Shown: piece after piece, positions 1 through 64,000 of the stretch | Position numbering within the stretch: position 1 is the first letter of the stretch | Layout of the letters: every line of letters begins with the position of its first letter | Source of the DNA: Erythrobacter neustonensis | GTDB taxonomy: Bacteria; Pseudomonadota; Alphaproteobacteria; Sphingomonadales; Sphingomonadaceae | Assembly (NCBI RefSeq): GCF_001663175.1 | Contig: NZ_CP016033.1 | Location: 1,612,001-1,676,000, forward strand | Direction: 5' to 3' | Length of the DNA stretch: 64,000 nucleotides | Made by a program: the position numbers and the translations under genes | The notes under the pieces: model-generated | Told to the model about the DNA's origin: nothing | Database searches by the model: none | Seen by the model: the letters and a program-made list of their open reading frames with translations, nothing else

Positions 1-974
1 GGCCGACCGGCGCGGGCAAGAGCCAGCTCGCGCGGCGCATCTACGAATTGAAGGCCAGCCGCCATCGCCTGTCCGGCCCGTTCGTGGAGGTGAACTGCGC
101 AACGCTCAAAGGCGACAGCGCGATGTCGGCGCTGTTCGGGCACCGCAAGGGCGCTTTCACCGGCGCAATGGCCGATCGCCCAGGGCTGCTGCGCAGCGCG
201 GACGGCGGAATGCTGTTCCTCGACGAGATCGGCGAGCTCGGCCTCGACGAACAGGCGATGATCCTGCGCGCGGTCGAGGAGGGGCGCTTCCTGCCCCTGG
301 GCGCCGACAAGGAGGTGACGAGCCGCTTCCAACTTATCGCCGGGACCAACCGCGAGGTGCTCGCCGAGGTCACGGCGGGGCGTTTTCGCGAGGACCTCTT
401 CGCGCGCCTCAACCTCTGGACCTTCCGCCTGCCCAGCTTGGCCGAACGGCCCGAGGATATCGAACCCAACCTCGAATACGAGATGGAGCGCTTCGCCGCG
501 GCGCAGGACCTGCGGGTTACCTTCAACAAGGAGGCGCGCGAAGCCTATCTCGCCTTCGCCACCAGCCCTGCCGCCCTTTGGCGGGGCAATTTCCGTGACC
601 TGTCAGCGAGCGTCACGCGCATGGCGACTCTCGCGCCTGCAGGACGGATCGACATGGCGACCGTCGATCAGGAAATCGCGCGGCTCAGGCTGCTGTGGTC
701 GAAGGGCGCATCGGGCGAGCCCGACGTCCTTGCTGACGTCCTCGGCACTGCGGAACTGGCGAGCCTCGATCCATTCGACCGCGCGCAGCTCCTGGCGGTC
801 GTGCGCGTTTGCCGCCGGAGCGCGAGCCTGTCGGAGGCAGGACGCACTTTGTTCGCCGCCTCGCGCCAGCGCCGCAGCTCGACCAACGACGCCGATCGCC
901 TGCGCAAGTATCTCGCGCGGTTCGGGCTCAGCTTCGACAGTGTGCAGGTTCTGCAGCGTTCCTCTGAAGTGTAG
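1..974 (+). CDS. rtcR: RtcR-type sigma-54-dependent activator, 5'-truncated by the window edge
   Basis: This is the central and C-terminal part of a bacterial enhancer-binding protein. In frame 3 it opens with a Walker A (PTGAGKS), then the sigma-54 contact motif GAFTGA, a Walker B (LFLDEIGEL) and an arginine-finger region (GRFREDLFARLN). The detailed sequence matches RtcR, the regulator of the rtcBA RNA-repair operon, better than NtrC-like activators. RtcR proteins are about 530 residues, and 323 codons are visible here. The N-terminal CARF-like sensor domain and the start lie upstream of the window. The C-terminal section should hold the DNA-binding helix-turn-helix. No rtcB or rtcA follows, so the target operon should lie to the left. 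The family is clear; the target is inferred from the family. Confidence 0.85.
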   Translation, partial: PTGAGKSQLARRIYELKASRHRLSGPFVEVNCATLKGDSAMSALFGHRKGAFTGAMADRPGLLRSADGGMLFLDEIGELGLDEQAMILRAVEEGRFLPLGADKEVTSRFQLIAGTNREVLAEVTAGRFREDLFARLNLWTFRLPSLAERPEDIEPNLEYEMERFAAAQDLRVTFNKEAREAYLAFATSPAALWRGNFRDLSASVTRMATLAPAGRIDMATVDQEIARLRLLWSKGASGEPDVLADVLGTAELASLDPFDRAQLLAVVRVCRRSASLSEAGRTLFAASRQRRSSTNDADRLRKYLARFGLSFDSVQVLQRSSEV

Positions 975-1280
975 GCCAACTTAGGGAGCGGCGCCTCCCG
1001 ACCCAACATACGCCGTTCCGACGACGTAATCGGAACGACAGCTCACGCCGCAAGCGGACTATGGGCAGCTGCGCAAATGCTCATTACTCGCCACGACCAT
1101 CAAGGCTGATGCCCGCTACGTCAGTCCGCATCGGCGTTGATCGCAGCCGCGTTGATACCCGAGACGATCAAGGACGCCCTCGAGCGCGAGCTGAAGCGTC
1201 AGGGCGTTGGGCGTTGGGATCAGCTAGTCGAGATCAGCGATATACCTCTACGGCGTTGATCGTCAAAAGCGCAACGGTGA
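975..1280. other. Intergenic stretch without a supported gene
   Basis: The stretch separates rtcR from the convergent DUF3800 gene. The only suggestive content is a short frame ending at the stop at 1257-1259. Its last part reads IKDALERELKRQGVG and then WDQLVEISDIPL, which looks like the tail of a real protein, but an in-frame stop at 1107-1109 leaves it without a start. It may be a gene remnant at the left edge of the accessory region. I see no RNA gene or clear terminator. Confidence 0.4.
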
Positions 1281-2366
1281 TCAGTTGCCGCGGCGCCGAT
1301 GCAGGGGCTCCAGCAGGCTGACCATTTGATCGAGCATGTCTGGTCCAGTCCGGCGTGGCATAGGTTCGTCGGCATAGTCTTGGTGCGGGCGCACACCGTT
1401 GTGCGTAAGTTCACCGGCGCCGAGCTGGATCAGCTCCATCACGAACGGGTCCTTGCCGCGCTCGTCGAAAGACAGCGCCGCCTTTGCGCCGAGACCGGCG
1501 ATTACGTCACACAGCTGAACCGCCGCAGAGTCATGCGACCGCACGGCGGTGGTGGAGCGCACGCGGAGCGGGAATTCGACACTCGTCCCGTCGCCCATTA
1601 TCACGGGGCCGGGTTCGCATTCGTCGCGCAGGATCGTCTCCCACACATCGCGTTGCCGAAGGAAGTTGCTGGATTCGTCATGCACGACGTGGAAGTCTTC
1701 GGGCCTCTGCTGCCGCCAGTGCACGACGGTTGACACGACTGCGGTGAGTTGGATTTCGCTGCTGTCCTTGAACGTCTCCAGGTCGGGATTGGAGATCTCG
1801 AACGTCCTAGCGGCCTCAGCGAGCATAGTGAAGACCGTCGATATCGGGTGCTTGGTACTGTTCGCAGTCTGCGTGAGGTGCGTGCGCAGTGCATTCATGG
1901 TATCTCGCTTGGGCGCGCGAGCGAACGCATCCCAGCGGCTGGCTGTCTCGTCGTATAGCGACTCCCCGCCGAAGCGGCGGAGATCGCGGTGGATCGTGTT
2001 CATGTATCGGCGGGCATAGCCGTTGCCGTAATAGTCGTAGCCACCTGCGGTGAAAATGGGTTCCAGCAGATAGTCGAACATCTTGACGATCAACGAGAAG
2101 CGCTTGTCGATGATGTAGAGGAACAGCCGGTCGGCGATGGCCGGGATCTCGCCTGACAGTGAGCGCAGGCCGTTCCGATGGGTGTCGCGCTTCCAGATGT
2201 TGCCGAACTTGAACTCCGCCCCTTGGTAGCGCGGGAAGCACCGGCGCAGGATAGCTGCGGCTTCTTCGTCGTCGATCAGCGACGATGCGATAGTGAAGAA
2301 CGGTTGGTCGGGATTGTATAGGTCGTCGCCCGTGTAGCCGGACTCATCGATGTAGATCGTCGTCAT
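1281..2366 (-). CDS. DUF3800 domain protein
   Basis: The 361-residue product starts MTTIYIDESGYTG, the hallmark N-terminus of DUF3800 proteins (acidic IDESG strand). It ends with the second conserved block QLCDVIAGLGAKA, whose aspartate is also typical. DUF3800 is thought to adopt an RNase H-like fold, is often found in mobile and defence regions, and its biochemical role is not firmly established. I chose the ATG at 2366; an in-frame ATG two codons upstream (2372) is equally possible. Upstream in-frame codons extend further but encode sequence unlike the family and run into the divergent neighbour. That neighbour, at 2508, starts 141 bases away, so the two probably share a control region. 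Function is unknown. Confidence 0.75.
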   Translation of the reverse strand: MTTIYIDESGYTGDDLYNPDQPFFTIASSLIDDEEAAAILRRCFPRYQGAEFKFGNIWKRDTHRNGLRSLSGEIPAIADRLFLYIIDKRFSLIVKMFDYLLEPIFTAGGYDYYGNGYARRYMNTIHRDLRRFGGESLYDETASRWDAFARAPKRDTMNALRTHLTQTANSTKHPISTVFTMLAEAARTFEISNPDLETFKDSSEIQLTAVVSTVVHWRQQRPEDFHVVHDESSNFLRQRDVWETILRDECEPGPVIMGDGTSVEFPLRVRSTTAVRSHDSAAVQLCDVIAGLGAKAALSFDERGKDPFVMELIQLGAGELTHNGVRPHQDYADEPMPRRTGPDMLDQMVSLLEPLHRRRGN

Positions 2367-2507
2367 GCGCATGATGTGGGTAACGAGCCGCCATTGCGGA
2401 AGGTCTCGCTCCGCCAGATCCGTTGAGAGATACGCTGCTTGTGTCGATGGCCCGAATCGCTGCATTCGCATGTGGCGAGGGGGAACCCGATCTATTAGCT
2501 TCCTGGC

Positions 2508-4709
2508 ATGGCTACGAACATCACCAGCGCCGAAGAACTCGCGCGCGCGCATCGCGATGGCAAAATCGCCGCCGAGACATTTGATGAAACCCTGCGGGAG
2601 CTCGTCGAGTCGATAGTGGCCGCCGATGCCGTAGAGGTCTTAGCCCGTGCCGGCTTTCACCTGCTTATGCGCGGTCCCGACCGCCCCGAACAGGTCGGGA
2701 AGGAAGGTGTTGAACTTTCCCACCTCGAACTGATCCAGGCGCTTGCACTGTCGACGGCGCGGGGCGGAGGAGAGGCCGACACCGACTATCCGGCGATCAC
2801 GTCCAGGGTGCTCAACCTGATCGGGCGCAATGTGGCTGCGTATCGTGATCGCACCAAGCTGAAACTGAACGGCGACCAAGCGCATGATGAGCGCACACGC
2901 CTGCTCGCACTGATACAGAGCTGGACGCTAGCGGTTCGCGGCGCTCGGCATGAATTCCAAACACGTCGCTACGCCTTTGCGCTTGCAAAGATCGTGGATG
3001 CTTCCTTCCACCATCATCATGGCTGCACGGCTACCAGTTGGGTTCAGGCGATCGGACGATTCTACGATCTTGTAGAGGAACGTCTCCAAGCCGAGCGCGC
3101 ATCCCTCCGCCGCTGGGTTCGCAAGAAATCTGGCATCGCAATGATCCACGCCTTCGTTGAGGGTCTAGACGACACAATGGCTGCCGAGATCTCGACGGCT
3201 GCTATGCCGTATCGCTATGATCGTGATCACGTCACCGCGCTGCTGATAAACCGGTTCGAGCAACGGCTTAGCGGCGCGTTTACGCTGCGCTATGAGGACT
3301 TGGTCGGCGAGACACCGACGAAAGAACGGGATGCTCTGATCTGCCTCCTACGCCGATGCGCCCTGCGGTTCGGTGAGGTTGACAACTCGGCGCTTGAACG
3401 CCTCCATCTCGACAATCCCGTGCGCATGAGGCCGTTCATCGAGCTCGACGCCAAAAGCTTCTTTTGCCCAGTGCCTCATATTCTTGGCGTCCAGATGAGC
3501 GAGATTCTCGAGGATTTGTGCGGCATTAACTTAACGCTTAAAGAAAAGGCCGAGAAGGCGAGAGCGGACCTGCTCGAAGAGCAACTCGCGGATGTCGTCC
3601 GACGCTTCCTGCCAAGCGCCCAAGTGCGCGAGAAGGTGAAGTGGAGCGAGGATGGCGGGATCACAACTTGGGAGTCCGACCTTGTTGCAGTGATCGACAA
3701 GACCGTCCTAGTGTTCGAGGCCAAATCGGCGAAGATCAGCTCGGCGGCGCGTCGAGGCGCCGTCAACAGCCTGAAAGACGCCCTAAAGGAGCTTGTAGTC
3801 AAGCCGTCACGCCAGTCGCTGCGCTTCAAAGCGCGGGTCAACAACGCAGACGATCCGCTCCAATTCGACACTGCCCAAGGCCCCTTCACGATTGATGCAG
3901 GCGCCATACGGGCGGTCATCCGAGTAAACATCTTGCAGGATCCTGTCGGGCCGCTCTCCTCGCACTGGCCGCAGCTTGCCCGCGCGGGTTTCGTGCCGGC
4001 CGAGCTCGACATCGCACCCTCAATGACCGTCTTCGACCTTGAAACCGTGTTCGAGACGCTTTCACTCGAGATCGAGCGCTGTCATTATCTCGCCCGTCGC
4101 GCCGAATTGGAGCGCAACGCCGTTTACACGGCTGATGAGCTCGACCTCCTCGCGGTTTATCAAGAACATCAATTTAACATTGGTGAGGCCGAATTCGACG
4201 GCACCCGCCTCGAATGGTATGGGGCTTCGCTTAGGCTTACCCCGGAATATTCGGCCCGTAGGGCAGAGGGGACACTTTCTGTTCAGATGCAGCGGACCGG
4301 CTTCTGGACAGGTATGCTCGTGTCGCTCGAGCAGAAGCGGGAGGTGGGCTGGATCCGTCTTGGGCATCGACTGCTCAACGCCAATGTGAACGTCCAGCGC
4401 CGTGTCGAGCGCCTATACCAAAAGGGCATGCAGGCAGTCTCTCGGGATCCTGGCAAGTTCTTCACTTCCGGAGTGTCGTTCGGATCTAGGTTCCGGCTCG
4501 ACACTATCTCCGTGAGTGTCGGTGCGCCCGACTCGCCTGAGCAGTTCGAGGCTAACCTCCAATACGCAGCGAAAAGCGCATTCGAACAGGGAGGACAGAA
4601 CTCGCTTTTGGCAGTCTACTGGTTCGTTCCTAAGTCGGGTGAAGCATATGACTTCATCGGCGTGATGGGCAGACAAAGGACTGCCAGTGGCGTCGTCAGA
4701 GAAGTTTAA
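2508..4709 (+). CDS. Large uncharacterised protein with a PD-(D/E)xK-like nuclease core
   Basis: I do not recognise this 733-residue protein as a named family. Around residues 375-410 it has the order WSEDGG, WESDLVAVID, then VLVFEAKS. That is the D...ExK pattern on two hydrophobic strands expected of PD-(D/E)xK nucleases such as Mrr- and NERD-like enzymes. The roughly 370 residues before it look alpha-helical and mixed, and the C-terminal 300 residues are a separate mixed alpha/beta region. There is no signal peptide or membrane segment. It is divergent from the DUF3800 gene and lies 720 bases upstream of a dead integrase, so it is probably island cargo. Nuclease activity is an inference from the motif; a defence role is a further inference from context. 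Confidence 0.65.
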   Translation: MATNITSAEELARAHRDGKIAAETFDETLRELVESIVAADAVEVLARAGFHLLMRGPDRPEQVGKEGVELSHLELIQALALSTARGGGEADTDYPAITSRVLNLIGRNVAAYRDRTKLKLNGDQAHDERTRLLALIQSWTLAVRGARHEFQTRRYAFALAKIVDASFHHHHGCTATSWVQAIGRFYDLVEERLQAERASLRRWVRKKSGIAMIHAFVEGLDDTMAAEISTAAMPYRYDRDHVTALLINRFEQRLSGAFTLRYEDLVGETPTKERDALICLLRRCALRFGEVDNSALERLHLDNPVRMRPFIELDAKSFFCPVPHILGVQMSEILEDLCGINLTLKEKAEKARADLLEEQLADVVRRFLPSAQVREKVKWSEDGGITTWESDLVAVIDKTVLVFEAKSAKISSAARRGAVNSLKDALKELVVKPSRQSLRFKARVNNADDPLQFDTAQGPFTIDAGAIRAVIRVNILQDPVGPLSSHWPQLARAGFVPAELDIAPSMTVFDLETVFETLSLEIERCHYLARRAELERNAVYTADELDLLAVYQEHQFNIGEAEFDGTRLEWYGASLRLTPEYSARRAEGTLSVQMQRTGFWTGMLVSLEQKREVGWIRLGHRLLNANVNVQRRVERLYQKGMQAVSRDPGKFFTSGVSFGSRFRLDTISVSVGAPDSPEQFEANLQYAAKSAFEQGGQNSLLAVYWFVPKSGEAYDFIGVMGRQRTASGVVREV

Positions 4710-5425
4710 CAGGAGGCCAGCCAAAAGGATTGTGATCGGACTACTTACTGGGTGATCACGGCTCCAAGCCTAATCCCCGCCACTTTCCTCACTCGACCGC
4801 CTGAACACTGCCGTCCTGCTACCGGCCCAGTTCCGATGCTCTTTCAACGAGAGCGGATGTTCGTCGAATGTCCGTTGCGGACCGGAGCTGCCGTTCGAGA
4901 GGTTGCGTACTTACGACGGCTTTGTCCCACCACCCGCCAATTCGCCCATGCAACACCCCGAAGTAGCTCGCATCAGAAGGGCTCTTGTCGGTTGGCCGGG
5001 TCTTCTTGGCAGACGGGCTCATATTCGATGCGCCGGGGGCCAGGCTGACGGCGGCTTGGTCGCGTTGCGAAACGAAAATCCGGAATCGAACCGGGTGTAA
5101 AAAGCTGGTCCTTGACCTTCTCACACAGCAGGATACATTCCCTCTCACAGGCACCAAAAACCCTTGGTTTTCTGAGGTTTTCAGGTGGGTTGAAATGAGG
5201 ATTGGAATCCCTTCACCCGCTCCAGCCCTCCCTTCCCAAACAGCCCCAGAAAGTCTATAAAACCCTTGAAAATCCGAGGGATTTGGACCCTCGGTCGTCC
5301 GAGAATGTCCCTATTCTTCCTGCTGCATCCGGGGCCCTTGGGGGCCACATCGCGGGGCCAAGGCATTTCGGGCATTTGGACTGGCCCCCACGTGGGGACC
5401 ACGAGCTGGGAAAGGACCGAGGGCC
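4710..5425. other. Non-coding island stretch upstream of the integrase
   Basis: No convincing gene lies here. The notable contents are a tRNA-Gly-like 3' fragment (listed separately at 5197-5224) and a perfect 12-base palindrome CCCCACGTGGGG at 5386-5397. The palindrome lies 28 bases before the integrase start and could be a binding site for the recombinase or a regulator. Frames running antisense here end inside the integrase and show no family features. Confidence 0.4.
5197..5224 (+). repeat. tRNA-Gly 3'-end-like fragment, candidate phage/island attachment site
   Basis: These 28 bases end in CCCTTCACCCGCTCCA. From memory of alphaproteobacterial tRNA-Gly(GCC) genes, this matches the T-arm, acceptor strand, discriminator and encoded CCA. 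It differs at three T-stem/T-loop positions (GGATTGGAATCC where GGGTTCGATTCC is usual). No D-arm or anticodon arm lies upstream, so it is not a tRNA gene. It sits about 200 bases before a P4-type integrase, a family that typically recombines at tRNA 3' ends. I infer an att site left by integration. Confidence 0.55.
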
Positions 5426-6541
5426 ATGCCGCTGACAGACGTTGCGATCCGGAACGCCAAACCGCGCGATAGGCCCTACAAGGTGGGCGACACTCTCGGC
5501 CTGTTCCTGCTGGTGCAGCCGTCCGGCGGCAAGCTTTGGCGGGTCAAATATCGCATCGACGGCAAAGAGAAGAAGCTGGCGATCAGCATCTATCCTCAGG
5601 TTGGTCTCGCGGAGGCGCGGCGCAAGCGTGATGCCGCCCGCGAGTTGGTCGCTGTCGGCAAGGATCCCGGCCGCGAGAAGCAGCGCGAGAAAGTGCGGTC
5701 GCGCATCTAGGCCGAAACTACCTTTGACGCCATCGCCGCCGAATTCTGCCAAAAGCGCAGGCGTGATGGTCAAAAGGCCTGAGCGGTCAGCACGGCGACG
5801 CGATGCGAGTATTTGCTGTCGTTGCTCAAGGGATCGATCGGCAAGCTACCCATCACGGATATTGAACCCGCTGACGTCTTGATTGCCGTTCGCAAGATTG
5901 AGCGCAAGGGCCAGTTAGAAAGTGCCCGCCGCACCCTGCAACTGGCTGGAGCGGTGTTCCGCTATGCAGTGGCAACCGCCCGCCTCAAGTCTGATCCAAC
6001 CCGCGACCTGCGCGGTGCGCTGACCGCGCCGACGGTCACCCACTACGGCGCGATCATCGATCCGGCGCGCGCGGGCGAACTGCTGCGCGCCATCGACGGT
6101 TACGAAGGTCAGCCGATCACCAAGCTGGCGATGCAACTGGCCCCGCATGTCTTCGTTCGCCCCGGCGAGCTGCGCCACGCAGAATGGAACGAATTCGATC
6201 TCGAAGGGGCGCTGTGGACCATCCCGGCGGGCAAGACCAAGATGCGCAAGGATCACCTCGTCCCGCTCTCACGCCAGTCGATTGCGATCCTGGAGGGCCT
6301 CCGTGCCCTGACCGGTCCCGACGGCTACGTCTTCCCCTCGATCCGCTCCCGCAAGCGCCCGATGAGCGACAACACGATCAACGCAGGCCTGCGCCGATTG
6401 GGCTACTCCACCGACGAGATGACCGCCCACGGCTTCCGCGCCATGGCCTCAACCCTCCTCAACGAAAGTGGCAAGTGGCACCCCGACGCAATTCAGCGGG
6501 CATTGGCCCACGGCGACAGCGACAGAGTCCGCGCGGCCTAG
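5426..6541 (+). pseudogene. P4-type tyrosine integrase, inactivated (two nonsense codons and C-terminal truncation)
   Basis: The frame opening MPLTDVAIRNAKPRDRPYK is the DUF4102 N-terminal domain of P4/CP4-57-like island integrases. The same frame continues after two stops, a TAG at 5708 and a TGA inside QKA*AVSTATRC where relatives carry tryptophan, into the core and catalytic domain. Visible there are RPGELRHAEW (catalytic Arg), KTKMRKDHLVPLS, HGFRAMASTLLNE (HxxR) and ALAHGDSDRVRAA. The frame then stops at 6539-6541, exactly where the family has its AY nucleophile tyrosine and 30-40 more residues. The DNA beyond belongs to a TonB receptor. It is therefore an inactive remnant, and single-base nonsense changes rather than frameshifts did the first damage. 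Confidence 0.85.
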
Positions 6542-8472
6542 TGAAGGACGAGGGCTTTGCCGACATATTCGCTCAGTCGATCGGGGATGCGCTGGAGCTA
6601 ACCCCCGGTGTCTTCGCCGACACCAGTGCCCCGCGTGAAAGCCGTATCTCGATCCGTGGGTCGGGCCTCAATTCCAGCTTCGAACGGCGCGGCCTCACCG
6701 TGCTGCGCGACGGGGTGCCGATCAGCCGCGCATCGGGCGCGACCGAGTTTCAGGAGGTCGATCCGCTGACGGTGCGCTACATGGAGGTGTTCAAGGGCGC
6801 CAACGGGCTGCGCTACGGGGCGGCATCGCTGGGCGGGGCGGTCAATATCGTCAGCCCGACCGGGCGCACCGCCCGCGCGCCGATTGCCCTGCGTGCCGAG
6901 GGTGGCAGCTTCTCCACCTTCCGCGGCAATGCCTCGCTCTCGGGCAAGAGCGGCGATGTCGATTACTGGGGCGGGCTCACCGGGCTGACCAGCGATGGCT
7001 ACCGCGAGCACAGCGAGGTGCGCAGCCTCTATGGCCACGGCAACCTCGGATGGCGGGTGTCGGACAATATCGAGACCCGCTTCTACGTCACCGCGCTGTC
7101 GGACAATTTCGAGCTGGCAGGCAGCTTGCGCCTTGCAGACGCGCTCGCAAATCCACACGCGGCAGGCCGCCCGGTGACGGCGGGGCCGTTCTTCCCCGGC
7201 GGGCTGGTGACCGTGCTCGACCCCGGCCCGGTCGTGGATGACTGGGATCGCAACCTCGATGTCTACTGCGTGTCGAATCTGACCATTATCGACTTGGGCA
7301 GCACTGATCTTGAGTTCGGCGCATGGTATACACGCAGCAATCTCGACCACGCGATCACCCGCTTTGCCGGGATCATCGTGCAGGGCAAGGATGAGGTTGG
7401 TGTCTCGACGCGCCTCTCCGGCAGTCTCCCTTTCCTCGCCGACCAGACTCGTTGGCAGGTGGGGGCGATCTATGCCTTCTCCAGCAATGACGCGAAGACC
7501 TCCGCCAACAATTCGGGCGCGCGCGGCGCGCTACGGACGCGCTCGGATCAGGATTCGGACACGCTGACGGTCTATGGCCAGGCCGATCTCGGGCCGACCG
7601 ACGCCGTCACTCTGATTGCAGGCGGACAATATGCCCGCGCCACCCGCGATGTGACCGCAATCCTCAATGCGGTGACGGGCCGGGGCGAGTATGACCAGTT
7701 CAACCCGCGCGTCGGCCTGCTGGTGGATGCAGCCGAGGACATCCAGTTCTTCGGCAACATCAGCCGCAGCTTCGAAGCGCCCAGCCTTGCCGATCTCACC
7801 AGTGGCGGAGCCTTCCCCTTCGCGCCATTGGACCCCCAGCGAGCGACCGTGTTCGAAGTGGGCACGCGCGGGCAGGCGGGGATCGTCTCGTGGGACGTCG
7901 CGCTTTACCGGGCGGAGCTGGAGAACGAGTTTCTCGACCTCGCCGTGCCGGGCGCGCGCGGACTGGTGACGGTGACGGCCAATGCCGACAAGACCGTGCA
8001 TCAGGGGCTCGAATTCGGGCTCGATGTGCGGCCCTTCAAGGCGACGCTGGAGAAGAACGGTCAGGCCCTGCGGCTGAGCGCGGCCTATACCTTCAACGAC
8101 TTCGCCTTCGATGATGACGCGGTCTATGGCGATAACCAGCTTGCCGGGGTGCCGCGCCATGTGCTGATCGCCGAGGCGCGGTTCGATCAAGTGGACAGGT
8201 TCTACCTCTCCACCACCCTGCGCTGGATCCCTGATGGCCCGTTGGCGGACTATGCCAACACCGAGAGGGCTCCCGGCTACGAAACTGTCCAGATCACCGC
8301 CGGGGTCACGCTGACCGAGGGGATCGAGCTGTTCGGATCGGTCGAGAACCTGTTCGACGAGGTGTTCATCTCCAACGTCACCACCAACGCCAACCAGCGC
8401 CTCACCAACGAGGCGATCTACACCCCCGGGCAGGGCCGCGCTGTCTTTGGCGGCCTGCGCGCGCGGTTCTGA
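6541..8472 (+). pseudogene. TonB-dependent outer-membrane receptor, 5'-truncated
   Basis: The 640-codon frame covers most of the plug (DALELTPGVFADTSAPRESR, RGSGLN, GLRYGAASLGGAVNIVSPTGR) and the whole 22-strand barrel region. It ends in the classic terminal phenylalanine (GGLRARF). The signal peptide, TonB box and first part of the plug are missing. The sequence joins the broken integrase directly at 6541, where a GTG happens to begin the frame without a ribosome-binding site. Family members are about 700-750 residues. The next gene is a PepSY reductase, so this was an iron or siderophore uptake locus. The product would not be exported, so I call it a pseudogene created by a deletion or insertion junction. 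Confidence 0.8.
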
Positions 8473-8483
8473 GGGAGGCAGCG

Positions 8484-10119
8484 ATGAGCATGAAGACCAA
8501 GACCGCGCGCTGGTCCTATTCCAAGCATCAATGGCTGGGGCTGATCGGCGGAGTCAGTCTGCTGGTGTGGGGCCTCTCCGGCCTCACCCATATTGCCATG
8601 GTGCTGTTCGGCCCGCAGCAGGCGGCGTTCATGCCGCCTGCGGCCACGGTCGCGCTCGAAGGGGCGCGGCCGATTGCGCAGACCCTTGCAGAACAGGGCA
8701 TCGCCGGGGCGGTAGCGGTGAAGACCGTCCCCGCGCCCGGCGGCGGGGTGCTGTGGCAGGTTACCGCGGCAGCAGACGGCGCGCGGCGCTACTTCCGCCC
8801 CGCAGACGGCAGCGAAGTAACCGGCGGTGACCGGGCGCAGGCCGAATTCCTCGCCCGCCACTACCTCGCAACTGACCGGCCGATCACTGCGGCACGGCTC
8901 CAGACCAAATTCGATGCCGACTACCCTTGGGTCAACCGCTTGCTGCCGGTGTGGAAGCTGGAGTTTGCGGGGGACGACGGCCTCACCGCCTATGTCCACA
9001 CCGAAACCTCCAGTCTCGCGGGCGTCAACAATACCACCAAGACCCGCCTGCCATCGATGTTCAGAGCGCTGCACACCTGGGAATGGGTGCCGCCGGGGAT
9101 GGACAGGCTGCGTGTCGTGGTGATCCCGCTAATGGTGGGGAGCTTGCTGGCGCTTGGCCTGACCGGCGCGGCGATGCTCGTGACGGTGCGGCGCAAGAAG
9201 CAGCTGCCGGGAGCGCGGGGGTGGCATCGGATGGCTGGCTATGCGCTGGCCCTGCCGCTGATCATGTTCTCGGCCTCGGGCATCTACCATCTGATCCAGT
9301 CGGCGCTGGCACCGCCCGTCAGCCAGCTTAAGATGGGCAAGCCCGTCAATGTCGCGAGCGGCAAATGGCCCGTCGAGGCCGACTGGGCGCTGATCGCCAA
9401 GGGGCGGGACATCGCCTCGGTCGCGCTGGTCGAGGGGGCCGAGGGTCAGCCGTTCTACCGCGTCGGCCTTGCGCCAAAAGGCCCGATGGGTGGCGGCGAG
9501 CATGACCACACCCCCGCCAAGACGGCAGCGGCGGATCATGGCATGGCAGGCCACGACCACGCGGCGATGATGGCGGCACAGGCCAAGGCCCCCACCACCG
9601 ACGCCGAAATCCGCGAGGCGCGCTTTGCCGGGATCAAGCTTGATGGCCCGGCGATCTACCTCGATGCCGCCACCGGTAACGTGGTGAATTCCGGCGACAA
9701 GGACCTTGCCCTTGCCATCGCCCGCCGCTTCACCGGTGCGCCCGACAGCACGGTGACGGGGGGTGCAGCTCGTCACCCGCTTCAGCCACGAATACGACTT
9801 CCGCAACAAGCGCCTGCCGGTCTGGCGGGTCGATTACGGCGCGCCGGTCAAGGCCAGCCTGTTCGTCGCTACCGGCACGGGCGTGCTGGTCGACCGGGTA
9901 GCGGACGGGGAGAAGCCCGAACGCCTCGTGTTCAGCTTCATCCACAAGTGGAACTTCCTGTTCCCCGTCGGACGCCTCGCGCAGAACGTGATCGTGGGCG
10001 TGTTCGCCATAGCCCTCATCGGCTTCATGGCGGTGTTGGGCCTGGGAATGGATCTGCTCCGTCGCCTTCGGGCGCGGCTTCAGGGCCAGAGGCAGGACGA
10101 GGACGTTGGCACAACGTAA
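8484..10119 (+). pseudogene. PepSY-associated membrane protein (ferric reductase-like), frameshifted
   Basis: The start at 8484 follows GAGGGAGGCAGCG, a good ribosome-binding site 11 bases after the receptor's stop. The product begins with a membrane helix (LIGGVSLLVWGLSGLTHIAMVLF) and has further helices near residues 210-230 and 250-270. It carries a histidine/methionine-rich loop (HDHTPAK, DHGMAGHDHAAMM) that could bind metal. A run of six G at 9758-9763 shifts the frame. Beyond it the correct continuation (VTRFSHEYDFRNKRLPVWRVDYG and a last membrane helix) lies in another frame and ends at 10119. Five G would restore one protein of about 545 residues. PepSY-TM proteins beside TonB receptors are thought to reduce or release siderophore iron. 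A sequencing error is the alternative. Confidence 0.75.
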
Positions 10120-10125
10120 GTAAAA

Positions 10126-10148
10126 CAGAATGGTCTCCGACCATTCTG
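10126..10148. terminator. Perfect 10-bp stem-loop between the PepSY gene and the recombinase
   Basis: CAGAATGGTC, a TCC loop and GACCATTCTG form a perfect stem. Read on the minus strand it is followed by TTTTAC, so it could end the recombinase transcript. It is the first of two neighbouring perfect hairpins. Confidence 0.5.
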
Positions 10149-10161
10149 ATTATGGTGTCGT

Positions 10162-10188
10162 CTGCTCCTCGTCGTCAGCGAGGAGCAG
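10162..10188. repeat. Second perfect 10-bp stem-loop beside the recombinase
   Basis: CTGCTCCTCG, a 7-base loop and CGAGGAGCAG form a perfect inverted repeat ending 5 bases before the recombinase stop codon. It could be part of a terminator pair or a recombination site for the adjacent small recombinase. Nothing in the sequence decides between them. Confidence 0.45.
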
Positions 10189-10193
10189 GCCAA

Positions 10194-10826
10194 TCATATC
10201 TCGGTGTTTTCGGCGAGTGCCAGCGCGTCTTCGACGTCGATTCTTAGATAGCGAACCGTGTTCTCGATCTTACTGTGACCGAGAAGAATTTGGACGGCAC
10301 GCAGATTGCCGGTAGCCCTGTAGATGATCGAAGCCTTGGTTCGCCTAAGGGAGTGGGTGCCATATTCGCTTCGCATCGAGCCAATCCCGGACACCCATTC
10401 ATCGACAAGCCGGGCGTATTGTCGTGTGCTGAGGTGCCCGGTGCGATCAACACGGCTTGGGAAGACGTAATCGTCCACGCTGCCGCCCCTGCGCTCAAGC
10501 CAGGCCAGCAAACTGGCGCGGGCATCCGGCAAAATCTCGAACTGGACAGGACGAGTTGTTTTTTGCTGCATCATGATTGCGCGCGTTCGGGTTGGCCTTC
10601 CGTCGACAATGTCGCCGATCTTCATTCGCACAAGGTCGCAGCCGCGCAGTTTGCTGTCTATGGCAAGGTCAAACAGCGCACGATCACGCAAGAGGCCGCG
10701 TTCGTTGAGGTAAAATCGGATTTGACATATCTGCCTCGGCTTTAGCGCGCCCTTCGCGCCAACGGTCCTCCCTGCGTTCCAGACTGGGCGCTGACTTTTG
10801 GTTGTTTCGTTTTCAGGTGTTTCCAT
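10194..10826 (-). CDS. Small tyrosine recombinase, catalytic domain only
   Basis: The 210-residue product has the full catalytic set: SKLRGCDLVRMKIGDI (first Arg), KTTRPVQFEILPDA (Lys), THSLRRTKA (HxxR), LGHSKIENTVRYLRID (His and nucleophile Tyr). It lacks the separate N-terminal core-binding domain of phage integrases and resembles FimB/FimE-sized or plasmid-borne recombinases. I chose the ATG at 10826 (METPENETTKS). The frame continues upstream to 10940, but that extension lacks family features. Two perfect hairpins lie just downstream. It is divergent from nothing obvious, and the decayed iron locus ends 75 bases beyond its stop. It appears intact, unlike the integrase at 5426. Its substrate site is unknown. 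Confidence 0.8.
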   Translation of the reverse strand: METPENETTKSQRPVWNAGRTVGAKGALKPRQICQIRFYLNERGLLRDRALFDLAIDSKLRGCDLVRMKIGDIVDGRPTRTRAIMMQQKTTRPVQFEILPDARASLLAWLERRGGSVDDYVFPSRVDRTGHLSTRQYARLVDEWVSGIGSMRSEYGTHSLRRTKASIIYRATGNLRAVQILLGHSKIENTVRYLRIDVEDALALAENTEI

Positions 10827-11450
10827 GATCGTTCTCCAGTGACCAAAATGGCCGCCGGAAGGATGTCTGCTGGCCTGAAGATTGAAAATGCTGCGGCATC
10901 GATCGACCCAGACCCGGTCATTCTCGGTCGCGATGATCAATGACTGCTTTGCCTAGAGGCTGCAATTCCGGTTTTGAGATCACGAGTAAGCTCTGCTAAT
11001 GACTGCAGATGGGTGGCTAAGCGAATGCCGGCTTATCTAAGATCTGATGGCGCCGCACCAAAGTCACCCGCTGACCGACGCGCAAGGAAAAGCCGCAATC
11101 CACGATCGAGCCGCGCAGTGCCTGCCTTTAAACATCAAGCACGTTTGCCCGCCGCCGTATCAGCGTAACCCGGTCATTGACCACAGCAACGATCAGGGGA
11201 TCGCCGCAAGCGCAATCCGTTTTCCCGCTGCGGCGCAAGCACAAGGTTGGTGCATATCGAAAAGTGGGCAGCAGCAGTTACAGGTAACGGTGCAAAAGAC
11301 ACATTTGTGCGCAATATGGTGTGCCTATATGGGATGGCTCAAACAACGGGCGGATTGGTGCTGATGCGCGGCCAGTGGCAGGATGCCCGAATTTCTGCGT
11401 AACCCGGCGGCGGGAAAAATTGTCGCCGTCCTTGAAATCAGGACATTCAA
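10827..11450. other. Stretch without a supported gene
   Basis: It runs between the recombinase start and a small membrane-protein frame. Short open frames on both strands lack ribosome-binding sites and recognisable composition. I see no RNA gene and no strong hairpin. It may contain the promoter of the recombinase near its left end. Confidence 0.35.
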
Positions 11451-11711
11451 ATGCATAGGGAAAGCGCGTCAGCAGATGACTTGCAGGACGAGGAACTTGT
11501 AGCATTTTCATCCGTGCAGCACCCGCACGAGGAATACAGGTTCGCGGCAAACAGCCAGATCTCTGTGATAGCGATGGGGGTATTGAGCGCATTGAGCGCT
11601 GTGCTGCTGCTAGCTGGAATCGAGGCGGCGCTTACCTATTCGATCGCGTCGGGCTGGATCGATGCGCCCCCTGGCCCGGAATTCTACGCGTCACTGGTCA
11701 AACGATCATGA
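11451..11711 (+). CDS. Possible small single-pass membrane protein
   Basis: The 86-residue frame has a charged acidic N-terminus (SADDLQDEELVAF) and one clear hydrophobic helix at about residues 38-60 (ISVIAMGVLSALSAVLLLAG). A short periplasmic or cytoplasmic tail follows. A weak AGGAC precedes the ATG. It lies upstream of the glycosyltransferase on the same strand, with about 240 bases between them. I recognise no family. The membrane helix and amino-acid use make coding plausible, but this could be a chance frame. Confidence 0.4.
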   Translation: MHRESASADDLQDEELVAFSSVQHPHEEYRFAANSQISVIAMGVLSALSAVLLLAGIEAALTYSIASGWIDAPPGPEFYASLVKRS

Positions 11712-11948
11712 GCCCCAAGGCTGCCTTGGTAGCGAACACGCCGGCGAGCAACGCGAAATCAATTGCTCTGCTCAAACCATCTGAAAACATGGGATTGCAC
11801 TCCTGACCGGGAGGCCTTTTCCGACAGTTTTCTTAGAAACCCTTTATCAGACACTCCTAACGCGTTGGTCACCATAGATCGGCGACAATCGAGAGAAATC
11901 GCCGAAGTGACGTTGACAGCGACCACAGCCTCCCCCCGAGCCGCTCCC

Positions 11949-13313
11949 ATGGTCGAGCGGCGATATTTTGGCCTGCGCCGCGGCCGCCCGTATTGGGTCA
12001 AGCGCGCGCGCCGCCGGAACGCGATCTTTGTCGCAAGCCTGCTTTTCGGCCTCGCTTGGATGGTGTTTTCGGTATGGCTGTCGCTGCCGTGGCTGACGGA
12101 TCTGGGAAACCTGACCCATCCGTTGCTCGCCCTCGCAGTTCTGACTTTCATCGCGTACCTGCCCGGCTTCATGAACGCGTTTCTTCTGTCCAGTCTGGTG
12201 CTGCGGCCGAGCTCGCTCAGAGAGACGCCGATCGAATGGCCGGGCGTGAGCGTGCTCGTCGCGGCTTACAACGAAGAGGCGACGATTGCGGCAACGCTGC
12301 AATCGCTCAGCCAACTCGACTACGCCGGGCCGGTCGAAGTCATCGTCATCGATGATGGCTCCCGCGACCGGACATTCGCAATCGCCGAATCCTGCGCAAG
12401 TCTCTTTGCAGGCCAGACGCAATTCGGCCTGAAAGTGGTGCGGATGGCGCGCAATGGCGGCAAGGCCGCAGCGCTCAATCACGGGCTGAAAGGGGCCAGC
12501 CACGAGCTTATCGTCACGATCGATGCCGATACCCTGCTCGATCCGGACGCCCTAAGATCGGTGGTGGAACACCTTTACGCCGCCCCTCCTCAGACTGCTG
12601 CCGTCGCCGGTTCGGTGCTTGTCGCCAACGCCATGGCGACCCTCACGACCAAGGTGCAACAGTGGGACTATTTCCACGGCATCGCCGCGGTGAAGCGGAT
12701 GCAGGGCATGTTCAATTCCACCCTTGTGGCGCAAGGGGCCTTCTCGCTCTACCGCAAGGCGGCACTTACCGCGGTCGGCGGCTGGCCCGACATGGTGGGC
12801 GAAGACATTGTCCTGACCTGGTCATTACTGCGCGAAGGTTACCGGGTCCGCCATGCAGAAGACGCGGTCGCTTGGACTCATGCACCCGAGGGGTTTTCGC
12901 AACTTGCCAAGCAAAGGCGCCGCTGGGCGCGCGGAATGATCGAGGCGCTCAACCTGCACAAGAGCCTGCTGCTCAAGCCCAGGATCGGCACCATGTTCAT
13001 TCACTGGAACCTGCTGTTCATCGCCATCGACGTTGCTTTCACCTTTGCTTTCTTGCCGGGGCTGGTGCTTGCGGCGCTCGGCATCTACTGGCTTGCGGGC
13101 CCGATCACGCTGCTCGTGCTGCCGATCGCCGCGCTTTGGAACATCATCATCTATCGCATTCAGTCTCGCATGCTGAAGAAGGAGGGGATCACCTACGCCA
13201 AAAGCGCGCTCGGTTTCCTCGTCTACGCGTTCGCTTACACGCTGGTCATGCAACCTGTTTCCGTCTGGGGCTACATGTCGGAATTTTTCGGAAGGAAGAA
13301 GCAATGGGGCTGA
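11949..13313 (+). CDS. Processive family 2 glycosyltransferase (PgaC/cellulose-synthase-like)
   Basis: The protein has two N-terminal membrane helices (FVASLLFGLAWMVFSVWL; LLALAVLTFIAYLPGF), then a cytosolic GT2 domain. The domain carries VLVAAYNEEATI, VIVIDDGSRD, TIDADTLLD, GEDIVLTW and the acceptor motif QRRRW, followed by at least three C-terminal helices. The D, DxD, D, QxxRW set marks a membrane beta-glycosyltransferase that makes and threads a polysaccharide, as PgaC and cellulose synthase do. The frame is open upstream to a TTG at 11763 and includes a GTG at 11907. I took the ATG at 11949 because the conserved part starts there, but no candidate has a strong ribosome-binding site. The stop overlaps the next gene by 10 bases. 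The sugar is not determinable. Confidence 0.8.
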   Translation: MVERRYFGLRRGRPYWVKRARRRNAIFVASLLFGLAWMVFSVWLSLPWLTDLGNLTHPLLALAVLTFIAYLPGFMNAFLLSSLVLRPSSLRETPIEWPGVSVLVAAYNEEATIAATLQSLSQLDYAGPVEVIVIDDGSRDRTFAIAESCASLFAGQTQFGLKVVRMARNGGKAAALNHGLKGASHELIVTIDADTLLDPDALRSVVEHLYAAPPQTAAVAGSVLVANAMATLTTKVQQWDYFHGIAAVKRMQGMFNSTLVAQGAFSLYRKAALTAVGGWPDMVGEDIVLTWSLLREGYRVRHAEDAVAWTHAPEGFSQLAKQRRRWARGMIEALNLHKSLLLKPRIGTMFIHWNLLFIAIDVAFTFAFLPGLVLAALGIYWLAGPITLLVLPIAALWNIIIYRIQSRMLKKEGITYAKSALGFLVYAFAYTLVMQPVSVWGYMSEFFGRKKQWG

Positions 13314-14239
13314 AGCCCGTCGTCCGCATGGCAGCAACGATCCTTGGCGGAGCACTTTTCTTGCCTGCCGCTGTTCAGGCCCAGCAGGCCGGTGCGGGCA
13401 CGCCCGCTGTCGGCACGGAAATTACGGTCTCGAACGACAGCGACGAGACGACAGTCACGCGCGTGGCACTCGATCTCGATCTCAGGAACGATGGCGACGC
13501 GAAGCGTATCGGCGTTCGGCTCGAGAACGTCTGGTATGAACTGCTCGGCGCGTCCGCCGAGCAACGCCAGCGCGTGTTTCTCCAAGCCGGCGACACCGCT
13601 GGGAAATGGACTTGGGCGGCGCGTGTCGGGACGGACGGGGACAACCTGATCGGTTCGGCTTCGGTTTACGACGACTCCCGCTTCCGCAAGGAGCTGTTTG
13701 TCGAGCGCGACATCGTCGAGACTCCGCTTGGTCTCCAGAGGCACCTCTATTCGACTTTCGGCGGTGCCGCGATCGACCTGCCCCTGAACGACCGCAACAC
13801 CCTGACCGTGCTCGGCGGGTTTCAGGAGTTTTCAGGCGACAACGAACGGCTCCACCTGCGGGCCAACTACGTCTACGTGGTAAGCCCCGAAGCGGGTGTC
13901 AGCGCGCAACTGCGAGGCCGATATTTCCACAATACCGTGCCGCGGGAGTTTGACTACTTCTCGCCGCGCGACTTCGTGCAGGCCCTGCCGGTGCTTCAGG
14001 TGCGCCGCTTCGTGAGCGGATGGCAACTGCTGGCGGTCGGCGGAATCGGTGCACAGCGCTTCACCGCATCGCCATGGCAGCAGGCGAACTATGCCGAATT
14101 GTCTGCAAGAAGCCCGCAGCGCGGCCCCTGGAGGGCCGGAGCACAGCTGGTCTACAGCAACACCCCGGGCAACAACGCCTTGCAGAGCACCGACTACACT
14201 TACATTCAGGGACGCGTCACCTTAAGCCGAACCTTCTGA
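13304..14239 (+). CDS. Predicted outer-membrane beta-barrel partner of the glycosyltransferase
   Basis: The 311-residue product starts inside the end of the glycosyltransferase gene, after GAAGGAAGAAGC, so translation is coupled. It has a signal peptide (ILGGALFLPAAVQAQQ), then alternating amphipathic strands with many aromatic residues. It ends in the terminal phenylalanine typical of outer-membrane proteins (RVTLSRTF). A YFSPRDF element recalls the barrel part of PgaA/YaiO-type exopolysaccharide exporters. Together with the upstream GT2 enzyme I infer a minimal polysaccharide synthesis and export pair. There is no visible TPR domain, so it is shorter than PgaA or BcsC. The family call is tentative; the outer-membrane location is well supported. 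Confidence 0.6.
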   Translation: MGLKPVVRMAATILGGALFLPAAVQAQQAGAGTPAVGTEITVSNDSDETTVTRVALDLDLRNDGDAKRIGVRLENVWYELLGASAEQRQRVFLQAGDTAGKWTWAARVGTDGDNLIGSASVYDDSRFRKELFVERDIVETPLGLQRHLYSTFGGAAIDLPLNDRNTLTVLGGFQEFSGDNERLHLRANYVYVVSPEAGVSAQLRGRYFHNTVPREFDYFSPRDFVQALPVLQVRRFVSGWQLLAVGGIGAQRFTASPWQQANYAELSARSPQRGPWRAGAQLVYSNTPGNNALQSTDYTYIQGRVTLSRTF

Positions 14240-14875
14240 TTTGCGGACTCAACTTTTTAGGATCCGCTTACGCAGACGCAAAGCTAGCGGAGAGCTGACA
14301 CGCCCAGCGTACGCGCGGCACCGCTGATCGAGCCGGATAGGCAGACTTGGAAAGAGACGATGAGCGCGCGCGGGTCCAGCCCAGCGGACAGGTCGCTGGT
14401 CGCTGGAAAGGCTCGAAGTCGTCATGATGAGTTTTTGGTGCACAAAGGGCCGCGCCGCAAAGGTGGACTTCTGCGGGGATATCGAATTGCCCATGGTTGC
14501 CAGCCTGAAGGGCGAATTGTGCAACCATAACGAGCGAACTTGGCGAGCAGACCTGGATCGTTTAAGCTATCGACGCTGGAAAGAGGCGACCAATCCGCCA
14601 ACACCTTGCTTTCGGTCGCAATTCTTCCGTGCCTGAGCAATTTTTGATTTGCCGATTTCGCTAAAAGCAGCCGTTTGGATTGGACTTGGGGAATGGCGGC
14701 TCGGTCCCACCACGCGGCGTTCACTTCGGCAACAGGCGACGAAGTCAGATGATTTCACACATATGGCACTGGAATACATGCTTTACCCCAAACCTGCCGC
14801 TGATGGATAAGTCAGTATTTGGGGCGATGGGCACCTACAAATCGGGCGAGATTAACAGCGAAACTGTAGCGAAGT
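14240..14875. other. Stretch without a supported gene
   Basis: Short frames occur on both strands (the longest about 100 codons, at 14422-14724 minus), but none has a ribosome-binding site, family feature or the base bias of neighbouring genes. I find no tRNA, clear terminator or repeat. The sequence looks like degraded intergenic DNA. Confidence 0.35.
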
Positions 14876-15115
14876 TTAACTTCTTTCCGCCTTTGAGACG
14901 TTGTCTAAGCTGTCCTCCAGCATCACAAGCACGGGTACTTCCTTTTCTTCGCGCGCTGCCTCAAGCCAGAACTCTGCAATCCATATTCCCCAAGGAACAT
15001 ATATCAGAATTGCTGCAGCAATCGTGGTAAATATGCACGACAACAAGAAGCCTAACCCGCGGCCTATAGCAAAGCCCACGAAACCACTGACAATGCCAGG
15101 AAGCAGTCCTATCAT
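14876..15115 (-). CDS. Small membrane protein of unknown function
   Basis: The 79-residue frame starts MIGLLPGIVSGFVGFAIGRG and contains two hydrophobic segments (residues 1-20 and 22-46). An acidic and basic cytosolic tail follows (EAAREEKEVPVLVMLEDSL). The ATG is preceded on the minus strand by GAAAGAGACCGTC, an acceptable ribosome-binding site. The hydrophobic-then-charged pattern is unlikely in a random frame. I recognise no family, and no neighbouring gene suggests a role. Confidence 0.5.
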   Translation of the reverse strand: MIGLLPGIVSGFVGFAIGRGLGFLLSCIFTTIAAAILIYVPWGIWIAEFWLEAAREEKEVPVLVMLEDSLDNVSKAERS

Positions 15116-15924
15116 GACGGTCTCTTTCGACGGATCATTCCTGCTTAATCTCGCTTCCGATGCCCTGCTGCCATTAAAGGGGCAACAACATCACCTATCC
15201 CCAGCAAGGGATGAGTTCGGATGAGTGATGGGCAGTCGTCAAGGGCGTAGATGTCATCCTTCACGCAAGGGCGCACATGTTTTGGCCTGCCAGTCATCGC
15301 GCATTCCCCGCCAAAAAACGACTAATCTGTCTCCCCCAACTCTCGGACCTGTTCGAGCCATGTGTGCCATGCTCCGCGAACGACACCAAATGTCAGCAGC
15401 AGTCGCTCACCTTGCGCCGGTTAACGACAGCTTAGTCTCATATCCTGCCATTCAGACTTGCTGGTCTACTGCGCAGCGCGATTCCGGGGTCCAAGTTTCC
15501 AAGCTGCGATTTCCTCGTCGAGTTGGGGGCTGGGCTCTAGCTGAAAAGTCCGAAACATAGGCACACCGAACGCGACAGGTCGCAATGATATCATTCTGAT
15601 TTGAGACCCGAAAACGGCGAAAATGGGTGTGGTAGCTTCTTAATCAAATCCGACCGCCCAATAAGATTCGACGAATTTGGCGCTAAACCACTGAAAAGGC
15701 TTAACAACTCTGTCAAGTTCAGCCATCCGAATCTGATCGACGATTCCCAACTTTGAATCCGATCCGGACTGTCCCAAGTTTTCCACATGCATTCAGCGAT
15801 TTTGGGGTGTCGGTTGGGGGCCAGAGAAAACTGGAGAGCCAATATTACGCTTTGATCTCAATTCAATAAGCCAATGTTTGGCTTCCCTTAACCCCCTCCA
15901 GTCGCCGCGCTTTTGTCGTGGTGA
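15116..15924. other. Long stretch without a supported gene
   Basis: About 800 bases lie between the small membrane protein and the HAD gene. Two frames of 80-110 codons exist (15225-15560 plus, 15591-15842 minus), but their composition and lack of start signals argue against coding. The right half is less GC-rich than the genes around it. I see no RNA gene or repeat. Confidence 0.35.
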
Positions 15925-16650
15925 TCAGCAGCCCAGCCGATCTGCCAGTTCGATAATGCTGTCCGCGCGCCATTCCCATGCCTGTTCGTGGTGCGCGTCG
16001 GGGGCGGGGGCGCCGCCGTATTCCTGCGGGCGGTCGACATAGGCGCATTGCAGACCGGTAGCACGCGCGGCGGCGAGATCGCCGTGGTGCGCGGCGACGA
16101 GGCATAAGTCGTGCGGTGCAATTGCGAGCAGTTCGGCGGTGCGCAGATAGGCGCGCCGGTCGGGCTTGTAGAACCCGCTGACCTCCGCGCCGAGGATCGC
16201 GTCCCACGGCAGGCCCGCAGCCCGTGCCATGTCGAGCAGCAGCGCGACGTTGCCGTTGGACAAGGTGACAACCGGAAACCGCGCCTTGAGCCGCGTCAGT
16301 CCCTCGACCGCATCGGGCCACGGATCGAGCCGGTGCCACGCATGGTTCCAGTCGGCGAGCATCGCTGCGTCCAGCGTCGCCACGTCCGCGCCCCAGTCGC
16401 GCAGGGTGTTTTCGAGCATCTCGCGGTGGAGAATGTCGAGCGGCACGAAATCGCGGCCCGATGCCTTCATCCCCTGCATCGCCGCGATATATTGCGCGCG
16501 CCACGCATCGGCGAAGGCGGCGGGATCGCGCTCCCCCATGCCGATCTCGGCGAGAAATACCGCCGATTCGCGCGCTATGCTGGTGCGCCAGTCGACCACG
16601 GTGCCGAACACGTCGAAGGCGAGCGCCTTGGGCAGAACCGGCGACCCCAT
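15925..16650 (-). CDS. Haloacid dehalogenase type II (HAD superfamily)
   Basis: The 241-residue product has the HAD motifs in order: nucleophile block FDVFGTVVDWR near residue 11, TLSNGN (motif II Ser), GFYKPDRRAY (motif III Lys) and AAHHGDLAAARATG (acidic motif). The DVFGTVVDWR and SNGN wording is that of 2-haloacid dehalogenases, which hydrolyse the carbon-halogen bond of 2-haloacids through an aspartyl ester. Broad-specificity members act on phosphate esters. The ATG at 16650 shares one base with the stop of the upstream acylase gene, so the two are translated as an operon. The true substrate is not visible. Confidence 0.85.
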   Translation of the reverse strand: MGSPVLPKALAFDVFGTVVDWRTSIARESAVFLAEIGMGERDPAAFADAWRAQYIAAMQGMKASGRDFVPLDILHREMLENTLRDWGADVATLDAAMLADWNHAWHRLDPWPDAVEGLTRLKARFPVVTLSNGNVALLLDMARAAGLPWDAILGAEVSGFYKPDRRAYLRTAELLAIAPHDLCLVAAHHGDLAAARATGLQCAYVDRPQEYGGAPAPDAHHEQAWEWRADSIIELADRLGC

Positions 16651-18953
16651 CAGCGGGTGCTTTCCGAAATGCGGATCGTCTTGCCGATCGTCTCTGCGGC
16701 GATGGCCTTCTTGCCGAAGGGCAGCCGGTGCCAGCGTTTTTCGGCGTAGGCGCGGGTCTGGTCGGCGGCGTGGGGGGATGCGGGGTTGGTCGACTGCGAA
16801 TAGCTCAGGATCGCATCGGCGACCGGGCCGGTTTTGTCGAAGCTGACGATCTGGATGTAGCTCGTCCCGTGCCGCGGGGTGAGGCCGGTGGGGGTGGGCA
16901 CGGATTCCTGCATGTTGAGGATGCCCAGCGTTCCCGGACCGCCGTGGATCGGGATCACGCCGCCATCCGCGATCACCTGCTGGACATCGCCCCACGGCGC
17001 ATCGAGCGCGATGCCGGCGCTGTCGAGTTCCGCCACGGCTTCGGCCAGAGCGGCGAGCAGTTTTTCGCCCTTTGCCCCCTCGGTCGCCAGATCGCGCGGG
17101 GTGCCGACCGGGTCGTTCGCATTGAACGGTACTGCCCACAGGCCCGGCAGGCGCGCGGCCCTGGGCCAGAAGGCGCGGAACAGCGCTGCGCCGCGGCTCG
17201 TCGCCTCGAAGCGTCGATCCCAATGGCCAAGAGCCGTGCAGCCGCGCTTGGCACCCTCGGCCATCGCCGCGCTGCTGCCGCACAGCACCGCGATCTCGTC
17301 CATCGCCATGTCGGCGGCGAGGCTCTTGTTGGCAAAGGCATGTGCCATGGCGCGCGGATGGTCGACCTTGCCGCCGGCCACCAGCGCGGCGGTTTCGATA
17401 AAGTTCGAACGCGTCCGCAGCGACCGCGCGGTCGCATATTTGCCCAGCACCGGCGACAATTCGCGGTGCGGCAGTGCCGGATTGCTGATCCAGTAGCTAT
17501 CGTTCGAATTGGTGAGCCACGTTTTTACCGTGGTCGCGGCCTGATCGCGCGCGGGCATCAGGCCGGGAACGGGCGTGCCGGCAGCCACATCCCAGTCGCA
17601 CGCCGCCTTGCTGCCATCGAGCAGGATCGCCAGTTCGGCAAACAGCGGCGCGATCGGCGTGGCGCAGTTGCGCGCCTTGTCCGCCGACACGTTGGGCACC
17701 GCGGTGACATCGGCGTGGAGTGCATTGCCATAGCGATCGGCAGCGATGGTGTTGACCCACGGAATGCCCAGTGTCTCGCTGACCGCGGCCTGCACTTCGG
17801 CCACGGTCTTTGCCTCGCCGATCCGCAACCAGGTCTCGATCCCGCGCTGGTTGCCGCGGTTCGCGTCCTTGACGGCAAACGCGCTCGCGCCGGTCCACGT
17901 GATGCCGCGTGAGGGGATGACGAAGACCGGGCCCCAGCGGGTGGAATACATCGTGCGCGTGACAGGCGCGGCGCCGCCGGGCATCGGCACGCTGACGGTG
18001 CGCTTGGTCATCGGCTCGCTCTGCCCGTCGACCAGATAGCGCGTGGGATCGGCAGGATCGAGCGCGAGTTGATAGAGCGTGAAATGCCGCGCCTCGGTGA
18101 CGGTGTGCGTCCAGGCGACATCCTTGTTGAAGCCCAGCGTCGGCATCGGCGTTCCGGCAAGGCCCACGCCCATCACCTCGTAGCCGCCCGGACCCTTCAC
18201 ATGCATCTGCCAGAACCGATTGGGGCCTTTCCACGGGAAGTGCGGATTGCCGATCACCATGCCCGATCCATCGGCGGTCACATCGCTGCCGAACGCCCAG
18301 CCGTTGCTGCCGATGCCGAGGTTCTTCGGATCGGGCATGGAGATCGCGACCTTGGGCGCGGAGGCGGGCACGCCCGGCGGGGCGGCGTTGGCAATCGCCG
18401 CGGCAAGGTTGAGCGAGCTTGCCAGCAGCATCTGCTTTTCGTTGAGCCGCAGCATATCGTCGGCGGTGATCGGGCGCACCCACGGCTTGTCGCGGCATTC
18501 GGCGGGGATGCCATCGGGGCCCGCATCCTTCAGAAAGCGGTTATAGCCCGCGACATAGCCCGTCATCAGATCGCGCGCGCGCGGCGAGAGCGCGGTGGCC
18601 GCGCCGGCGCGCAGCATCGGCACATCGATCACCGTGCGGAAAAACACGTCCGAGGAGAGATTGTCGACATCCTCGAAGCCCAGCGTCGCCTTGCCATCCG
18701 CGCCGAAATGGAGCGAGCGTTCGCCCGCCACGGTGGCGAACTCTTCGGCCAGCAGGCACAGATTGTCCTGCGCATAGGCATAGGCGACCCCGTACCCCAC
18801 GCTGCGCCAGTCGCGCGCGGTGATATGCGGGATGCCGTAGGTGGTGCGGGTGATGCTTGCCGACAGGCGCTTTGCGGCCTGCGCCGCGCTTATCGGCGCA
18901 GTCGTCGCCAGAATGGCAGCTGCCGCCGCCAGAACCGAAATCCGGGTCATCAT
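16650..18953 (-). CDS. Penicillin acylase-family N-terminal nucleophile hydrolase
   Basis: The 767-residue precursor has a signal peptide (ISVLAAAAAILATTAPISAAQAA) and then an alpha chain beginning around residue 30. The autocatalytic cleavage site is at G215-S216 within GIGSNGWAFG. Ser216 would become the N-terminal nucleophile of the beta chain, and VIGNPHFPW and the later NDSYWISNP are typical of the family. These are periplasmic amidases that cleave penicillins, N-acyl-homoserine lactones or other acyl amides. The overall wording fits the aculeacin/PvdQ-like acylase group, so quorum quenching is possible, but the substrate cannot be read from sequence. The gene overlaps the downstream HAD gene by one base. 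The ATG at 18953 follows GGGAGAGCG. Confidence 0.85.
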   Translation of the reverse strand: MMTRISVLAAAAAILATTAPISAAQAAKRLSASITRTTYGIPHITARDWRSVGYGVAYAYAQDNLCLLAEEFATVAGERSLHFGADGKATLGFEDVDNLSSDVFFRTVIDVPMLRAGAATALSPRARDLMTGYVAGYNRFLKDAGPDGIPAECRDKPWVRPITADDMLRLNEKQMLLASSLNLAAAIANAAPPGVPASAPKVAISMPDPKNLGIGSNGWAFGSDVTADGSGMVIGNPHFPWKGPNRFWQMHVKGPGGYEVMGVGLAGTPMPTLGFNKDVAWTHTVTEARHFTLYQLALDPADPTRYLVDGQSEPMTKRTVSVPMPGGAAPVTRTMYSTRWGPVFVIPSRGITWTGASAFAVKDANRGNQRGIETWLRIGEAKTVAEVQAAVSETLGIPWVNTIAADRYGNALHADVTAVPNVSADKARNCATPIAPLFAELAILLDGSKAACDWDVAAGTPVPGLMPARDQAATTVKTWLTNSNDSYWISNPALPHRELSPVLGKYATARSLRTRSNFIETAALVAGGKVDHPRAMAHAFANKSLAADMAMDEIAVLCGSSAAMAEGAKRGCTALGHWDRRFEATSRGAALFRAFWPRAARLPGLWAVPFNANDPVGTPRDLATEGAKGEKLLAALAEAVAELDSAGIALDAPWGDVQQVIADGGVIPIHGGPGTLGILNMQESVPTPTGLTPRHGTSYIQIVSFDKTGPVADAILSYSQSTNPASPHAADQTRAYAEKRWHRLPFGKKAIAAETIGKTIRISESTR

Positions 18954-19023
18954 CGCTCTCCCTGCAACCCGTTTCGGGTTTTCAGGAGAAACCTATCGGT
19001 CTGCCTGCCAAAAGGAAACCGGC

Positions 19024-19061
19024 AAAACAAAAGGGGCGCCCCGCCGTTTGGCAGGACGCCC
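19024..19061 (-). terminator. Rho-independent terminator of the TorF-type porin gene
   Basis: On the minus strand a 12-bp stem (two G-U pairs), a four-base AAAC loop and TTTTGTTTT follow the porin stop by about 20 bases. This is a textbook intrinsic terminator and the strongest one in the window. Confidence 0.85.
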
Positions 19062-19083
19062 GCTTGTTCGGGTCAGGCGCGCA

Positions 19084-20037
19084 TCAGAACGATGCGGTGA
19101 CCGACAGCACCACGGTGGCATCCGAAATCGAATTTCCGTCGAGCGTGGCGAAGTTGGGGCGGATACGGTTGGCTTCGGCTTCCGAAATGTCGGTATCGAC
19201 ATAGGCGGCCGAGAAGGTGAGGCCGGGGGTGGCGACGAAATCGATCCCGACCAGCCAGTCGAAATAGGTGCCCGTGGGGGCGATGCTGGTGCCGTTGGGG
19301 CCAAGGCCGGGGTTGCCGTCCGAATAGCCGATATGCGCCTTCAGGCTGACCGGGCTGTCGCCCACGGCATAGACCGCATCACCGGCGAGATAGAGGTTGT
19401 CTTCCTTGTCGCCCGGATCGGCCGGAAGACCGACGGGGAAGGCATTGCCGAGCGCTTCCTGCTTGGGCGCATAGGCGACCGTGGCGGTCAGCCCGAGCGG
19501 GCCGGCGGTGCCCGAAAGCTTGGCGTACAGTTCGGCGAAGTCGGTTTCGTCCGCGCCGCTGGGATACATGTACCAGGTGCCGCCCAGATCGAGCGTGCCT
19601 TCGCCCACCGGGACCTTGAAACCGGCAAACAGGTCGAGTTCCATGTTGGCCCCGCCAAAGGTGCCCCATCCGGCAAGGTTGGAGCCCCATGCACCGAAGT
19701 AAAAGCCGCTTGAATGCGACAGCGTGACGCCGCCCTGCACGGCCATGCCTTCGTCGGTCTGCGAAACGCCGCGGAAACGGTAATCGGAGGCAAGCGTGGC
19801 CGAACCCGACACGGTCAGCGCCGGTGCAGCATCATCCTGGCCGGTGGCTTCGTCGAGGTTGATCGGTGCGCGGGCCGGGGTGCCCGCAGCGGTATCGGCA
19901 GCGGTTTCGGAAATCATGATTTCGGTTTCAGCGGCCGGCCCGACGATTGCGGCATCTGCTTCCCCGGCAAGTGCGGGAGCGGCAAAACAGGCGGACAGGG
20001 CGACAGCCGAGGCGGCTGATGCGAAACGGATGAACAT
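19084..20037 (-). CDS. TorF-family putative outer-membrane porin (TIGR02001-like)
   Basis: The 317-residue product starts MFIRFASAASAVALSACFAAPALAGEA, a signal peptide. An alanine/threonine-rich linker follows, then LTVSGSATLASDYRFRGVSQTDEGMAVQGG, the signature opening of the TIGR02001 putative porin family. Regular beta strands run to a terminal phenylalanine (LSVTASF). The start at 20037 is preceded by GGAGCGTTCC; an upstream in-frame start lacks this. It stands alone, with a strong terminator downstream. The family is predicted to form outer-membrane channels for small solutes, and the substrate is unknown. Confidence 0.8.
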   Translation of the reverse strand: MFIRFASAASAVALSACFAAPALAGEADAAIVGPAAETEIMISETAADTAAGTPARAPINLDEATGQDDAAPALTVSGSATLASDYRFRGVSQTDEGMAVQGGVTLSHSSGFYFGAWGSNLAGWGTFGGANMELDLFAGFKVPVGEGTLDLGGTWYMYPSGADETDFAELYAKLSGTAGPLGLTATVAYAPKQEALGNAFPVGLPADPGDKEDNLYLAGDAVYAVGDSPVSLKAHIGYSDGNPGLGPNGTSIAPTGTYFDWLVGIDFVATPGLTFSAAYVDTDISEAEANRIRPNFATLDGNSISDATVVLSVTASF

Positions 20038-20249
20038 AAGGAACGCTCCATGAAGAGGTTTGGATCGTTCCACCTGCGCGGCATGCAGGATGTTTTATCC
20101 GACGAATCGGGTTCCCGTCATGCCGTTGTCATAGTCTCAAAAGATATTGCGGCGCACAAAGACTATGTGATGCGCCTTTTTCGTATTCGGTTGTTGCGTT
20201 GCTTTCGGGCAACACCCACGTAACATTGCGCATTGCCTGCTGCCCGCGA

Positions 20250-21320
20250 TTACGGCGCCGCGCGCAGGCTCTCCATGTCGATCACGAAACGATACTTGAT
20301 GTCGCTCGCCTCCATCCGTTCATAGGCGGTCTCGATGTCCTGCATCGCGATCATCTCGATTTCGGGGAGGATGGTGTTCGCCGCGCAGAAGTCGAGCATT
20401 TCCTGCGTTTCGGCGAGCCCGCCGATCCCGCTGCCGGTCAGGATCTTGCGGCCCAGCAAGACCCCGGTGTGAATCTCGGGCATCGGCCCGATCAGGCCCA
20501 CCAGCACCTGCACCCCGTCGATCCTGAGCAGATGGAGATAGGGCACGACGTCGTGTCGCACCGGGATCGTGTTCAGCACCAGGTCGAAATAGCCGCGCTT
20601 TGCTTTCATTGCCGCCTTGTCCGACGTGTTGAGAAAGGCGTGCGCGCCCAGTTTTTCGGCGTCGCCGCGCTTGCTTTCGCTGCGTGACAGCACGGTAACC
20701 TCGGCGCCCATCGCCGCGGCGAGTTTCACCCCCATGTGACCGAGGCCCCCGAGCCCTGCGACTGCGACCTTGCTGCCCGGTCCGACCTTCCAGGTGCGCA
20801 GCGGGCTGTAGGTGGTGATCCCGGCGCAGAGCAGCGGCGCGGCTTCGGCCATTGGCATCCCTTCGGGCACCTTGAGCACGAATTCCTCGCGGCAGACGAT
20901 CCGTGTCGAATAGCCGCCGAAGGTCAGGCTGCCATCGCGGCGGTCCTTGCCGTTATAGGTGCCGGTGTTTCCTTCGAGGCAATATTGTTCGAGATCCGCC
21001 TCGCAATGCGCGCATTCGAGGCAGGAATCGACCATGCAGCCGATCGCCACGCGGTCGCCGATCTTGTGCCGGGTAACGCTCTCGCCCACCGCTGCCACGG
21101 TGCCGACGATCTCGTGACCCGGCACGATCGGATAGGTGGTGAAGCCCCAGTCGTTCCTCGCCGAGTGGAGGTCAGAATGGCAGATGCCGCAATGGCTGAT
21201 CTCGATCAGCACATCATCGTGGCGCAGCCCCCGCCGCGTGATCTCCATCGGGCCGACGCCGCTGTCGGGCGCGGTCGCACCATAGGCTTTGGTGGGGTAT
21301 TCGTTGGTGGAACTGGTCAT
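20250..21320 (-). CDS. Zinc-dependent NADP alcohol dehydrogenase (YahK/AdhC type)
   Basis: The 356-residue medium-chain dehydrogenase shows the catalytic zinc ligands in CGICHSDLH and GHE. It has the structural zinc cysteines in CLECAHCEADLEQYC and a Rossmann nucleotide loop GLGGLGHMG. The wording matches the cinnamyl-alcohol/YahK group, which reduces aldehydes with NADPH in the cytosol. I chose the ATG at 21320 (MTSSTNEYP). An upstream in-frame extension is unlike the family. It lies 117 bases downstream of the SDR gene on the same strand, with GC-rich inverted repeats between them. Confidence 0.88.
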   Translation of the reverse strand: MTSSTNEYPTKAYGATAPDSGVGPMEITRRGLRHDDVLIEISHCGICHSDLHSARNDWGFTTYPIVPGHEIVGTVAAVGESVTRHKIGDRVAIGCMVDSCLECAHCEADLEQYCLEGNTGTYNGKDRRDGSLTFGGYSTRIVCREEFVLKVPEGMPMAEAAPLLCAGITTYSPLRTWKVGPGSKVAVAGLGGLGHMGVKLAAAMGAEVTVLSRSESKRGDAEKLGAHAFLNTSDKAAMKAKRGYFDLVLNTIPVRHDVVPYLHLLRIDGVQVLVGLIGPMPEIHTGVLLGRKILTGSGIGGLAETQEMLDFCAANTILPEIEMIAMQDIETAYERMEASDIKYRFVIDMESLRAAP

Positions 21321-21394
21321 CGGGCATTCCTTTCCTTGGTGCGCTGATCGAACCTGAAAGGTTCGCAAGCGCGACCGCGCGCCGGCCGGTAGGC

Positions 21395-21410
21395 CGCCCC
21401 CGCGGGGGCG
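21395..21410. terminator. GC palindrome between the SDR and alcohol dehydrogenase genes
   Basis: CGCCCCCGCGGGGGCG is a perfect 16-base palindrome 27 bases beyond the SDR stop. A smaller GTTGGC/GCCAAC hairpin lies just before it on the minus strand. It could weaken read-through into the dehydrogenase gene. No T-run follows, so this is tentative. Confidence 0.35.
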
Positions 21411-21437
21411 TTGGCGCAGCCAACTGGCCGCGAGCGA

Positions 21438-22232
21438 TCATTTAGGCGGCATGCGAATGGCTCCGTCCAGCCGGAACTGGTGGCCGTTGATATAGGAATT
21501 GCGCGCGATCTCCAGCACCAGCGAAGCGAATTCCTCCGGCTCACCGAGGCGTTTGGGGAAGGGCACGCTGGCGTTCAATTGCGCCCACATCGGCGGGTTG
21601 CGATCCTTCATCCCCAGCATCAGCGGGGTCGCGAAAATGCCCGGCATCACCGAATTGACGCGAATGCCCAGATCCATCAGATCGCGCGCCATCGGCAGGA
21701 CGAGGCCGTTCACTCCGGCCTTGCAGCTGCCATAGATCACTTGGCCGATCTGCCCGTCCTGCGCGGCGACACTGGCGGTGAGGATGATGCAGCCGCGCTC
21801 GCCATCGGCGTTGACCGGATCGGCATTGGCCATCCCCAGCGCGGAGATGCTGGCGACGCGGTAGCTAGCGACGAGAATGCCGTTTGCACCGAACGCATAA
21901 TCCTCGGTCGGGAGGCGCTTGTATTGCCCGCTCTCCTTGTCCCAGCCCAGCGTCTTTCCGCGCCGGCTCGCCATCGCGCAGTGCAGCGTCACGCGTTCCT
22001 GCCCGTGCGCGGCGCGCGCCGCGGCAAAGCCGGCCTCGACGGATGCCTCGTCCATGATGTCGACATGGTGGAAGGTGCCGCCGATCGCCTTTGCGTGGGC
22101 TTCGCCAGCCTCGTCGTTGATATCGAAGATCGCAACCTTCAGACCCGCATCGGCAAAGGCCCGCGCGCTTGCCTTGCCCAGTCCGCTGGCCCCGCCGGTC
22201 ACCACAACGGCCATGCCGCTTTCCAGTTTCAT
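21438..22232 (-). CDS. Short-chain dehydrogenase (3-hydroxyacyl-CoA dehydrogenase-like)
   Basis: The 264-residue product has the SDR cofactor motif TGGASGLGKA near the N-terminus, a cofactor-typing FDIND strand, the catalytic YGSCK (YxxxK), and ILTASVAAQDG with the serine. RVNSVMPGIFATPLM, near the C-terminus, is typical of type II 17-beta-hydroxysteroid/3-hydroxyacyl-CoA dehydrogenase relatives. The ATG at 22232 follows AGGAGAGAG. It is transcribed toward the alcohol dehydrogenase gene and is divergent from the phytase gene. The substrate is uncertain; a role in fatty-acid or branched-chain acyl-CoA oxidation is the usual guess. Confidence 0.85.
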   Translation of the reverse strand: MKLESGMAVVVTGGASGLGKASARAFADAGLKVAIFDINDEAGEAHAKAIGGTFHHVDIMDEASVEAGFAAARAAHGQERVTLHCAMASRRGKTLGWDKESGQYKRLPTEDYAFGANGILVASYRVASISALGMANADPVNADGERGCIILTASVAAQDGQIGQVIYGSCKAGVNGLVLPMARDLMDLGIRVNSVMPGIFATPLMLGMKDRNPPMWAQLNASVPFPKRLGEPEEFASLVLEIARNSYINGHQFRLDGAIRMPPK

Positions 22233-22381
22233 GCGCGTCTCTCTCCTGTCGTGTTTTCGGGCCGAGGCTAAGCCTTTCGGAAGCGCTGCGCCAGATGGCG
22301 AAAATGCAGCAATGTTTGGTCGCGCGATTGTCATGCGCGGGTCCTAGGGGCGGCGCCTATTCATCCCAAGGGGGCCGAGCC

Positions 22382-23422
22382 ATGATCCGATTTTCCCGCA
22401 CCGCAGCCGCAATCGCGCCGCTGATGCTCGCCGCGGCCTGCGCCACCGTGCCTGCGATCACAGGTGACCCCGCAGTCACTGTCAGCGCACGCGCCGAAAC
22501 CCCGCCGGTGGGCACCGCGCGCGAGGATGCGGCGGACGATCCGGCAATCTGGCGCAATCCTGCCGATCCGGCCGCAAGCCTTGTCGTCGGCACCGACAAG
22601 AAGGGCGGGCTTTACGTCTATGATCTGAAAGGTGCGCAAAGGCATTTCCTTGCCGCACCGGGGCTTAACAATGTCGATCTGATCGATCTGCCGGATGGCC
22701 GCGTGCTGGTCGCGGCGAGCGACCGCAGCGATCTGACGAAGGTGCAACTGTTCCTCGCGCTGCTCGACACCGACACCGGAACGCTCACGCCCGCGGGTAA
22801 GATCGTGGCGGGGCCGGGCGAAGGATACGGCATCTGCATGATCGCGGGGCCGCGCGCGGGCGAGATCGTTGCTTTCAGCGCGCCCAAGGAAGGCACGATC
22901 TACCGCACTGTCATCACCGCGGCAGGCGGCAGGTTCACCGGCAGCACGACCACGCTGGCACAGATCCCGACCCAGACCGAAGGCTGCATCGCCGACCCGC
23001 GCACCGGCACGCTCTATATCGGCGAGGAAGACGCCGGGATCTGGGCGATCGACATCGCGACCGGGGCCAAGAGGCTTGTGGCAACGATCGACAACCGCGC
23101 GCTGGTCGCCGATGTCGAGGGCCTCGCCATCGCGCCGCAAGGCAAGGACGGCGGTTATCTTGTCGCCTCCAGCCAAGGCGACAATGCCTATGCCGTGTTC
23201 CGGCTGCCGGGCGTGACCCCGGTGGGCCGTTTCCGCATTGCTCAAGGCGCATTCGGCAGCGTCGAGGAAACCGACGGGATCGCGCTCGACCACCGCAATT
23301 TCGGCCCCGACTTCGCGGGCGGGCTGTTCATCGCGCAGGACGGCGTGAACGCGCCGCGCGCGCAGAATTTCAAATACGTCCGCTGGGACGAAATCCTTGC
23401 CGCATTGGGGGAGGGCCAGTAA
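22382..23422 (+). CDS. Beta-propeller phytase (3-phytase family) lipoprotein
   Basis: The 346-residue product starts with a lipoprotein signal (APLMLAAACAT, lipobox LAAAC). It then shows the phytase propeller pattern: DDPAIWRNPADPAASLVVGTDK, LNNVDLIDL, EGCIADPRTGTLYIGEEDAGIW, DVEGLAI and the final VEETDGIALD. Acidic residues of these blades bind calcium and substrate in known beta-propeller phytases, which release phosphate from phytate. The start at 22382 follows AAGGGGGCC. It lies 11 bases before the PhoX gene, so the two form an operon for extracytoplasmic phosphate release. Confidence 0.85.
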   Translation: MIRFSRTAAAIAPLMLAAACATVPAITGDPAVTVSARAETPPVGTAREDAADDPAIWRNPADPAASLVVGTDKKGGLYVYDLKGAQRHFLAAPGLNNVDLIDLPDGRVLVAASDRSDLTKVQLFLALLDTDTGTLTPAGKIVAGPGEGYGICMIAGPRAGEIVAFSAPKEGTIYRTVITAAGGRFTGSTTTLAQIPTQTEGCIADPRTGTLYIGEEDAGIWAIDIATGAKRLVATIDNRALVADVEGLAIAPQGKDGGYLVASSQGDNAYAVFRLPGVTPVGRFRIAQGAFGSVEETDGIALDHRNFGPDFAGGLFIAQDGVNAPRAQNFKYVRWDEILAALGEGQ

Positions 23423-23433
23423 TCCGCTGAGCA

Positions 23434-24822
23434 ATGAGCCAGCCGATCCTGACCCCCGACCGCCGCCGCTTCCTTGGCGCAGGCGCCGCCGCCACTGCCA
23501 CCGCCTTTGCCGCGCTGGCAGCGAGCGGGTGCATGAGCAGCCGCACAAGCCGAAGAGCGCAGGCACCCACGGGCGGCACGGCGGCAACAGGCGGCTTTGC
23601 CGGGTATGGCGCGCTGCAGAGCGATCCGGCGGGCCTGCTCGATCTGCCTACGGGCTTTTCCTACCGCGTGATTTCGCGCCGCGGCGATGCGATGGACGAT
23701 GGCGGCACCGTGCCCGACCGCGCGGACGGGATGGGCTGCTTCGATCTCGGCAACGGTGAAATCGCGCTGGTGCGCAACCACGAACTGCAACCGCGCCACG
23801 ATGCCGGCGGCCCGATCGCCAAGGGCTTCGGCAAGCGCGACGGGCAATTCGTCCCCGGTGGGACCACCACGATCGTGCTCGATGCCGCCACGCTTGGCGT
23901 CAAGCGCCAGTTCCGCAGCCTTGGCGGGACGATCCGCAATTGTTCGGGCGGGGTAACCCCGTGGGGCAGCTGGCTGACCTGCGAAGAGGCCCCCACCGGC
24001 CCGGGGCAGCCCTATGGCGACGGGCTCGAACGCGATCACGGCTGGGTGTTCGAAGTGCCCGCCGCCGCGCGCGGGCTGATCGATCCCGTGCCCTTGACGG
24101 CGATGGGCCGGTTCAACCACGAGGCCGCCGCGGTCGATCCGGCGACCGGGATCGTCTACATGACCGAAGACCGCGACGACGGCGTGCTTTACCGGTTCGT
24201 GCCGCGCGTTCCGGGCAGACTTGCCGAAGGCGGGCGGTTGCAGGCGCTGATGATCGAAGGCCTGCCGGATTCGCGCAACTGGAACGGCAGTGCGATGTCG
24301 CTGCGCAAGACCTATCCCGTGACCTGGATCGACCTCGATCAGCCCGAGGCACCCAAGGACGATCTGCGACTTCGCGCTGCGGCCAAGGGGGCGACGCTGA
24401 TCGCGCGCGGCGAGGGGCTGCACATGGGCCGGGATCGCGGGCAATCCGAGGTCTTTGCCTGTTGCACCAGCGGCGGAGCCAGGCAGCTGGGCCAGATCAT
24501 GCGGCTGACCATCGGCCAGAACGGCCAGCCCGACACGCTTGCGCTGTTCTTCGAGAGCGAAAGCAAGGACCAGTTCGATTACGGCGACAATCTCACCGTC
24601 GCGCCCAATGGCCATTTGATCGTCTGCGAGGACCAGTACACGCTGCTGGTCGACAACCATATTCGCGGGATCACGCCTGCGGGCGAGGCCTATACGCTGG
24701 CGCGGCTGAAAGCGCAGACCGAACTGGCGGGCGGGTGTTTCTCGCCCGATGGCAGAACGCTGTTCGTCAACGCCTACAGTCCGGCGGCGACGCTGGCGAT
24801 CACCGGGCCGTGGGCCGCGTGA
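23434..24822 (+). CDS. PhoX-type alkaline phosphatase (DUF839), Tat-exported
   Basis: The 462-residue product begins with a twin-arginine signal (DRRRFLGAGAAATATAFAAL) followed by a cysteine that may be lipidated (ASGCMSS). The body matches DUF839/PhoX: SYRVISRRGDAMDDG, EIALVRNHEL, GGTTTIVLD, TPWGSWLTCEE, GRFNHEAAAVD, TEDRDDGVLYRF and PDNLTVAP-like QFDYGDNLTVAP. PhoX enzymes use iron and calcium and hydrolyse phosphate monoesters in the periplasm. It follows the phytase gene by 11 bases, supporting a joint role in phosphorus scavenging. A weak spot is that I found no convincing Pho box upstream of the operon. Confidence 0.85.
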   Translation: MSQPILTPDRRRFLGAGAAATATAFAALAASGCMSSRTSRRAQAPTGGTAATGGFAGYGALQSDPAGLLDLPTGFSYRVISRRGDAMDDGGTVPDRADGMGCFDLGNGEIALVRNHELQPRHDAGGPIAKGFGKRDGQFVPGGTTTIVLDAATLGVKRQFRSLGGTIRNCSGGVTPWGSWLTCEEAPTGPGQPYGDGLERDHGWVFEVPAAARGLIDPVPLTAMGRFNHEAAAVDPATGIVYMTEDRDDGVLYRFVPRVPGRLAEGGRLQALMIEGLPDSRNWNGSAMSLRKTYPVTWIDLDQPEAPKDDLRLRAAAKGATLIARGEGLHMGRDRGQSEVFACCTSGGARQLGQIMRLTIGQNGQPDTLALFFESESKDQFDYGDNLTVAPNGHLIVCEDQYTLLVDNHIRGITPAGEAYTLARLKAQTELAGGCFSPDGRTLFVNAYSPAATLAITGPWAA

Positions 24823-24832
24823 CGCGTTAAGC

Positions 24833-25396
24833 GTGGACGGGTTTCTTCTGGCATTGATGCTGGTGTTCGCGCTGGCGATGGGCGGGCGCGATCAGATGCT
24901 GGTGGCGCAATGGTCCAGCGTTCTCGGCGCAAGCGCGCAATTGCTGGCGATCGCGGTGCTGTGCGCCGCGCTCAGCGCCGGGGCAATGGCGTGGATCGGC
25001 GCGGAATTTGCCGCCCTGCTGCCGCGCCGCGCAGGCCAGATGCTGGTCGCCTTTGCGCTGGCGGTGGCCGCGGTGGAATTGGCGCTGCCCGTGCGGGCCA
25101 AGCCCTTGCACGAGCCGACCCGTTCGATCGGCGCATTGGGCGCGGTGCTGCTGGCGCGGCAGCTGAGTGACGGCGCGCGATTTGCGGTGTTCGCACTCGC
25201 CGCATGGAGCCTGTGGCCGGCGATGGCCGGGCTTGGCGGCGCCTTGGGCGGCGCGGCAGCGTTGGGGATGGGATGGGGTGCGGGCGCGGCGCGGCTGGCG
25301 CGTCTGCCGTTGCGAACCGTTCGGATCGGGCTTGCCGTATGTCTCGGCACGGCTGCACTGTTCGTCGGGCTTGGCGCACGCTTCGCCATCGGCTGA
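24833..25396 (+). CDS. Polytopic inner-membrane protein, weakly TMEM165/GDT1-like
   Basis: The 187-residue product starts at a GTG ten bases after the PhoX stop and is almost entirely hydrophobic, with about six helices in two similar halves. The first half has MGGRDQML in the place where GDT1/UPF0016 transporters carry ExGD(K/R)(T/S). The second half begins around SIGALGAVLLARQLSDGARF. GDT1 proteins move manganese or calcium and have two such halves, but the acidic residue is missing here, so function may differ. Position and spacing suggest it belongs to the phytase-PhoX operon; calcium- or manganese-linked support of those metalloenzymes is speculation. Confidence 0.6.
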   Translation: MDGFLLALMLVFALAMGGRDQMLVAQWSSVLGASAQLLAIAVLCAALSAGAMAWIGAEFAALLPRRAGQMLVAFALAVAAVELALPVRAKPLHEPTRSIGALGAVLLARQLSDGARFAVFALAAWSLWPAMAGLGGALGGAAALGMGWGAGAARLARLPLRTVRIGLAVCLGTAALFVGLGARFAIG

Positions 25397-25517
25397 TCGC
25401 CTGCGCCGATCACCGCGCGCGCAAATCCGATGAAACAAACCTGACGCTCGCCAGTTGTATCGGCGACACCGCAAGGCAGGCGCGTATCCCCGCGCCGCCC
25501 CCACAAGGAGATGTTTC

Positions 25518-25994
25518 ATGGCCGACAAGAAAGCCAACGCCAAAGCCGCGCTGATCGACGAACTGAACGGTCTGCTGGCCGATCACTTCGCGCTCTACAC
25601 CAAGACCAAGAGCTTCCACTGGCACATCACCGGGCCGCGTTTCCGCGATCTGCACCTCTTGTTCGACGATCAGGCCACCGAAATCCGCACCCAGATCGAC
25701 GTGATCGGCGAACGCGTGCGCAAGCAGGGCGGCAAGACGCTCACTTCGACCGGCGCGATCGCCAAGCACACGCAGATCAAGGATCAGGACAAGACCGATC
25801 TCTCTCCCGACGAGATGGTCACCGAACTGCGCGACGATAACCAGAAGATGGTCGACCGTCTGAAGGCGATGAAGGAACTGACCGAAAATGCCGGCGACAA
25901 CGCCACCGACGGCCTCGTCGACGACTGGACCGATGCCGCCGAAGAGCGCGTGTGGTTCCTGACCTCGATCCTGGGCGAACAGGTCAAGGCCTGA
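25518..25994 (+). CDS. dps: Dps/ferritin-like DNA-protection protein
   Basis: The 158-residue product has the Dps dimer-interface ferroxidase residues in KSFHWHITGPRFRDLHLLFDDQATEI (His34, His36, acidic residues 50-55) and a lysine-rich N-terminus suited to DNA binding. Dps dodecamers oxidise and store iron with hydrogen peroxide and shield DNA in starvation or oxidative stress. The start follows AAGGAGATGTTTC, an excellent ribosome-binding site. It is apparently monocistronic, with a strong hairpin 30 bases downstream. Confidence 0.92.
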   Translation: MADKKANAKAALIDELNGLLADHFALYTKTKSFHWHITGPRFRDLHLLFDDQATEIRTQIDVIGERVRKQGGKTLTSTGAIAKHTQIKDQDKTDLSPDEMVTELRDDNQKMVDRLKAMKELTENAGDNATDGLVDDWTDAAEERVWFLTSILGEQVKA

Positions 25995-26020
25995 TTTATC
26001 CTAGCGATTTGCGCCCAATC

Positions 26021-26053
26021 GAGCGCCGCCCTCCTTTGCGGGGGGCGGCGCTC
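26021..26053. terminator. 11-bp GC hairpin after dps
   Basis: GAGCGCCGCCC and GGGCGGCGCTC pair perfectly around an 11-base loop between the dps stop and the pgl start. There is no T-run, but position and strength suit a terminator or transcript-stabilising 3' end for dps. Confidence 0.6.
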
Positions 26054-26069
26054 TCGCTATAAAGGGGGC

Positions 26070-26684
26070 ATGTCGCAAATCACGATGATCGAAGGCGCCG
26101 ACCGCGGTGCGATTGTGGCCGCGTTGCGCGGTCTGCTTGCCGCACCCGGCGCCATCACGATACCCGGCGGGTCGACCCCGTTCCCGATCCTGTCGGCGCT
26201 GATCGACGAAGGTGCTGTCGACTGGCGGGATCGCGAAATCTGGCCCAACGACGACCGGATCGTTCCCGAAGACCACGACGCCTCGAACACCGGCAAGATC
26301 CGCGCGCTGCTCGAACCGGCAGGCGCGCGGATCGTGACGCTGGCCGAGCACGCGGACGTGCCGCATTTTGCGGTAGCGTGGCTCGGGATGGGGCCCGATG
26401 GCCATATCGCCTCGCTGTTTCCCAACACCGATCCTTCGGCCAATGATCCGCAGTCGGTGCGCAGGCTGACCCCCGACCCGCTGCCCGCGCACGCCCCGTT
26501 CGACCGCATCACGCTGACGATCCCTGCATTGGTCAACACCGATGCACTGGTCTTCACGATGGGCGGCGCAGACGACAAGCGCGCGGTGTTCGAGGCCGCG
26601 ATGGCCGGGCAAAACGATCTGCCCGTGGCGCGTCTGCTCCGCGCAGCGCGCGCACGCGGTGTTCCCGTGACCGTCTTTGCCTGA
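26070..26684 (+). CDS. pgl: 6-phosphogluconolactonase
   Basis: The 204-residue product is a short member of the glucosamine/galactosamine-6-phosphate isomerase fold. It carries ITIPGGSTPFPIL (phosphate loop), WPNDDRIVPEDHDASNTGKIR and the late WLGMGPDGHIASLFPNT, the standard lactonase signature with its catalytic histidine. The enzyme hydrolyses 6-phosphogluconolactone in the oxidative pentose-phosphate and Entner-Doudoroff routes. It is smaller than the usual 230-260 residues, but no motif is missing. A ribosome-binding site AAAGGGGGC precedes the ATG. A NUDIX gene follows directly (5 bases). Confidence 0.88.
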   Translation: MSQITMIEGADRGAIVAALRGLLAAPGAITIPGGSTPFPILSALIDEGAVDWRDREIWPNDDRIVPEDHDASNTGKIRALLEPAGARIVTLAEHADVPHFAVAWLGMGPDGHIASLFPNTDPSANDPQSVRRLTPDPLPAHAPFDRITLTIPALVNTDALVFTMGGADDKRAVFEAAMAGQNDLPVARLLRAARARGVPVTVFA

Positions 26685-26688
26685 CGCG

Positions 26689-27162
26689 ATGCTCGGGCTT
26701 ATTCCCGCTCCCGTTCACCGCGCGCTGATGCCGCTGGCCCATGCGCTGCGCCATCGCTGGCGGCGCTGGCGCAAACGCCCGATCGCGGGGGTGAGCGTGA
26801 TCGTCACCAACCTGACGGGCGACGTTCTGCTGCTCAAGCATTCCTATGGCCCCGATGTCTGGAGCCTGCCGGGCGGCGGGCTCGCGCGCGGCGAAGATCC
26901 GGTCGCGGCGGCGCGCCGCGAGGTGTTCGAGGAGATTGGCGTCGAGCTTGCGAGGATCGACCCCGTTGCGCGGCTGGACGAGGTCCTGTCAGGATCGCCG
27001 CACACCGCGCATGTCTTTGCCGCGGTGTGCGACCGCCAGCCCGCACCCGACCGGCGCGAAGTGATCGAGGCGCGCTTCTTTCCCTCGCATTCGCTGCCCG
27101 AACCGCTCGGGCGCACCACGCGCGCGCGGATCGCTGCCTGGCGCGCGCGCGGGATGGAATAG
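26689..27162 (+). CDS. NUDIX hydrolase
   Basis: The 157-residue product contains an intact NUDIX box (GGGLARGEDPVAAARREVFEEIGVEL) and the flanking strands SVIVTNLTGDVLLLKHSYGPDVWSLPG. Nudix enzymes hydrolyse nucleoside diphosphates linked to another group; the substrate is not readable here. A basic N-terminal helix (HRWRRWRKRP) precedes the domain. I chose the ATG at 26689 over a TTG upstream. It follows pgl in an operon and converges with dinB. Confidence 0.85.
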   Translation: MLGLIPAPVHRALMPLAHALRHRWRRWRKRPIAGVSVIVTNLTGDVLLLKHSYGPDVWSLPGGGLARGEDPVAAARREVFEEIGVELARIDPVARLDEVLSGSPHTAHVFAAVCDRQPAPDRREVIEARFFPSHSLPEPLGRTTRARIAAWRARGME

Positions 27163-27173
27163 GGCGGGGCGGT

Positions 27174-28304
27174 CTAAAGCAGCCGCAACTGCGCCGTATC
27201 GCGTGCGGGCTTCGCGCTTTCTGCCCCTTCAAGCGCGGACAGCGTCAATCCCATCAGCCTGATCGGGCCGCGCAAGGGCAATTCGGCTTCTAGCAGCGCG
27301 CGCGCGATCCTCGCGAAAGCCTCCTTCGAGGCAACGACGTCGGGCGATGACGCTGCGCGGGTGATGATCTGGAAATCGGTGAATTTCAGCTTCAGCGTCA
27401 CCGTCCGACCGCGTGCGCCCGCGGCCTCGATCCGGTCCCAGACGATATCGACGATATTCCCCAGCGTTTCGCGCAAGGCGGCGCCGCTGCCGATGTCTTC
27501 GGAGAACGTTCTCTCGCCGCCGACCGACTTGCGCACGCGATGCGCGGCGACAGGGCGCAGGTCGATCCCGCGCGCGGCACGAAACAGGTAATCGGCCATG
27601 CTGCCGAAATGCTGGCGCAAAAAGGCGATGTCCTTTGCCGCAAGGTCCGCGCCGGTGGCAATGCCGAGGGCCTGCATCCGGCTTTCCGCCTTGGGGCCGA
27701 CCCCGTGGAACCGCCGGATCGGCAGGCCTGCAACGAACTGCGCGCCTTGCCCCGGACGGATCACGCACAGCCCGTCGGGCTTGTTCTGGTCGCTTGCCAG
27801 CTTGGCCAAGAACTTGTTGTAGCTGACCCCCGCGCTCGCGGTCAGCCGGGTCTTGGCGCGGATTTCCTGCCGGATCAGCGTGGCGATGCGGGTCGCGCTG
27901 CCGATCCCCAGACGGTCCTCGGTGACATCGAGATAGGCTTCATCGAGGCTCAAGGGTTCGATGACAGGCGTATAGTGTTCGAACACCCGCCGGATCTGGC
28001 GGCTGGCTTCCTTGTAGGCATCGAACCGCGGGCGCACGAAGATAAGGTCGGGGCACAACCTGCTGGCGGTGACCGACGGCATTGCGCTGCGCACCCCGAA
28101 CACCCGCGCTTCGTAGCTCGCCGCCGCGACCACGCCGCGCCCGCCCGATCCGCCGACTGCAACCGGCTTGCCCTTGAGATCGGGATTGTCGCGTTGTTCG
28201 ACGCTGGCGAAGAAGGCGTCCATGTCGACATGGATGATCTTGCGCAGGCCAGGCTCGTCCGCGCCGGGCGGGGCATGATCGTCTGGCGCATCCGTTCGGG
28301 TCAT
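27174..28304 (-). CDS. dinB: DNA polymerase IV (Y family)
   Basis: The 376-residue product has the Y-family catalytic blocks HVDMDAFFASVEQRD (metal-binding Asp), GGRGVVAAASYEAR, SLDEAYLDVT (metal-binding Asp-Glu), a helix-hairpin-helix region RRFHGVGPKAESRMQALGI and a little-finger domain. It performs error-prone bypass synthesis past damaged bases. The ATG at 28304 is preferred over a TTG three codons upstream. It lacks a clear beta-clamp QL(S/D)LF end; the C-terminus is RDTAQLRLL, which could serve as a clamp-binding tail. It is divergent from an MFS gene. I found no consensus LexA site upstream. Confidence 0.92.
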   Translation of the reverse strand: MTRTDAPDDHAPPGADEPGLRKIIHVDMDAFFASVEQRDNPDLKGKPVAVGGSGGRGVVAAASYEARVFGVRSAMPSVTASRLCPDLIFVRPRFDAYKEASRQIRRVFEHYTPVIEPLSLDEAYLDVTEDRLGIGSATRIATLIRQEIRAKTRLTASAGVSYNKFLAKLASDQNKPDGLCVIRPGQGAQFVAGLPIRRFHGVGPKAESRMQALGIATGADLAAKDIAFLRQHFGSMADYLFRAARGIDLRPVAAHRVRKSVGGERTFSEDIGSGAALRETLGNIVDIVWDRIEAAGARGRTVTLKLKFTDFQIITRAASSPDVVASKEAFARIARALLEAELPLRGPIRLMGLTLSALEGAESAKPARDTAQLRLL

Positions 28305-28431
28305 GTCCGGCAAATAGTTGTTTGCAGCGCCCGAAGGAACTGTTGCTGGAACATTTCACGCCCGCTGCCATTTTGTGCACATGCGAAATGAACAGTGGTC
28401 ATCGGGTGAGGCAGGAGGCAAGGGCCCCGCG

Positions 28432-29709
28432 ATGGCTACCTCTCCCGCATCATCTTCTCCCGTCGCCGCATCGCCCGCCCGCAAGGCGCTGGGCGAGCGC
28501 GAGCTGATGTGGATGATGGCGATGCTGATGGCGCTGAACGCCTTCGGGATCGACGCGATCCTGCCCGCGCTCGATGCGCTTGCCGCCGACCTTTCTGTTC
28601 CCGGCAACGACCGGCAATTCGTGATCGGCGTCTATCTGCTCGCCGGCGGCCTCGGATCATTGACGCCCGGCGCGCTGGCCGACCGGTTCGGGCGACGGCC
28701 GATCCTGCTGGGCGCGGTGGCCGTTTATATCGTGCTCTCTGTGCTTTCCGCGCTGGCACCCACCTACAACGCGCTGATCGCGGTCCGCGCGGCGCAGGGC
28801 TTCTTCGCCGCAGGGATTGTCGCGCTTCCGCCGGCGATCATCCGCGACCGCGTGGGCGGCGACAAGATGGCGCGGATGATGAGCCTGATCTTCGTGATCT
28901 TCCTGATGGTGCCTGCGGTTGCGCCCACCATCGGGGAAGGCATCCTGCAAACTTTCGGCAGCTGGCGCGCGATCTTCGGCGTGATGGCGGTGCTGGGCGT
29001 GGTGATGGGGGCCTGGGTCTTCGTCCGCCTGCCCGAAAGCCTCACGGAAGAAAACCGCCAGCCGATCGTGCCCCGTGCGATCGCGGGCAACATGCTGCGC
29101 GCACTGACGCTGCCGAGCGTATCGGGCTATGTCATCGGCTCGGCACTGGTGTTCGGCGCCCTGTTCGGCTTCATCAATTCCTCGCAGCAGCTGATCACGC
29201 AGACCTTTGGCGCGGGCGATATCTTCCCGCTGGTGTTCGGGATCTGTGCCGGATCGATGGCAATCGCCAGCTGGTCGAATTCGCGCATCGTCGAACGCTT
29301 CGGCGCGCGCCGGGTAAGCCACACCGCCCTGTTCGCCTTCATCGTGGTCGCGGCATTGCAAGTGATGTTCGCGTTTCAGGGCGAGGAAAAGCTGTGGCAC
29401 TTCGTCCCGCTGATGGCGATCAACATGGCGCTCCTGGGCTTCATCGGCAGCAATTTCGGCGCAATCGCGATGAACCCGTTCTTCGCCATCGCGGGTGCGG
29501 CAAGTTCGGCGCACGGCTTCGTGCGGATGACCACCGCCGCGCTGCTGGGCGGAGCAATCGGCTATGCCTATGATGGCACCGCGCGTCCGCTGGCGCTTGC
29601 CCTGCTGGCCAGCGGGCTTGTCTGTCTGGCGCTGGTGCTGTGGAGCGAGAAGGGCAAGCTGTTCGGCCCGTCGGATGCGGACGAACGGCTCGGCACCGGG
29701 AGCGACTGA
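28432..29709 (+). CDS. MFS drug-efflux transporter, Bcr/CflA type
   Basis: The 425-residue product has 12 predicted membrane helices. It carries the MFS motif A region GALADRFGRRPILLGAVAVY between helices 2 and 3, and a Bcr/CflA-like DAILPALDALAADLSV after helix 1. Such proton-driven pumps export bicyclomycin, chloramphenicol, dipeptides or other small molecules from the cytosol. An AGGAGG lies 14 bases before the ATG at 28432; an ATG at 28381 is an alternative start. It converges with nadV over a hairpin that includes its stop codon. Confidence 0.87.
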   Translation: MATSPASSSPVAASPARKALGERELMWMMAMLMALNAFGIDAILPALDALAADLSVPGNDRQFVIGVYLLAGGLGSLTPGALADRFGRRPILLGAVAVYIVLSVLSALAPTYNALIAVRAAQGFFAAGIVALPPAIIRDRVGGDKMARMMSLIFVIFLMVPAVAPTIGEGILQTFGSWRAIFGVMAVLGVVMGAWVFVRLPESLTEENRQPIVPRAIAGNMLRALTLPSVSGYVIGSALVFGALFGFINSSQQLITQTFGAGDIFPLVFGICAGSMAIASWSNSRIVERFGARRVSHTALFAFIVVAALQVMFAFQGEEKLWHFVPLMAINMALLGFIGSNFGAIAMNPFFAIAGAASSAHGFVRMTTAALLGGAIGYAYDGTARPLALALLASGLVCLALVLWSEKGKLFGPSDADERLGTGSD

Positions 29710-29727
29710 ACCCCAGCCGCCCCCGGT
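29695..29727. terminator. 14-bp hairpin between the convergent MFS and nadV genes
   Basis: Arms 29695-29708 and 29714-29727 pair around a 5-base loop. As RNA from the minus strand all 14 pairs form (two G-U); from the plus strand there are two mismatches. The left arm contains most of the MFS stop codon. It probably ends nadV and perhaps both genes. Confidence 0.6.
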
Positions 29728-29733
29728 GATTGC

Positions 29734-31116
29734 CTAGGCAGCTCGTGCCCTGATCTCATCGAAGGTGCGGCGCACCAGCAATTCTCCGTTTCGCCACACC
29801 GGCACGAGCAGATCCTCGCCGTCCGCGACCGCATCGCGCCGCCGTGCCACCAGCCGCCCGGCTTCGCGCACCACCGCTTGGCGCCCGGCCTTGCTTGCCT
29901 TGCCGGGATCGGTCAGCGGCGCTTTCGACACGTCGTGCCACACGCCTTTGTCGTCGCGCATCGCATTGGCTTTCATCGCGAAGCGCAACGTATCGCGGTT
30001 GACCTGCTGCAATAGCCCGCCGCCCATCCCGAAGGCGATGTTGTCGATCGCAAAGCCTTCCGCGATCATCCGTTCGACCAGCCGTGCGATGGTGGCCGGC
30101 GTCATGCCGTCGCCTTGGATCACGCGGACATGGGGGTCGAGCACGCGGAAACCCTTGGCGTTGACGGTGCCACCGAATGCCTCCCACAGCACCTTCACCG
30201 CCCGCAAAGGCGTTTCGACCGGATCGCCGCTGTCGGGGCGCACCACCAATGTACCCTTTCGGCCCAGCACCTTGTCCCGCAAGGTGCCGCCCCAGATGCC
30301 GGTCAGCGCCGCGTCGAGATCATAGCTGTCCGATACCACCGCGACCATGCGCCCCTCGCCCTCGAAGGCATCGAGCATGTTCTCATACGCCGCGGTCTCG
30401 CGCGCGCGGCCCCAGCTGGTCATCGTGCTGTGTTCGGCTGCGGGGATCGAAAAGCCCGCCATTTCCGCGCCATAGAACCGCTGTGCCGCAACCAACGCCT
30501 CCATCGTGTCGGTGCCCATGAAGTTGACGAGGTGCGCCATCCCGCCGATCCCTGCGCTCTGGCCGCTCGACACACCGCGCGCACCGAAATCGTGGAGCTT
30601 GAAGGGCAGCTGGCCTGCCGGATCGTCGCTGCTCTGCTCAAGCCCGGCGGCTATGATCAACCGGCACTGGCGGCTGAGCGTCGCGACGGTGGTGGGATAC
30701 CACACCGCGCGCAGCAGCGCGGTTTCGATGAAGGTAGCAAGCCAGGGCAGGCGCGGATCGGTGGTCTCGACCTCAATCAGCGGCACCCCGGTCGGCACGA
30801 TCATGCCTTCGGGCAGGCTGCGGATTTCGAGCGGCAGGAACCCGCCGTGATCGTCCAGCACGATTTGCCAGCCCGCGCGGTTGAACGGAACGCCGTGCGC
30901 GGTGCAGATCGCTTCGGCCTCGTCGATATCTGCTAGGGCGATCGGCTTGCCGAGCCGTTCCAGCAGGAAGGGTTGCAAGCCGAAGAACAGCAATTCGTCC
31001 GCAAAATCGTTGGGCCGGGCCTCGACATAGGCGCTGATCGCGCGCGCTTCGGGCGGGTATTGCAGGAAGTGGCTTTGTTTGTAGCTGTCGGTCGCAAGGA
31101 TCAGGTTGTCGGTCAT
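29734..31116 (-). CDS. nadV: Nicotinamide phosphoribosyltransferase
   Basis: The 460-residue product has the NAMPT set: ATDSYKQSHFLQYP at the N-terminus, FGLQPFL, HDFGARGVSS, the catalytic-histidine block IPAAEHSTMTSWG and the PRPP-binding RPDSGDP. It converts nicotinamide and PRPP to NMN in one step, the nonphosphorylated route also found in vertebrates. The start at 31116 follows AGGAGTTCACAGCC. It is the second gene of an operon with nadM, 65 bases apart, and the operon faces nrtR across a perfect operator. Length and motifs are complete. Confidence 0.93.
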   Translation of the reverse strand: MTDNLILATDSYKQSHFLQYPPEARAISAYVEARPNDFADELLFFGLQPFLLERLGKPIALADIDEAEAICTAHGVPFNRAGWQIVLDDHGGFLPLEIRSLPEGMIVPTGVPLIEVETTDPRLPWLATFIETALLRAVWYPTTVATLSRQCRLIIAAGLEQSSDDPAGQLPFKLHDFGARGVSSGQSAGIGGMAHLVNFMGTDTMEALVAAQRFYGAEMAGFSIPAAEHSTMTSWGRARETAAYENMLDAFEGEGRMVAVVSDSYDLDAALTGIWGGTLRDKVLGRKGTLVVRPDSGDPVETPLRAVKVLWEAFGGTVNAKGFRVLDPHVRVIQGDGMTPATIARLVERMIAEGFAIDNIAFGMGGGLLQQVNRDTLRFAMKANAMRDDKGVWHDVSKAPLTDPGKASKAGRQAVVREAGRLVARRRDAVADGEDLLVPVWRNGELLVRRTFDEIRARAA

Positions 31117-31149
31117 GGCTGTGAACTCCTCACAGGGGTTGGTGCGGCC

Positions 31150-31170
31150 TTGCAAGGGCTCCCCTTGCAA
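31150..31170. promoter_or_regulatory. Intercistronic 9-bp stem-loop between nadM and nadV
   Basis: TTGCAAGGG, CTC and CCCTTGCAA form a perfect stem with a tight loop about 11 bases after the nadM stop. It may be an RNA-processing or attenuation element that sets the nadM:nadV ratio. No T-run follows on the minus strand. Confidence 0.5.
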
Positions 31171-31181
31171 AGGTGTGAAAA

Positions 31182-32246
31182 TCAAAGATCGGCCATCGCG
31201 GTGATGATCGCCCAGTGATCCTCGAACAGCATGTCGGGGCTGAGATCGCCCAGGCGATACCAGCGGGCATGCGCGGCATCGTCGCCGCCCTTGACGCTGA
31301 ACAGCTTGCGCCGTTCGGGCAGGCGGAACAGGAAGGCGTGGGTGATGATCCGGCCCCTGAGCGAGCGCGACGGCGCATCGAAAACGCGGGTGCGTGCATC
31401 CTCGATGAAACTGGCGAGCATCGCGGGCGGGATCTGGCCCTTGCCGTCGCTGATCGCGGTTTCCTCGCGCAGTTCGCGGATTGCGGCGTCGCGGATGCGC
31501 TCGGCCGGGTTGACGAAGCCGCCGGGCAGCGCGAGCAGCCCCTTGCCCGGCGCCGAGCCGCGTGTCACCAGCAGGATGTGCCCGGCCTGCACCACCACCG
31601 CATCGGCGGTGACGAACGGCCCCGGCCCCCACTGCGCGGGGTAGGCGGCAAGATATTCTGCCTCTTCCAGCAATCCCTTGAACACCTCGCCCAGCGCAAA
31701 TTCACGTAGGAAGGCAGCAACGCCGGGCGACAGGATCGTTTCGGGCACTTGCGCAATGCGCTGGAAATAGCCCGCTCGCACGTCGCTGGAGGAAAAGGTG
31801 CCATATTGGCTGGCGATCTGCAGGTTTTCCCATTCGGGGAAGAGCTTGAGATAATAGCTCGATGCGTCCTTGCCGAAGCCGGCGAGCGCGATGCGGAAAT
31901 CGGCCAGCCCGTGGTTCTGGAAGCCGTGGGCGTTGCCGTGATCGAGCACCAGCGCGCGAACCTGCCGCTGGACCTGCGCGGTCCAGGCGGTGTCCGAATA
32001 GGGGTGATCGTCGAGCGGCGCGATGATCAGCCGTCCTTGCGCGACTTCATGGCGGAAGGCGCCGCGCAGCATCGCTTCGCGTTCGGCATAGGTGAAGGGA
32101 TTGCGCGGATCGCGCGCGACATTGGCCGAACCGACCAGCACGATCAGGCGTTCCACCTGTTCGAGCGCGCGGGCGATGACATGTTCGTGGCCGATGTGGA
32201 GCGGCTGGAAACGTCCGATAAAGACGCCGAAATCGATGGTTGTCAT
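31182..32246 (-). CDS. nadM: Bifunctional NMN adenylyltransferase / NUDIX hydrolase
   Basis: The 354-residue protein is a fusion. Residues 1-180 are a nucleotidyltransferase with GRFQPLHIGHEHV (HxGH) and the late SSSDVRAGYF substituting for the ISSTxxR block. Residues 200-354 hold a complete NUDIX box (GGFVNPAERIRDAAIRELREETAI). The first half turns NMN and ATP into NAD; the second likely hydrolyses ADP-ribose or NAD-related dinucleotides. This architecture is known from NadM-Nudt proteins of several bacteria. It leads the nadM-nadV operon. The ATG at 32246 lies 59 bases from the NrtR operator. Confidence 0.92.
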   Translation of the reverse strand: MTTIDFGVFIGRFQPLHIGHEHVIARALEQVERLIVLVGSANVARDPRNPFTYAEREAMLRGAFRHEVAQGRLIIAPLDDHPYSDTAWTAQVQRQVRALVLDHGNAHGFQNHGLADFRIALAGFGKDASSYYLKLFPEWENLQIASQYGTFSSSDVRAGYFQRIAQVPETILSPGVAAFLREFALGEVFKGLLEEAEYLAAYPAQWGPGPFVTADAVVVQAGHILLVTRGSAPGKGLLALPGGFVNPAERIRDAAIRELREETAISDGKGQIPPAMLASFIEDARTRVFDAPSRSLRGRIITHAFLFRLPERRKLFSVKGGDDAAHARWYRLGDLSPDMLFEDHWAIITAMADL

Positions 32247-32304
32247 GGCTTCGAGGCTCCCCCGAAATGATTGCGCGAACCGGACTCCCCGACTCGCTGA
32301 ATGT

Positions 32305-32327
32305 CTTATATTCAATTTGCATATAAG
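32305..32327. promoter_or_regulatory. Predicted NrtR operator
   Basis: CTTATAT, nine bases and ATATAAG form a perfect inverted repeat in the 105-base gap between divergent nadM and nrtR. It is a strongly AT-rich site in GC-rich DNA, with the TTATA...TATAA appearance of known NrtR sites. It could control both directions. Confidence 0.75.
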
Positions 32328-32351
32328 CAGTCAAGCTATATGGATAGTGGC

Positions 32352-32996
32352 ATGAGCCACCCGCCTTTCGCCGTGACTGTTGACCTCGTGCTGATGACCG
32401 TGACTGGGTCCGGCCTTGCAGTGCTGTTGCAACGCCGGGCGGAGGAACCTTTTGCCGGGCACCTCGCGCTGCCGGGCGGGTTTGTCGGTATTGACGAACC
32501 GCTCGATGCCGCCGCGCGCCGCGTGCTGGCAGCCAAGGCGGGATTTGCGCCGGGCGAGGGCGGCTGGCTCGAACAGCTTTACACTTTCGGCGATCCGGCA
32601 CGCGATCCACGCATGCGCACGGTGAGCGTCGCCTATTTCGCGCTGCTGCCCGAAGAGCGGCTGGCGAGCGCCGTGGGTGATGCCGATGATCTGATGCTGG
32701 CACCGGTGGGCGATCTGCCCGAACCGCTCGCCTTCGATCACGCCGCGATCCTCTGTGCGGCGCAGGACCGGCTGCGCGGCAAGCTCGATTACACCCCCGT
32801 CGCGCTCGCGCTGCTCCCCGATGCCTTCACCTTGCGCGACCTGCAAGGCGTGCACGAGGCGATCCTCGGCAAAAGCCTCAACAAGCCCGCCTTCCGTCGC
32901 CGGATGATCGACACTGGCTGGATCGAGGCGACCGGCACGCGCGAGGCAGTGTCGAACTTCCGCCCGGCCGAACTCTACCGCCGCAAACCATCCTGA
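32352..32996 (+). CDS. nrtR: NrtR family repressor of NAD metabolism
   Basis: The 214-residue product has an N-terminal NUDIX-like domain whose box is degenerate (GGFVGIDEPLDAAARRVLAAKAG; the catalytic REUxEE is lost), as in NrtR sensors. A C-terminal winged helix follows (TLRDLQGVHEAILGKSLNKPAFRRRM). NrtR proteins bind ADP-ribose through the nudix domain and then leave DNA. I chose the ATG at 32352; an in-frame ATG four codons upstream (32340) is possible, and neither has a strong ribosome-binding site. The gene overlaps the convergent carboxylase gene by 22 bases at the 3' end. The regulated targets are the divergent nadM-nadV genes. Confidence 0.88.
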   Translation: MSHPPFAVTVDLVLMTVTGSGLAVLLQRRAEEPFAGHLALPGGFVGIDEPLDAAARRVLAAKAGFAPGEGGWLEQLYTFGDPARDPRMRTVSVAYFALLPEERLASAVGDADDLMLAPVGDLPEPLAFDHAAILCAAQDRLRGKLDYTPVALALLPDAFTLRDLQGVHEAILGKSLNKPAFRRRMIDTGWIEATGTREAVSNFRPAELYRRKPS

Positions 32997-34543
32997 TCCG
33001 CGCCGAGCCGGCGCCACGCCAATCCGGCAAATTCGCACAAGAGCGGGCGCGTGTCGCGCGGGTCGATGATGTCCTCGACATTGAACCGTTCGGCTGAGCG
33101 GAACGGCGAGGTAACCTTGGCGAGGCGTTCGCGGATGTCCTCAAGCAACGCCGCCGGATCATCCGAGGCTTCCAGCTCGGACTTGTAGGCGACCTCGAGC
33201 CCGCCCGCGATCGGCAGGCTGCCCCAGTCGCCCGACGGCCAGCAATAACGGTATTGATACCGCTCGGCGTTGCTCATCGCGCTCCCCGCGATGCCATAGG
33301 CGCGCCTGAGCACGACCGACGCCAGCGGCACCGTCGCGCGATAGATCGCGTTCATCGCGTCGACGCCGTAGCGGATCGTCCCCGCCATCTCCGCCTCGCG
33401 CCCGATCATGAAGCCGGGGTTGTCGACGAGGTGGACGATGGGCAGCCGGAACTGGTCGGCGAGGCGCACGAACCGCTCGACCTTCTCGGACGTCTTGGCC
33501 TCCCACGATCCGCCAAGGTAGCTGGGATCGGAGGCGATGACGAACACCGGCCAGCCATCGAGCCGCGCCAATGCGGTGATCGCCGCGCGGCCCCAGTGGC
33601 GGCCGATTTCGAAGACGGTGCCGTGGTCGAAAACATGATCGAGACAGCGGCGCATCGAATAGACCTGCTTCTCCTCGCGCGGCACGAGGCTGAGCAGCGC
33701 CTCCTCGCGCCGGTCCGCCGGGTCGCCGGTTGCGATGCGGCGCGCGGGCTGGCCGACATATTCGGGCATGAAGCTCAGGAAATGCCGCGCGCGGGCGAAG
33801 GCCTCGGCCTCGCTTCCCACTTCGTCGTCGACCACCCCGTTACGGGTGTGGATCGCAGAGCCGCCGAGGGCTTCCTTGGCTTCCTCGTGATTGGCTGCAG
33901 CCCCCTTGTAGGCATCGCCCAAGCCATCGACCACGGCGGGGCCAGCGGCGAAGATCTGGCTGAGGCCCTTGACCATGATCGAATAGTGGCTCGCCACCGT
34001 CCGCGCCGCGCCGAGGCCCGCCGTCGGCCCCAATGCCAGCGCGACCACCGGCACGGTGTCGAGGTTTGTCACCACATCGCCCCAGCCGGGCACGGCAGGA
34101 ATGTAAGTCGCGCCGATCTGTTCGAGCGTTTTGACGGAACCGCCGCCGCCCGTGCCGTCGATCATGCGGATGATCGGAAGCTTCAGCTCGTGCGCCATGC
34201 GCTCGGCCTGCACCATCTTGCGCGCGATGCCAGCGTCCGCCGCGCCGCCGCGAATGGTGAAGTCGTCCGCGGTGGCGACCACCGGGCGGCCGTTGATCAG
34301 CGCCTTGCCGAACAGGAAAGGGGCGGGGGTGACGTGCGCAAGGTCGCCGCTCGCGTCATATCTGGCGGACCCTGCGATCTTGCCGATCTCGCGGAAGGAA
34401 CCGGTGTCGCACAGGGCCGCGAGCCGCGCGCGGGCGTCCATCTTGCCCCGCCCGTGCTGCCGCGCGACCTTGTCCACGCCGCCCATCTGCTCGGCGAATG
34501 TTTCGCGGCGGCGCAGTTCTTCGAGTTCCTTGGCCCAGCTCAC
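32975..34543 (-). CDS. Acyl-CoA carboxylase, carboxyltransferase (beta) subunit
   Basis: The 522-residue product is a complete carboxyltransferase with N and C halves. It begins with the family helix ELEELRRRETFAEQMGG. It then has DFTIRGGAADAGIARKM, IRMIDGTGGGGSVKTLEQ, the oxyanion glycines of GPTAGLGAARTV, LVDNPGFMIGREAEMAG and GIAGSAMSN. It moves carboxyl from biotin to an acyl-CoA such as propionyl- or methylcrotonyl-CoA. The start is a GTG at 34543. It pairs with the biotin carboxylase gene 107 bases upstream on the same strand, the gap being filled by a REP-like doublet. The substrate is not decided by sequence alone. Confidence 0.88.
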   Translation of the reverse strand: MSWAKELEELRRRETFAEQMGGVDKVARQHGRGKMDARARLAALCDTGSFREIGKIAGSARYDASGDLAHVTPAPFLFGKALINGRPVVATADDFTIRGGAADAGIARKMVQAERMAHELKLPIIRMIDGTGGGGSVKTLEQIGATYIPAVPGWGDVVTNLDTVPVVALALGPTAGLGAARTVASHYSIMVKGLSQIFAAGPAVVDGLGDAYKGAAANHEEAKEALGGSAIHTRNGVVDDEVGSEAEAFARARHFLSFMPEYVGQPARRIATGDPADRREEALLSLVPREEKQVYSMRRCLDHVFDHGTVFEIGRHWGRAAITALARLDGWPVFVIASDPSYLGGSWEAKTSEKVERFVRLADQFRLPIVHLVDNPGFMIGREAEMAGTIRYGVDAMNAIYRATVPLASVVLRRAYGIAGSAMSNAERYQYRYCWPSGDWGSLPIAGGLEVAYKSELEASDDPAALLEDIRERLAKVTSPFRSAERFNVEDIIDPRDTRPLLCEFAGLAWRRLGADQDGLRR

Positions 34544-34554
34544 AACCCACTCCC

Positions 34555-34581
34555 GTCATGCTGAACCTGGTCCAGCATCCA
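34555..34581 (+). repeat. REP-like palindromic unit, copy 1
   Basis: A 27-base unit opens GTCATGCTGAAC and closes CAGCATCCA, giving a hairpin with the ATGCTG/CAGCAT stem. It is inverted relative to copy 2 at 34617-34643, and the two share 20 of 27 positions. Confidence 0.65.
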
Positions 34582-34616
34582 TCTCTCGGCTTTATGCCAA
34601 GGTGTGTGGGGCGAAA

Positions 34617-34643
34617 TGGACCCTGAAACAAGTTCAGGGTGAC
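34617..34643 (-). repeat. REP-like palindromic unit, copy 2
   Basis: On the minus strand the unit reads GTCACCCTGAAC...TTTCAGGGTCCA with an 8-bp stem ACCCTGAA/TTCAGGGT. Differences from copy 1 within the stem are compensatory (TG..CA against CC..GG), which supports selection on structure. The pair fills the gap between two carboxylase genes. Confidence 0.65.
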
Positions 34644-34650
34644 GCAGTGG

Positions 34651-36609
34651 CTATTCTGAGAGTGGTACCACCTTGGCGAGCACCGCATCGACTTGCACTT
34701 GGCTCCCCGCGCTGACGCTGAGCCCCTCGACCCTGCCATCGAAGGGCGCGGTGAGGGCGTGTTCCATCTTCATCGCCTCGAGCACCATCAGCCGCTGCCC
34801 GGCGGTGACGGCCTGGCCTTCGCTCACATCGACCGCGATGACCTTGCCCGGCATCGGCGCGATGATCGCGCCATCGGCGGCGGAGGCTTGGCCGGTGCCG
34901 TCGGCGCGCAACGACAGGACGAAGGTGCGCCCTCGTTCGGTTACGACCACGGCATCGCTCGGGGCATCGCCCATCGGTGCAGCATGACCGCCCCCGTCGC
35001 GATCCTCATCGAAGGGGGAGGCGGTAACTGCTTTGGCACCTTCGTAAAGCGTGATAGTTCGACGCGGCGGCGCGTTGAGACGCAGCCCGAACATGTCGCG
35101 GGTCAGCCCCTGAAGCGCGTGCGAATGCGCTTCTCCGTAAGTCCACCGGTTCATCCATACTGTGTTCGCCGCGACGGCGCCGCCTACCGCAGTGATCGGG
35201 CGCGGCTCTGTCAGTTCGGTTTCGTGGCGTGCGATCAGGCCTGTATCGAGCCGGGCGTCGGCAAAGTCGGTAAGCGACAGGCACTCGTACAAGAACGGCT
35301 TGTTGGTTGTGATTGGCAGAACGTAGATGGCATCGAGCGCCCAAAGCAGATTGCGCCGCGCCGCTTCTCGGTCATCGCCATAGGTGATGATCTTGGCGAT
35401 CATCGGGTCGTAGAACGCGGACACGACGTCGCCTTCTTCCACCGCGGTTTCGATGCGCGCGGGTTTCTCGAAATCGTAGGAGGCCGGGTCGGTGACAGGC
35501 AGTGATGGTTGCATGAACGACAAGGTGTGAATTGGGCCGGGGCTCGGCAAAAACCCCTTCGCCGGGTCCTCGGCATAGAGCCGCGCTTCGATGGCGTGGC
35601 CGTTGATCGACAGTTCTTCCTGCCGCTTGGGCAGCGGCTCGCCGCTCGCCACGCGCAGTTGCCATTCGACCAGATCGACCCCGGTGATCTCCTCGGTGAC
35701 CGGATGCTCCACCTGAAGGCGGGTGTTCATCTCCATGAAAAAGATGCGATCCGCGCGCAGGCCTTCGCTGGCGTCGGCGATGAATTCGATCGTGCCTGCG
35801 CCCTCGTAATCGACCGCTTGTGCCGCGCGCACGGCGGCGGCGCAGATCGCTTCGCGGGTGGCTTCGTCCATACCAGGGGCGGGGGCTTCCTCGATCACCT
35901 TCTGGTGGCGGCGCTGGAGCGAGCAGTCACGCTCGAACAGGTGGACGACGTTGCCGTGGGCATCGCCGAACACCTGCACCTCGATATGGCGGGGCGAGGT
36001 GATCCACTTTTCCAGCAGCACTTCGTCATTGCCAAAGCTCGCCTTGGCCTCGCGGCGGCAGCTCTCCAGCGCGGCCACGAAATCCTCGGGCGCATCGACC
36101 TTGCGCATCCCCTTGCCGCCCCCGCCCGCGACCGCCTTGATGAGGACGGGATAGCCGATCGCCTCGGCCTCCTTGGTCAGCCGCTCGACGGACTGGTCCG
36201 ACCCGTCATAGCCCGGCGTCACCGGCACGCCGGCGGCGCGCATCAGCTGCTTGGCCGCGTCCTTCAGACCCATCGCACGGATGCTCGCAGGCTTGGGGCC
36301 GACCCAAATCAGCCCTGCGTCGATCACGGCCTGTGCGAAATCGGCGTTCTCGGAGAGGAATCCATAGCCCGGGTGGATCGCATCCGCGCCCGTCTGCTTG
36401 GCCGCCGCGATGATCTTCTCGCCCACCAGATAGCTTTCGGCAGCGGGCGAGGGGCCGATATGCACCGCCTCGTCGGCGCTTCGCACATGCAATGCCTTGG
36501 CATCGGCATCGGAATAGACCGCGACCGTCGCCACACCCATGGCGCGGGCGGTGCGCATGATCCGGCAGGCGATTTCGCCGCGATTGGCGATCAGAAGCTT
36601 GGTAATCAT
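34651..36609 (-). CDS. Acyl-CoA carboxylase, biotin carboxylase / biotin carrier (alpha) subunit
   Basis: The 652-residue product starts MITKLLIANRGEIACRIMRTA, the biotin carboxylase hallmark. It has the ATP-grasp glycine loop KAVAGGGGKGMRKV, the active-site FMEMNTRLQVEHPVTE, and ends with a biotinyl domain carrying EAMKM with the modified lysine at about residue 614. It carboxylates biotin with bicarbonate and ATP and hands it to the beta subunit encoded next. The order alpha then beta fits propionyl- or methylcrotonyl-CoA carboxylases. The ATG at 36609 lies 61 bases after the crtB stop, so part of its transcription may come from the crt operon. Confidence 0.92.
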   Translation of the reverse strand: MITKLLIANRGEIACRIMRTARAMGVATVAVYSDADAKALHVRSADEAVHIGPSPAAESYLVGEKIIAAAKQTGADAIHPGYGFLSENADFAQAVIDAGLIWVGPKPASIRAMGLKDAAKQLMRAAGVPVTPGYDGSDQSVERLTKEAEAIGYPVLIKAVAGGGGKGMRKVDAPEDFVAALESCRREAKASFGNDEVLLEKWITSPRHIEVQVFGDAHGNVVHLFERDCSLQRRHQKVIEEAPAPGMDEATREAICAAAVRAAQAVDYEGAGTIEFIADASEGLRADRIFFMEMNTRLQVEHPVTEEITGVDLVEWQLRVASGEPLPKRQEELSINGHAIEARLYAEDPAKGFLPSPGPIHTLSFMQPSLPVTDPASYDFEKPARIETAVEEGDVVSAFYDPMIAKIITYGDDREAARRNLLWALDAIYVLPITTNKPFLYECLSLTDFADARLDTGLIARHETELTEPRPITAVGGAVAANTVWMNRWTYGEAHSHALQGLTRDMFGLRLNAPPRRTITLYEGAKAVTASPFDEDRDGGGHAAPMGDAPSDAVVVTERGRTFVLSLRADGTGQASAADGAIIAPMPGKVIAVDVSEGQAVTAGQRLMVLEAMKMEHALTAPFDGRVEGLSVSAGSQVQVDAVLAKVVPLSE

Positions 36610-36670
36610 GCGCGCCGGATTAGCTCCACTTGGTTGCAAAGGAAACCGTCTCGGCGAAAGTGCGAAAGGC

Positions 36671-37636
36671 TCAGGCCGGAGGCCGCACGGCAGGGCGGTA
36701 ATCCGCGATACCCCAAGTGATCCCGCCAGCGGGCATCTTTTCGCGGTTGAGCACGGCAGAAAGAAACGCGCGCACGCCGTAGAGCGCCTTTTCGCTGCGC
36801 GGCACATAGGTGCGGCTGGCCCAGGCATCGGCTCCGCGGGCGCGCACCTTGCGCCCGATCGCGCCATAGATCCGTGCGGCGGACAGCACCGCCCAGCGGC
36901 TGCGGAACGGGAGCTTTGCTGCCCCCACGCGCGCGGCGGCCTCGTGCTTTTCGACCAGCGCGACCAGCCTTGCGGCCATTTCGGCAAGCTCGGCGCGGTG
37001 GTGCGGCTTGGTGTGCTGGCCGGGCTCGATATCCTGTTCGACCAGCCATTCGATCGGCAGATAACAGCGCCCTGCGGCGTCATCCTCGACGATATCGCGC
37101 GCGATGTTCGACAGCTGGAACGCAAGGCCCAGATCGTTCGCCCGGTCGAGCGTTTCCTGATCCTTCGGATCGACGCCCATCACCACCGCCATCATCACGC
37201 CGACCGCGCCTGCCACGTGATAGCAGTAGCGCAGCATGTCGGCCTCGGTGCGCGGGCGCCAGTCTTCCGCATCCAGTTGGAAGCCCGCGATCACGTCCTC
37301 GGCCATTTCCGGGGTCAGGCCGACTTCGGCCGCCACCACGCCGAGCGCATCGAAGGCAGGGTCGCCCGTCGGCACGCCGTCAAAGGCAAGCGCGGTCAGC
37401 CGCCGGATATGCGCAAGGCGGCCCGCAAGATCGGTCTGCGCGCCGAGTTCGCCGCCCAGTTCCTGATTGTCGGCAATGTCATCCGCGCGGCGGCACCAGG
37501 CATAGAGCAGCCAGGCGCGCTCGCGGGTTTCGTTGTCGAACAATTGCGAGGCGGCAGAAAAGCTCTGCGAACCCTGCTTGATCGTCAGCCGCGCATGTTC
37601 GACCAGCGCGGCGCGAGTGGCTGGATCGACCGCCAT
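36671..37636 (-). CDS. crtB: Phytoene synthase
   Basis: The 321-residue enzyme contains both aspartate-rich motifs of the squalene/phytoene synthase fold: RRADDIADNQ (Asp52-Asp56) and ARDIVEDDAAGRCYLP (Asp181-Asp185). It condenses two GGPP molecules head to head into phytoene through prephytoene diphosphate. It is the last gene of the operon crtY-crtI-(small gene)-LOG-crtB, 11 bases downstream of the LOG gene. The length is normal and the motifs complete. Confidence 0.95.
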   Translation of the reverse strand: MAVDPATRAALVEHARLTIKQGSQSFSAASQLFDNETRERAWLLYAWCRRADDIADNQELGGELGAQTDLAGRLAHIRRLTALAFDGVPTGDPAFDALGVVAAEVGLTPEMAEDVIAGFQLDAEDWRPRTEADMLRYCYHVAGAVGVMMAVVMGVDPKDQETLDRANDLGLAFQLSNIARDIVEDDAAGRCYLPIEWLVEQDIEPGQHTKPHHRAELAEMAARLVALVEKHEAAARVGAAKLPFRSRWAVLSAARIYGAIGRKVRARGADAWASRTYVPRSEKALYGVRAFLSAVLNREKMPAGGITWGIADYRPAVRPPA

Positions 37637-37647
37637 CGCGAAGCGTC

Positions 37648-38229
37648 CTAGAGGTCCTCGGACTTCATGCTGAAGATCGGGGTGTGCGGCACATAGGCCT
37701 CCATCTTCGCCAGAAGCTCGGGCAGGGCATCGGCCGCGATCAGGATGTTCTGGTGCGCCGGACGGACGAATCCGACTGCCGCCATCTTCGCGTTGAAGGC
37801 GAGCAGATCGTCGTAGAACCCGAAAGCATTGAGAATGCCCACGGGCTTGGAATGATAGCCCAGCTGCGACCAGCTCATCGCTTCCCACAATTCGTCCATC
37901 GTGCCCACTCCGCCGGGGATGGTGACGAACCCGTCCGACAGATCGGTGAAGCGCTGCTTGCGCTCGTGCATGCCCGACACGGTGACGAGCTCGTCGCAAT
38001 CGTGGTTGGCAACCTCGGCGCGCACCAGGCTTTCGGGGATGATCCCGATCACCTCGCCGCCATTGTCCTTCGCGCCCTTGGCCACTGCGCCCATGAGGCC
38101 CAGTTTGCCCCCGCCATAGACCACCCCGATCCCGCGGCGCGCCAATTCGGCGCCGACATCGTAACCCAGTTGGACATAGCGCGCGTCCTCGGGCGAGGCC
38201 GAGCCGCAATAGACTGCAAGACGTTTCAT
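37648..38229 (-). CDS. LOG family protein (TIGR00730, cytokinin riboside 5'-monophosphate phosphoribohydrolase-like)
   Basis: The 193-residue product has the Rossmann-type LOG signature PGGVGTMDE (residues 105-113). Before it lie GGGKLGLMG (39-47) and a catalytic MHERK loop. LOG enzymes hydrolyse N6-substituted AMP or plain AMP to base plus ribose 5-phosphate. Many bacterial copies are annotated as lysine decarboxylase by mistake. It sits inside the carotenoid operon, one base after the preceding small gene. Why a nucleotide hydrolase travels with crt genes is not clear. Confidence 0.88.
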   Translation of the reverse strand: MKRLAVYCGSASPEDARYVQLGYDVGAELARRGIGVVYGGGKLGLMGAVAKGAKDNGGEVIGIIPESLVRAEVANHDCDELVTVSGMHERKQRFTDLSDGFVTIPGGVGTMDELWEAMSWSQLGYHSKPVGILNAFGFYDDLLAFNAKMAAVGFVRPAHQNILIAADALPELLAKMEAYVPHTPIFSMKSEDL

Positions 38230-38230
38230 A

Positions 38231-38665
38231 TCAGTCGGTCACTTTAAGCTGGATTTGCGACCCGTCCGGAAGGTCCTTGATCTGTTGCGCGATATCGCCG
38301 GTGAACCGAATGAGTTCAACGAGCGACATTAGGCAAAGGTTCTCCGGTTCGTATCGACCCTCGATCATGGCATGGGGCTTGATTGTAAAGACCGAACCTG
38401 CGGGCGGCTCGCCAAAACGCCTTTTCGCCTCCTCGACCAATGCGCCGCCACTCCACAGTTCCTTTGCTTCGTCGCTTGCGAGATGTGCTTGCGCTTCGGC
38501 CTCCGTGCCCAGGGCGATAATCGCCATGCCATCGGGATCGACATAGAAGAATCCGCCGTCGGCGTCGCTGACAACAAGATGACCCATGGGGCTCTGAGCG
38601 ACCACCCGCTTGGCGGTCAGGCCGGTCCATCCCCAGCCTTCATTGACCGCCTCGACGAGGCTCAC
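38231..38665 (-). CDS. Conserved hypothetical, possibly DUF1851/Tdi1-like
   Basis: The 144-residue product starts at a GTG that overlaps the crtI stop by four bases (GTGA), so translation is coupled. It has no signal or membrane helix. Features are HLVVSDADGGFFYVDPDGMAIIALG, an acidic helical stretch, VFTIKPHAMIEG and a final basic/acidic tail. The layout resembles DUF1851 (T6SS immunity protein Tdi1-type) and SMI1/KNR4-like small proteins, but I cannot confirm this. It lies between crtI and LOG in the carotenoid operon. A direct carotenoid role is not indicated by sequence. Confidence 0.6.
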   Translation of the reverse strand: MSLVEAVNEGWGWTGLTAKRVVAQSPMGHLVVSDADGGFFYVDPDGMAIIALGTEAEAQAHLASDEAKELWSGGALVEEAKRRFGEPPAGSVFTIKPHAMIEGRYEPENLCLMSLVELIRFTGDIAQQIKDLPDGSQIQLKVTD

Positions 38666-40224
38666 GCAGGCACCTTCGCCAGATCCTCCAGCATCAGCCC
38701 GGCAGTCGCTTTCGCGCTGCCGACAACGCCGGGGATGCCGGCGCCGGGATGCGTGCCTGCGCCGACCAGATAGTAATTGTCGATCACGTCATCGCGGTTG
38801 TGGCCGCGCAGCCAGGCGCTCTGCCACAGCACGGGTTCAAGGCTGAAGGCACTGCCCATGTGTGCGTTCAAGTCCTGCTTGAAGTCCTTGGGCGCATAGC
38901 TGAACTTGGTGACGATCCGGCTGTGGATGTCGGGGATCAGGCGCCGCTCCAGCTCGTCCAAAATCATCTTTTCCAGACGCGGGCCGACCTCATCCCAGTC
39001 GAGCGGCATCTTGCCCATGTGGCTGACGGGGACGAGCGCGTAGAATGTGCTCTGGCCCGCGGGCGCCATCGACGGGTCGGTGACGGTAGGGTGGTGGAGG
39101 TAGATCGCGAAATCCTCGGGCACCACGCCGTTCTTGTAGATGTCGTCGAGCAGGCCCTTGTAGCGCTTGGCGAACAGGATCATGTGGTGCGGGATGCCGG
39201 GCCAGGTGCCCTCCAGCCCGAAATGCACCACGAACAGCGATGGGCTGTAGCTCTTGCGATTGAGGCTCTTGGCCATCTGCTTGCCGCGGTCGCTGCCCGA
39301 CAGCAATTCCTTGTAGGAATGCATGATGTCGGCATTGGATGCGACCGCATCGAAGCGCTGGCGGAAGCCGGACTTGGTTTCGACCTCGGTTGCGCGGGTG
39401 CCCAGCGTGTGCACCTGCACCACCGGATCGCCGACGCGCATCGTGCCGCCCAGCCGCTCGAAATGGCGCACCATTCCGGCGATCAGCCGGTTGGTCCCGC
39501 CGCGCGCCCACCACACGCCGCCGTCCTTCTCCAGCTTGTGGATGAGGGCGTAGATCGACGAGGTGTTCATCGGGTTGCCGCCGACCAGCAGCGTGTGGAA
39601 CGACAGAGCCTCGCGCAGCTTCTCGTTCTCGACGTAGCTCGACACCATCGAGTACACGGAACGCCACGCCTGTTCCTTGATCAGCGCGGGCGCGGCCTTG
39701 AGCATCGACTTGAAATCGAGGAACGGCTTGGTGCCGAGCTTAAGGTAGCCTTCCTTGTACACCCGCTCGGAATATTCGAGGAACCGCGCGTAGCCCGCCA
39801 CGTCCGCCGGGTTCAGCTTGGCGATTTCGGCGTTCAGTTGCGCTTCGTCGTTCGAATAGTCGAAGTTCGTGCCGTCGGGCCAGTTGAGGCGGTAGAAGGG
39901 CATGACCTTCATCAGCTCGACATCGTCGGCGATGTCGTGGCCGGTGAGACCCCATAGTTCCTTCAGACAATCGGGATCGGTGATGACGGTGGGGCCGGCG
40001 TCGAAGGTGAAGCCGTCCTTTTCCCAGAAATAGGCGCGCCCGCCGGGCTTGTCGCGGCTTTCGATCACGGTGGTGGCGATGCCCGCCGATTGCAGCCGGA
40101 TGGCGAGCGCCATGCCGCCGAACCCTGCGCCGATCACGCAGGCGGTGCGGCCGTCATAGCGGGCGGCGAGCGCGGCGTTCACGCCCTTGGCACCCGAAAG
40201 ATTGAGTTTCGCATCGGCGTTCAT
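38662..40224 (-). CDS. crtI: Phytoene desaturase
   Basis: The 520-residue flavoprotein has the N-terminal dinucleotide fold ACVIGAGFGGMALAIRLQSAG, followed by TTVIESRDKPGGRAYFWEKDGFTFDAGPTVIT. Its C-terminus is NYYLVGAGTHPGAGIPGVVGSAKAT, the bacterial CrtI signature. It introduces four double bonds into phytoene to give lycopene, using FAD at the membrane. The start overlaps the crtY stop (ATGA), and its own stop overlaps the next gene, giving tight coupling on both sides. Confidence 0.95.
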   Translation of the reverse strand: MNADAKLNLSGAKGVNAALAARYDGRTACVIGAGFGGMALAIRLQSAGIATTVIESRDKPGGRAYFWEKDGFTFDAGPTVITDPDCLKELWGLTGHDIADDVELMKVMPFYRLNWPDGTNFDYSNDEAQLNAEIAKLNPADVAGYARFLEYSERVYKEGYLKLGTKPFLDFKSMLKAAPALIKEQAWRSVYSMVSSYVENEKLREALSFHTLLVGGNPMNTSSIYALIHKLEKDGGVWWARGGTNRLIAGMVRHFERLGGTMRVGDPVVQVHTLGTRATEVETKSGFRQRFDAVASNADIMHSYKELLSGSDRGKQMAKSLNRKSYSPSLFVVHFGLEGTWPGIPHHMILFAKRYKGLLDDIYKNGVVPEDFAIYLHHPTVTDPSMAPAGQSTFYALVPVSHMGKMPLDWDEVGPRLEKMILDELERRLIPDIHSRIVTKFSYAPKDFKQDLNAHMGSAFSLEPVLWQSAWLRGHNRDDVIDNYYLVGAGTHPGAGIPGVVGSAKATAGLMLEDLAKVPA

Positions 40225-41501
40225 GCCGGGGTCTCCATGTTGAGAAGCTTGGTGTCCAGGGGTTTGGTGTCGAGCGGCGTGCCGCGTGAAAACAGCGCCC
40301 GGATGGCGCGCGGGATAGCTACGGGGGGTTTCCCGGTGAGGATGCGCAGCCGGTCGGGCCAGGTGGAACGACCCGCATAGAAGCGTTCGACGAGATTGCC
40401 TTTGAGCGCATAGAAGTGTTCGAAAACGATTACGCGCCTGCCTGGTTCCGCAGCATCGAACAGCATCCGGCTGAGCATGCGGTAATAGGCGGTCGCGCGC
40501 CAGTGGCGTCTGGCCCGCGCGCTGCAGAAGGCGGCAAGCTCGGCCCCTGAGATGTCGGGCCGGCGGGCGAGCAGTTTCGCGATGGCGAGCGCATTGGCGA
40601 CCGCAAAGGGAATGGTGTAGCTGGTGAGCGGATGCGAGAAGCCCCCGCGCGCACCGGCCAGCGCAACGCCGGGGATCGCGACCTCGGCGCTCGCCGCGGC
40701 AAAATCGCCGCCCGAAACGACCGGCAGGATGCCCGCCTCCTGATCGATCACTTCGCCCTTCCACCCCATGCGGTGGGCATATTCGCCAACGCGGCCCTTG
40801 AGCACCGCGGCGTCCATCTTCGGCTGGTCGGCGTAATAGGTGTCCTCGATGAACACCTCGTCCGGCGACAATGGCAGGACATAGACGAAACGGTAGGCTT
40901 CGCCGTTGCCGTGGGGGGCAAGCTGGTCGACGCCCGCATCCATGATGATCGGGCGGGTGAGGCCGTGCGGCTGTTCGCACTTGAAATGCTGGCCGAGGAA
41001 CACCTGCCAGCCGCCCGATAGATGGCGCGATGGTGCGAACGGGCGGCAATCGATCACCCGGCGCGCAGAGATGCACGTGCCATCGGACAGCGTCACCCCG
41101 CTTTCATCGAGGCTGACGGCCTTCGTTCCCAGCATCACCCGCTCGGGCGGCAGTTCATCGGTCAGCGCGCGGTGAAATTCGGCGCTGGCGAGCGAACGAT
41201 AGGCGGTCGGCAGCGTGCGGCCAAGGCGCGGGAAGGCGATGTCATAGCCTTCGTCCCAGCCGTTGACCTTGAACCCGGCGACCAGCGCGCGTTGGGCTTT
41301 CGGAATGTCCGTCTCGAACCAGCTCCAGCGGTGATGCCCGCCAAGCGTGCGCCCCGCCTCCACGACAACGAAGCGGCAGCCCGGCGCATGGCGGTGCAGC
41401 GCCAGCGCGATCAAGCCGCCCGCCAGCCCGCCGCCAACGATCACCACATCGAAGGGTGCCGCGTCTGGCGCGCCGGAAACGGGAGGTGAATCGACCATCA
41501 T
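40221..41501 (-). CDS. crtY: Lycopene beta-cyclase
   Basis: The 426-residue product has FDVVIVGGGLAGGLIALAL (FAD fold), GGHHRWSWFETD, the cyclase acidic motif in VFIEDTYYAD, and GARGGFSHPLTSYTIPFAVANAL near the C-terminus, all typical of CrtY. It closes both ends of lycopene to beta-carotene. Two adjacent ATG codons (41501, 41498) are possible starts; frames continue upstream without family character. It is the first gene of the crt operon and is divergent from a MipA/OmpV gene over a 141-base gap with a 14-base palindrome. Confidence 0.94.
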   Translation of the reverse strand: MMVDSPPVSGAPDAAPFDVVIVGGGLAGGLIALALHRHAPGCRFVVVEAGRTLGGHHRWSWFETDIPKAQRALVAGFKVNGWDEGYDIAFPRLGRTLPTAYRSLASAEFHRALTDELPPERVMLGTKAVSLDESGVTLSDGTCISARRVIDCRPFAPSRHLSGGWQVFLGQHFKCEQPHGLTRPIIMDAGVDQLAPHGNGEAYRFVYVLPLSPDEVFIEDTYYADQPKMDAAVLKGRVGEYAHRMGWKGEVIDQEAGILPVVSGGDFAAASAEVAIPGVALAGARGGFSHPLTSYTIPFAVANALAIAKLLARRPDISGAELAAFCSARARRHWRATAYYRMLSRMLFDAAEPGRRVIVFEHFYALKGNLVERFYAGRSTWPDRLRILTGKPPVAIPRAIRALFSRGTPLDTKPLDTKLLNMETPA

Positions 41502-41562
41502 CAATGCCCTAGGCGAGGCATACACGAACGGCAATCGAATGCACCAATCCGGCATGTTTTGC

Positions 41563-41576
41563 GATGTTGCAACATC
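41563..41576. promoter_or_regulatory. Palindrome in the crtY/mipA divergent promoter region
   Basis: GATGTTGCAACATC is a perfect 14-base palindrome about 62 bases before the crtY start and 67 before the mipA start. Its position suits an operator acting on one or both promoters. It does not fit the TGT-N12-ACA pattern of PpsR/CrtJ. Confidence 0.5.
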
Positions 41577-41642
41577 ACGCGGAAACTTTAAGGCGCCCGC
41601 GGGTTTCGCCCCATCATCCCCCGATTGCAGGACCAGATTGCC

Positions 41643-42563
41643 ATGCCTTTTCGCACAACGCTTGCATCACTGGCGCTCGCCCTGACCCTTGGCCCGCTCG
41701 CAGCCCCCGCACTGGCCGGGGAGGCAGAACCGCAAATCGCGCGCGAGGACGCGCCGGCAGCAACCCCGCCCGCGGCTTTCGCCTTTGCCAAGCCGGTGTT
41801 CGACCGCACCTGGGCCACCATCGGCATCGGCGCGGCGATGGTGCCGAGCTATGCCGGATCGGATGATTACATTGCCTTCCCCTTGCCGCTGATCGTGGGA
41901 CGGATCGGCGGGGTGGGGATCAGCCCCAACGGGCCGGGCTTCGTGCTCGATCTCAACTCGCCCGCGCCGTCGTTCGCGCCGCGCAAGGGCCCGCGGCTCG
42001 CCTTTGGTCCCGCCTTCCGCTTCCGCAACGATCGCAACAACCGCATCCGCGACGAAGTGGTGGCGCGCGCAGGCAGGCTCGATCCCGCGCTGGAAATCGG
42101 CGCGAATGTCGCGGTCAGCTTTTCCGGGGTGTTCAAGCCCTTCGATGCGCTGAGTGTGGGCGTGCAGGCGCGCCGCGACGTGCTGGGCGCGCATGACGGG
42201 CTGATCGTCGAACCGCAGGTGGGCTACCGCGCGCTGGTGGGCAAGGGCATCACCTTGCAAGCGCATGCAAGCGCCGAGTTCGTCGACGACAAATTTGCCG
42301 GTTACTATTTCTCGGTGAACCCGGATCAGGCCTTGGCGACGGGTCTGCCGCAGTTCCGCGCCGATGGCGGGCTGAACCGCGTCGGCTCCACCGCAATCCT
42401 CGCCTATGATCTCGACCGCAACCCCTTGAACGGCGGCTGGTCGCTGACCGGGATCGGCGGGGTGTCGCGCCTGATCGGGGACAGCGCGCGCACGCCCTTC
42501 ACCGCCGCGCGCGGCGATGCGACCCAGTTCATCCTCGGCACGGGGGTCGCCTACACCTTCTGA
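41643..42563 (+). CDS. MipA/OmpV family outer-membrane protein
   Basis: The 306-residue product has a signal peptide (TLASLALALTLGPLAAPALAGEA). The MipA/OmpV opening follows: WATIGIGAAMVPSYAGSDDY, then FPLPLIVGRIGG. Later come GPAFRFRNDRNN and strands to a terminal phenylalanine (GVAYTF). MipA proteins are outer-membrane scaffolds or channels; the ligand is unknown. It is divergent from the crt operon, with one palindrome between them. The neighbouring amidohydrolase gene starts about 70 bases later on the same strand. Confidence 0.85.
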   Translation: MPFRTTLASLALALTLGPLAAPALAGEAEPQIAREDAPAATPPAAFAFAKPVFDRTWATIGIGAAMVPSYAGSDDYIAFPLPLIVGRIGGVGISPNGPGFVLDLNSPAPSFAPRKGPRLAFGPAFRFRNDRNNRIRDEVVARAGRLDPALEIGANVAVSFSGVFKPFDALSVGVQARRDVLGAHDGLIVEPQVGYRALVGKGITLQAHASAEFVDDKFAGYYFSVNPDQALATGLPQFRADGGLNRVGSTAILAYDLDRNPLNGGWSLTGIGGVSRLIGDSARTPFTAARGDATQFILGTGVAYTF

Positions 42564-42635
42564 GGCTGCGCGCCCTTGCCTTGGGTTCGCGCGCGCGCCA
42601 TCAGGTGTCGCGAGAGACACGAGGGGAGAGACACC

Positions 42636-43913
42636 ATGAAGCATTTCTGCAAGCGTCTGATGGCCGGCGCTTCGCTGCTGGCTGCCATCGGCGCGCCCGC
42701 CATGGCCGAGACTGTGGCGATCCGCGCGGGCAGCGTCATCACCGATGCCGGTGCCAATCCGACCGGGCCGGCGACGATCCTCGTCACCGATGGCACGATC
42801 ACCAGCATCACGCCCGGCCATGGCGCAATCACCGCCGACCGCGAGATCGACCTCAGGGCCAAGACCGTGCTGCCCGGACTGATCGACCTGCACACCCATC
42901 TCACCGGCGATCCGGGGGGCGATTTCTGGAAGGAAGCGGTCGAACCCGACGAATGGGGTGTGGTCGTTGGGGCCAAGAACGCGCGCGTCACCGCGCTGGC
43001 AGGCTTCACCACCGTGCGCGAAGCGGGCAGCGGACAGGAAACCGCCTTTTCGCTGCGGCGCGGGACCGCCGAAGGGATCATTCCCGGGCCGCGGATCATC
43101 GCGGCCGGCCCTGCGCTGGCGATCATCGGCGGGCACGGCGACACCAACGGCTTCCGCCCCGAAGTCAACGCGCTGCTCGATACCGGGTTCAATTGCACCG
43201 GCGTGATCGAATGCGCGGCCAAGGTGCGGCTCGCCAGCCAGAACGGGGCCGATGTGATCAAGATCACCGCGACCGGCGGGGTGCTGTCACAGCAGGGCCG
43301 CGGGCTCGAAGCGCATTTCTCGCCCGAGGAGATGAAGGCGATCGCCGACACCGCGCACAGCCTCGGCCTGAAGGTCATGGCCCACGCGCACGGCGCACGC
43401 GGTATACAGCAGGCCGCCGAAGCCGGGATCGACACGATCGAACACGGCACCTATCTCGACGAGGCCGCGGCAAAGGCGATGAAGGCGCGCGGGACGGTGC
43501 TGGTGCCCACGCTGATGGCATTGGAGGGCGTCAGCGAAGGGCTGGGCAAGGGTGTCTATACCCCCGTGGTCGAAACCAAGATCCGGGCGGTGCAGCCGCT
43601 GATGAACTCGCTTGTGGCCCGCGCGCGGCAGTTCGGCGTCACGGTCGCCTTCGGCACCGATGCGGGCGTCTATCAGCACGGCCGCAATGCCGAGGAACTG
43701 GGCCTGATGAAAAAGCAGGGCATGACCGACCGCGAAGTCCTCGCCAGCGCGACCACGGGCGCGGCGCGCGTGCTCGGCATGGAAAACCAGATCGGCAAGC
43801 TCGCCGCCGGCTTTTCGGCCGACATCATCGCGGTCGACGGCAATCCGCTCGCCGATGTCACCGTGCTCGAAAAGGTCGATTTCGTGATGGTGCGCGGGCG
43901 CGTGATCGAGTGA
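42636..43913 (+). CDS. Secreted amidohydrolase (Xaa-Pro dipeptidase/imidazolonepropionase-like)
   Basis: The 425-residue product has a signal peptide (LMAGASLLAAIGAPAMAE) and a complete amidohydrolase metal set: LIDLHTHLTG (HxH), VIKITATGG (carbamylated lysine), MAHAHG, TIEHGTY and FGTDAGVYQHG. The closest described relatives are secreted prolidase-type enzymes (Sgx9260 group) that cut Xaa-Pro or other carboxyl-terminal dipeptides. The ribosome-binding site is GAGGGGAGAG. Its stop overlaps the DUF2585 start (GTGA). Confidence 0.85.
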   Translation: MKHFCKRLMAGASLLAAIGAPAMAETVAIRAGSVITDAGANPTGPATILVTDGTITSITPGHGAITADREIDLRAKTVLPGLIDLHTHLTGDPGGDFWKEAVEPDEWGVVVGAKNARVTALAGFTTVREAGSGQETAFSLRRGTAEGIIPGPRIIAAGPALAIIGGHGDTNGFRPEVNALLDTGFNCTGVIECAAKVRLASQNGADVIKITATGGVLSQQGRGLEAHFSPEEMKAIADTAHSLGLKVMAHAHGARGIQQAAEAGIDTIEHGTYLDEAAAKAMKARGTVLVPTLMALEGVSEGLGKGVYTPVVETKIRAVQPLMNSLVARARQFGVTVAFGTDAGVYQHGRNAEELGLMKKQGMTDREVLASATTGAARVLGMENQIGKLAAGFSADIIAVDGNPLADVTVLEKVDFVMVRGRVIE

Positions 43914-44527
43914 GGCTGCGGTTTGCGGGGACGGGCGCGCTCGTCCCCGATCGCCGGGCGTGGCTGGTGGCCGGTGCGATAACTGCGGCCGCGATCCTCG
44001 TGCTGCTCGCAATGGGCCGCACCCCGATCTGCGAATGCGGTTATGTCAAGCTGTGGCACGGCCAGATCAACGATGCGGGCAACAGCCAGCATCTCGCCGA
44101 CTGGTACACGCCCAGCCACATCATCCACGGGATGATCTTCTATGCCTTTGGCTGGTGGCTGTTCGTCCGGCGCGGGCTGAGCGGGGCACAGGGGGGATGC
44201 TGGGGCCTGCCGCTCGCGGTGCTGCTGGAGGCGGGCTGGGAGGTGCTCGAAAACACGCCGATGGTGATCGCCCGGTTCCGCGCGGTGACTGCCAATTTCG
44301 GCTATTCGGGCGATAGCGTGATTAACTCCGCCGCCGATATCGGGTGGATGGGCTTGGGCTTCTGGCTCGCGCTCAGGCTGCCAGTGCGGCTGACGGTGGC
44401 CCTGGCGATCATCGGCGAACTGGTCGCAGGCTACATGGTGCGCGACAATCTCACGCTCAATGTCATCATGCTGGTCTATCCGCTCGATGCGATTGCGGCA
44501 TGGCAGGCCGCGGGCGGCGTGGCCTGA
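43910..44527 (+). CDS. DUF2585 (UPF0314) membrane protein
   Basis: The 205-residue product starts at a GTG overlapping the amidohydrolase stop. It has several membrane helices and the DUF2585 core GRTPICECGYVKLWHG, then SQHLADWYTPSHIIHGMIFY, ending with DNLTLNVIMLVYPLDAI. It is an inner-membrane protein of unknown function conserved in alphaproteobacteria. Coupling to the amidohydrolase gene is seen in the sequence; a joint role is inferred only from that. Confidence 0.88.
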   Translation: MRLRFAGTGALVPDRRAWLVAGAITAAAILVLLAMGRTPICECGYVKLWHGQINDAGNSQHLADWYTPSHIIHGMIFYAFGWWLFVRRGLSGAQGGCWGLPLAVLLEAGWEVLENTPMVIARFRAVTANFGYSGDSVINSAADIGWMGLGFWLALRLPVRLTVALAIIGELVAGYMVRDNLTLNVIMLVYPLDAIAAWQAAGGVA

Positions 44528-44563
44528 CCGGACTGGACTTGGCTCCCGCCTTGTCCTAATCCG

Positions 44564-46592
<2,029 letters not shown>

Positions 46593-46600
46593 GGCGCGAT

Positions 46601-46625
46601 CCTTCCCCGGCTCGTCCGGGGGAGG
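46601..46625. terminator. 10-bp hairpin after thiC
   Basis: CCTTCCCCGG, CTCGT and CCGGGGGAGG pair (one G-U) ten bases after the thiC stop. It may end thiC and also face the convergent small gene; there is no T-run. Confidence 0.5.
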
Positions 46626-46686
46626 GGGCCATTCGCAGCACGCGGAGGGGCGGGCGGTGCATGATGCACCCCTGCCCCTTCGTGTG

Positions 46687-46821
46687 TCAGGCGTTCTTCA
46701 TGTTCTCCAACCCCTTGATCCCGCCGGGCTTGAGGCTCGGCTGGCTGGCGTTCTGTTTGGGTCCCTTGTCCGCCTTGGGCTTGCGCGCTTCGCGGCTTTT
46801 CTTCTGTTGGCCCTTGGCCAT
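46687..46821 (-). CDS. Very small basic protein (44 residues), conserved-looking
   Basis: The minus strand encodes MAKGQQKKSREARKPKADKG, then a lysine- and proline-rich middle, ending GLENMKNA. The ATG follows GATGGAGACATCCG, a proper ribosome-binding site, and the codon use is that of the neighbours. Short proteins starting MAKGQ(K/M)RSNREKKKPK are common in alphaproteobacteria, so I judge it real. No function is known; the charge suggests nucleic-acid or ribosome contact. Confidence 0.65.
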   Translation of the reverse strand: MAKGQQKKSREARKPKADKGPKQNASQPSLKPGGIKGLENMKNA

Positions 46822-47083
46822 CGGATGTCTCCATCGGGCGAGATGCCCGATGCTGGCCTGCATCAAATAACAACGGCAGTCAATAAATCTGAAATAAATA
46901 CGACAATCGGTTTGAGAATTGCATTGTAGATCGTCAATTCATGCCCACATCAGTATGGCTACCGGTCAAACAGAAATTCGATGCATCCAAGTAAAATTGG
47001 TGCGCTATTTCAGTCCGACTCTTGGCCCCGTGCACAAGTGACCATATCCGGCTGCCCGCGCGGACACGAAAGGAAGCACCATC

Positions 47084-47326
47084 ATGACCCATTATGGCAA
47101 GATCAAGTCCTACGACAGCGCCAAGGGCGCTGGGATGATCACACCCGAAAAGGGCGGCGATGCGCTGTCGTTCAACAAGTCCGACCTGCAACAGCAGGCG
47201 CAGGAGCCGCGCGCTGACCAGCGTTACGGCTACGACACCCGGCAGATCGATGGCGGCAAGGCGCACGCCGTCAATCTCCAGATGGAAGCCGGCACCAGTG
47301 ACAGCTCGGCCAAACAGCAGAGCTGA
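47084..47326 (+). CDS. Divergent cold-shock-domain-like protein
   Basis: The 80-residue product starts MTHYGKIKSYDSAKGAGMITPEKGGDALSF, which follows the CspA layout but has KGAGMI where KGFGFI is usual. FVH is replaced by LSFNKSDL. RNA-binding aromatics are therefore mostly lost. A glutamine/serine tail follows. AGGAAGCACC precedes the ATG. It may be a stress protein with altered nucleic-acid contact, since true CspA is encoded at 50873. Confidence 0.7.
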   Translation: MTHYGKIKSYDSAKGAGMITPEKGGDALSFNKSDLQQQAQEPRADQRYGYDTRQIDGGKAHAVNLQMEAGTSDSSAKQQS

Positions 47327-47347
47327 CGCACCGGCCTGACGCTGCAT

Positions 47348-47378
47348 CATGGGCTTCCGGACCCACCGGGAGCCCATG
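47348..47378. terminator. 13-bp hairpin after the cold-shock-like gene
   Basis: CATGGGCTTCCGG, ACCCA and CCGGGAGCCCATG pair with one G-U. It lies 21 bases after the stop at 47326 and suits a terminator without T-run. Confidence 0.5.
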
Positions 47379-47430
47379 GTCATGTCCGCCCCCGAACCGC
47401 CCCCCATCGCAAATCGCAAAGGCCTCCGCC

Positions 47431-47625
47431 ATGGACATGAACGCACTGCTGCGCGCCCACCAGATCGCCCTCGTCGGCAAGTCCCGCGAGACCACACTGA
47501 TTCGCCGCGCTGCCTACCGCGGGTCGATCGCAGCCCTTGCGTCCCGCATCCGCAGCATGCGCAAGGCTGGCGGTGCGGACGTGGATACGGACCGCTTCGT
47601 GGTGGGAGAGAGCAGGCAGGACTGA
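47431..47625 (+). CDS. Small basic protein of unknown function
   Basis: The 64-residue frame starts MDMNALLRAHQIALVGKSRE and continues as a probable long amphipathic helix rich in arginine (RRAAYRGSIAALASRIRSMRKAGGA). There is no clear ribosome-binding site beyond a weak AAAGG. It lies between a terminator hairpin and the convergent YaiI gene. Composition is protein-like; I recognise no family. Confidence 0.5.
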   Translation: MDMNALLRAHQIALVGKSRETTLIRRAAYRGSIAALASRIRSMRKAGGADVDTDRFVVGESRQD

Positions 47626-47646
47626 GGCGAGCCGCCCCCTGACCGA

Positions 47647-48111
47647 TCAGGACGCCCGGTGCCGCATTCCTACCATCACCCGGTCGAGCGCCTGCAAGAA
47701 TCGTGAGCGATCCGCCTTGCCGAACGGGGCAGGGCCGCCCCCGATACCATCCATCCCGGCGCGCAGGTCGGCCAGAATCGCGCGGGTCGCAATCGCGCCG
47801 CCGATGCTGGCGGGGGTGAACTCCTCGCCATTGTGCTTCAGCACCCGCGCGCCCGCCTTGAGGCAGCGTTCCGCGAGCAGGATGTCGCCGGTGACGACGA
47901 CGCTCCGCGCATCCGCCGCCTCCGCGATCCAGTCATCCGCCGCATCGAAGCTGTCCGAGACGACCACACGCTTCACCCGCGGGCTGTCGGGGATGCGGAA
48001 AGGCGCGTTGCTGACCACGCGAACCTCGGCGCGATAGCGCTCCGCGACGCGGTAGATCTCGTCCTTCACCGGACAGGCATCGGCGTCAATCAGGATGGTT
48101 ATGGGGGGCAT
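47647..48111 (-). CDS. UPF0178/YaiI (DUF188) family protein
   Basis: The 154-residue product starts MPPITILIDADACPVKDEIYRVAERY and has VVVSDSFDAADDWIAE, VVVTGDILLAERCLKAGA and NGEEFTPASI. This is the full pattern of the YaiI/YqxD family, a PIN/NYN-related fold with conserved acidic residues. A nuclease-like role is suspected but not shown. It is monocistronic. Confidence 0.88.
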   Translation of the reverse strand: MPPITILIDADACPVKDEIYRVAERYRAEVRVVSNAPFRIPDSPRVKRVVVSDSFDAADDWIAEAADARSVVVTGDILLAERCLKAGARVLKHNGEEFTPASIGGAIATRAILADLRAGMDGIGGGPAPFGKADRSRFLQALDRVMVGMRHRAS

Positions 48112-48370
48112 GGGGACGGTTTAGCGGAGTGGGGCGGGGGGCGTAAGGGCGAGAGGGGTGTGCGCCCTCATTCTAGCAAGGTTTTACGTAGAGACTTAGA
48201 TTCAACAGAGGCGCGGAGGGCGCTTGCGACAAGTCGTCAAGCGCGTGCATCCAAGAAGTGGTCGAAGTGCTGTGCAACGATCAATGACTAAGAGGTGATT
48301 GGCGCATTGATCGAGAATGACACGAAAATCCCATTGAAATAACAAAGAAATTCGGTAATTAATTGGCGCT

Positions 48371-49822
48371 ATGGAAATCACTAAATCTCCGGGCGTTACG
48401 CCCACTGAAGAGTTCCTTGCAAAACTCTGTGAGCGTAGCTTCCTTAAGCTGTGGAGTTACCCAAACCCTTGGAAATATGACGGAAAGGAGCTTTGTGATC
48501 TCTTGGTTGTTTTTGAGAATGACGTTCTAGTTTTCTTTGACCGAGAGAGTAACCGGCTAAAAAGCACCGATGCCAAGATCGAGGTGGAATGGCCGCGATG
48601 GCGGAAAGAAGTAATTGATAAACAATCTAAGAATGCTTCTGGCGCTGCTCGCTATCTGAAAGCTGGCCGTGGTGTGTTCTTGGATCTTGAAGCAAAGATT
48701 CCGCTGCCGATAAAGATATCTCCAACAGCGAGGGTTCATAAAATTATTGTCGCACATGGCGCTAAGGAGGCGTGCAAGCGCTACAGTGGCGCTAATGTAA
48801 CTGGAAGTTTAGCAGTCGCCTATTCGCCGTTCAATGATAAGAATTTTGATCCACCCTTTTTTGTTTCCATAGACAAGCGCGATCCATTTCATGTATTTGA
48901 CTCTGAGAATCTTGGAATAGTACTAAATGAACTCGATACAATATCAGATTTTATTTGGTACTTAAATGCAAAGTTGGATGCTATTGAACGCTATACTGCA
49001 ATCACGTATTGCGGTGAAGAGGATTTGGTTGCCCACTATCTTTTAAATTACGACAAAAAAGCTGGGCGCCACATAATTGGTGTCGGACCTGATTTTGACT
49101 TTGTCCATATTAGAGAGGGTGAATACGAAGATTTTAGGGGGACCGAAGCATATCGACGACGAAAATTGGCAAATGAGAAATCGCGGACCTGGGATAATCT
49201 TATACAAATGACGGCAGAAAATGCATTGTCAGGGGCTCTATTGGGAGATTCTGATCCATTTAGTACTGAAAATCCGATGCATTATATGGCGAAGGAGCCG
49301 CGATTTATCCGTAGGGTTATTTCAGAACGAATTGAAGCGGCTATCAAGGCGTTTCCGGAGAATGATGCCCCGACCACGCGTAATGTCACTCTTTTGCCAT
49401 CGTTTTATGATCGACTTGGATATGTTTTCCTCCAATTGAAGTCTGATCTAAAGGATCAGAACCTAAATGAATACAGAATGATTAGAACAAAAATCCTAGA
49501 AATTGCATGCGCTTCGGCAAAAATAAAGTTCCCGCGATTGCAAAAAATCGTGGGAATTGCAATCGACGCACCCAAATATGCTGCCTCTAATTCCGAGGAT
49601 TTCATGATTATGGATTTTTCAAAATGGAATAATTCAATCAAGAAATCATATGAAAAAGTTAATGAAGAATTCAAGTTTTTCAAGATTGGAAAGGTCAAAA
49701 AAATAAGGGCTTCAGAGTTTCCTGCACCTCATTTGTCAGAGGGCGGGGTTAGAAAAATCGGACGTAACGAAAAATGTCCGTGTGGCTCAGGGAAGAAGTT
49801 TAAGCACTGTCATTCACGATAG
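48371..49822 (+). CDS. AT-rich SEC-C motif protein with a degenerate nuclease-like N-terminus
   Basis: The 483-residue product ends in a textbook SEC-C zinc motif (IGRNEKCPCGSGKKFKHCH). Its N-terminus (residues 36-60) reads YDGKELCDLLVVFENDVLVFFDRES, which has the strand pattern of PD-(D/E)xK nucleases with the ExK changed. The middle 350 residues match nothing I know. Base use is sharply AT-rich with many ATA, TTA and AGA codons, unlike every neighbour, so the gene was acquired recently. No integrase is beside it. It stands alone between YaiI and an HTH gene. A defence or toxin role is possible but unproven. Confidence 0.7.
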   Translation: MEITKSPGVTPTEEFLAKLCERSFLKLWSYPNPWKYDGKELCDLLVVFENDVLVFFDRESNRLKSTDAKIEVEWPRWRKEVIDKQSKNASGAARYLKAGRGVFLDLEAKIPLPIKISPTARVHKIIVAHGAKEACKRYSGANVTGSLAVAYSPFNDKNFDPPFFVSIDKRDPFHVFDSENLGIVLNELDTISDFIWYLNAKLDAIERYTAITYCGEEDLVAHYLLNYDKKAGRHIIGVGPDFDFVHIREGEYEDFRGTEAYRRRKLANEKSRTWDNLIQMTAENALSGALLGDSDPFSTENPMHYMAKEPRFIRRVISERIEAAIKAFPENDAPTTRNVTLLPSFYDRLGYVFLQLKSDLKDQNLNEYRMIRTKILEIACASAKIKFPRLQKIVGIAIDAPKYAASNSEDFMIMDFSKWNNSIKKSYEKVNEEFKFFKIGKVKKIRASEFPAPHLSEGGVRKIGRNEKCPCGSGKKFKHCHSR

Positions 49823-49866
49823 TTGCCCCCTTTCCTACACCCCCCACCCTAAGTCATTCTCCCGCG

Positions 49867-50541
49867 ATGACCCGCGCCCAGAAACCCCGCTCGCCCCACC
49901 CCGCAACCCGCGCAAAGCTCCGCTCCGTCCCCGGACCCGCCGCCGGGGCTCACGCCGAGCCTCCACACCAGACCACCCGCGTCGATGGCTGGGATCTCGA
50001 ACGGCAGACCGCGTTCCTGCGCGCGCTCTCGGCGACGCATTCGGTGAGCGAGGCGGCGAAGTCGGTGGGGCGGTCGCGGCAGTCGGCCTATCGCTTGCGT
50101 TCGCGATTGAAGGGCCAGCCCTTCGATCTCGCGTGGGAGGTGGCGTTTCATCATTCCTATGACGTGCTCGCCCACGCCGCGCTCGAACGCGCGCTGAACG
50201 GGGTCGAGCGGCCGGTGTTCTACAAGGGCGAACAGGTCGGCTCCTATCGCCGCTTCGACGAGAGCCTGACGCTGGCGCTGCTGCGGTCGAGCACCTTCGC
50301 CGGCAATCCGGTGTTCGGGCGGCTGAAACCGATGGCGGAGCGGCACGCGCGCGATTTCGAGGGGCTGCTGGCCAAGATCGCCAGCGGGGCGGGGGTGGAC
50401 ACCGGGGCGCTGACTCCCGAAGACCCCGACGAATTCGGCCGATCGGACGATGGCGCGCGCGAAAACCCGTGTCCGTCCGGCTGGTCGGACGATGAAATCA
50501 TGCAGACATTACAGGAGTATGGGTGGAGAAAGGCAAAGTGA
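49867..50541 (+). CDS. Helix-turn-helix conserved hypothetical
   Basis: The 224-residue product has an N-terminal basic/proline segment. Residues 38-75 (DGWDLERQTAFLRAL...) then carry a clear helix-turn-helix, SVSEAAKSVGRSRQSAYRLRSRL. The rest is helical (HHSYDVLAHAALERALNGV) with an acidic tail. Similar proteins occur widely in sphingomonads as DNA-binding hypotheticals, possibly related to terminase small subunits or resolvase-like HTH domains. The start is the ATG at 49867, seven bases after GGAATG-poor DNA, so it is not certain. Confidence 0.65.
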   Translation: MTRAQKPRSPHPATRAKLRSVPGPAAGAHAEPPHQTTRVDGWDLERQTAFLRALSATHSVSEAAKSVGRSRQSAYRLRSRLKGQPFDLAWEVAFHHSYDVLAHAALERALNGVERPVFYKGEQVGSYRRFDESLTLALLRSSTFAGNPVFGRLKPMAERHARDFEGLLAKIASGAGVDTGALTPEDPDEFGRSDDGARENPCPSGWSDDEIMQTLQEYGWRKAK

Positions 50542-50872
50542 CACGGTGTCACTTTCGTCAACTTTCCTGGGCCGTCTGCCCGATCCGGTTGCGCCCGGCA
50601 AACGGGGAAGCACGCGCGCCCTCGCCGATGTCCCAAAGCAAGCCTTGCGCGGCGCGATTAGGTGAACGGGCAAAGCTGTGTTAGAAGGTGCTTGCTGACG
50701 TCGAAATTTGCGACGGACTTCGAAATTTGCGCTCCGCCGCCTGGCCTTTTGGTATTCAACCCTTTGGCCCCCGGCGTAAACCAGACGACGACTTCCTTTC
50801 ATCGGACGATAACGCACGAAAACCGCTGCGCGTTGCGGCGGGAATTTACGATGTTCTTGAAAGGAACAGACT
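50542..50872. other. Non-coding leader of cspA
   Basis: This 330-base gap holds no supported gene. It probably contains the cspA promoter and a long 5' untranslated region, as in many cold-shock genes. Its right end carries the ribosome-binding site AAAGGAACAG. A tandem repeat is listed separately. Confidence 0.5.
50697..50731. repeat. Two tandem operator-like repeats upstream of cspA
   Basis: GACGTCGAAATTTGCG (50697-50712) recurs as GACTTCGAAATTTGCG (50716-50731), one mismatch, 19 bases apart. The AAATTT core is AT-rich in GC-rich DNA. The spacing of about two helical turns suits cooperative binding of a regulator. Confidence 0.55.
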
Positions 50873-51085
50873 ATGACTACCAAGACCGGCACCGTGAAGT
50901 TCTTCAACACCGACAAGGGCTATGGCTTCATTCAGCCCGACGACGGTTCGTCGGACAGCTTCGTCCACATCACTGCCGTTCAGGCAGCCGGCATGCAGAC
51001 CCTCGACAAGGACCAGCGTCTGAGCTTCGAGCTCGAGCGCGGTCGCAACGGCAAGGAAAGCGCCGTAAACCTTTCGGCCGCGTAA
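50873..51085 (+). CDS. cspA: Cold shock protein CspA family
   Basis: The 70-residue product is a canonical cold-shock domain with GTVKFFNTDKGYGFIQPDDG (RNP1-like), DSFVHITAVQAAG (RNP2-like) and the late LSFELERGRNGKESAVNL. It binds single-stranded RNA or DNA and prevents RNA structure. A long leader with tandem repeats lies upstream, and AAAGGAACAG precedes the ATG. Confidence 0.95.
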   Translation: MTTKTGTVKFFNTDKGYGFIQPDDGSSDSFVHITAVQAAGMQTLDKDQRLSFELERGRNGKESAVNLSAA

Positions 51086-51210
51086 TCGCGCCGATTGCGG
51101 CGGGGTGCGTTCCGGCGCGCCCCGCCGCTCTCATTTCGGGGACAAGACTGCCCCACGACGACGCCTACCGAATCCCGCCTCCCCCTCTCTCCCGCGGCAG
51201 GACACCGAAC

Positions 51211-51423
51211 ATGGCCCAGACCTACGAATTCTACTGCGAGCGTGCTGACGAAGCCGCCGCGCTTGCCGCCAAGGCAACGCTCGACAATGTGCGCGACCGC
51301 GAATTGCGTTCCGAAAAGACCTGGCGGGGCCTCGCCGAACAGGCGCGCAAGACCGTTGCCGAGCGCGAGAAAGCCGATATCGCCCGCGCCGAACGCCGCG
51401 CGGCAGAAAGCCTCGCCTCGTGA
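51211..51423 (+). CDS. Small conserved alphaproteobacterial protein
   Basis: The 70-residue product starts MAQTYEFYCERADEAAALAAKA and continues as a charged helix with LDNVRDRELRSEKTWRGLAEQ. Similar small proteins are common in sphingomonads and lack a function. The frame extends upstream without start signals; the ATG at 51211 gives the family-like N-terminus. It lies between cspA and the ribosome hibernation gene, on the same strand. Confidence 0.7.
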   Translation: MAQTYEFYCERADEAAALAAKATLDNVRDRELRSEKTWRGLAEQARKTVAEREKADIARAERRAAESLAS

Positions 51424-51513
51424 ACGCTTCACCCGATTGCGCTGGAACGCGGGGATCGGGATCGCCATATTTCCCTTGGGCAACAGGCTACTGAACCCAA
51501 AGGAGACGATGCC

Positions 51514-51867
51514 ATGAGCACGATGCAGTTCCAGTTCAACACCGACAGCTCGGTGATGGGAACCCGCGATGTGGCCCAGCGGATCGAGGCGCAGGTGCGC
51601 CAGCGGCTGGCACGGTTTGCGGACCGCTTGACGCGGATCGAGGTGCATGTCTCGGACGTCAACGGACGCAAGCACGGCGCGGACGACAAGCATTGCACGA
51701 TCGAGGTCCGCCCCCGCGGCGCGCGCCCGATCGGGGTGACGGGCAAGGCCGCCGATGTCGACGCTGCGGCGCGGATCGCGGCCGGCACGATGGCAGAACG
51801 GCTTGGCCGGGTGCTGGGAAGGGCCGAACGCGGCCGGCGCAATCCTTCGCCCGACAAGGTGATCTGA
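51514..51867 (+). CDS. HPF/RaiA-type ribosome hibernation factor
   Basis: The 117-residue product has the family fold outline: an N-terminal strand FQFNTDSSVMG, a helix VAQRIEAQVRQRLARFADRLTRIEVHVSD, and a second strand CTIEVRPRG, followed by a helix and a short basic tail. HPF and RaiA block the decoding centre of resting ribosomes. It is slightly shorter and lacks the long C-terminal dimer domain. AAAGGAGACG precedes the ATG. Confidence 0.8.
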   Translation: MSTMQFQFNTDSSVMGTRDVAQRIEAQVRQRLARFADRLTRIEVHVSDVNGRKHGADDKHCTIEVRPRGARPIGVTGKAADVDAAARIAAGTMAERLGRVLGRAERGRRNPSPDKVI

Positions 51868-51886
51868 CATCCCGGGCGCGGGGGCG

Positions 51887-53089
51887 CTACAAACCCTTGC
51901 GCCCGAACACCCTTCCGCGCGGCCCGTGCCCGCCGATCGTCGGCGGCGCGGTGCGCGGGGGGCCTCCCGCCGGCGGTGGGGAGGGCGGCGCAGCAGGCGC
52001 GGCAAGGCCAGCCTTGCGGACTTCGAAGCGCCCGCCGATCGCTTCGGCCATCCGCCGCTTGCCCGCCCATTCGTTGGCGAGCGTCATGCGCTCGTCCTGA
52101 TCGGGCGGCATCACCGCCACCGGGAAGGCGCGGTCGTCGAAGGCGTTGGCGTCGGGGACATGATCGGGCGCGGTAAAGCCGTGCGCGACATGCCTGAGCG
52201 GGATCAGCTCGTAGAACGGCACATCGGCCGGCTCGGGCTCGGCGTAACCGATATCGGCCCCTTCGTCGTGGTGGCGCACGCGGTAGGACAGGCTGCGGTC
52301 CTCGGGGCCGAAGCTGTCGCCATCGGGAATGACATAGCCGCCCGGCATGGTCGCGATCTTGAGGAAGGCGAAGATCGTCTCGAGGTTGGTCGCCCAGGGC
52401 AAGGCGCTCGGCTGGACGATGACCTCGCGCCCCAGCCAGTGGCGCGCGCCGAATGTGCGGATGCCGACCAGTGCATCCTCACCCGGCGCGGGGTGCGGGC
52501 CGAACAGGAAGGGGTGGATGTGGAGCGCTCCGGGCACCGCATCATTCCCCGCAAGCGCATCGAACAGGTCGCCCCCCAACAGCATGTCGGACTGGGTCCA
52601 GTGCACCGCGAGCGGCATGGCATGTTCGGCCGCGATCCGTCCCATCAGGGCAAGCATTGCGATCCGGCGTTCGAACTGCGCCTGGGTCGCGCCCGCCCGC
52701 GGGCGGCCGATCGCTTCGAACATCGCGGCGATCTCGGGATTGTCCTCGACCCCCGCCATCACGCCGTGCGAGACTTCGATCAGGATGTGGCTGCGGCTGC
52801 GGGCAATGCGTTCGCGGATGTCGGGTGTCGCGATCCCGACAAAGGCCGAGGACAGCGCGGGCCGGAACAGAGCGGTGTCGCACGGGTAATCGCAATATTC
52901 GAAGGTCACCATCAGTTCCTCCGCCCCGTTGAACAGGCGGACGAAGCGGCCCGGATTTTCCTCTGGCACATTGAACTGCGCGCCCGAACGCATCCCTTCG
53001 ATCCGCTGAAAGTCGCGGACGATGGTGGCCAGCTGCGTGACTGGCTGGTCGAACAGAAGCGCGGCCTGAATGCGGTTGGGGTAGAGCAT
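51887..53089 (-). CDS. Conserved hypothetical with DUF4261-like C-terminal part and proline-rich tail
   Basis: The 400-residue product opens MLYPNRIQAALLFDQPV and has no signal peptide. The middle part (residues 180-300) includes HPFLFGPHPAPGEDALVGIRTFGARHWLGREVIVQPSALPW, which resembles DUF4261-type proteins but is not certain. The last 60 residues are proline- and glycine-rich (PAAPPSPPPAGGPPRTAPP). An upstream ATG at 53131 adds 14 residues. Neither start has a good ribosome-binding site. It converges with the HPF gene. Confidence 0.55.
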   Translation of the reverse strand: MLYPNRIQAALLFDQPVTQLATIVRDFQRIEGMRSGAQFNVPEENPGRFVRLFNGAEELMVTFEYCDYPCDTALFRPALSSAFVGIATPDIRERIARSRSHILIEVSHGVMAGVEDNPEIAAMFEAIGRPRAGATQAQFERRIAMLALMGRIAAEHAMPLAVHWTQSDMLLGGDLFDALAGNDAVPGALHIHPFLFGPHPAPGEDALVGIRTFGARHWLGREVIVQPSALPWATNLETIFAFLKIATMPGGYVIPDGDSFGPEDRSLSYRVRHHDEGADIGYAEPEPADVPFYELIPLRHVAHGFTAPDHVPDANAFDDRAFPVAVMPPDQDERMTLANEWAGKRRMAEAIGGRFEVRKAGLAAPAAPPSPPPAGGPPRTAPPTIGGHGPRGRVFGRKGL

Positions 53090-53167
53090 GGGAGAGGGAG
53101 CCCCGGCAAATGATCGGTCCGCCCTTGGCATAGGGGCTGGCAGGTTAAGGCCGGGTTGAGACGCCTC

Positions 53168-54406
53168 TCACGCCCTGCCGGTGATCCCGCATTCGGCAAG
53201 CAGCGTCCCCGCCGCCTTGCCCACGGGGAAGAACCCCGCCTTCGCCAGCGGCCAAGTCACCCGGTCAAGCTCGCCCAGCAGCGTGATGATGCGGCCCTGC
53301 GCGGCGAGCGGCGCAAGCTCGGGCCACAGCGCATCGCGGGTCCAGCCAGTCGGCAGGTAAGGCACCGCGATCCGCTCCACTCGAGCAGCGCCGAGCAGCG
53401 GGGCAAGCGGCGCGCCGGGCTGCCATTGCATCGCAGCGCAGCCAAAGGCCGCTGCCGCCTCGGCCATGCCGTGGGCGACCGCACCTTCGGCAAAGACGCG
53501 CAGCGGCGCGCCGATCGCACCGGGAGAGCGCGCCTCTGCCCGCTGCGCACCGATCACCAGCGCGGGCTCGGCCGGCAGACCAAGCGGGGCGTGATGCGCC
53601 GCCTCGTCATGCAGCAGCAGCGCAAAGGGCTGCGCAAGGTCGCTCGCACTCACCGCGCCGGGCAGGCCCGGCATCGCGCGCGGATAGTCCTGCGGCTCGG
53701 TCAGCGGCGGCGTATCATCGCCCGCAAGCCCGAACGCGGCGAGCGCGCCGCCGGGCCGTGCGGCAGTATAGCGCGCGATATTGTCCGCGCGGGCGAGATA
53801 GTGCTTGCCCTTGGTGTGCAGACCCGCGACCCAGCGCCACGACAGCGTGTTCGACGCAGCGTCGCCGTCCATCAGATGCCGCAGGAAGAAGTCCGCGCCC
53901 AGCCGCCAGTCGAGCTTGAGCGTGAAGATCCAGATGCTCGCAAACCACATCCGCGCATGATTGTGGAGGTAGCCGGTTTCGACGAGTTCGTGCGCCCAGA
54001 CATCGAAGGCTTCGATCCCGGTGCGGCCCTCGATGGCCCGGGCATAGGCCGTGCGCCGGCCCGCATTGGCATCCGTGGCGGCGAGCGCGGCGTCGCGCCC
54101 CGTGACATAATCTGCCCAGATCTGCGGGCGCTGTTCGAGGTAGCCCTTGAAATAGATCCGCCAGAACACCTCGGCGATAAATTTCTCCGATGCGCGCGGG
54201 CCGTGCGCCGCCAGCACGGCGTCGAGCACTTCGGCCTCGCCGATGATCCCCGCGTGCAGCCACGGCGACAACTGGCTGACATTGCCGCGCCCGCCGGCCG
54301 CCGGGCCATTATCGGCATTGCGGGTTTCGGCATAGCGGCGCCCTGCGGCGGGAAGGAACCGGGCAAGGCGGGCAAGCGCGGCGGCGCGGGTGGGGGCAAA
54401 GTCCAT
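53168..54406 (-). CDS. Photolyase/cryptochrome FAD-binding domain protein without the antenna domain
   Basis: The 412-residue product consists of the helical FAD domain of photolyases: NVSQLSPWLHAGIIGEAEVL, EVFWRIYFKGYLEQRP, TGIEAFDVWAHELVETGYLHNHARMW and SNTLSWRWVAGLHTKGKHYLAR. The usual N-terminal alpha/beta antenna domain (about 130-170 residues) is missing. Instead a C-terminal domain of about 150 residues is present. Whether it repairs DNA or only senses light is not clear. I chose the ATG at 54406 (MDFAPTRAAALARL); 54433 is also possible. Confidence 0.82.
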   Translation of the reverse strand: MDFAPTRAAALARLARFLPAAGRRYAETRNADNGPAAGGRGNVSQLSPWLHAGIIGEAEVLDAVLAAHGPRASEKFIAEVFWRIYFKGYLEQRPQIWADYVTGRDAALAATDANAGRRTAYARAIEGRTGIEAFDVWAHELVETGYLHNHARMWFASIWIFTLKLDWRLGADFFLRHLMDGDAASNTLSWRWVAGLHTKGKHYLARADNIARYTAARPGGALAAFGLAGDDTPPLTEPQDYPRAMPGLPGAVSASDLAQPFALLLHDEAAHHAPLGLPAEPALVIGAQRAEARSPGAIGAPLRVFAEGAVAHGMAEAAAAFGCAAMQWQPGAPLAPLLGAARVERIAVPYLPTGWTRDALWPELAPLAAQGRIITLLGELDRVTWPLAKAGFFPVGKAAGTLLAECGITGRA

Positions 54407-54472
54407 GCGCGCCCAATGCCTTGGCGCTGGCATGGTTCCGGCCTATTCTTCAGCCGTTGAAGGAGAACCCGC

Positions 54473-54904
54473 ATGACCGCCCGCGCATTCGCATTCGCCC
54501 TGTCCGCCGCCATGCTTGGCGCCTGCACGCCGGCGCAGACCGACGGGATCGATCCCGAAGGTCAGGCCTTTGACGCGGTCGCGCCGGACGAGACGATCAC
54601 GCTGGTGGGCACCGAACCGTTCTGGCGCCTTGAGGCGACCGGCGCGCAAGGCGTCTGGACCACACCGGGCAACCAGTCCGGCACCCCCTTCGCCGTCACC
54701 CGCTTTGCCGGCAATGGCGGGCTGGGGCTGTCGGGCACGCTCGACGGCAAAAGCCTGACCGCCACGCTGACGCCCGGCAATTGCAGCGACGGGATGAGCG
54801 ACCGGGTGTTTCCGTTCGTCGCCACTATCGCTTTGGACGGGGAGACTCTGCAGGGCTGCGGCTATACCACCAGCCAGCCGTTCACCGGCCCCGCAGCGCC
54901 ATAA
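54473..54904 (+). CDS. COG3650-like lipoprotein
   Basis: The 143-residue product has a lipoprotein signal ending AMLGACTPAQ. The COG3650 pattern follows: LVGTEPFWRLEATG, GLGLSGTLDGKSLTATLTPGNCSDGMSDRVFPF and TLQGCGY. These are outer- or inner-membrane-anchored periplasmic proteins of unknown function. It follows an AAGGAGAACCC ribosome-binding site and is divergent from the photolyase-like gene. Confidence 0.78.
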   Translation: MTARAFAFALSAAMLGACTPAQTDGIDPEGQAFDAVAPDETITLVGTEPFWRLEATGAQGVWTTPGNQSGTPFAVTRFAGNGGLGLSGTLDGKSLTATLTPGNCSDGMSDRVFPFVATIALDGETLQGCGYTTSQPFTGPAAP

Positions 54905-54934
54905 GGCGCACGGTCACAAGGGGGAGACAAGGCC

Positions 54935-55342
54935 ATGACCATCACCGGAGGATGCCTGTGCGGCGCGGTGCGATATGCCTGCGACGCGGAGCCGCTGCTG
55001 TGCGTGACCTGCCATTGCAAGAACTGCCAGCGGCAGGCGGGCAGCGCGCTGTCGGTCATCATCGGCGTGCCAGAAGCTGCGGTGAGCTTCGAAGGGACTT
55101 TGAAGACCTACCACGACATCGGCGACAGCGGCGCGGCGGTGCGGCGGCAGTTCTGCCCCGAATGCGGATCGCCGGTGTTCACGCGGGTCGAAAGTCCGCC
55201 GGGGATGCTGTTCATCAAAGCGGGCACGCTGGACGATACCGGCATCCTGAAGCCCGCCTTCCACTGCTATGCCAAGAGCAAGCAGGACTGGGTCGACCTC
55301 GGCGATACGCCCGCCTTTGAAACGGTGCCGGAAGGGCTTTGA
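54935..55342 (+). CDS. GFA family (CENP-V/GFA) zinc protein
   Basis: The 135-residue product has the GFA zinc ligands GGCLCGAVRY, VTCHCKNCQRQAGS and FCPECGSPV. This set is shared with glutathione-dependent formaldehyde-activating enzymes, though most members have no proven reaction. It lies 30 bases after the lipoprotein gene. The stop codon is inside a perfect hairpin shared with the convergent peptidase gene. Confidence 0.88.
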   Translation: MTITGGCLCGAVRYACDAEPLLCVTCHCKNCQRQAGSALSVIIGVPEAAVSFEGTLKTYHDIGDSGAAVRRQFCPECGSPVFTRVESPPGMLFIKAGTLDDTGILKPAFHCYAKSKQDWVDLGDTPAFETVPEGL

Positions 55343-55355
55343 CCGCCCTTCCGGC
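55327..55355. terminator. Perfect 11-bp hairpin over the GFA stop codon
   Basis: GCCGGAAGGGC and GCCCTTCCGGC pair perfectly around a 7-base loop that holds the GFA stop TGA. It lies ten bases beyond the end of the convergent S41 gene, so it can act for both. Confidence 0.65.
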
Positions 55356-55364
55356 AGCGCAGGA

Positions 55365-56843
55365 TCAGTAAAGCCCCGGCAGTTCGTGCTGTGCCGGGCG
55401 CGGGCGGCGCGGCTGGAGCGGTTCGCGTTCGGGCAGGCCTGCGCCGCCGAACGTGCTGTCGGATTGGGTCGTGCCGCCGGTCGCGCTCGCCGTGCGGCTG
55501 GTCGCGGTGATCGGCGAACAGCTGCGCCCGCCAAGGAAGCCGAGCGCCGCCGCGATCGATGCCTCGCGCGGGTCGCCCAGCGGGAAGCCGATATCGTCGC
55601 CCGCGCGGCACGTGTTGGGCACCACGCTGGCAAGCCCGGTGTAGTAATCGCCTCTATCGTTGGCATTGACCGTGCGGAACGCCACCGCCCGCACGCGCAG
55701 ATCGCACGAGGCAAGATCGAACCCGAACTGGCCCACCGGCTTGCCGAAGGAATTGGCCCCGACCAGCGCCATGTTACTGCCGAGATAGGGGATCAGCGAA
55801 TTGGCGACCAGCTCGCTCGCCGATGCGCTCGACCCGGTGGTGATCACCGCTACCTTGGTGGGCGCGATCGCGTTGGCTTCGCTGCGGAACAGGCGGGTGC
55901 TGTTTTCGGACGACTTGGAGGGGCGCAGCACTTCCTTGCTCCACACCTGACCCACGCGGCCGCGGCCCATCAGGTCGCCGAAAGTGTCCCCGACGCTGAC
56001 CAGCCCGCCGCCGTTGTAACGCAGATCGAGGATCAGCTCGGTCACGCCCTGTGCGGAAAACTGGCCGAATGCGGTGCGCAGCTGGTCGGCCGCATCGGCG
56101 ATGATGAAGGTGCGAAGGTTGATATAGCCCACCTTCTTGCCGCCATCGTCGAGCACCAGCGCGCCGTAGCGGTCCGACATCGGATCGAGCGCGAAGTTGG
56201 TCTTGGTGATGCTGCGCTCGACCACCGCGCCGCCCGGCTGGGTAAAGCGCAGCACGCGGGTCACGCCCGGGTCGGAGGCACCGAGTGCATTGACCACTGC
56301 CTGGGTGCCGCCGCTGGCAAACAGGCTGGCGACCGTTTGCAGGTTGGACGCATCGGTGCCGATCGCGGTGATCTCGCTCCCTCGGTCGAGCCCGGCGGCA
56401 AAGCCGTTGGCGGTCTCGTAGGCTTCGACCACGAACAATCGCCGGTTCGCGGTGTCATAGGCCAGACGGATGCCGAAACCTGCCGAGGAGCCCGAATTGA
56501 TCAGCGCGTTTTCCTCGGCAATCGAGGTGGCGAAGGTGAAGAACCGGTCACGGCCCAGATCGCGCGCGGGCTTTACCCGGGCGTCGAGATAATCGTCGAG
56601 ATTGGTGAAGGATGCAGGGTTCACCGTCGCCAGCAGATCGGGGAACAGATACCATTCGTTGAGCACGCGGTCGGCAAAGTCCTGCTTCGCGCTCAATCCG
56701 CAGGTCGCCGATGTCGGGGTCGGGGTGGGGGTTCCGCCGCCGCCGCCGGTGGGGGGCGGGGTCGAGGAAGAGCCATCGCCGCCGCCGCATGCGGCCAGCT
56801 GGAAGGCAAGAACAAGACTGAGGGCAGTGCGTGCGATCGTCAT
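55365..56843 (-). CDS. S41 family peptidase lipoprotein
   Basis: The 492-residue product begins with a lipoprotein signal (ALSLVLAFQLAACGGG). A glycine/threonine/proline linker follows, then a PDZ-like region (SAGFGIRLAYDTANRR, GLDRGSEITAIG). The S41 protease core has DLRYNGGGLVSVG, the catalytic-serine region ITTGSSASASELVANSL and the lysine in ANSFGKPVGQFG. Such tail-specific proteases act in the cell envelope. The substrate is unknown. The ATG at 56843 is preferred over upstream frames. Confidence 0.88.
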   Translation of the reverse strand: MTIARTALSLVLAFQLAACGGGDGSSSTPPPTGGGGGTPTPTPTSATCGLSAKQDFADRVLNEWYLFPDLLATVNPASFTNLDDYLDARVKPARDLGRDRFFTFATSIAEENALINSGSSAGFGIRLAYDTANRRLFVVEAYETANGFAAGLDRGSEITAIGTDASNLQTVASLFASGGTQAVVNALGASDPGVTRVLRFTQPGGAVVERSITKTNFALDPMSDRYGALVLDDGGKKVGYINLRTFIIADAADQLRTAFGQFSAQGVTELILDLRYNGGGLVSVGDTFGDLMGRGRVGQVWSKEVLRPSKSSENSTRLFRSEANAIAPTKVAVITTGSSASASELVANSLIPYLGSNMALVGANSFGKPVGQFGFDLASCDLRVRAVAFRTVNANDRGDYYTGLASVVPNTCRAGDDIGFPLGDPREASIAAALGFLGGRSCSPITATSRTASATGGTTQSDSTFGGAGLPEREPLQPRRPRPAQHELPGLY

Positions 56844-57097
56844 TCTGGGGGCAACTCCGGCAAGTCTCGCAGGTGTTGAGGAGCGGGGCCGCTGCGACCG
56901 GCCACACTCGCCGAGATGCAATGGCGAAGGCCCAAGAGCAAGCGATGCGTTGCAAAATCGCGGTTTCGGAGACGAAAAGCGTGACCTTTTTGCCTGCATT
57001 CGCAGGGTTTTCCGCAAAAACCGCCGAAAATTGCTCCGGCAAGTCTCGTATCCGCTGCCCGAACGGACTAGCACGAGGCGAAGGACCTTACAGAATC

Positions 57098-57685
57098 ATG
57101 ACCGAATTTCCCGCCTGGCTCGCACCCCATGTGCCCGCACCCGCACGTCATTCTGGCCTCGCCATCGCGAAGCTGGGGGCTGCGGCGACGCTGGCGCGCG
57201 GCGGCTTTGCGCTGACCAGCCCGGCCTTTGCCTCGGGCGAGGCGCTCGATCCCAGTTTTACCGCATTCGAGGAAGACGCGGTCGCCCCGCCGCTCGAATG
57301 GAGCGCGCCGCCCACGGGCACGGCCGAACTTGTGCTGATCGTCGAAGATGCCAGCAGCGAAGCGGCCGACCCTGCCTGTCACTGGCTGGTGTGGGGCCTT
57401 GCCGGACAGCGCGGCAAGCTGCTCGAAGGCGAAACCCCGCCGCGTGCGGGCAAGAACGCGCAGGGCAATTCCGAATGGCTGCTGCCGTCCCCGCCCGAAG
57501 GCGAGACGCGCCATTACCTGTTTCAACTTTTCGCGACTGACCTTCCGCTGGTGCTGATGCCCGGCGCGGGGCGGGCGGAACTGCTCGCATCATTGCAAGG
57601 GTCGATTACCGCCTGCGCAGTGCTTCATGCCACCTTCACCGGCGGCGGAGACGGTGATGCGGACTGGGAAGACGACGATTTCTGA
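57098..57685 (+). CDS. PEBP (YbhB/YbcL) family protein
   Basis: The 195-residue product has the phosphatidylethanolamine-binding-protein core: FALTSPAF, PPLEWSAPPTGTAELVLIVEDASS (DxxD-like), CHWLVWGL and HYLFQLFATD. It lacks an obvious signal peptide, though the N-terminus has a small hydrophobic stretch. Bacterial PEBPs bind small ligands of unknown identity. It lies ahead of the SWIB gene. A 254-base gap separates it from the divergent S41 gene. Confidence 0.85.
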   Translation: MTEFPAWLAPHVPAPARHSGLAIAKLGAAATLARGGFALTSPAFASGEALDPSFTAFEEDAVAPPLEWSAPPTGTAELVLIVEDASSEAADPACHWLVWGLAGQRGKLLEGETPPRAGKNAQGNSEWLLPSPPEGETRHYLFQLFATDLPLVLMPGAGRAELLASLQGSITACAVLHATFTGGGDGDADWEDDDF

Positions 57686-57713
57686 TCAACCTGCCACTGA
57701 CATAAGGGAGTAG

Positions 57714-57968
57714 ATGATGGCTGGATCGACCAATGCACTGCAGAAGCCGGTGACCCTTTCGGGTGACCTTGAAGCGGTGATCGGCAAGGGCCCGATGACC
57801 CGCGCTCAGGTGACTTCGAAGGTGTGGGAATACATCAAGGCGAATGACCTGCAGGACGCCAAGGACAAGCGCCAGATCAACCCCGACGACAAGCTCGGCG
57901 CGGTGATCGGCAAGGACCAGATCTCGATGTTCAAGATGACCGCTGCGGTCTCCAAGCATCTCAAGTAA
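57714..57968 (+). CDS. SWIB/MDM2 domain protein
   Basis: The 84-residue product is a stand-alone SWIB domain: LEAVIGKGPMTRAQVTSKVWEYIKANDLQDAKDKRQINPDDKL, then IGKDQISMFKMTAAVSKHLK. The eukaryotic domain occurs in chromatin remodelers and in chlamydial and some alphaproteobacterial proteins. Two ATGs (57714, 57717) follow AAGGGAGTAG. Nucleoid or RNA polymerase partners are unknown. Confidence 0.9.
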   Translation: MMAGSTNALQKPVTLSGDLEAVIGKGPMTRAQVTSKVWEYIKANDLQDAKDKRQINPDDKLGAVIGKDQISMFKMTAAVSKHLK

Positions 57969-58008
57969 GCCTCCGGGGCGCCTGCCGGCGCTCATTGGAC
58001 TTGCAACA

Positions 58009-58257
58009 TCAGCGGCGCGCGATCCGGTAGGGTCCGCGCCGCTTTTGCGTGGGGCCGGATGGCACCGGCGCGCCCTTCCATGACAGCGCGATCGTGCCGT
58101 CGGCGACCAGTGCCTCGGCAGCGGCATGCACCGCGTCCATCCGGGCGCGCCAGCCGCCATTAGGCCCGGCCAGCAGCCGCGCGGCCTCGCTCGGGCAGAT
58201 CGTTGCGCCCGGCGCGCGGCGTGCGAGGAGGGTGAGGATCGCCTCGGGCGGGGTCAC
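58009..58257 (-). CDS. DUF3253 protein
   Basis: The 82-residue product starts at a GTG overlapping the DoxX stop by four bases. It matches DUF3253 with PPEAILTLLARRAPGATICPSEAARLL and the end SGPTQKRRGPYRIARR. A small winged-helix-like fold is likely, and DNA or protein contact is possible. It is the last of a run of three overlapping genes on the minus strand. Confidence 0.78.
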   Translation of the reverse strand: MTPPEAILTLLARRAPGATICPSEAARLLAGPNGGWRARMDAVHAAAEALVADGTIALSWKGAPVPSGPTQKRRGPYRIARR

Positions 58258-58667
58258 GCCGTCTCGCCGCGCCGCCGCCGCAGCAGCGGCAGGCATCCGC
58301 CGGTCCACAGCGCCAGCCAGATGATCGCCGGCTGGGCGAACATCCGCGGGACGTGATAGGCAAGACCCAGCCCGCCGCCATCGCTGCGCGCCATGTCGAT
58401 CGCGAAATGGTTGATGTTGGCGGGAAACACGCACAGCGCATAGGCCGCCAGCCCCCATGCGGCCCATTGCCGCAGCCGTTCGGAAAAGGGCTGCGCTAGG
58501 CCTACCGCGCCGAGAATTTCGGCCACCCCCGTCCACCACACCACCGCTTCGGGCGCGGGCACCCAGCCGGGCATGATGGTGAGGAACGGCGCAGGGTTGG
58601 CAAGGTGGATCACCCCCGCGACAAAATAGAACAGCGTGAGCACCCAGCGCAGCACGGTGCGGATCAT
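58254..58667 (-). CDS. DoxX-like membrane protein
   Basis: The 137-residue product has four membrane helices. They include TLFYFVAGVIHLANPAPFLTI and WWTGVAEILGAVGLA, the start of the DoxX/SURF4-like family, and later NINHFAIDMARS. Members support redox or respiratory functions in some bacteria; none is established here. Its ATG overlaps the cupin stop by four bases, and its own stop overlaps the DUF3253 start. Confidence 0.78.
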   Translation of the reverse strand: MIRTVLRWVLTLFYFVAGVIHLANPAPFLTIMPGWVPAPEAVVWWTGVAEILGAVGLAQPFSERLRQWAAWGLAAYALCVFPANINHFAIDMARSDGGGLGLAYHVPRMFAQPAIIWLALWTGGCLPLLRRRRGETA

Positions 58668-59116
58668 GCGTGCGCTCCCGTGCCGGGCGCCCATCCGGGG
58701 GCGGCAAGCGTGAAGCCGGCAAAGTCGAAGCCGGGCACGACCACGCAGGTCACGAGGCTGTATCCATGCACGCCGCCATCGACCGCGCGGGCCGCCTGCC
58801 ATTCGCCAGGCGCGACGAGGCCCTGCAATTGCTGGCCTGCCGCAACCTGCGCGCCCAGCGTGACCGAACGTTCGGGGCCGTCATCGCTTGCCGCCAACCG
58901 CAGGTCGAGCGGATCGCCCGCCTGCCAGATCCACAGCTCGGCCGCGTCGACCTTGTGCCAGTGCGAGGCGTCGCCGCTGCGCAGCAGGAACAGGATCGCG
59001 GTGCCTTGCGCACGGCCATCGGGGCCCGGCGCGGCGCGCCATGTCTCGCGGTACCATCCGCCCTCGGGGTGCGGCGCAAGCGCCAATTGTCCGATCAATG
59101 CGTCCGCGCTATCCAT
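58664..59116 (-). CDS. Cupin-5 (DUF985) protein
   Basis: The 150-residue product has the Cupin_5 pattern LIGQLALAPHPEGGWYRETWR, AILFLLRSGDASHWHKVDAAELWIW (metal-binding histidines) and PGFDFAGFTLAAPGW. Members are sugar-epimerase-like cupins of unknown reaction. The ATG at 59116 fits the family start. It is the first gene of the cupin-DoxX-DUF3253 operon and is divergent from the dipeptidase gene. Confidence 0.85.
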   Translation of the reverse strand: MDSADALIGQLALAPHPEGGWYRETWRAAPGPDGRAQGTAILFLLRSGDASHWHKVDAAELWIWQAGDPLDLRLAASDDGPERSVTLGAQVAAGQQLQGLVAPGEWQAARAVDGGVHGYSLVTCVVVPGFDFAGFTLAAPGWAPGTGAHA

Positions 59117-59168
59117 GCCGTGACCTTTGCCTGATGTTTCAGGCGCTCTAGCTTCGGGAGCTTGCCAC

Positions 59169-60476
59169 ATGCAACTTTTCGCGCCCTCGCGTCTTGCCCT
59201 TGCCGCCGCGCTGCTGGTCGCCAGCCCGCTCGCCGCGCAGAAGGCCAAGGCCCCGGCGATCGACGATCCGGCCGCCACCGCGACGGCCAATGCCGCATTG
59301 GAAGCCGCGCCGATCTTCGACGGGCACAACGACGTTCCCAACCAGCTGCGCGCGCGGCTCGCCAACCAGATCAACACGATCGATTTCGAGGATACCACCG
59401 CAATCGCACCCAGTCCCTCGGGCGCGGCGATGCAGACCGATCTTGCCCGGCTGCGGCAGGGCAAGGTCGGCGCGCAGTTCTGGTCGGTCTATGTCCCCTC
59501 CAACCCCGATGAGCCTGAAGCGGTGCAACAGGTGATCGAGCAGATCGACGTCACCCGCCGGCTGATCGCGCGCAACCCGCAGGCGCTGGCCTTTGCCACC
59601 ACCGCCGATCAGGTCGAACGCGCGATGGCCGATGGCAAGATCGCTTCGTTGCTGGGGATGGAGGGCGGCCATTCGATCGGGTCGAGCCTTGGTGTACTGC
59701 GCCAGCTGCATGCGCTGGGCGCGCGTTACATGACGCTGACGCACAATAGCAACACGCCCTGGGCCGATGCGGCGACCGACAATCCGAAGTTCGACGGCCT
59801 CAGCCCGTTCGGCGTCGACGTGGTGCGCGAAATGAACCGGCTGGGTATGCTGGTCGATCTCAGCCACGTATCTGAGGCGACGATGATGGACGCGCTCGAT
59901 GCGGCCCGCGCACCGGTGATCTTCAGCCATTCGGGCGCACGCGCGGTCAATGGCCATCCGCGCAACGTGCCCGACAGCGTATTGGCGCGCCTGCCCGAAA
60001 ACGGCGGGATCGTGATGGTGGTCGCGCTTCCCGGCTTCCTCAACGAGGAGCGCCGCCAGTGGTTCGCGCGCCGCTCGGCCGAGGAAGCGCGGCTGAAAGC
60101 CTTGTGGCAGGGACAGCCTGCCAAGGTGACCGAGGCGATGGCCGCATGGGACAAGGCCAGTCCCGAGCCTGCGACCACGATCAGCCACATGGCCGATCAC
60201 ATCGACCATATCCGGAAAGTCGCGGGCACCGAACATATCGGCATCGGCGGCGATTTCGACGGCATGCCGAGCGGGCCGGTCGGCTTCGAGGATGTGCGCG
60301 GCTATCCGCTGCTGTTCGCCGAACTGGCCAAGCGCGGCTATTCGCAGGCCGAACTCGAAATGATCGCGAGCCGCAATATCCTGCGCGTGATGCGCGCGGC
60401 GGAGGCTTATGCCGCGAGCCAGGCCAGTCAGCCGCCGATCGAAACGCTGATCACCCCGCCTGCCGCGGCGGGGTGA
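59169..60476 (+). CDS. Membrane/renal-type dipeptidase (M19)
   Basis: The 435-residue product has a signal peptide (RLALAAALLVASPLAAQ). It carries the M19 metal ligands IFDGHNDVPN (HxD), LGMEGGHSIG (Glu), LVDLSHVSE and IFSHSGAR (His), with IGIGGDFDGM near the C-terminus. The family cleaves dipeptides and some beta-lactams with zinc. It is secreted to the periplasm. Its stop lies in a perfect hairpin facing a convergent small gene. Confidence 0.92.
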   Translation: MQLFAPSRLALAAALLVASPLAAQKAKAPAIDDPAATATANAALEAAPIFDGHNDVPNQLRARLANQINTIDFEDTTAIAPSPSGAAMQTDLARLRQGKVGAQFWSVYVPSNPDEPEAVQQVIEQIDVTRRLIARNPQALAFATTADQVERAMADGKIASLLGMEGGHSIGSSLGVLRQLHALGARYMTLTHNSNTPWADAATDNPKFDGLSPFGVDVVREMNRLGMLVDLSHVSEATMMDALDAARAPVIFSHSGARAVNGHPRNVPDSVLARLPENGGIVMVVALPGFLNEERRQWFARRSAEEARLKALWQGQPAKVTEAMAAWDKASPEPATTISHMADHIDHIRKVAGTEHIGIGGDFDGMPSGPVGFEDVRGYPLLFAELAKRGYSQAELEMIASRNILRVMRAAEAYAASQASQPPIETLITPPAAAG

Positions 60477-60478
60477 TC
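60449..60478. terminator. Perfect 12-bp hairpin over the dipeptidase stop codon
   Basis: GATCACCCCGCC and GGCGGGGTGATC pair perfectly around a 6-base loop. The right arm contains the dipeptidase stop TGA, and the convergent small gene ends eight bases later. It can act as a two-way terminator. Confidence 0.7.
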
Positions 60479-60483
60479 GCCGG

Positions 60484-60642
60484 TCAATGCGCGTGGGCGA
60501 GCGCGGGGATGATCCACACCAGGCTCATCGCGATAACCGCGAAAGCGAGGCTGAAACCCAGCACATAACGCAGGCCGGTGTTGCTCACCGCGCCGCGCGC
60601 TGCGGTTTCATCGATATGGACGGTGCCGTCAAGATCGGTCAT
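60484..60642 (-). CDS. Small single-pass membrane protein (52 residues)
   Basis: The frame reads MTDLDGTVHIDETAARG and then a membrane helix RYVLGFSLAFAVIAMSLVWII, ending ALAHAH. The ATG follows GGGGAGAGCAAAA. A paralogous helix occurs in the 95-residue protein at 60985-61272 (RWVLIISLALAAIAMTVIWL). It is too short for common gene callers. Function is unknown. Confidence 0.7.
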   Translation of the reverse strand: MTDLDGTVHIDETAARGAVSNTGLRYVLGFSLAFAVIAMSLVWIIPALAHAH

Positions 60643-60756
60643 TTTTGCTCTCCCCATGCATCATTGACGCTACGGAAGATATTTCCGTAACGTCAATCAA
60701 CCATCATGCGGAAGATGCGTTCCCGCAGAGCGCTTCCGCGGGAAATTTTGGCAAAG

Positions 60757-60978
60757 TCAGGCGGCGGGCTTCAGCTCGCTGGAGAGCTTCAATACCTCAT
60801 CGCCATCATCCTGTTCGATCAGATAGGCGGGATCGTCCTTGCCACCGTTGCGGGTAATTTCAGAGCCCTTGATGGTGCGCGTCACCTTGCGCTCGTAGCG
60901 GTCGATGATCTTGCCGGTCGCGGTGCCGTTGCCCCACGACCAGCTGACCATCTGGCCCTTGCGGAAGGTGTCGCTCAC
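60757..60978 (-). CDS. DUF2945 (hypervirulence-associated TUDOR-like) protein
   Basis: The 73-residue product starts at a GTG and reads MSDTFRKGQMVSWSWGNGTATGKIID, then RYERKVTRTIKGSEITRNGG and DDPAYLIEQDDGDEVLKLSSEL. This is the DUF2945 pattern: a small beta-barrel of unknown role that also occurs in fungi as HVA1-like proteins. It lies six bases downstream of the gene at 60985, forming an operon. Confidence 0.85.
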   Translation of the reverse strand: MSDTFRKGQMVSWSWGNGTATGKIIDRYERKVTRTIKGSEITRNGGKDDPAYLIEQDDGDEVLKLSSELKPAA

Positions 60979-60984
60979 CTGGCG

Positions 60985-61272
60985 TTACTGCGCTGCGGCA
61001 GTGGGGGCGGCGTCGCTGGTCACGCCGTCGATCGAGCTGCCGTCGTCGGCAGCCTGTTCGGCCTGCGCTTCGACGCGGCGTTCGACGTTCATCTGGCTTT
61101 CGACGGGGTCCTGGCTCAAGGCGCCGGTCAACCAGATCACCGTCATCGCGATCGCGGCGAGCGCAAGGCTGATGATCAGCACCCAACGCACGTGGCCACC
61201 CTTGGTGCCGGCCTTGGCATCGACATCGTCGATCACGATCGGCGCGTCGGGGGTGTTGGGGTCGGTGTGCAT
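60985..61272 (-). CDS. Small single-pass membrane protein (95 residues)
   Basis: The product has an acidic N-terminus with DAPIVIDDVDAKAG, a membrane helix (RWVLIISLALAAIAMTVIWLTGAL) and an acidic/alanine-rich tail. The helix is similar to that of the 52-residue protein at 60484. Its ATG at 61272 follows AGGAGAATTCG. Function is unknown; it shares an operon with the DUF2945 gene. Confidence 0.7.
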   Translation of the reverse strand: MHTDPNTPDAPIVIDDVDAKAGTKGGHVRWVLIISLALAAIAMTVIWLTGALSQDPVESQMNVERRVEAQAEQAADDGSSIDGVTSDAAPTAAAQ

Positions 61273-61388
61273 CGAATTCTCCTGTCCTGTGTTGGAAAGA
61301 CAGAAGCCATGCGCTTGCCCGAATGTTCAGACCTGCCGACGAGCCGGTGCTCTGGTGCGATGAACGGAGGTGCGTCGCTCGCGCCGCC

Positions 61389-62225
61389 TCAATCGCGCAG
61401 CAATTCGTTGATCCCGGTCTTGGAACGGGTCTGCGCGTCCACGGTCTTGACGATCACCGCGCAATAGAGGCTGGGGCCGGGGGTGCCATCGGGCAGAGGC
61501 TTGCCCGGCAGCGAACCGGGGACGACCACCGCATAGGGCGGGACTTCGCCGATGTGAACCTCGCCGGTCGCGCGGTCGACGATCTTGGTCGACGCGCCGA
61601 GATAGACGCCCATCGACAGCACGGCCCCTTCGCCCACACGCACACCTTCGGCGACTTCGGCGCGGGCGCCGATGAAGGCACCGTCTCCGATGATGACCGG
61701 TCCGGCCTGAAGCGGCTCAAGCACGCCGCCGATGCCTGCGCCGCCCGAAATATGCACATTCGCACCGATCTGCGCGCACGACCCGACCGTGGCCCAGGTG
61801 TCGATCATCGTGTTTTCGCCGACATAGGCACCGATGTTGACGAAGCTCGGCATCAGCACGACGCCCTTGGAGATGTGCGCCCCGCGCCGCACCACTGCGC
61901 CGGGCACTACGCGGAAGCCTGCATCCTTGAAGCGGTTTTCGCCCCATCCGGCGAATTTCAGCGGAACTTTGTCGAACGCGGGCGCGCCCGCCGCGCCGCC
62001 ATCCATCACGCGGTTGTCGTTGAGGCGGAAGCTGAGCAGCACCGCCTTCTTGAGCCACTGGTTGACCTGCCAGCCGCCATTGCCATCGGGCGAGGCGACC
62101 CGTGCCTCACCGCTGTCGAGCAGCGCGAGCGCATCGCTCACCGCATGGCGCACTTCGTGGCCCGGTGCGATGTCGGCGCGGTTTTCCCATGCGGCTTCGA
62201 TGGCGGCGATCAGGTCTTCGTGCAT
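61389..62225 (-). CDS. dapD: 2,3,4,5-tetrahydropyridine-2,6-dicarboxylate N-succinyltransferase
   Basis: The 278-residue product has the left-handed beta-helix of hexapeptide transferases: [37 protein letters not shown], then [24 protein letters not shown]. The N-terminal helical part is also typical ([17 protein letters not shown]). It succinylates tetrahydrodipicolinate in the diaminopimelate/lysine pathway. It appears monocistronic; the start at 62225 (MHEDLIAA) fits the family. Confidence 0.95.
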
Positions 62226-62367
62226 GGGTGTCTCCGGCGGTCTGTTCCAACGCGCGCCTAGCCGCGCCGCGCAGGCTCGGCAAGCGCATGATGCAAAGCG
62301 GGAAGGGTCACAGGCAGGCGCCGCAAAGGCACGCGCGCTCGTCCCGTAAGGGGCCTGCCCGGAAAGA

Positions 62368-63450
62368 CTATTCCTCCATCCCTGCGGCAAGCGCGAACTG
62401 GTAAGCGCGTTCCGCCAGCGGGCGCACGCGCTCGCTCATCGCCTGGGCATGGGCGCTGGACGCCGTCCCATCGATCACGCGCTTCTTGATGCCCTGCATG
62501 ATCCCGGCCAAGCGGAACAGGTTGTAGGCGAAATACCAGTCCATGGGCGGCACGGGATAGCCGGTGCGCGCGACATAGCGTTCGACTGCCTGTTCGACCG
62601 TGGGAATGCCCAGCGCCTCCAGATCGAGCCCCGACAGCCCGGCGCGCCCGTCGGCGGGCTGATACCAGTTGAGCATCAGGTAGCTGAAATCGGCAATCGG
62701 ATCGCCCAGTGTCGATAGCTCCCAGTCGAGCACTGCGATGATCTTCGGCTCGTCATGCGCGAAGATCACGTTGTCGAGCCGGTAGTCGCCGTGCACCACA
62801 GACGAGCCATGCTGCGGCGGAATGGTTTGCGGCAGCCATGCGATCAGCCGCTCCATCTCGGGCATGTGCTCGGTTTCGGAGAGCTTGTACTGCTTGGTCC
62901 AGCGCGCGATCTGGCGCGCGCAGTAATCGGTGGGCTTGCCATAATCGCCCATGCCGATCGCCTGCGGATCGTTGAGGTGCAGATCGGCCATCGTGTCGAT
63001 CAGCGCGTGGTAATGTTCGCGGCGTTCCTCGGGCGTGAGGCCCGGCAGCGCGCCGTTCCACAAACTACGCCCGTCGGCCATGCTCATCACGAAGAACTTC
63101 GACCCGATCACGTCCGTGTCTTCGCACAGGCCATAGGTCCGCGGGACGGGGAAGCCGGTGGGATAAAGTCCCGTCATCGCCGCATATTCGCGGTCGACCG
63201 CGTGGGCGCTGGGGAGCAGCTTGCCGAACGGCTGGCGGCGCAGCACGTAGGACGCGCCCGGCGTGTCGATCCGGTAGGTCGGGTTCGATTGCCCGCCCTT
63301 GAACTTGGTGTAACTGATCGGCCCTTCGAAGCCTTCGACGTGCTCTTCGAACCACGCGGTCAATGCGGGCAGGTCGAGCGCGTCCTTCTCGGTCACTGCG
63401 ACCGTGCCGACCATTTCCTTGTCGAAGTCGATTGCCTGATTGTCCGCCAT
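62368..63450 (-). CDS. Phosphotransferase (APH/ACAD10-like)
   Basis: The 360-residue kinase-fold protein has [23 protein letters not shown] (ATP lysine), the catalytic [13 protein letters not shown] (HGDxxxxN) and [11 protein letters not shown] (DxD-like). It is close to the aminoglycoside-phosphotransferase-like proteins associated with acyl-CoA dehydrogenases. Those may phosphorylate 4-hydroxy acyl-CoAs, but this is an inference by family. Its ATG shares one base with the stop of the upstream dehydrogenase gene, so the two are coupled. Confidence 0.86.
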
Positions 63451-64000
63451 CAGTCGAACACCACCACGGTGCGGGCAGATGTGCCCTTGCGCATCGTGTC
63501 GAAGCCGTCGTTGACCTGGTCGAGGCTGATGCGTTCGGCGATGATCGTGTCGAGATCGAGCAGCCCGCGCAGGTAGAAATCGACCAGCCGCGGCAGATCG
63601 ACCGGGAAGTGGTTCATCCCCATGATCGCGCCCATCAGCTTCTTCCCGCCAAGCAGATCCATCGCGCCAAGGCCCACTTTGCAGTCCAGCGGCATCATCC
63701 CGAGGATGACCGCGGTCCCGCCGCGGCGCAGCGAAGCGACCGCAAGATCGGCCGAGGCTTGCCGTCCGACGGCCTCGATCCCCCAATCGACCCCGCCGCT
63801 GCTGATCGCGATGATCTGCTTGGCGGCATCCTCCGCCATCGCATCGACGGTGTGGGTCGCGCCCAGCACTTCGGCCAGCGCGCGCTTTTCGGGCAGGGGA
63901 TCGGCGGCGATGATCTTGCCTGCGCCCGCGATTTTCGCGGCGTTGATCGCGGCGAGGCCCACGCCGCCGCAACCCACCACCAGGACGGTTTCGCCCGGGG
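63450..64000 (-). CDS. Zinc-dependent alcohol dehydrogenase, C-terminal part (runs off the window)
   Basis: The visible 183 codons hold the Rossmann part of a medium-chain dehydrogenase: PGETVLVVGCGGVGLAAINAAKIAGAGKIIAAD and VDWGIEAVGRQASADLA. They end DQVNDGFDTMRKGTSARTVVVFD. The pattern fits class III-like or NDMA-dependent alcohol dehydrogenases, which contain catalytic and structural zinc in the part outside the window. The stop overlaps the phosphotransferase start by one base. Confidence 0.85.
   Translation of the reverse strand, partial: PGETVLVVGCGGVGLAAINAAKIAGAGKIIAADPLPEKRALAEVLGATHTVDAMAEDAAKQIIAISSGGVDWGIEAVGRQASADLAVASLRRGGTAVILGMMPLDCKVGLGAMDLLGGKKLMGAIMGMNHFPVDLPRLVDFYLRGLLDLDTIIAERISLDQVNDGFDTMRKGTSARTVVVFD

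Follow-up and report, generated by a model that had tools for sequence, protein, structure and literature searches.

Two genes near the start of the window, which is the whole stretch of 64,000 nucleotides of Erythrobacter neustonensis DNA analyzed here, diverge from a short intergenic gap, one coding for a DUF3800 protein and the other for a protein of 733 amino acids. Do they form one two-part nuclease system, or do they merely share a place on a mobile element? The original prediction took them for a possible defense or mobile cargo pair, with nuclease-type components under one control region. Our data suggest that they are probably separate phage-defense genes and not one two-part system.

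Results

Two genes of predicted nuclease type

The DUF3800 gene lies on the minus strand (1281..2366; coding 1284-2366, with the ATG at 2366 and the stop codon ending at 1281) and encodes 361 amino acids. The DUF3800 pattern noticed in it earlier is genuine: IDESG occupies residues 6-10 and QLCDVIAG residues 284-291, and the protein matches Pfam DUF3800 (PF12686) with an E-value of 7.5e-10 and 40.1 bits, above the curated cut-off of 21. PHROG 12991 matches as well (1.8e-34). Because its relatives keep the MTTIYIDESG start, a longer, mechanically listed ORF of 423 amino acids is probably not the gene. The predicted fold is of the RNase H type, similar to RNase HII/HIII, with conserved acidic residues. 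Among the relatives (75 at E <= 1e-3, including the window's own record), D7, E8, H229, D230, Q284 and D287 are invariant and D87 is nearly so. Two viral contigs and two phage records also contain relatives. A candidate with DUF3800 fused to an OLD-like TOPRIM stretch (P0116) looks like two neighboring genes joined, has no C-terminal active-site part and was set aside.

The second gene (2508..4709, plus strand) encodes the 733-residue protein; the ESDLVAVID and FEAKS stretches originally noticed lie at residues 389-397 and 403-407. In the structure model, a helical N-terminal part precedes a predicted PD-(D/E)xK (NERD-like) core at approximately residues 342-476, and an alpha/beta part follows. 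The core is modeled as a helix (342-367), three strands (372-381, 386-396 and 399-406) and a further helix (419-446), which would place an acidic residue and the E-x-K motif on adjacent strands, in keeping with a PD-(D/E)xK fold; the nuclease fold anticipated around residues 375-410 is therefore found in the model. E357, E389, D391, E404 and K406, whose codons start at 3576, 3672, 3678, 3717 and 3723 (3576..3725, plus strand), are invariant across 54 sequences of the family. The upper part of the list of structural matches is occupied by what we take to be enzymes of the PD-(D/E)xK fold, and XisH and Hjc are also among the matches. At least 53 relatives were found at E <= 1e-3, a lower bound since only the best 7998 candidates were scored. 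None was confirmed in IMG/VR or in phage records, and the idea of a phage-encoded pair was dropped for this reason. No helicase or kinase match was found in the protein, and when the family alignments and three distant members were searched against the sequences of solved structures, SEC-C tails were the only meaningful matches.

As relatives were found for both proteins, neither ORF arises by chance. Compared with near copies in Sphingomonas Leaf32, dN/dS is 0.156 for the DUF3800 gene and 0.208 for the 733-residue gene. For both proteins, the predicted fold and the conserved residues support a nuclease-type assignment, so this part of the original prediction stands.

The two start codons are indeed separated by 141 bases (2367..2507), of which 132 are identical in Leaf32. 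The single control region proposed for this gap is not supported: the gap has no Rfam match, and a scan for sigma-70-like sites, which is weak for alphaproteobacteria, found none, leaving nothing to suggest a shared promoter. A DUF3800-linked RNA motif was also considered and rejected, since the only Rfam match in positions 1-9000 of the window was to a microRNA family and far below its cut-off.

Cargo of a tRNA-Gly island

A tRNA-like att fragment and a dead integrase had been noted beside the two genes, and both are real. The fragment (5206..5224, plus strand) matches 18 of 19 bases at the 3' end of an intact tRNA-Gly(ccc) gene that lies 25.5 kb to its left (G000:C1:1591663-1591736) and has the character of an att-like island boundary; ARAGORN found no whole tRNA in the window. 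The 25.5-kb island between these marks includes, from left to right, a DUF6538 protein, a DNA methylase, a ResIII/RE_endonuc protein, a protein that marginally matches a family of predicted 3'-5' exonucleases, rtcA, rtcB (recognized by eye), rtcR, a DUF2971 remnant, the DUF3800 gene and the 733-residue gene. We read the methylase and the ResIII/RE_endonuc protein as type III restriction-modification. The DUF6538 protein has no integrase-domain match; going by the link between DUF6538 and recombinases, we presume that it is probably an integrase. The rtcA gene (Pfam RTC, 1.9e-73 in L079) and the presumed rtcB lie just upstream of the window, which opens with the 3' part of rtcR (1..974, plus strand; Pfam RtcR, 8e-79 on the full gene in L079). 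Since the tRNA-Gly marks enclose the restriction-modification, rtc, DUF3800 and 733-residue genes, the latter two are cargo at the island end. Beyond the att fragment, a P4-type tyrosine integrase (5426..6541, plus strand) is broken into separate pieces in different frames that match Pfam Arm-DNA-bind_3 and Phage_integrase. Its arm domain (5426-5707) ends at a stop codon (5708-5710), and its catalytic part (5813-6541) lies in another frame and runs abruptly into a frame that, by eye, resembles a TonB-dependent receptor. The arrangement resembles what a second element, once inserted at this site, would leave behind.

The cargo itself belongs to a 3.8-kb block (1158..4936) that is shared with Sphingomonas Leaf32 (L002:8651-12461; 92.9% identity over 3812 columns, blastn). 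Leaf32 has the same divergent layout, and both its proteins are 94-95% identical to those of the window. No further blastn match was found between positions 1-9000 of the window and the Leaf32 locus. The homology begins in a C-terminal remnant of a DUF2971 gene (1158..1259, plus strand, seen as a reading frame), of which the window keeps only the last part and which is whole in Leaf32 (L002:7781-8752; Pfam, 3.3e-9). A few kb further, Leaf32 carries a Lamassu pair (LmuB, 5.7e-173; LmuA, 3.7e-117). The G+C content of the block, about 57-62%, compares with 67-69% on its left and 63-69% beyond position 6000. The 20 listed genomes of the same genus yielded neither gene.

The two genes rarely occur together

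Loci of the 733-residue family were collected from genome contigs, from samples of the order, the class, the Rhizobium family and the genus Sphingomonas, and from plasmids, and were scanned together with their flanks for both gene families, GajA and GajB by profile. Removal of duplicates (L037, the same as L011 by length and content; L115 and L119, on the contigs of L029 and L030) left 47 loci apart from that of the window (10 close and 37 distant), some of them partial or broken and some with flanks that end at contig ends. The tenth close relative, a Komagataeibacter plasmid copy (L128/L129), is a broken remnant; L011 and L031, which are fragments or broken, were placed among the distant relatives. 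A weak 66-residue match (G019) and, on the DUF3800 side, the short matches G069 and G372 were left out. Four of 161 DUF3800-matching plasmid records were looked at.

At 3 of the 47 loci (L002, L004 and L005), a DUF3800 gene of the window's subfamily is found no more than 2 kb from the family gene; the profile, being that of this subfamily, may have overlooked DUF3800 genes of other types. One more match, weak, lies about 8 kb from the family gene of L123. L002 is the Leaf32 locus; L004 and L005 are sister Rhizobium loci in which the DUF3800 gene lies upstream, on the same strand as the family gene. These Rhizobium proteins are 23-28% identical to that of the window; the L004 protein (28%) by itself matches no Pfam family, and the L005 gene is split over two frames. 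Because the DUF3800 profile alignment contains the L004, L038, L039 and L040 sequences, their profile scores are circular, and the L004 link therefore rests on tblastn (5.8e-24).

In the opposite direction, the family gene was present at none of nine DUF3800 loci (L038-L040, L049-L051, L092, L093 and L127) in the stretches fetched. The nine genomes of L002-L010 have eight Pfam DUF3800 matches, spread over five genomes, and only that of Leaf32 adjoins the family gene. In the order samples, taken as one draw since the listed genomes agree, 395 genomes other than the window's own include nine with the 733-residue family, five with DUF3800 and none with both, against 0.11 expected by chance; a sample of this size is too small to show avoidance, and it gives no sign of linkage. 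Overall, the family was found in 10/396 genomes of the order, 5/385 of the class, 11/394 of the Rhizobium family and 17/295 of the genus Sphingomonas. The pairing is thus weak, the two genes are not recurrently adjacent across lineages, and an obligate pair was rejected for want of recurrence. Of the cargo pair originally proposed, the cargo on a defense-type mobile island is borne out, and the recurring pairing in other genomes largely fails.

Gabija is the more frequent neighbor

Gabija is a stronger neighbor of the family than DUF3800. A GajA-GajB pair lies within 5 kb of the family gene in five of the ten close relatives (L004-L008) and in none of the 37 distant ones, among which L065 shows an isolated match resembling GajA and L073 a weak one resembling GajB. 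PADLOC, run on L004, L006 and L008, assigned three Gabija types: PDLC00100/00149 in L004 (best GajA E-value 6.9e-300), 00086/00104 in L008 (1.8e-264) and 04168/04173 in L006 (1.8e-73). L005 and L007 were typed by GajA identity (94.5% to L004 and 97.8% to L006). The presence of three types suggests that the family and Gabija have likely been joined at least three times. Three loci (L004, L005 and L008) have the family gene followed by GajA and then GajB, all on one strand, with about 100-170 bases between the family gene and GajA.

The association is not constant. L009, whose family gene is 92% identical, has no Gabija in 10 kb downstream, its upstream side ending with the contig, and a Croceicoccus plasmid with a 94%-identical GajA and a helicase gene has no family gene in 13.8 kb. 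The 733-residue protein is itself neither GajA nor GajB, and GajA and GajB profiles, built from L004, L006 and L008 and named via PADLOC, did not match anywhere in the whole window. On a Rhizobium phaseoli plasmid (L127), DUF3800 lies near Gabija; as this locus was chosen because it appeared in two hit lists at once, it is not an unbiased count. In the literature collection searched, no paper names both the NERD domain and Gabija.

Likeness to known systems

Among solved structures, the 733-residue protein may resemble Upx (PDB 9wuf, "Cryo-EM structure of Upx"), which we take by its name to be the listed defense protein. Upx is a single gene. The identity is 12%, the Upx chain has 1212 residues, and the structural Z is at a level at which helical proteins may give misleading matches. 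No sequence match of the family to Upx was found in PDB sequences or in PADLOC 2.0.0, which possibly has no Upx model. The family's PADLOC matches also include no model named for Shedu (SduA, PDB 8ps4), and, unlike CARF-PD-(D/E)xK effectors (Can2/Card1), the protein has no CARF domain match.

With NERD domain nucleases (PF08378), the family shares an E-x-D ... E-x-K pattern; a bridging relative (L085) exceeds the NERD cut-off, 11 of 54 members match NERD weakly, more than any other Pfam family, and UniRef names one relative a NERD domain-containing protein. PADLOC's viperin-associated NERD model matches 2 of 54 members weakly (best E-value 7.4e-4). The window protein differs in that its core is embedded in 733 residues and in that its Pfam scan returned no family at E <= 1, NERD included. 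A direct profile comparison with the NERD domains of twelve relatives' loci aligned the expected residues, but at a probability under 1%; this NERD set was poor and, by eye, included short proteins of another family. Within the searches made, the family appears to be undescribed as a defense family.

Published work places NERD domain nucleases in Mokosh type I and Nhi-like systems (PMC10952713) and a NERD domain in PglW (PMC12839542). It also describes NERD-type nucleases whose genes lie at the borders of Dnd systems, in some cases on the other strand, and which act as co-effectors or backup nucleases (PMC10853773, PMC12839542). Such habits would fit the loose company kept by the 733-residue gene. 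DUF3800, with which the window protein shares both the profile match and the RNase H-type fold, is described as an RNase H fold accessory nuclease at some CRISPR V-A2 and VI-F loci (PMC10910872, PMC12669027); beside the window's DUF3800 gene, no Cas gene caught the eye.

Discussion

We consider it fairly probable that the DUF3800 gene and the 733-residue gene are intact defense-type cargo of a tRNA-Gly genomic island and are independent of each other. What was computed comprises the integrity of the genes, purifying selection, the predicted folds, the conserved residues, the island and defense context and the loose pairing. A true two-gene nuclease system, in which both proteins act together from one divergent control region, would explain the identical layout in Leaf32 and the adjacent, co-directional DUF3800 gene upstream of the family gene in two Rhizobium genomes. 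However, Leaf32 represents one transferred block of DNA, and the Rhizobium DUF3800 genes are diverged, differently oriented and in one genome split. Together with the scarcity of DUF3800 near the family gene, the absence of the partner from all nine DUF3800 loci, the lone Leaf32 case among the close relatives' genomes and the lack of overlap in the order samples, this makes such a system improbable. A slightly better case can be made for the family as an optional Gabija accessory, an extra nuclease for GajA/GajB, of which the window would hold a stray copy. Half of the close relatives have Gabija nearby, of three PADLOC types, and in three of these five loci it follows directly on the same strand. 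We still regard this as unlikely, since no distant relative has both Gabija genes nearby, the window has neither, the L009 copy and the Croceicoccus GajA each occur alone in the stretches at hand, and ordinary clustering in defense islands could explain the neighborhood.

Less credence still is due to the idea that the two genes serve DNA or RNA repair, plasmid exclusion or island upkeep instead of phage defense. Related folds do occur in excision and resolution proteins such as XisH and Hjc, and the RNA repair operon rtcABR is next door, but the family is patchily spread and defense-gene neighbors recur. We would put little weight, too, on a bolder model in which the family is an undescribed Upx-like nuclease and an optional third Gabija component. 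Under that model, the Rhizobium array of four genes (DUF3800, NERD-like, GajA, GajB) would combine Gabija with two extra nucleases, one RNase HII-like and one PD-(D/E)xK, that back it up or widen its action, and the window would carry the two-nuclease half alone.

If the two genes are independent defense cargo, as we favor, the 733-residue protein would most likely be a self-contained effector of the restriction type, by analogy with Upx and Shedu. Its helical N-terminal part may be a sensor or clamp for an invader-related signal, and sensing would switch on the nuclease at its center, a PD-(D/E)xK (NERD-like) DNase, much as in Upx or Shedu. For the DUF3800 protein, the most likely role would be that of an RNase HII-like nuclease directed, during infection, at RNA or RNA-DNA hybrids, in line with what is proposed for DUF3800 proteins beside some CRISPR effectors. 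In both cases, it is the cleavage, substrate, trigger and anti-phage effect that we infer.

Each protein belongs to a kind already known, and so does the island. For DUF3800, a domain also found next to CRISPR effectors, the RNase HII-like model offers D7, E8, D230 and D287 as a putative active site. If our reading is true, the 733-residue family would be an unlisted class of stand-alone defense nuclease, missed by the PADLOC models used and, with 47 relative loci examined, thin but wide in its distribution. Its recurrence next to Gabija of three kinds would then be a testable pointer to accessory nucleases in a widespread defense system. The main interest lies in this nuclease family, as yet unlisted, and in its association with Gabija; its pairing with DUF3800 contributes less.

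Domain tail and neighbours of the two families

The distant 733-aa family members L066, L073, L033 and L085 end at the C-terminus in a SEC-C (SecA-type zinc) tail, recognized by eye in the case of L085; the 733-aa protein of the window, unlike these distant members, lacks this tail. Among the close relatives that occur with Gabija, the sister Rhizobium loci L004 and L005 carry a defence array (at about 5.5-16 kb) in which all genes lie on the same strand: first an ATPase that weakly matches GajA, then a protein that by eye is a putative HNH protein, followed by DUF2026, DUF3800, the 733-aa family gene, GajA and GajB. In the relatives L006 and L007 (at about 8.7-10 kb), the 733-aa family gene is directly preceded by a TIR/SEFIR-like gene, assigned by eye from the motif FYSWQSD; Pfam and PADLOC searches with the L006 copy gave no match.

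DUF3800 also occurs at loci where the stretch searched holds no 733-aa family gene. On a Sphingomonas plasmid, the gene directly upstream of DUF3800 (L038:7094-7924) has a possible PD-(D/E)xK motif, seen by eye, and no match in a Pfam search; DUF3800 possibly adjoins a different nuclease-like gene here. On a Rhizobium phaseoli plasmid (L127:8491-15723), a GajA-GajB pair is followed by DUF3800 about 2.4 kb further, and the 733-aa family is absent from this stretch.

Surroundings of the pair in E. neustonensis

Right after the integrase remnant, a TonB-dependent receptor frame (window 6541-8472; identified by eye) begins abruptly, its own start and signal part apparently missing, as if a single deletion had removed both the integrase end and the receptor start. 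To the left of the window start, and overlapping it, a part of the tRNA-Gly island (G000:C1:1598401-1612974 of the genome contig; stretches L078 and L079) encodes a DNA methylase and ResIII/RE_endonuc pair, rtcA, rtcB (by eye) and rtcR. The DUF3800/733-aa pair shares its tRNA-Gly island with these rtc genes and with this type III-like restriction-modification pair.
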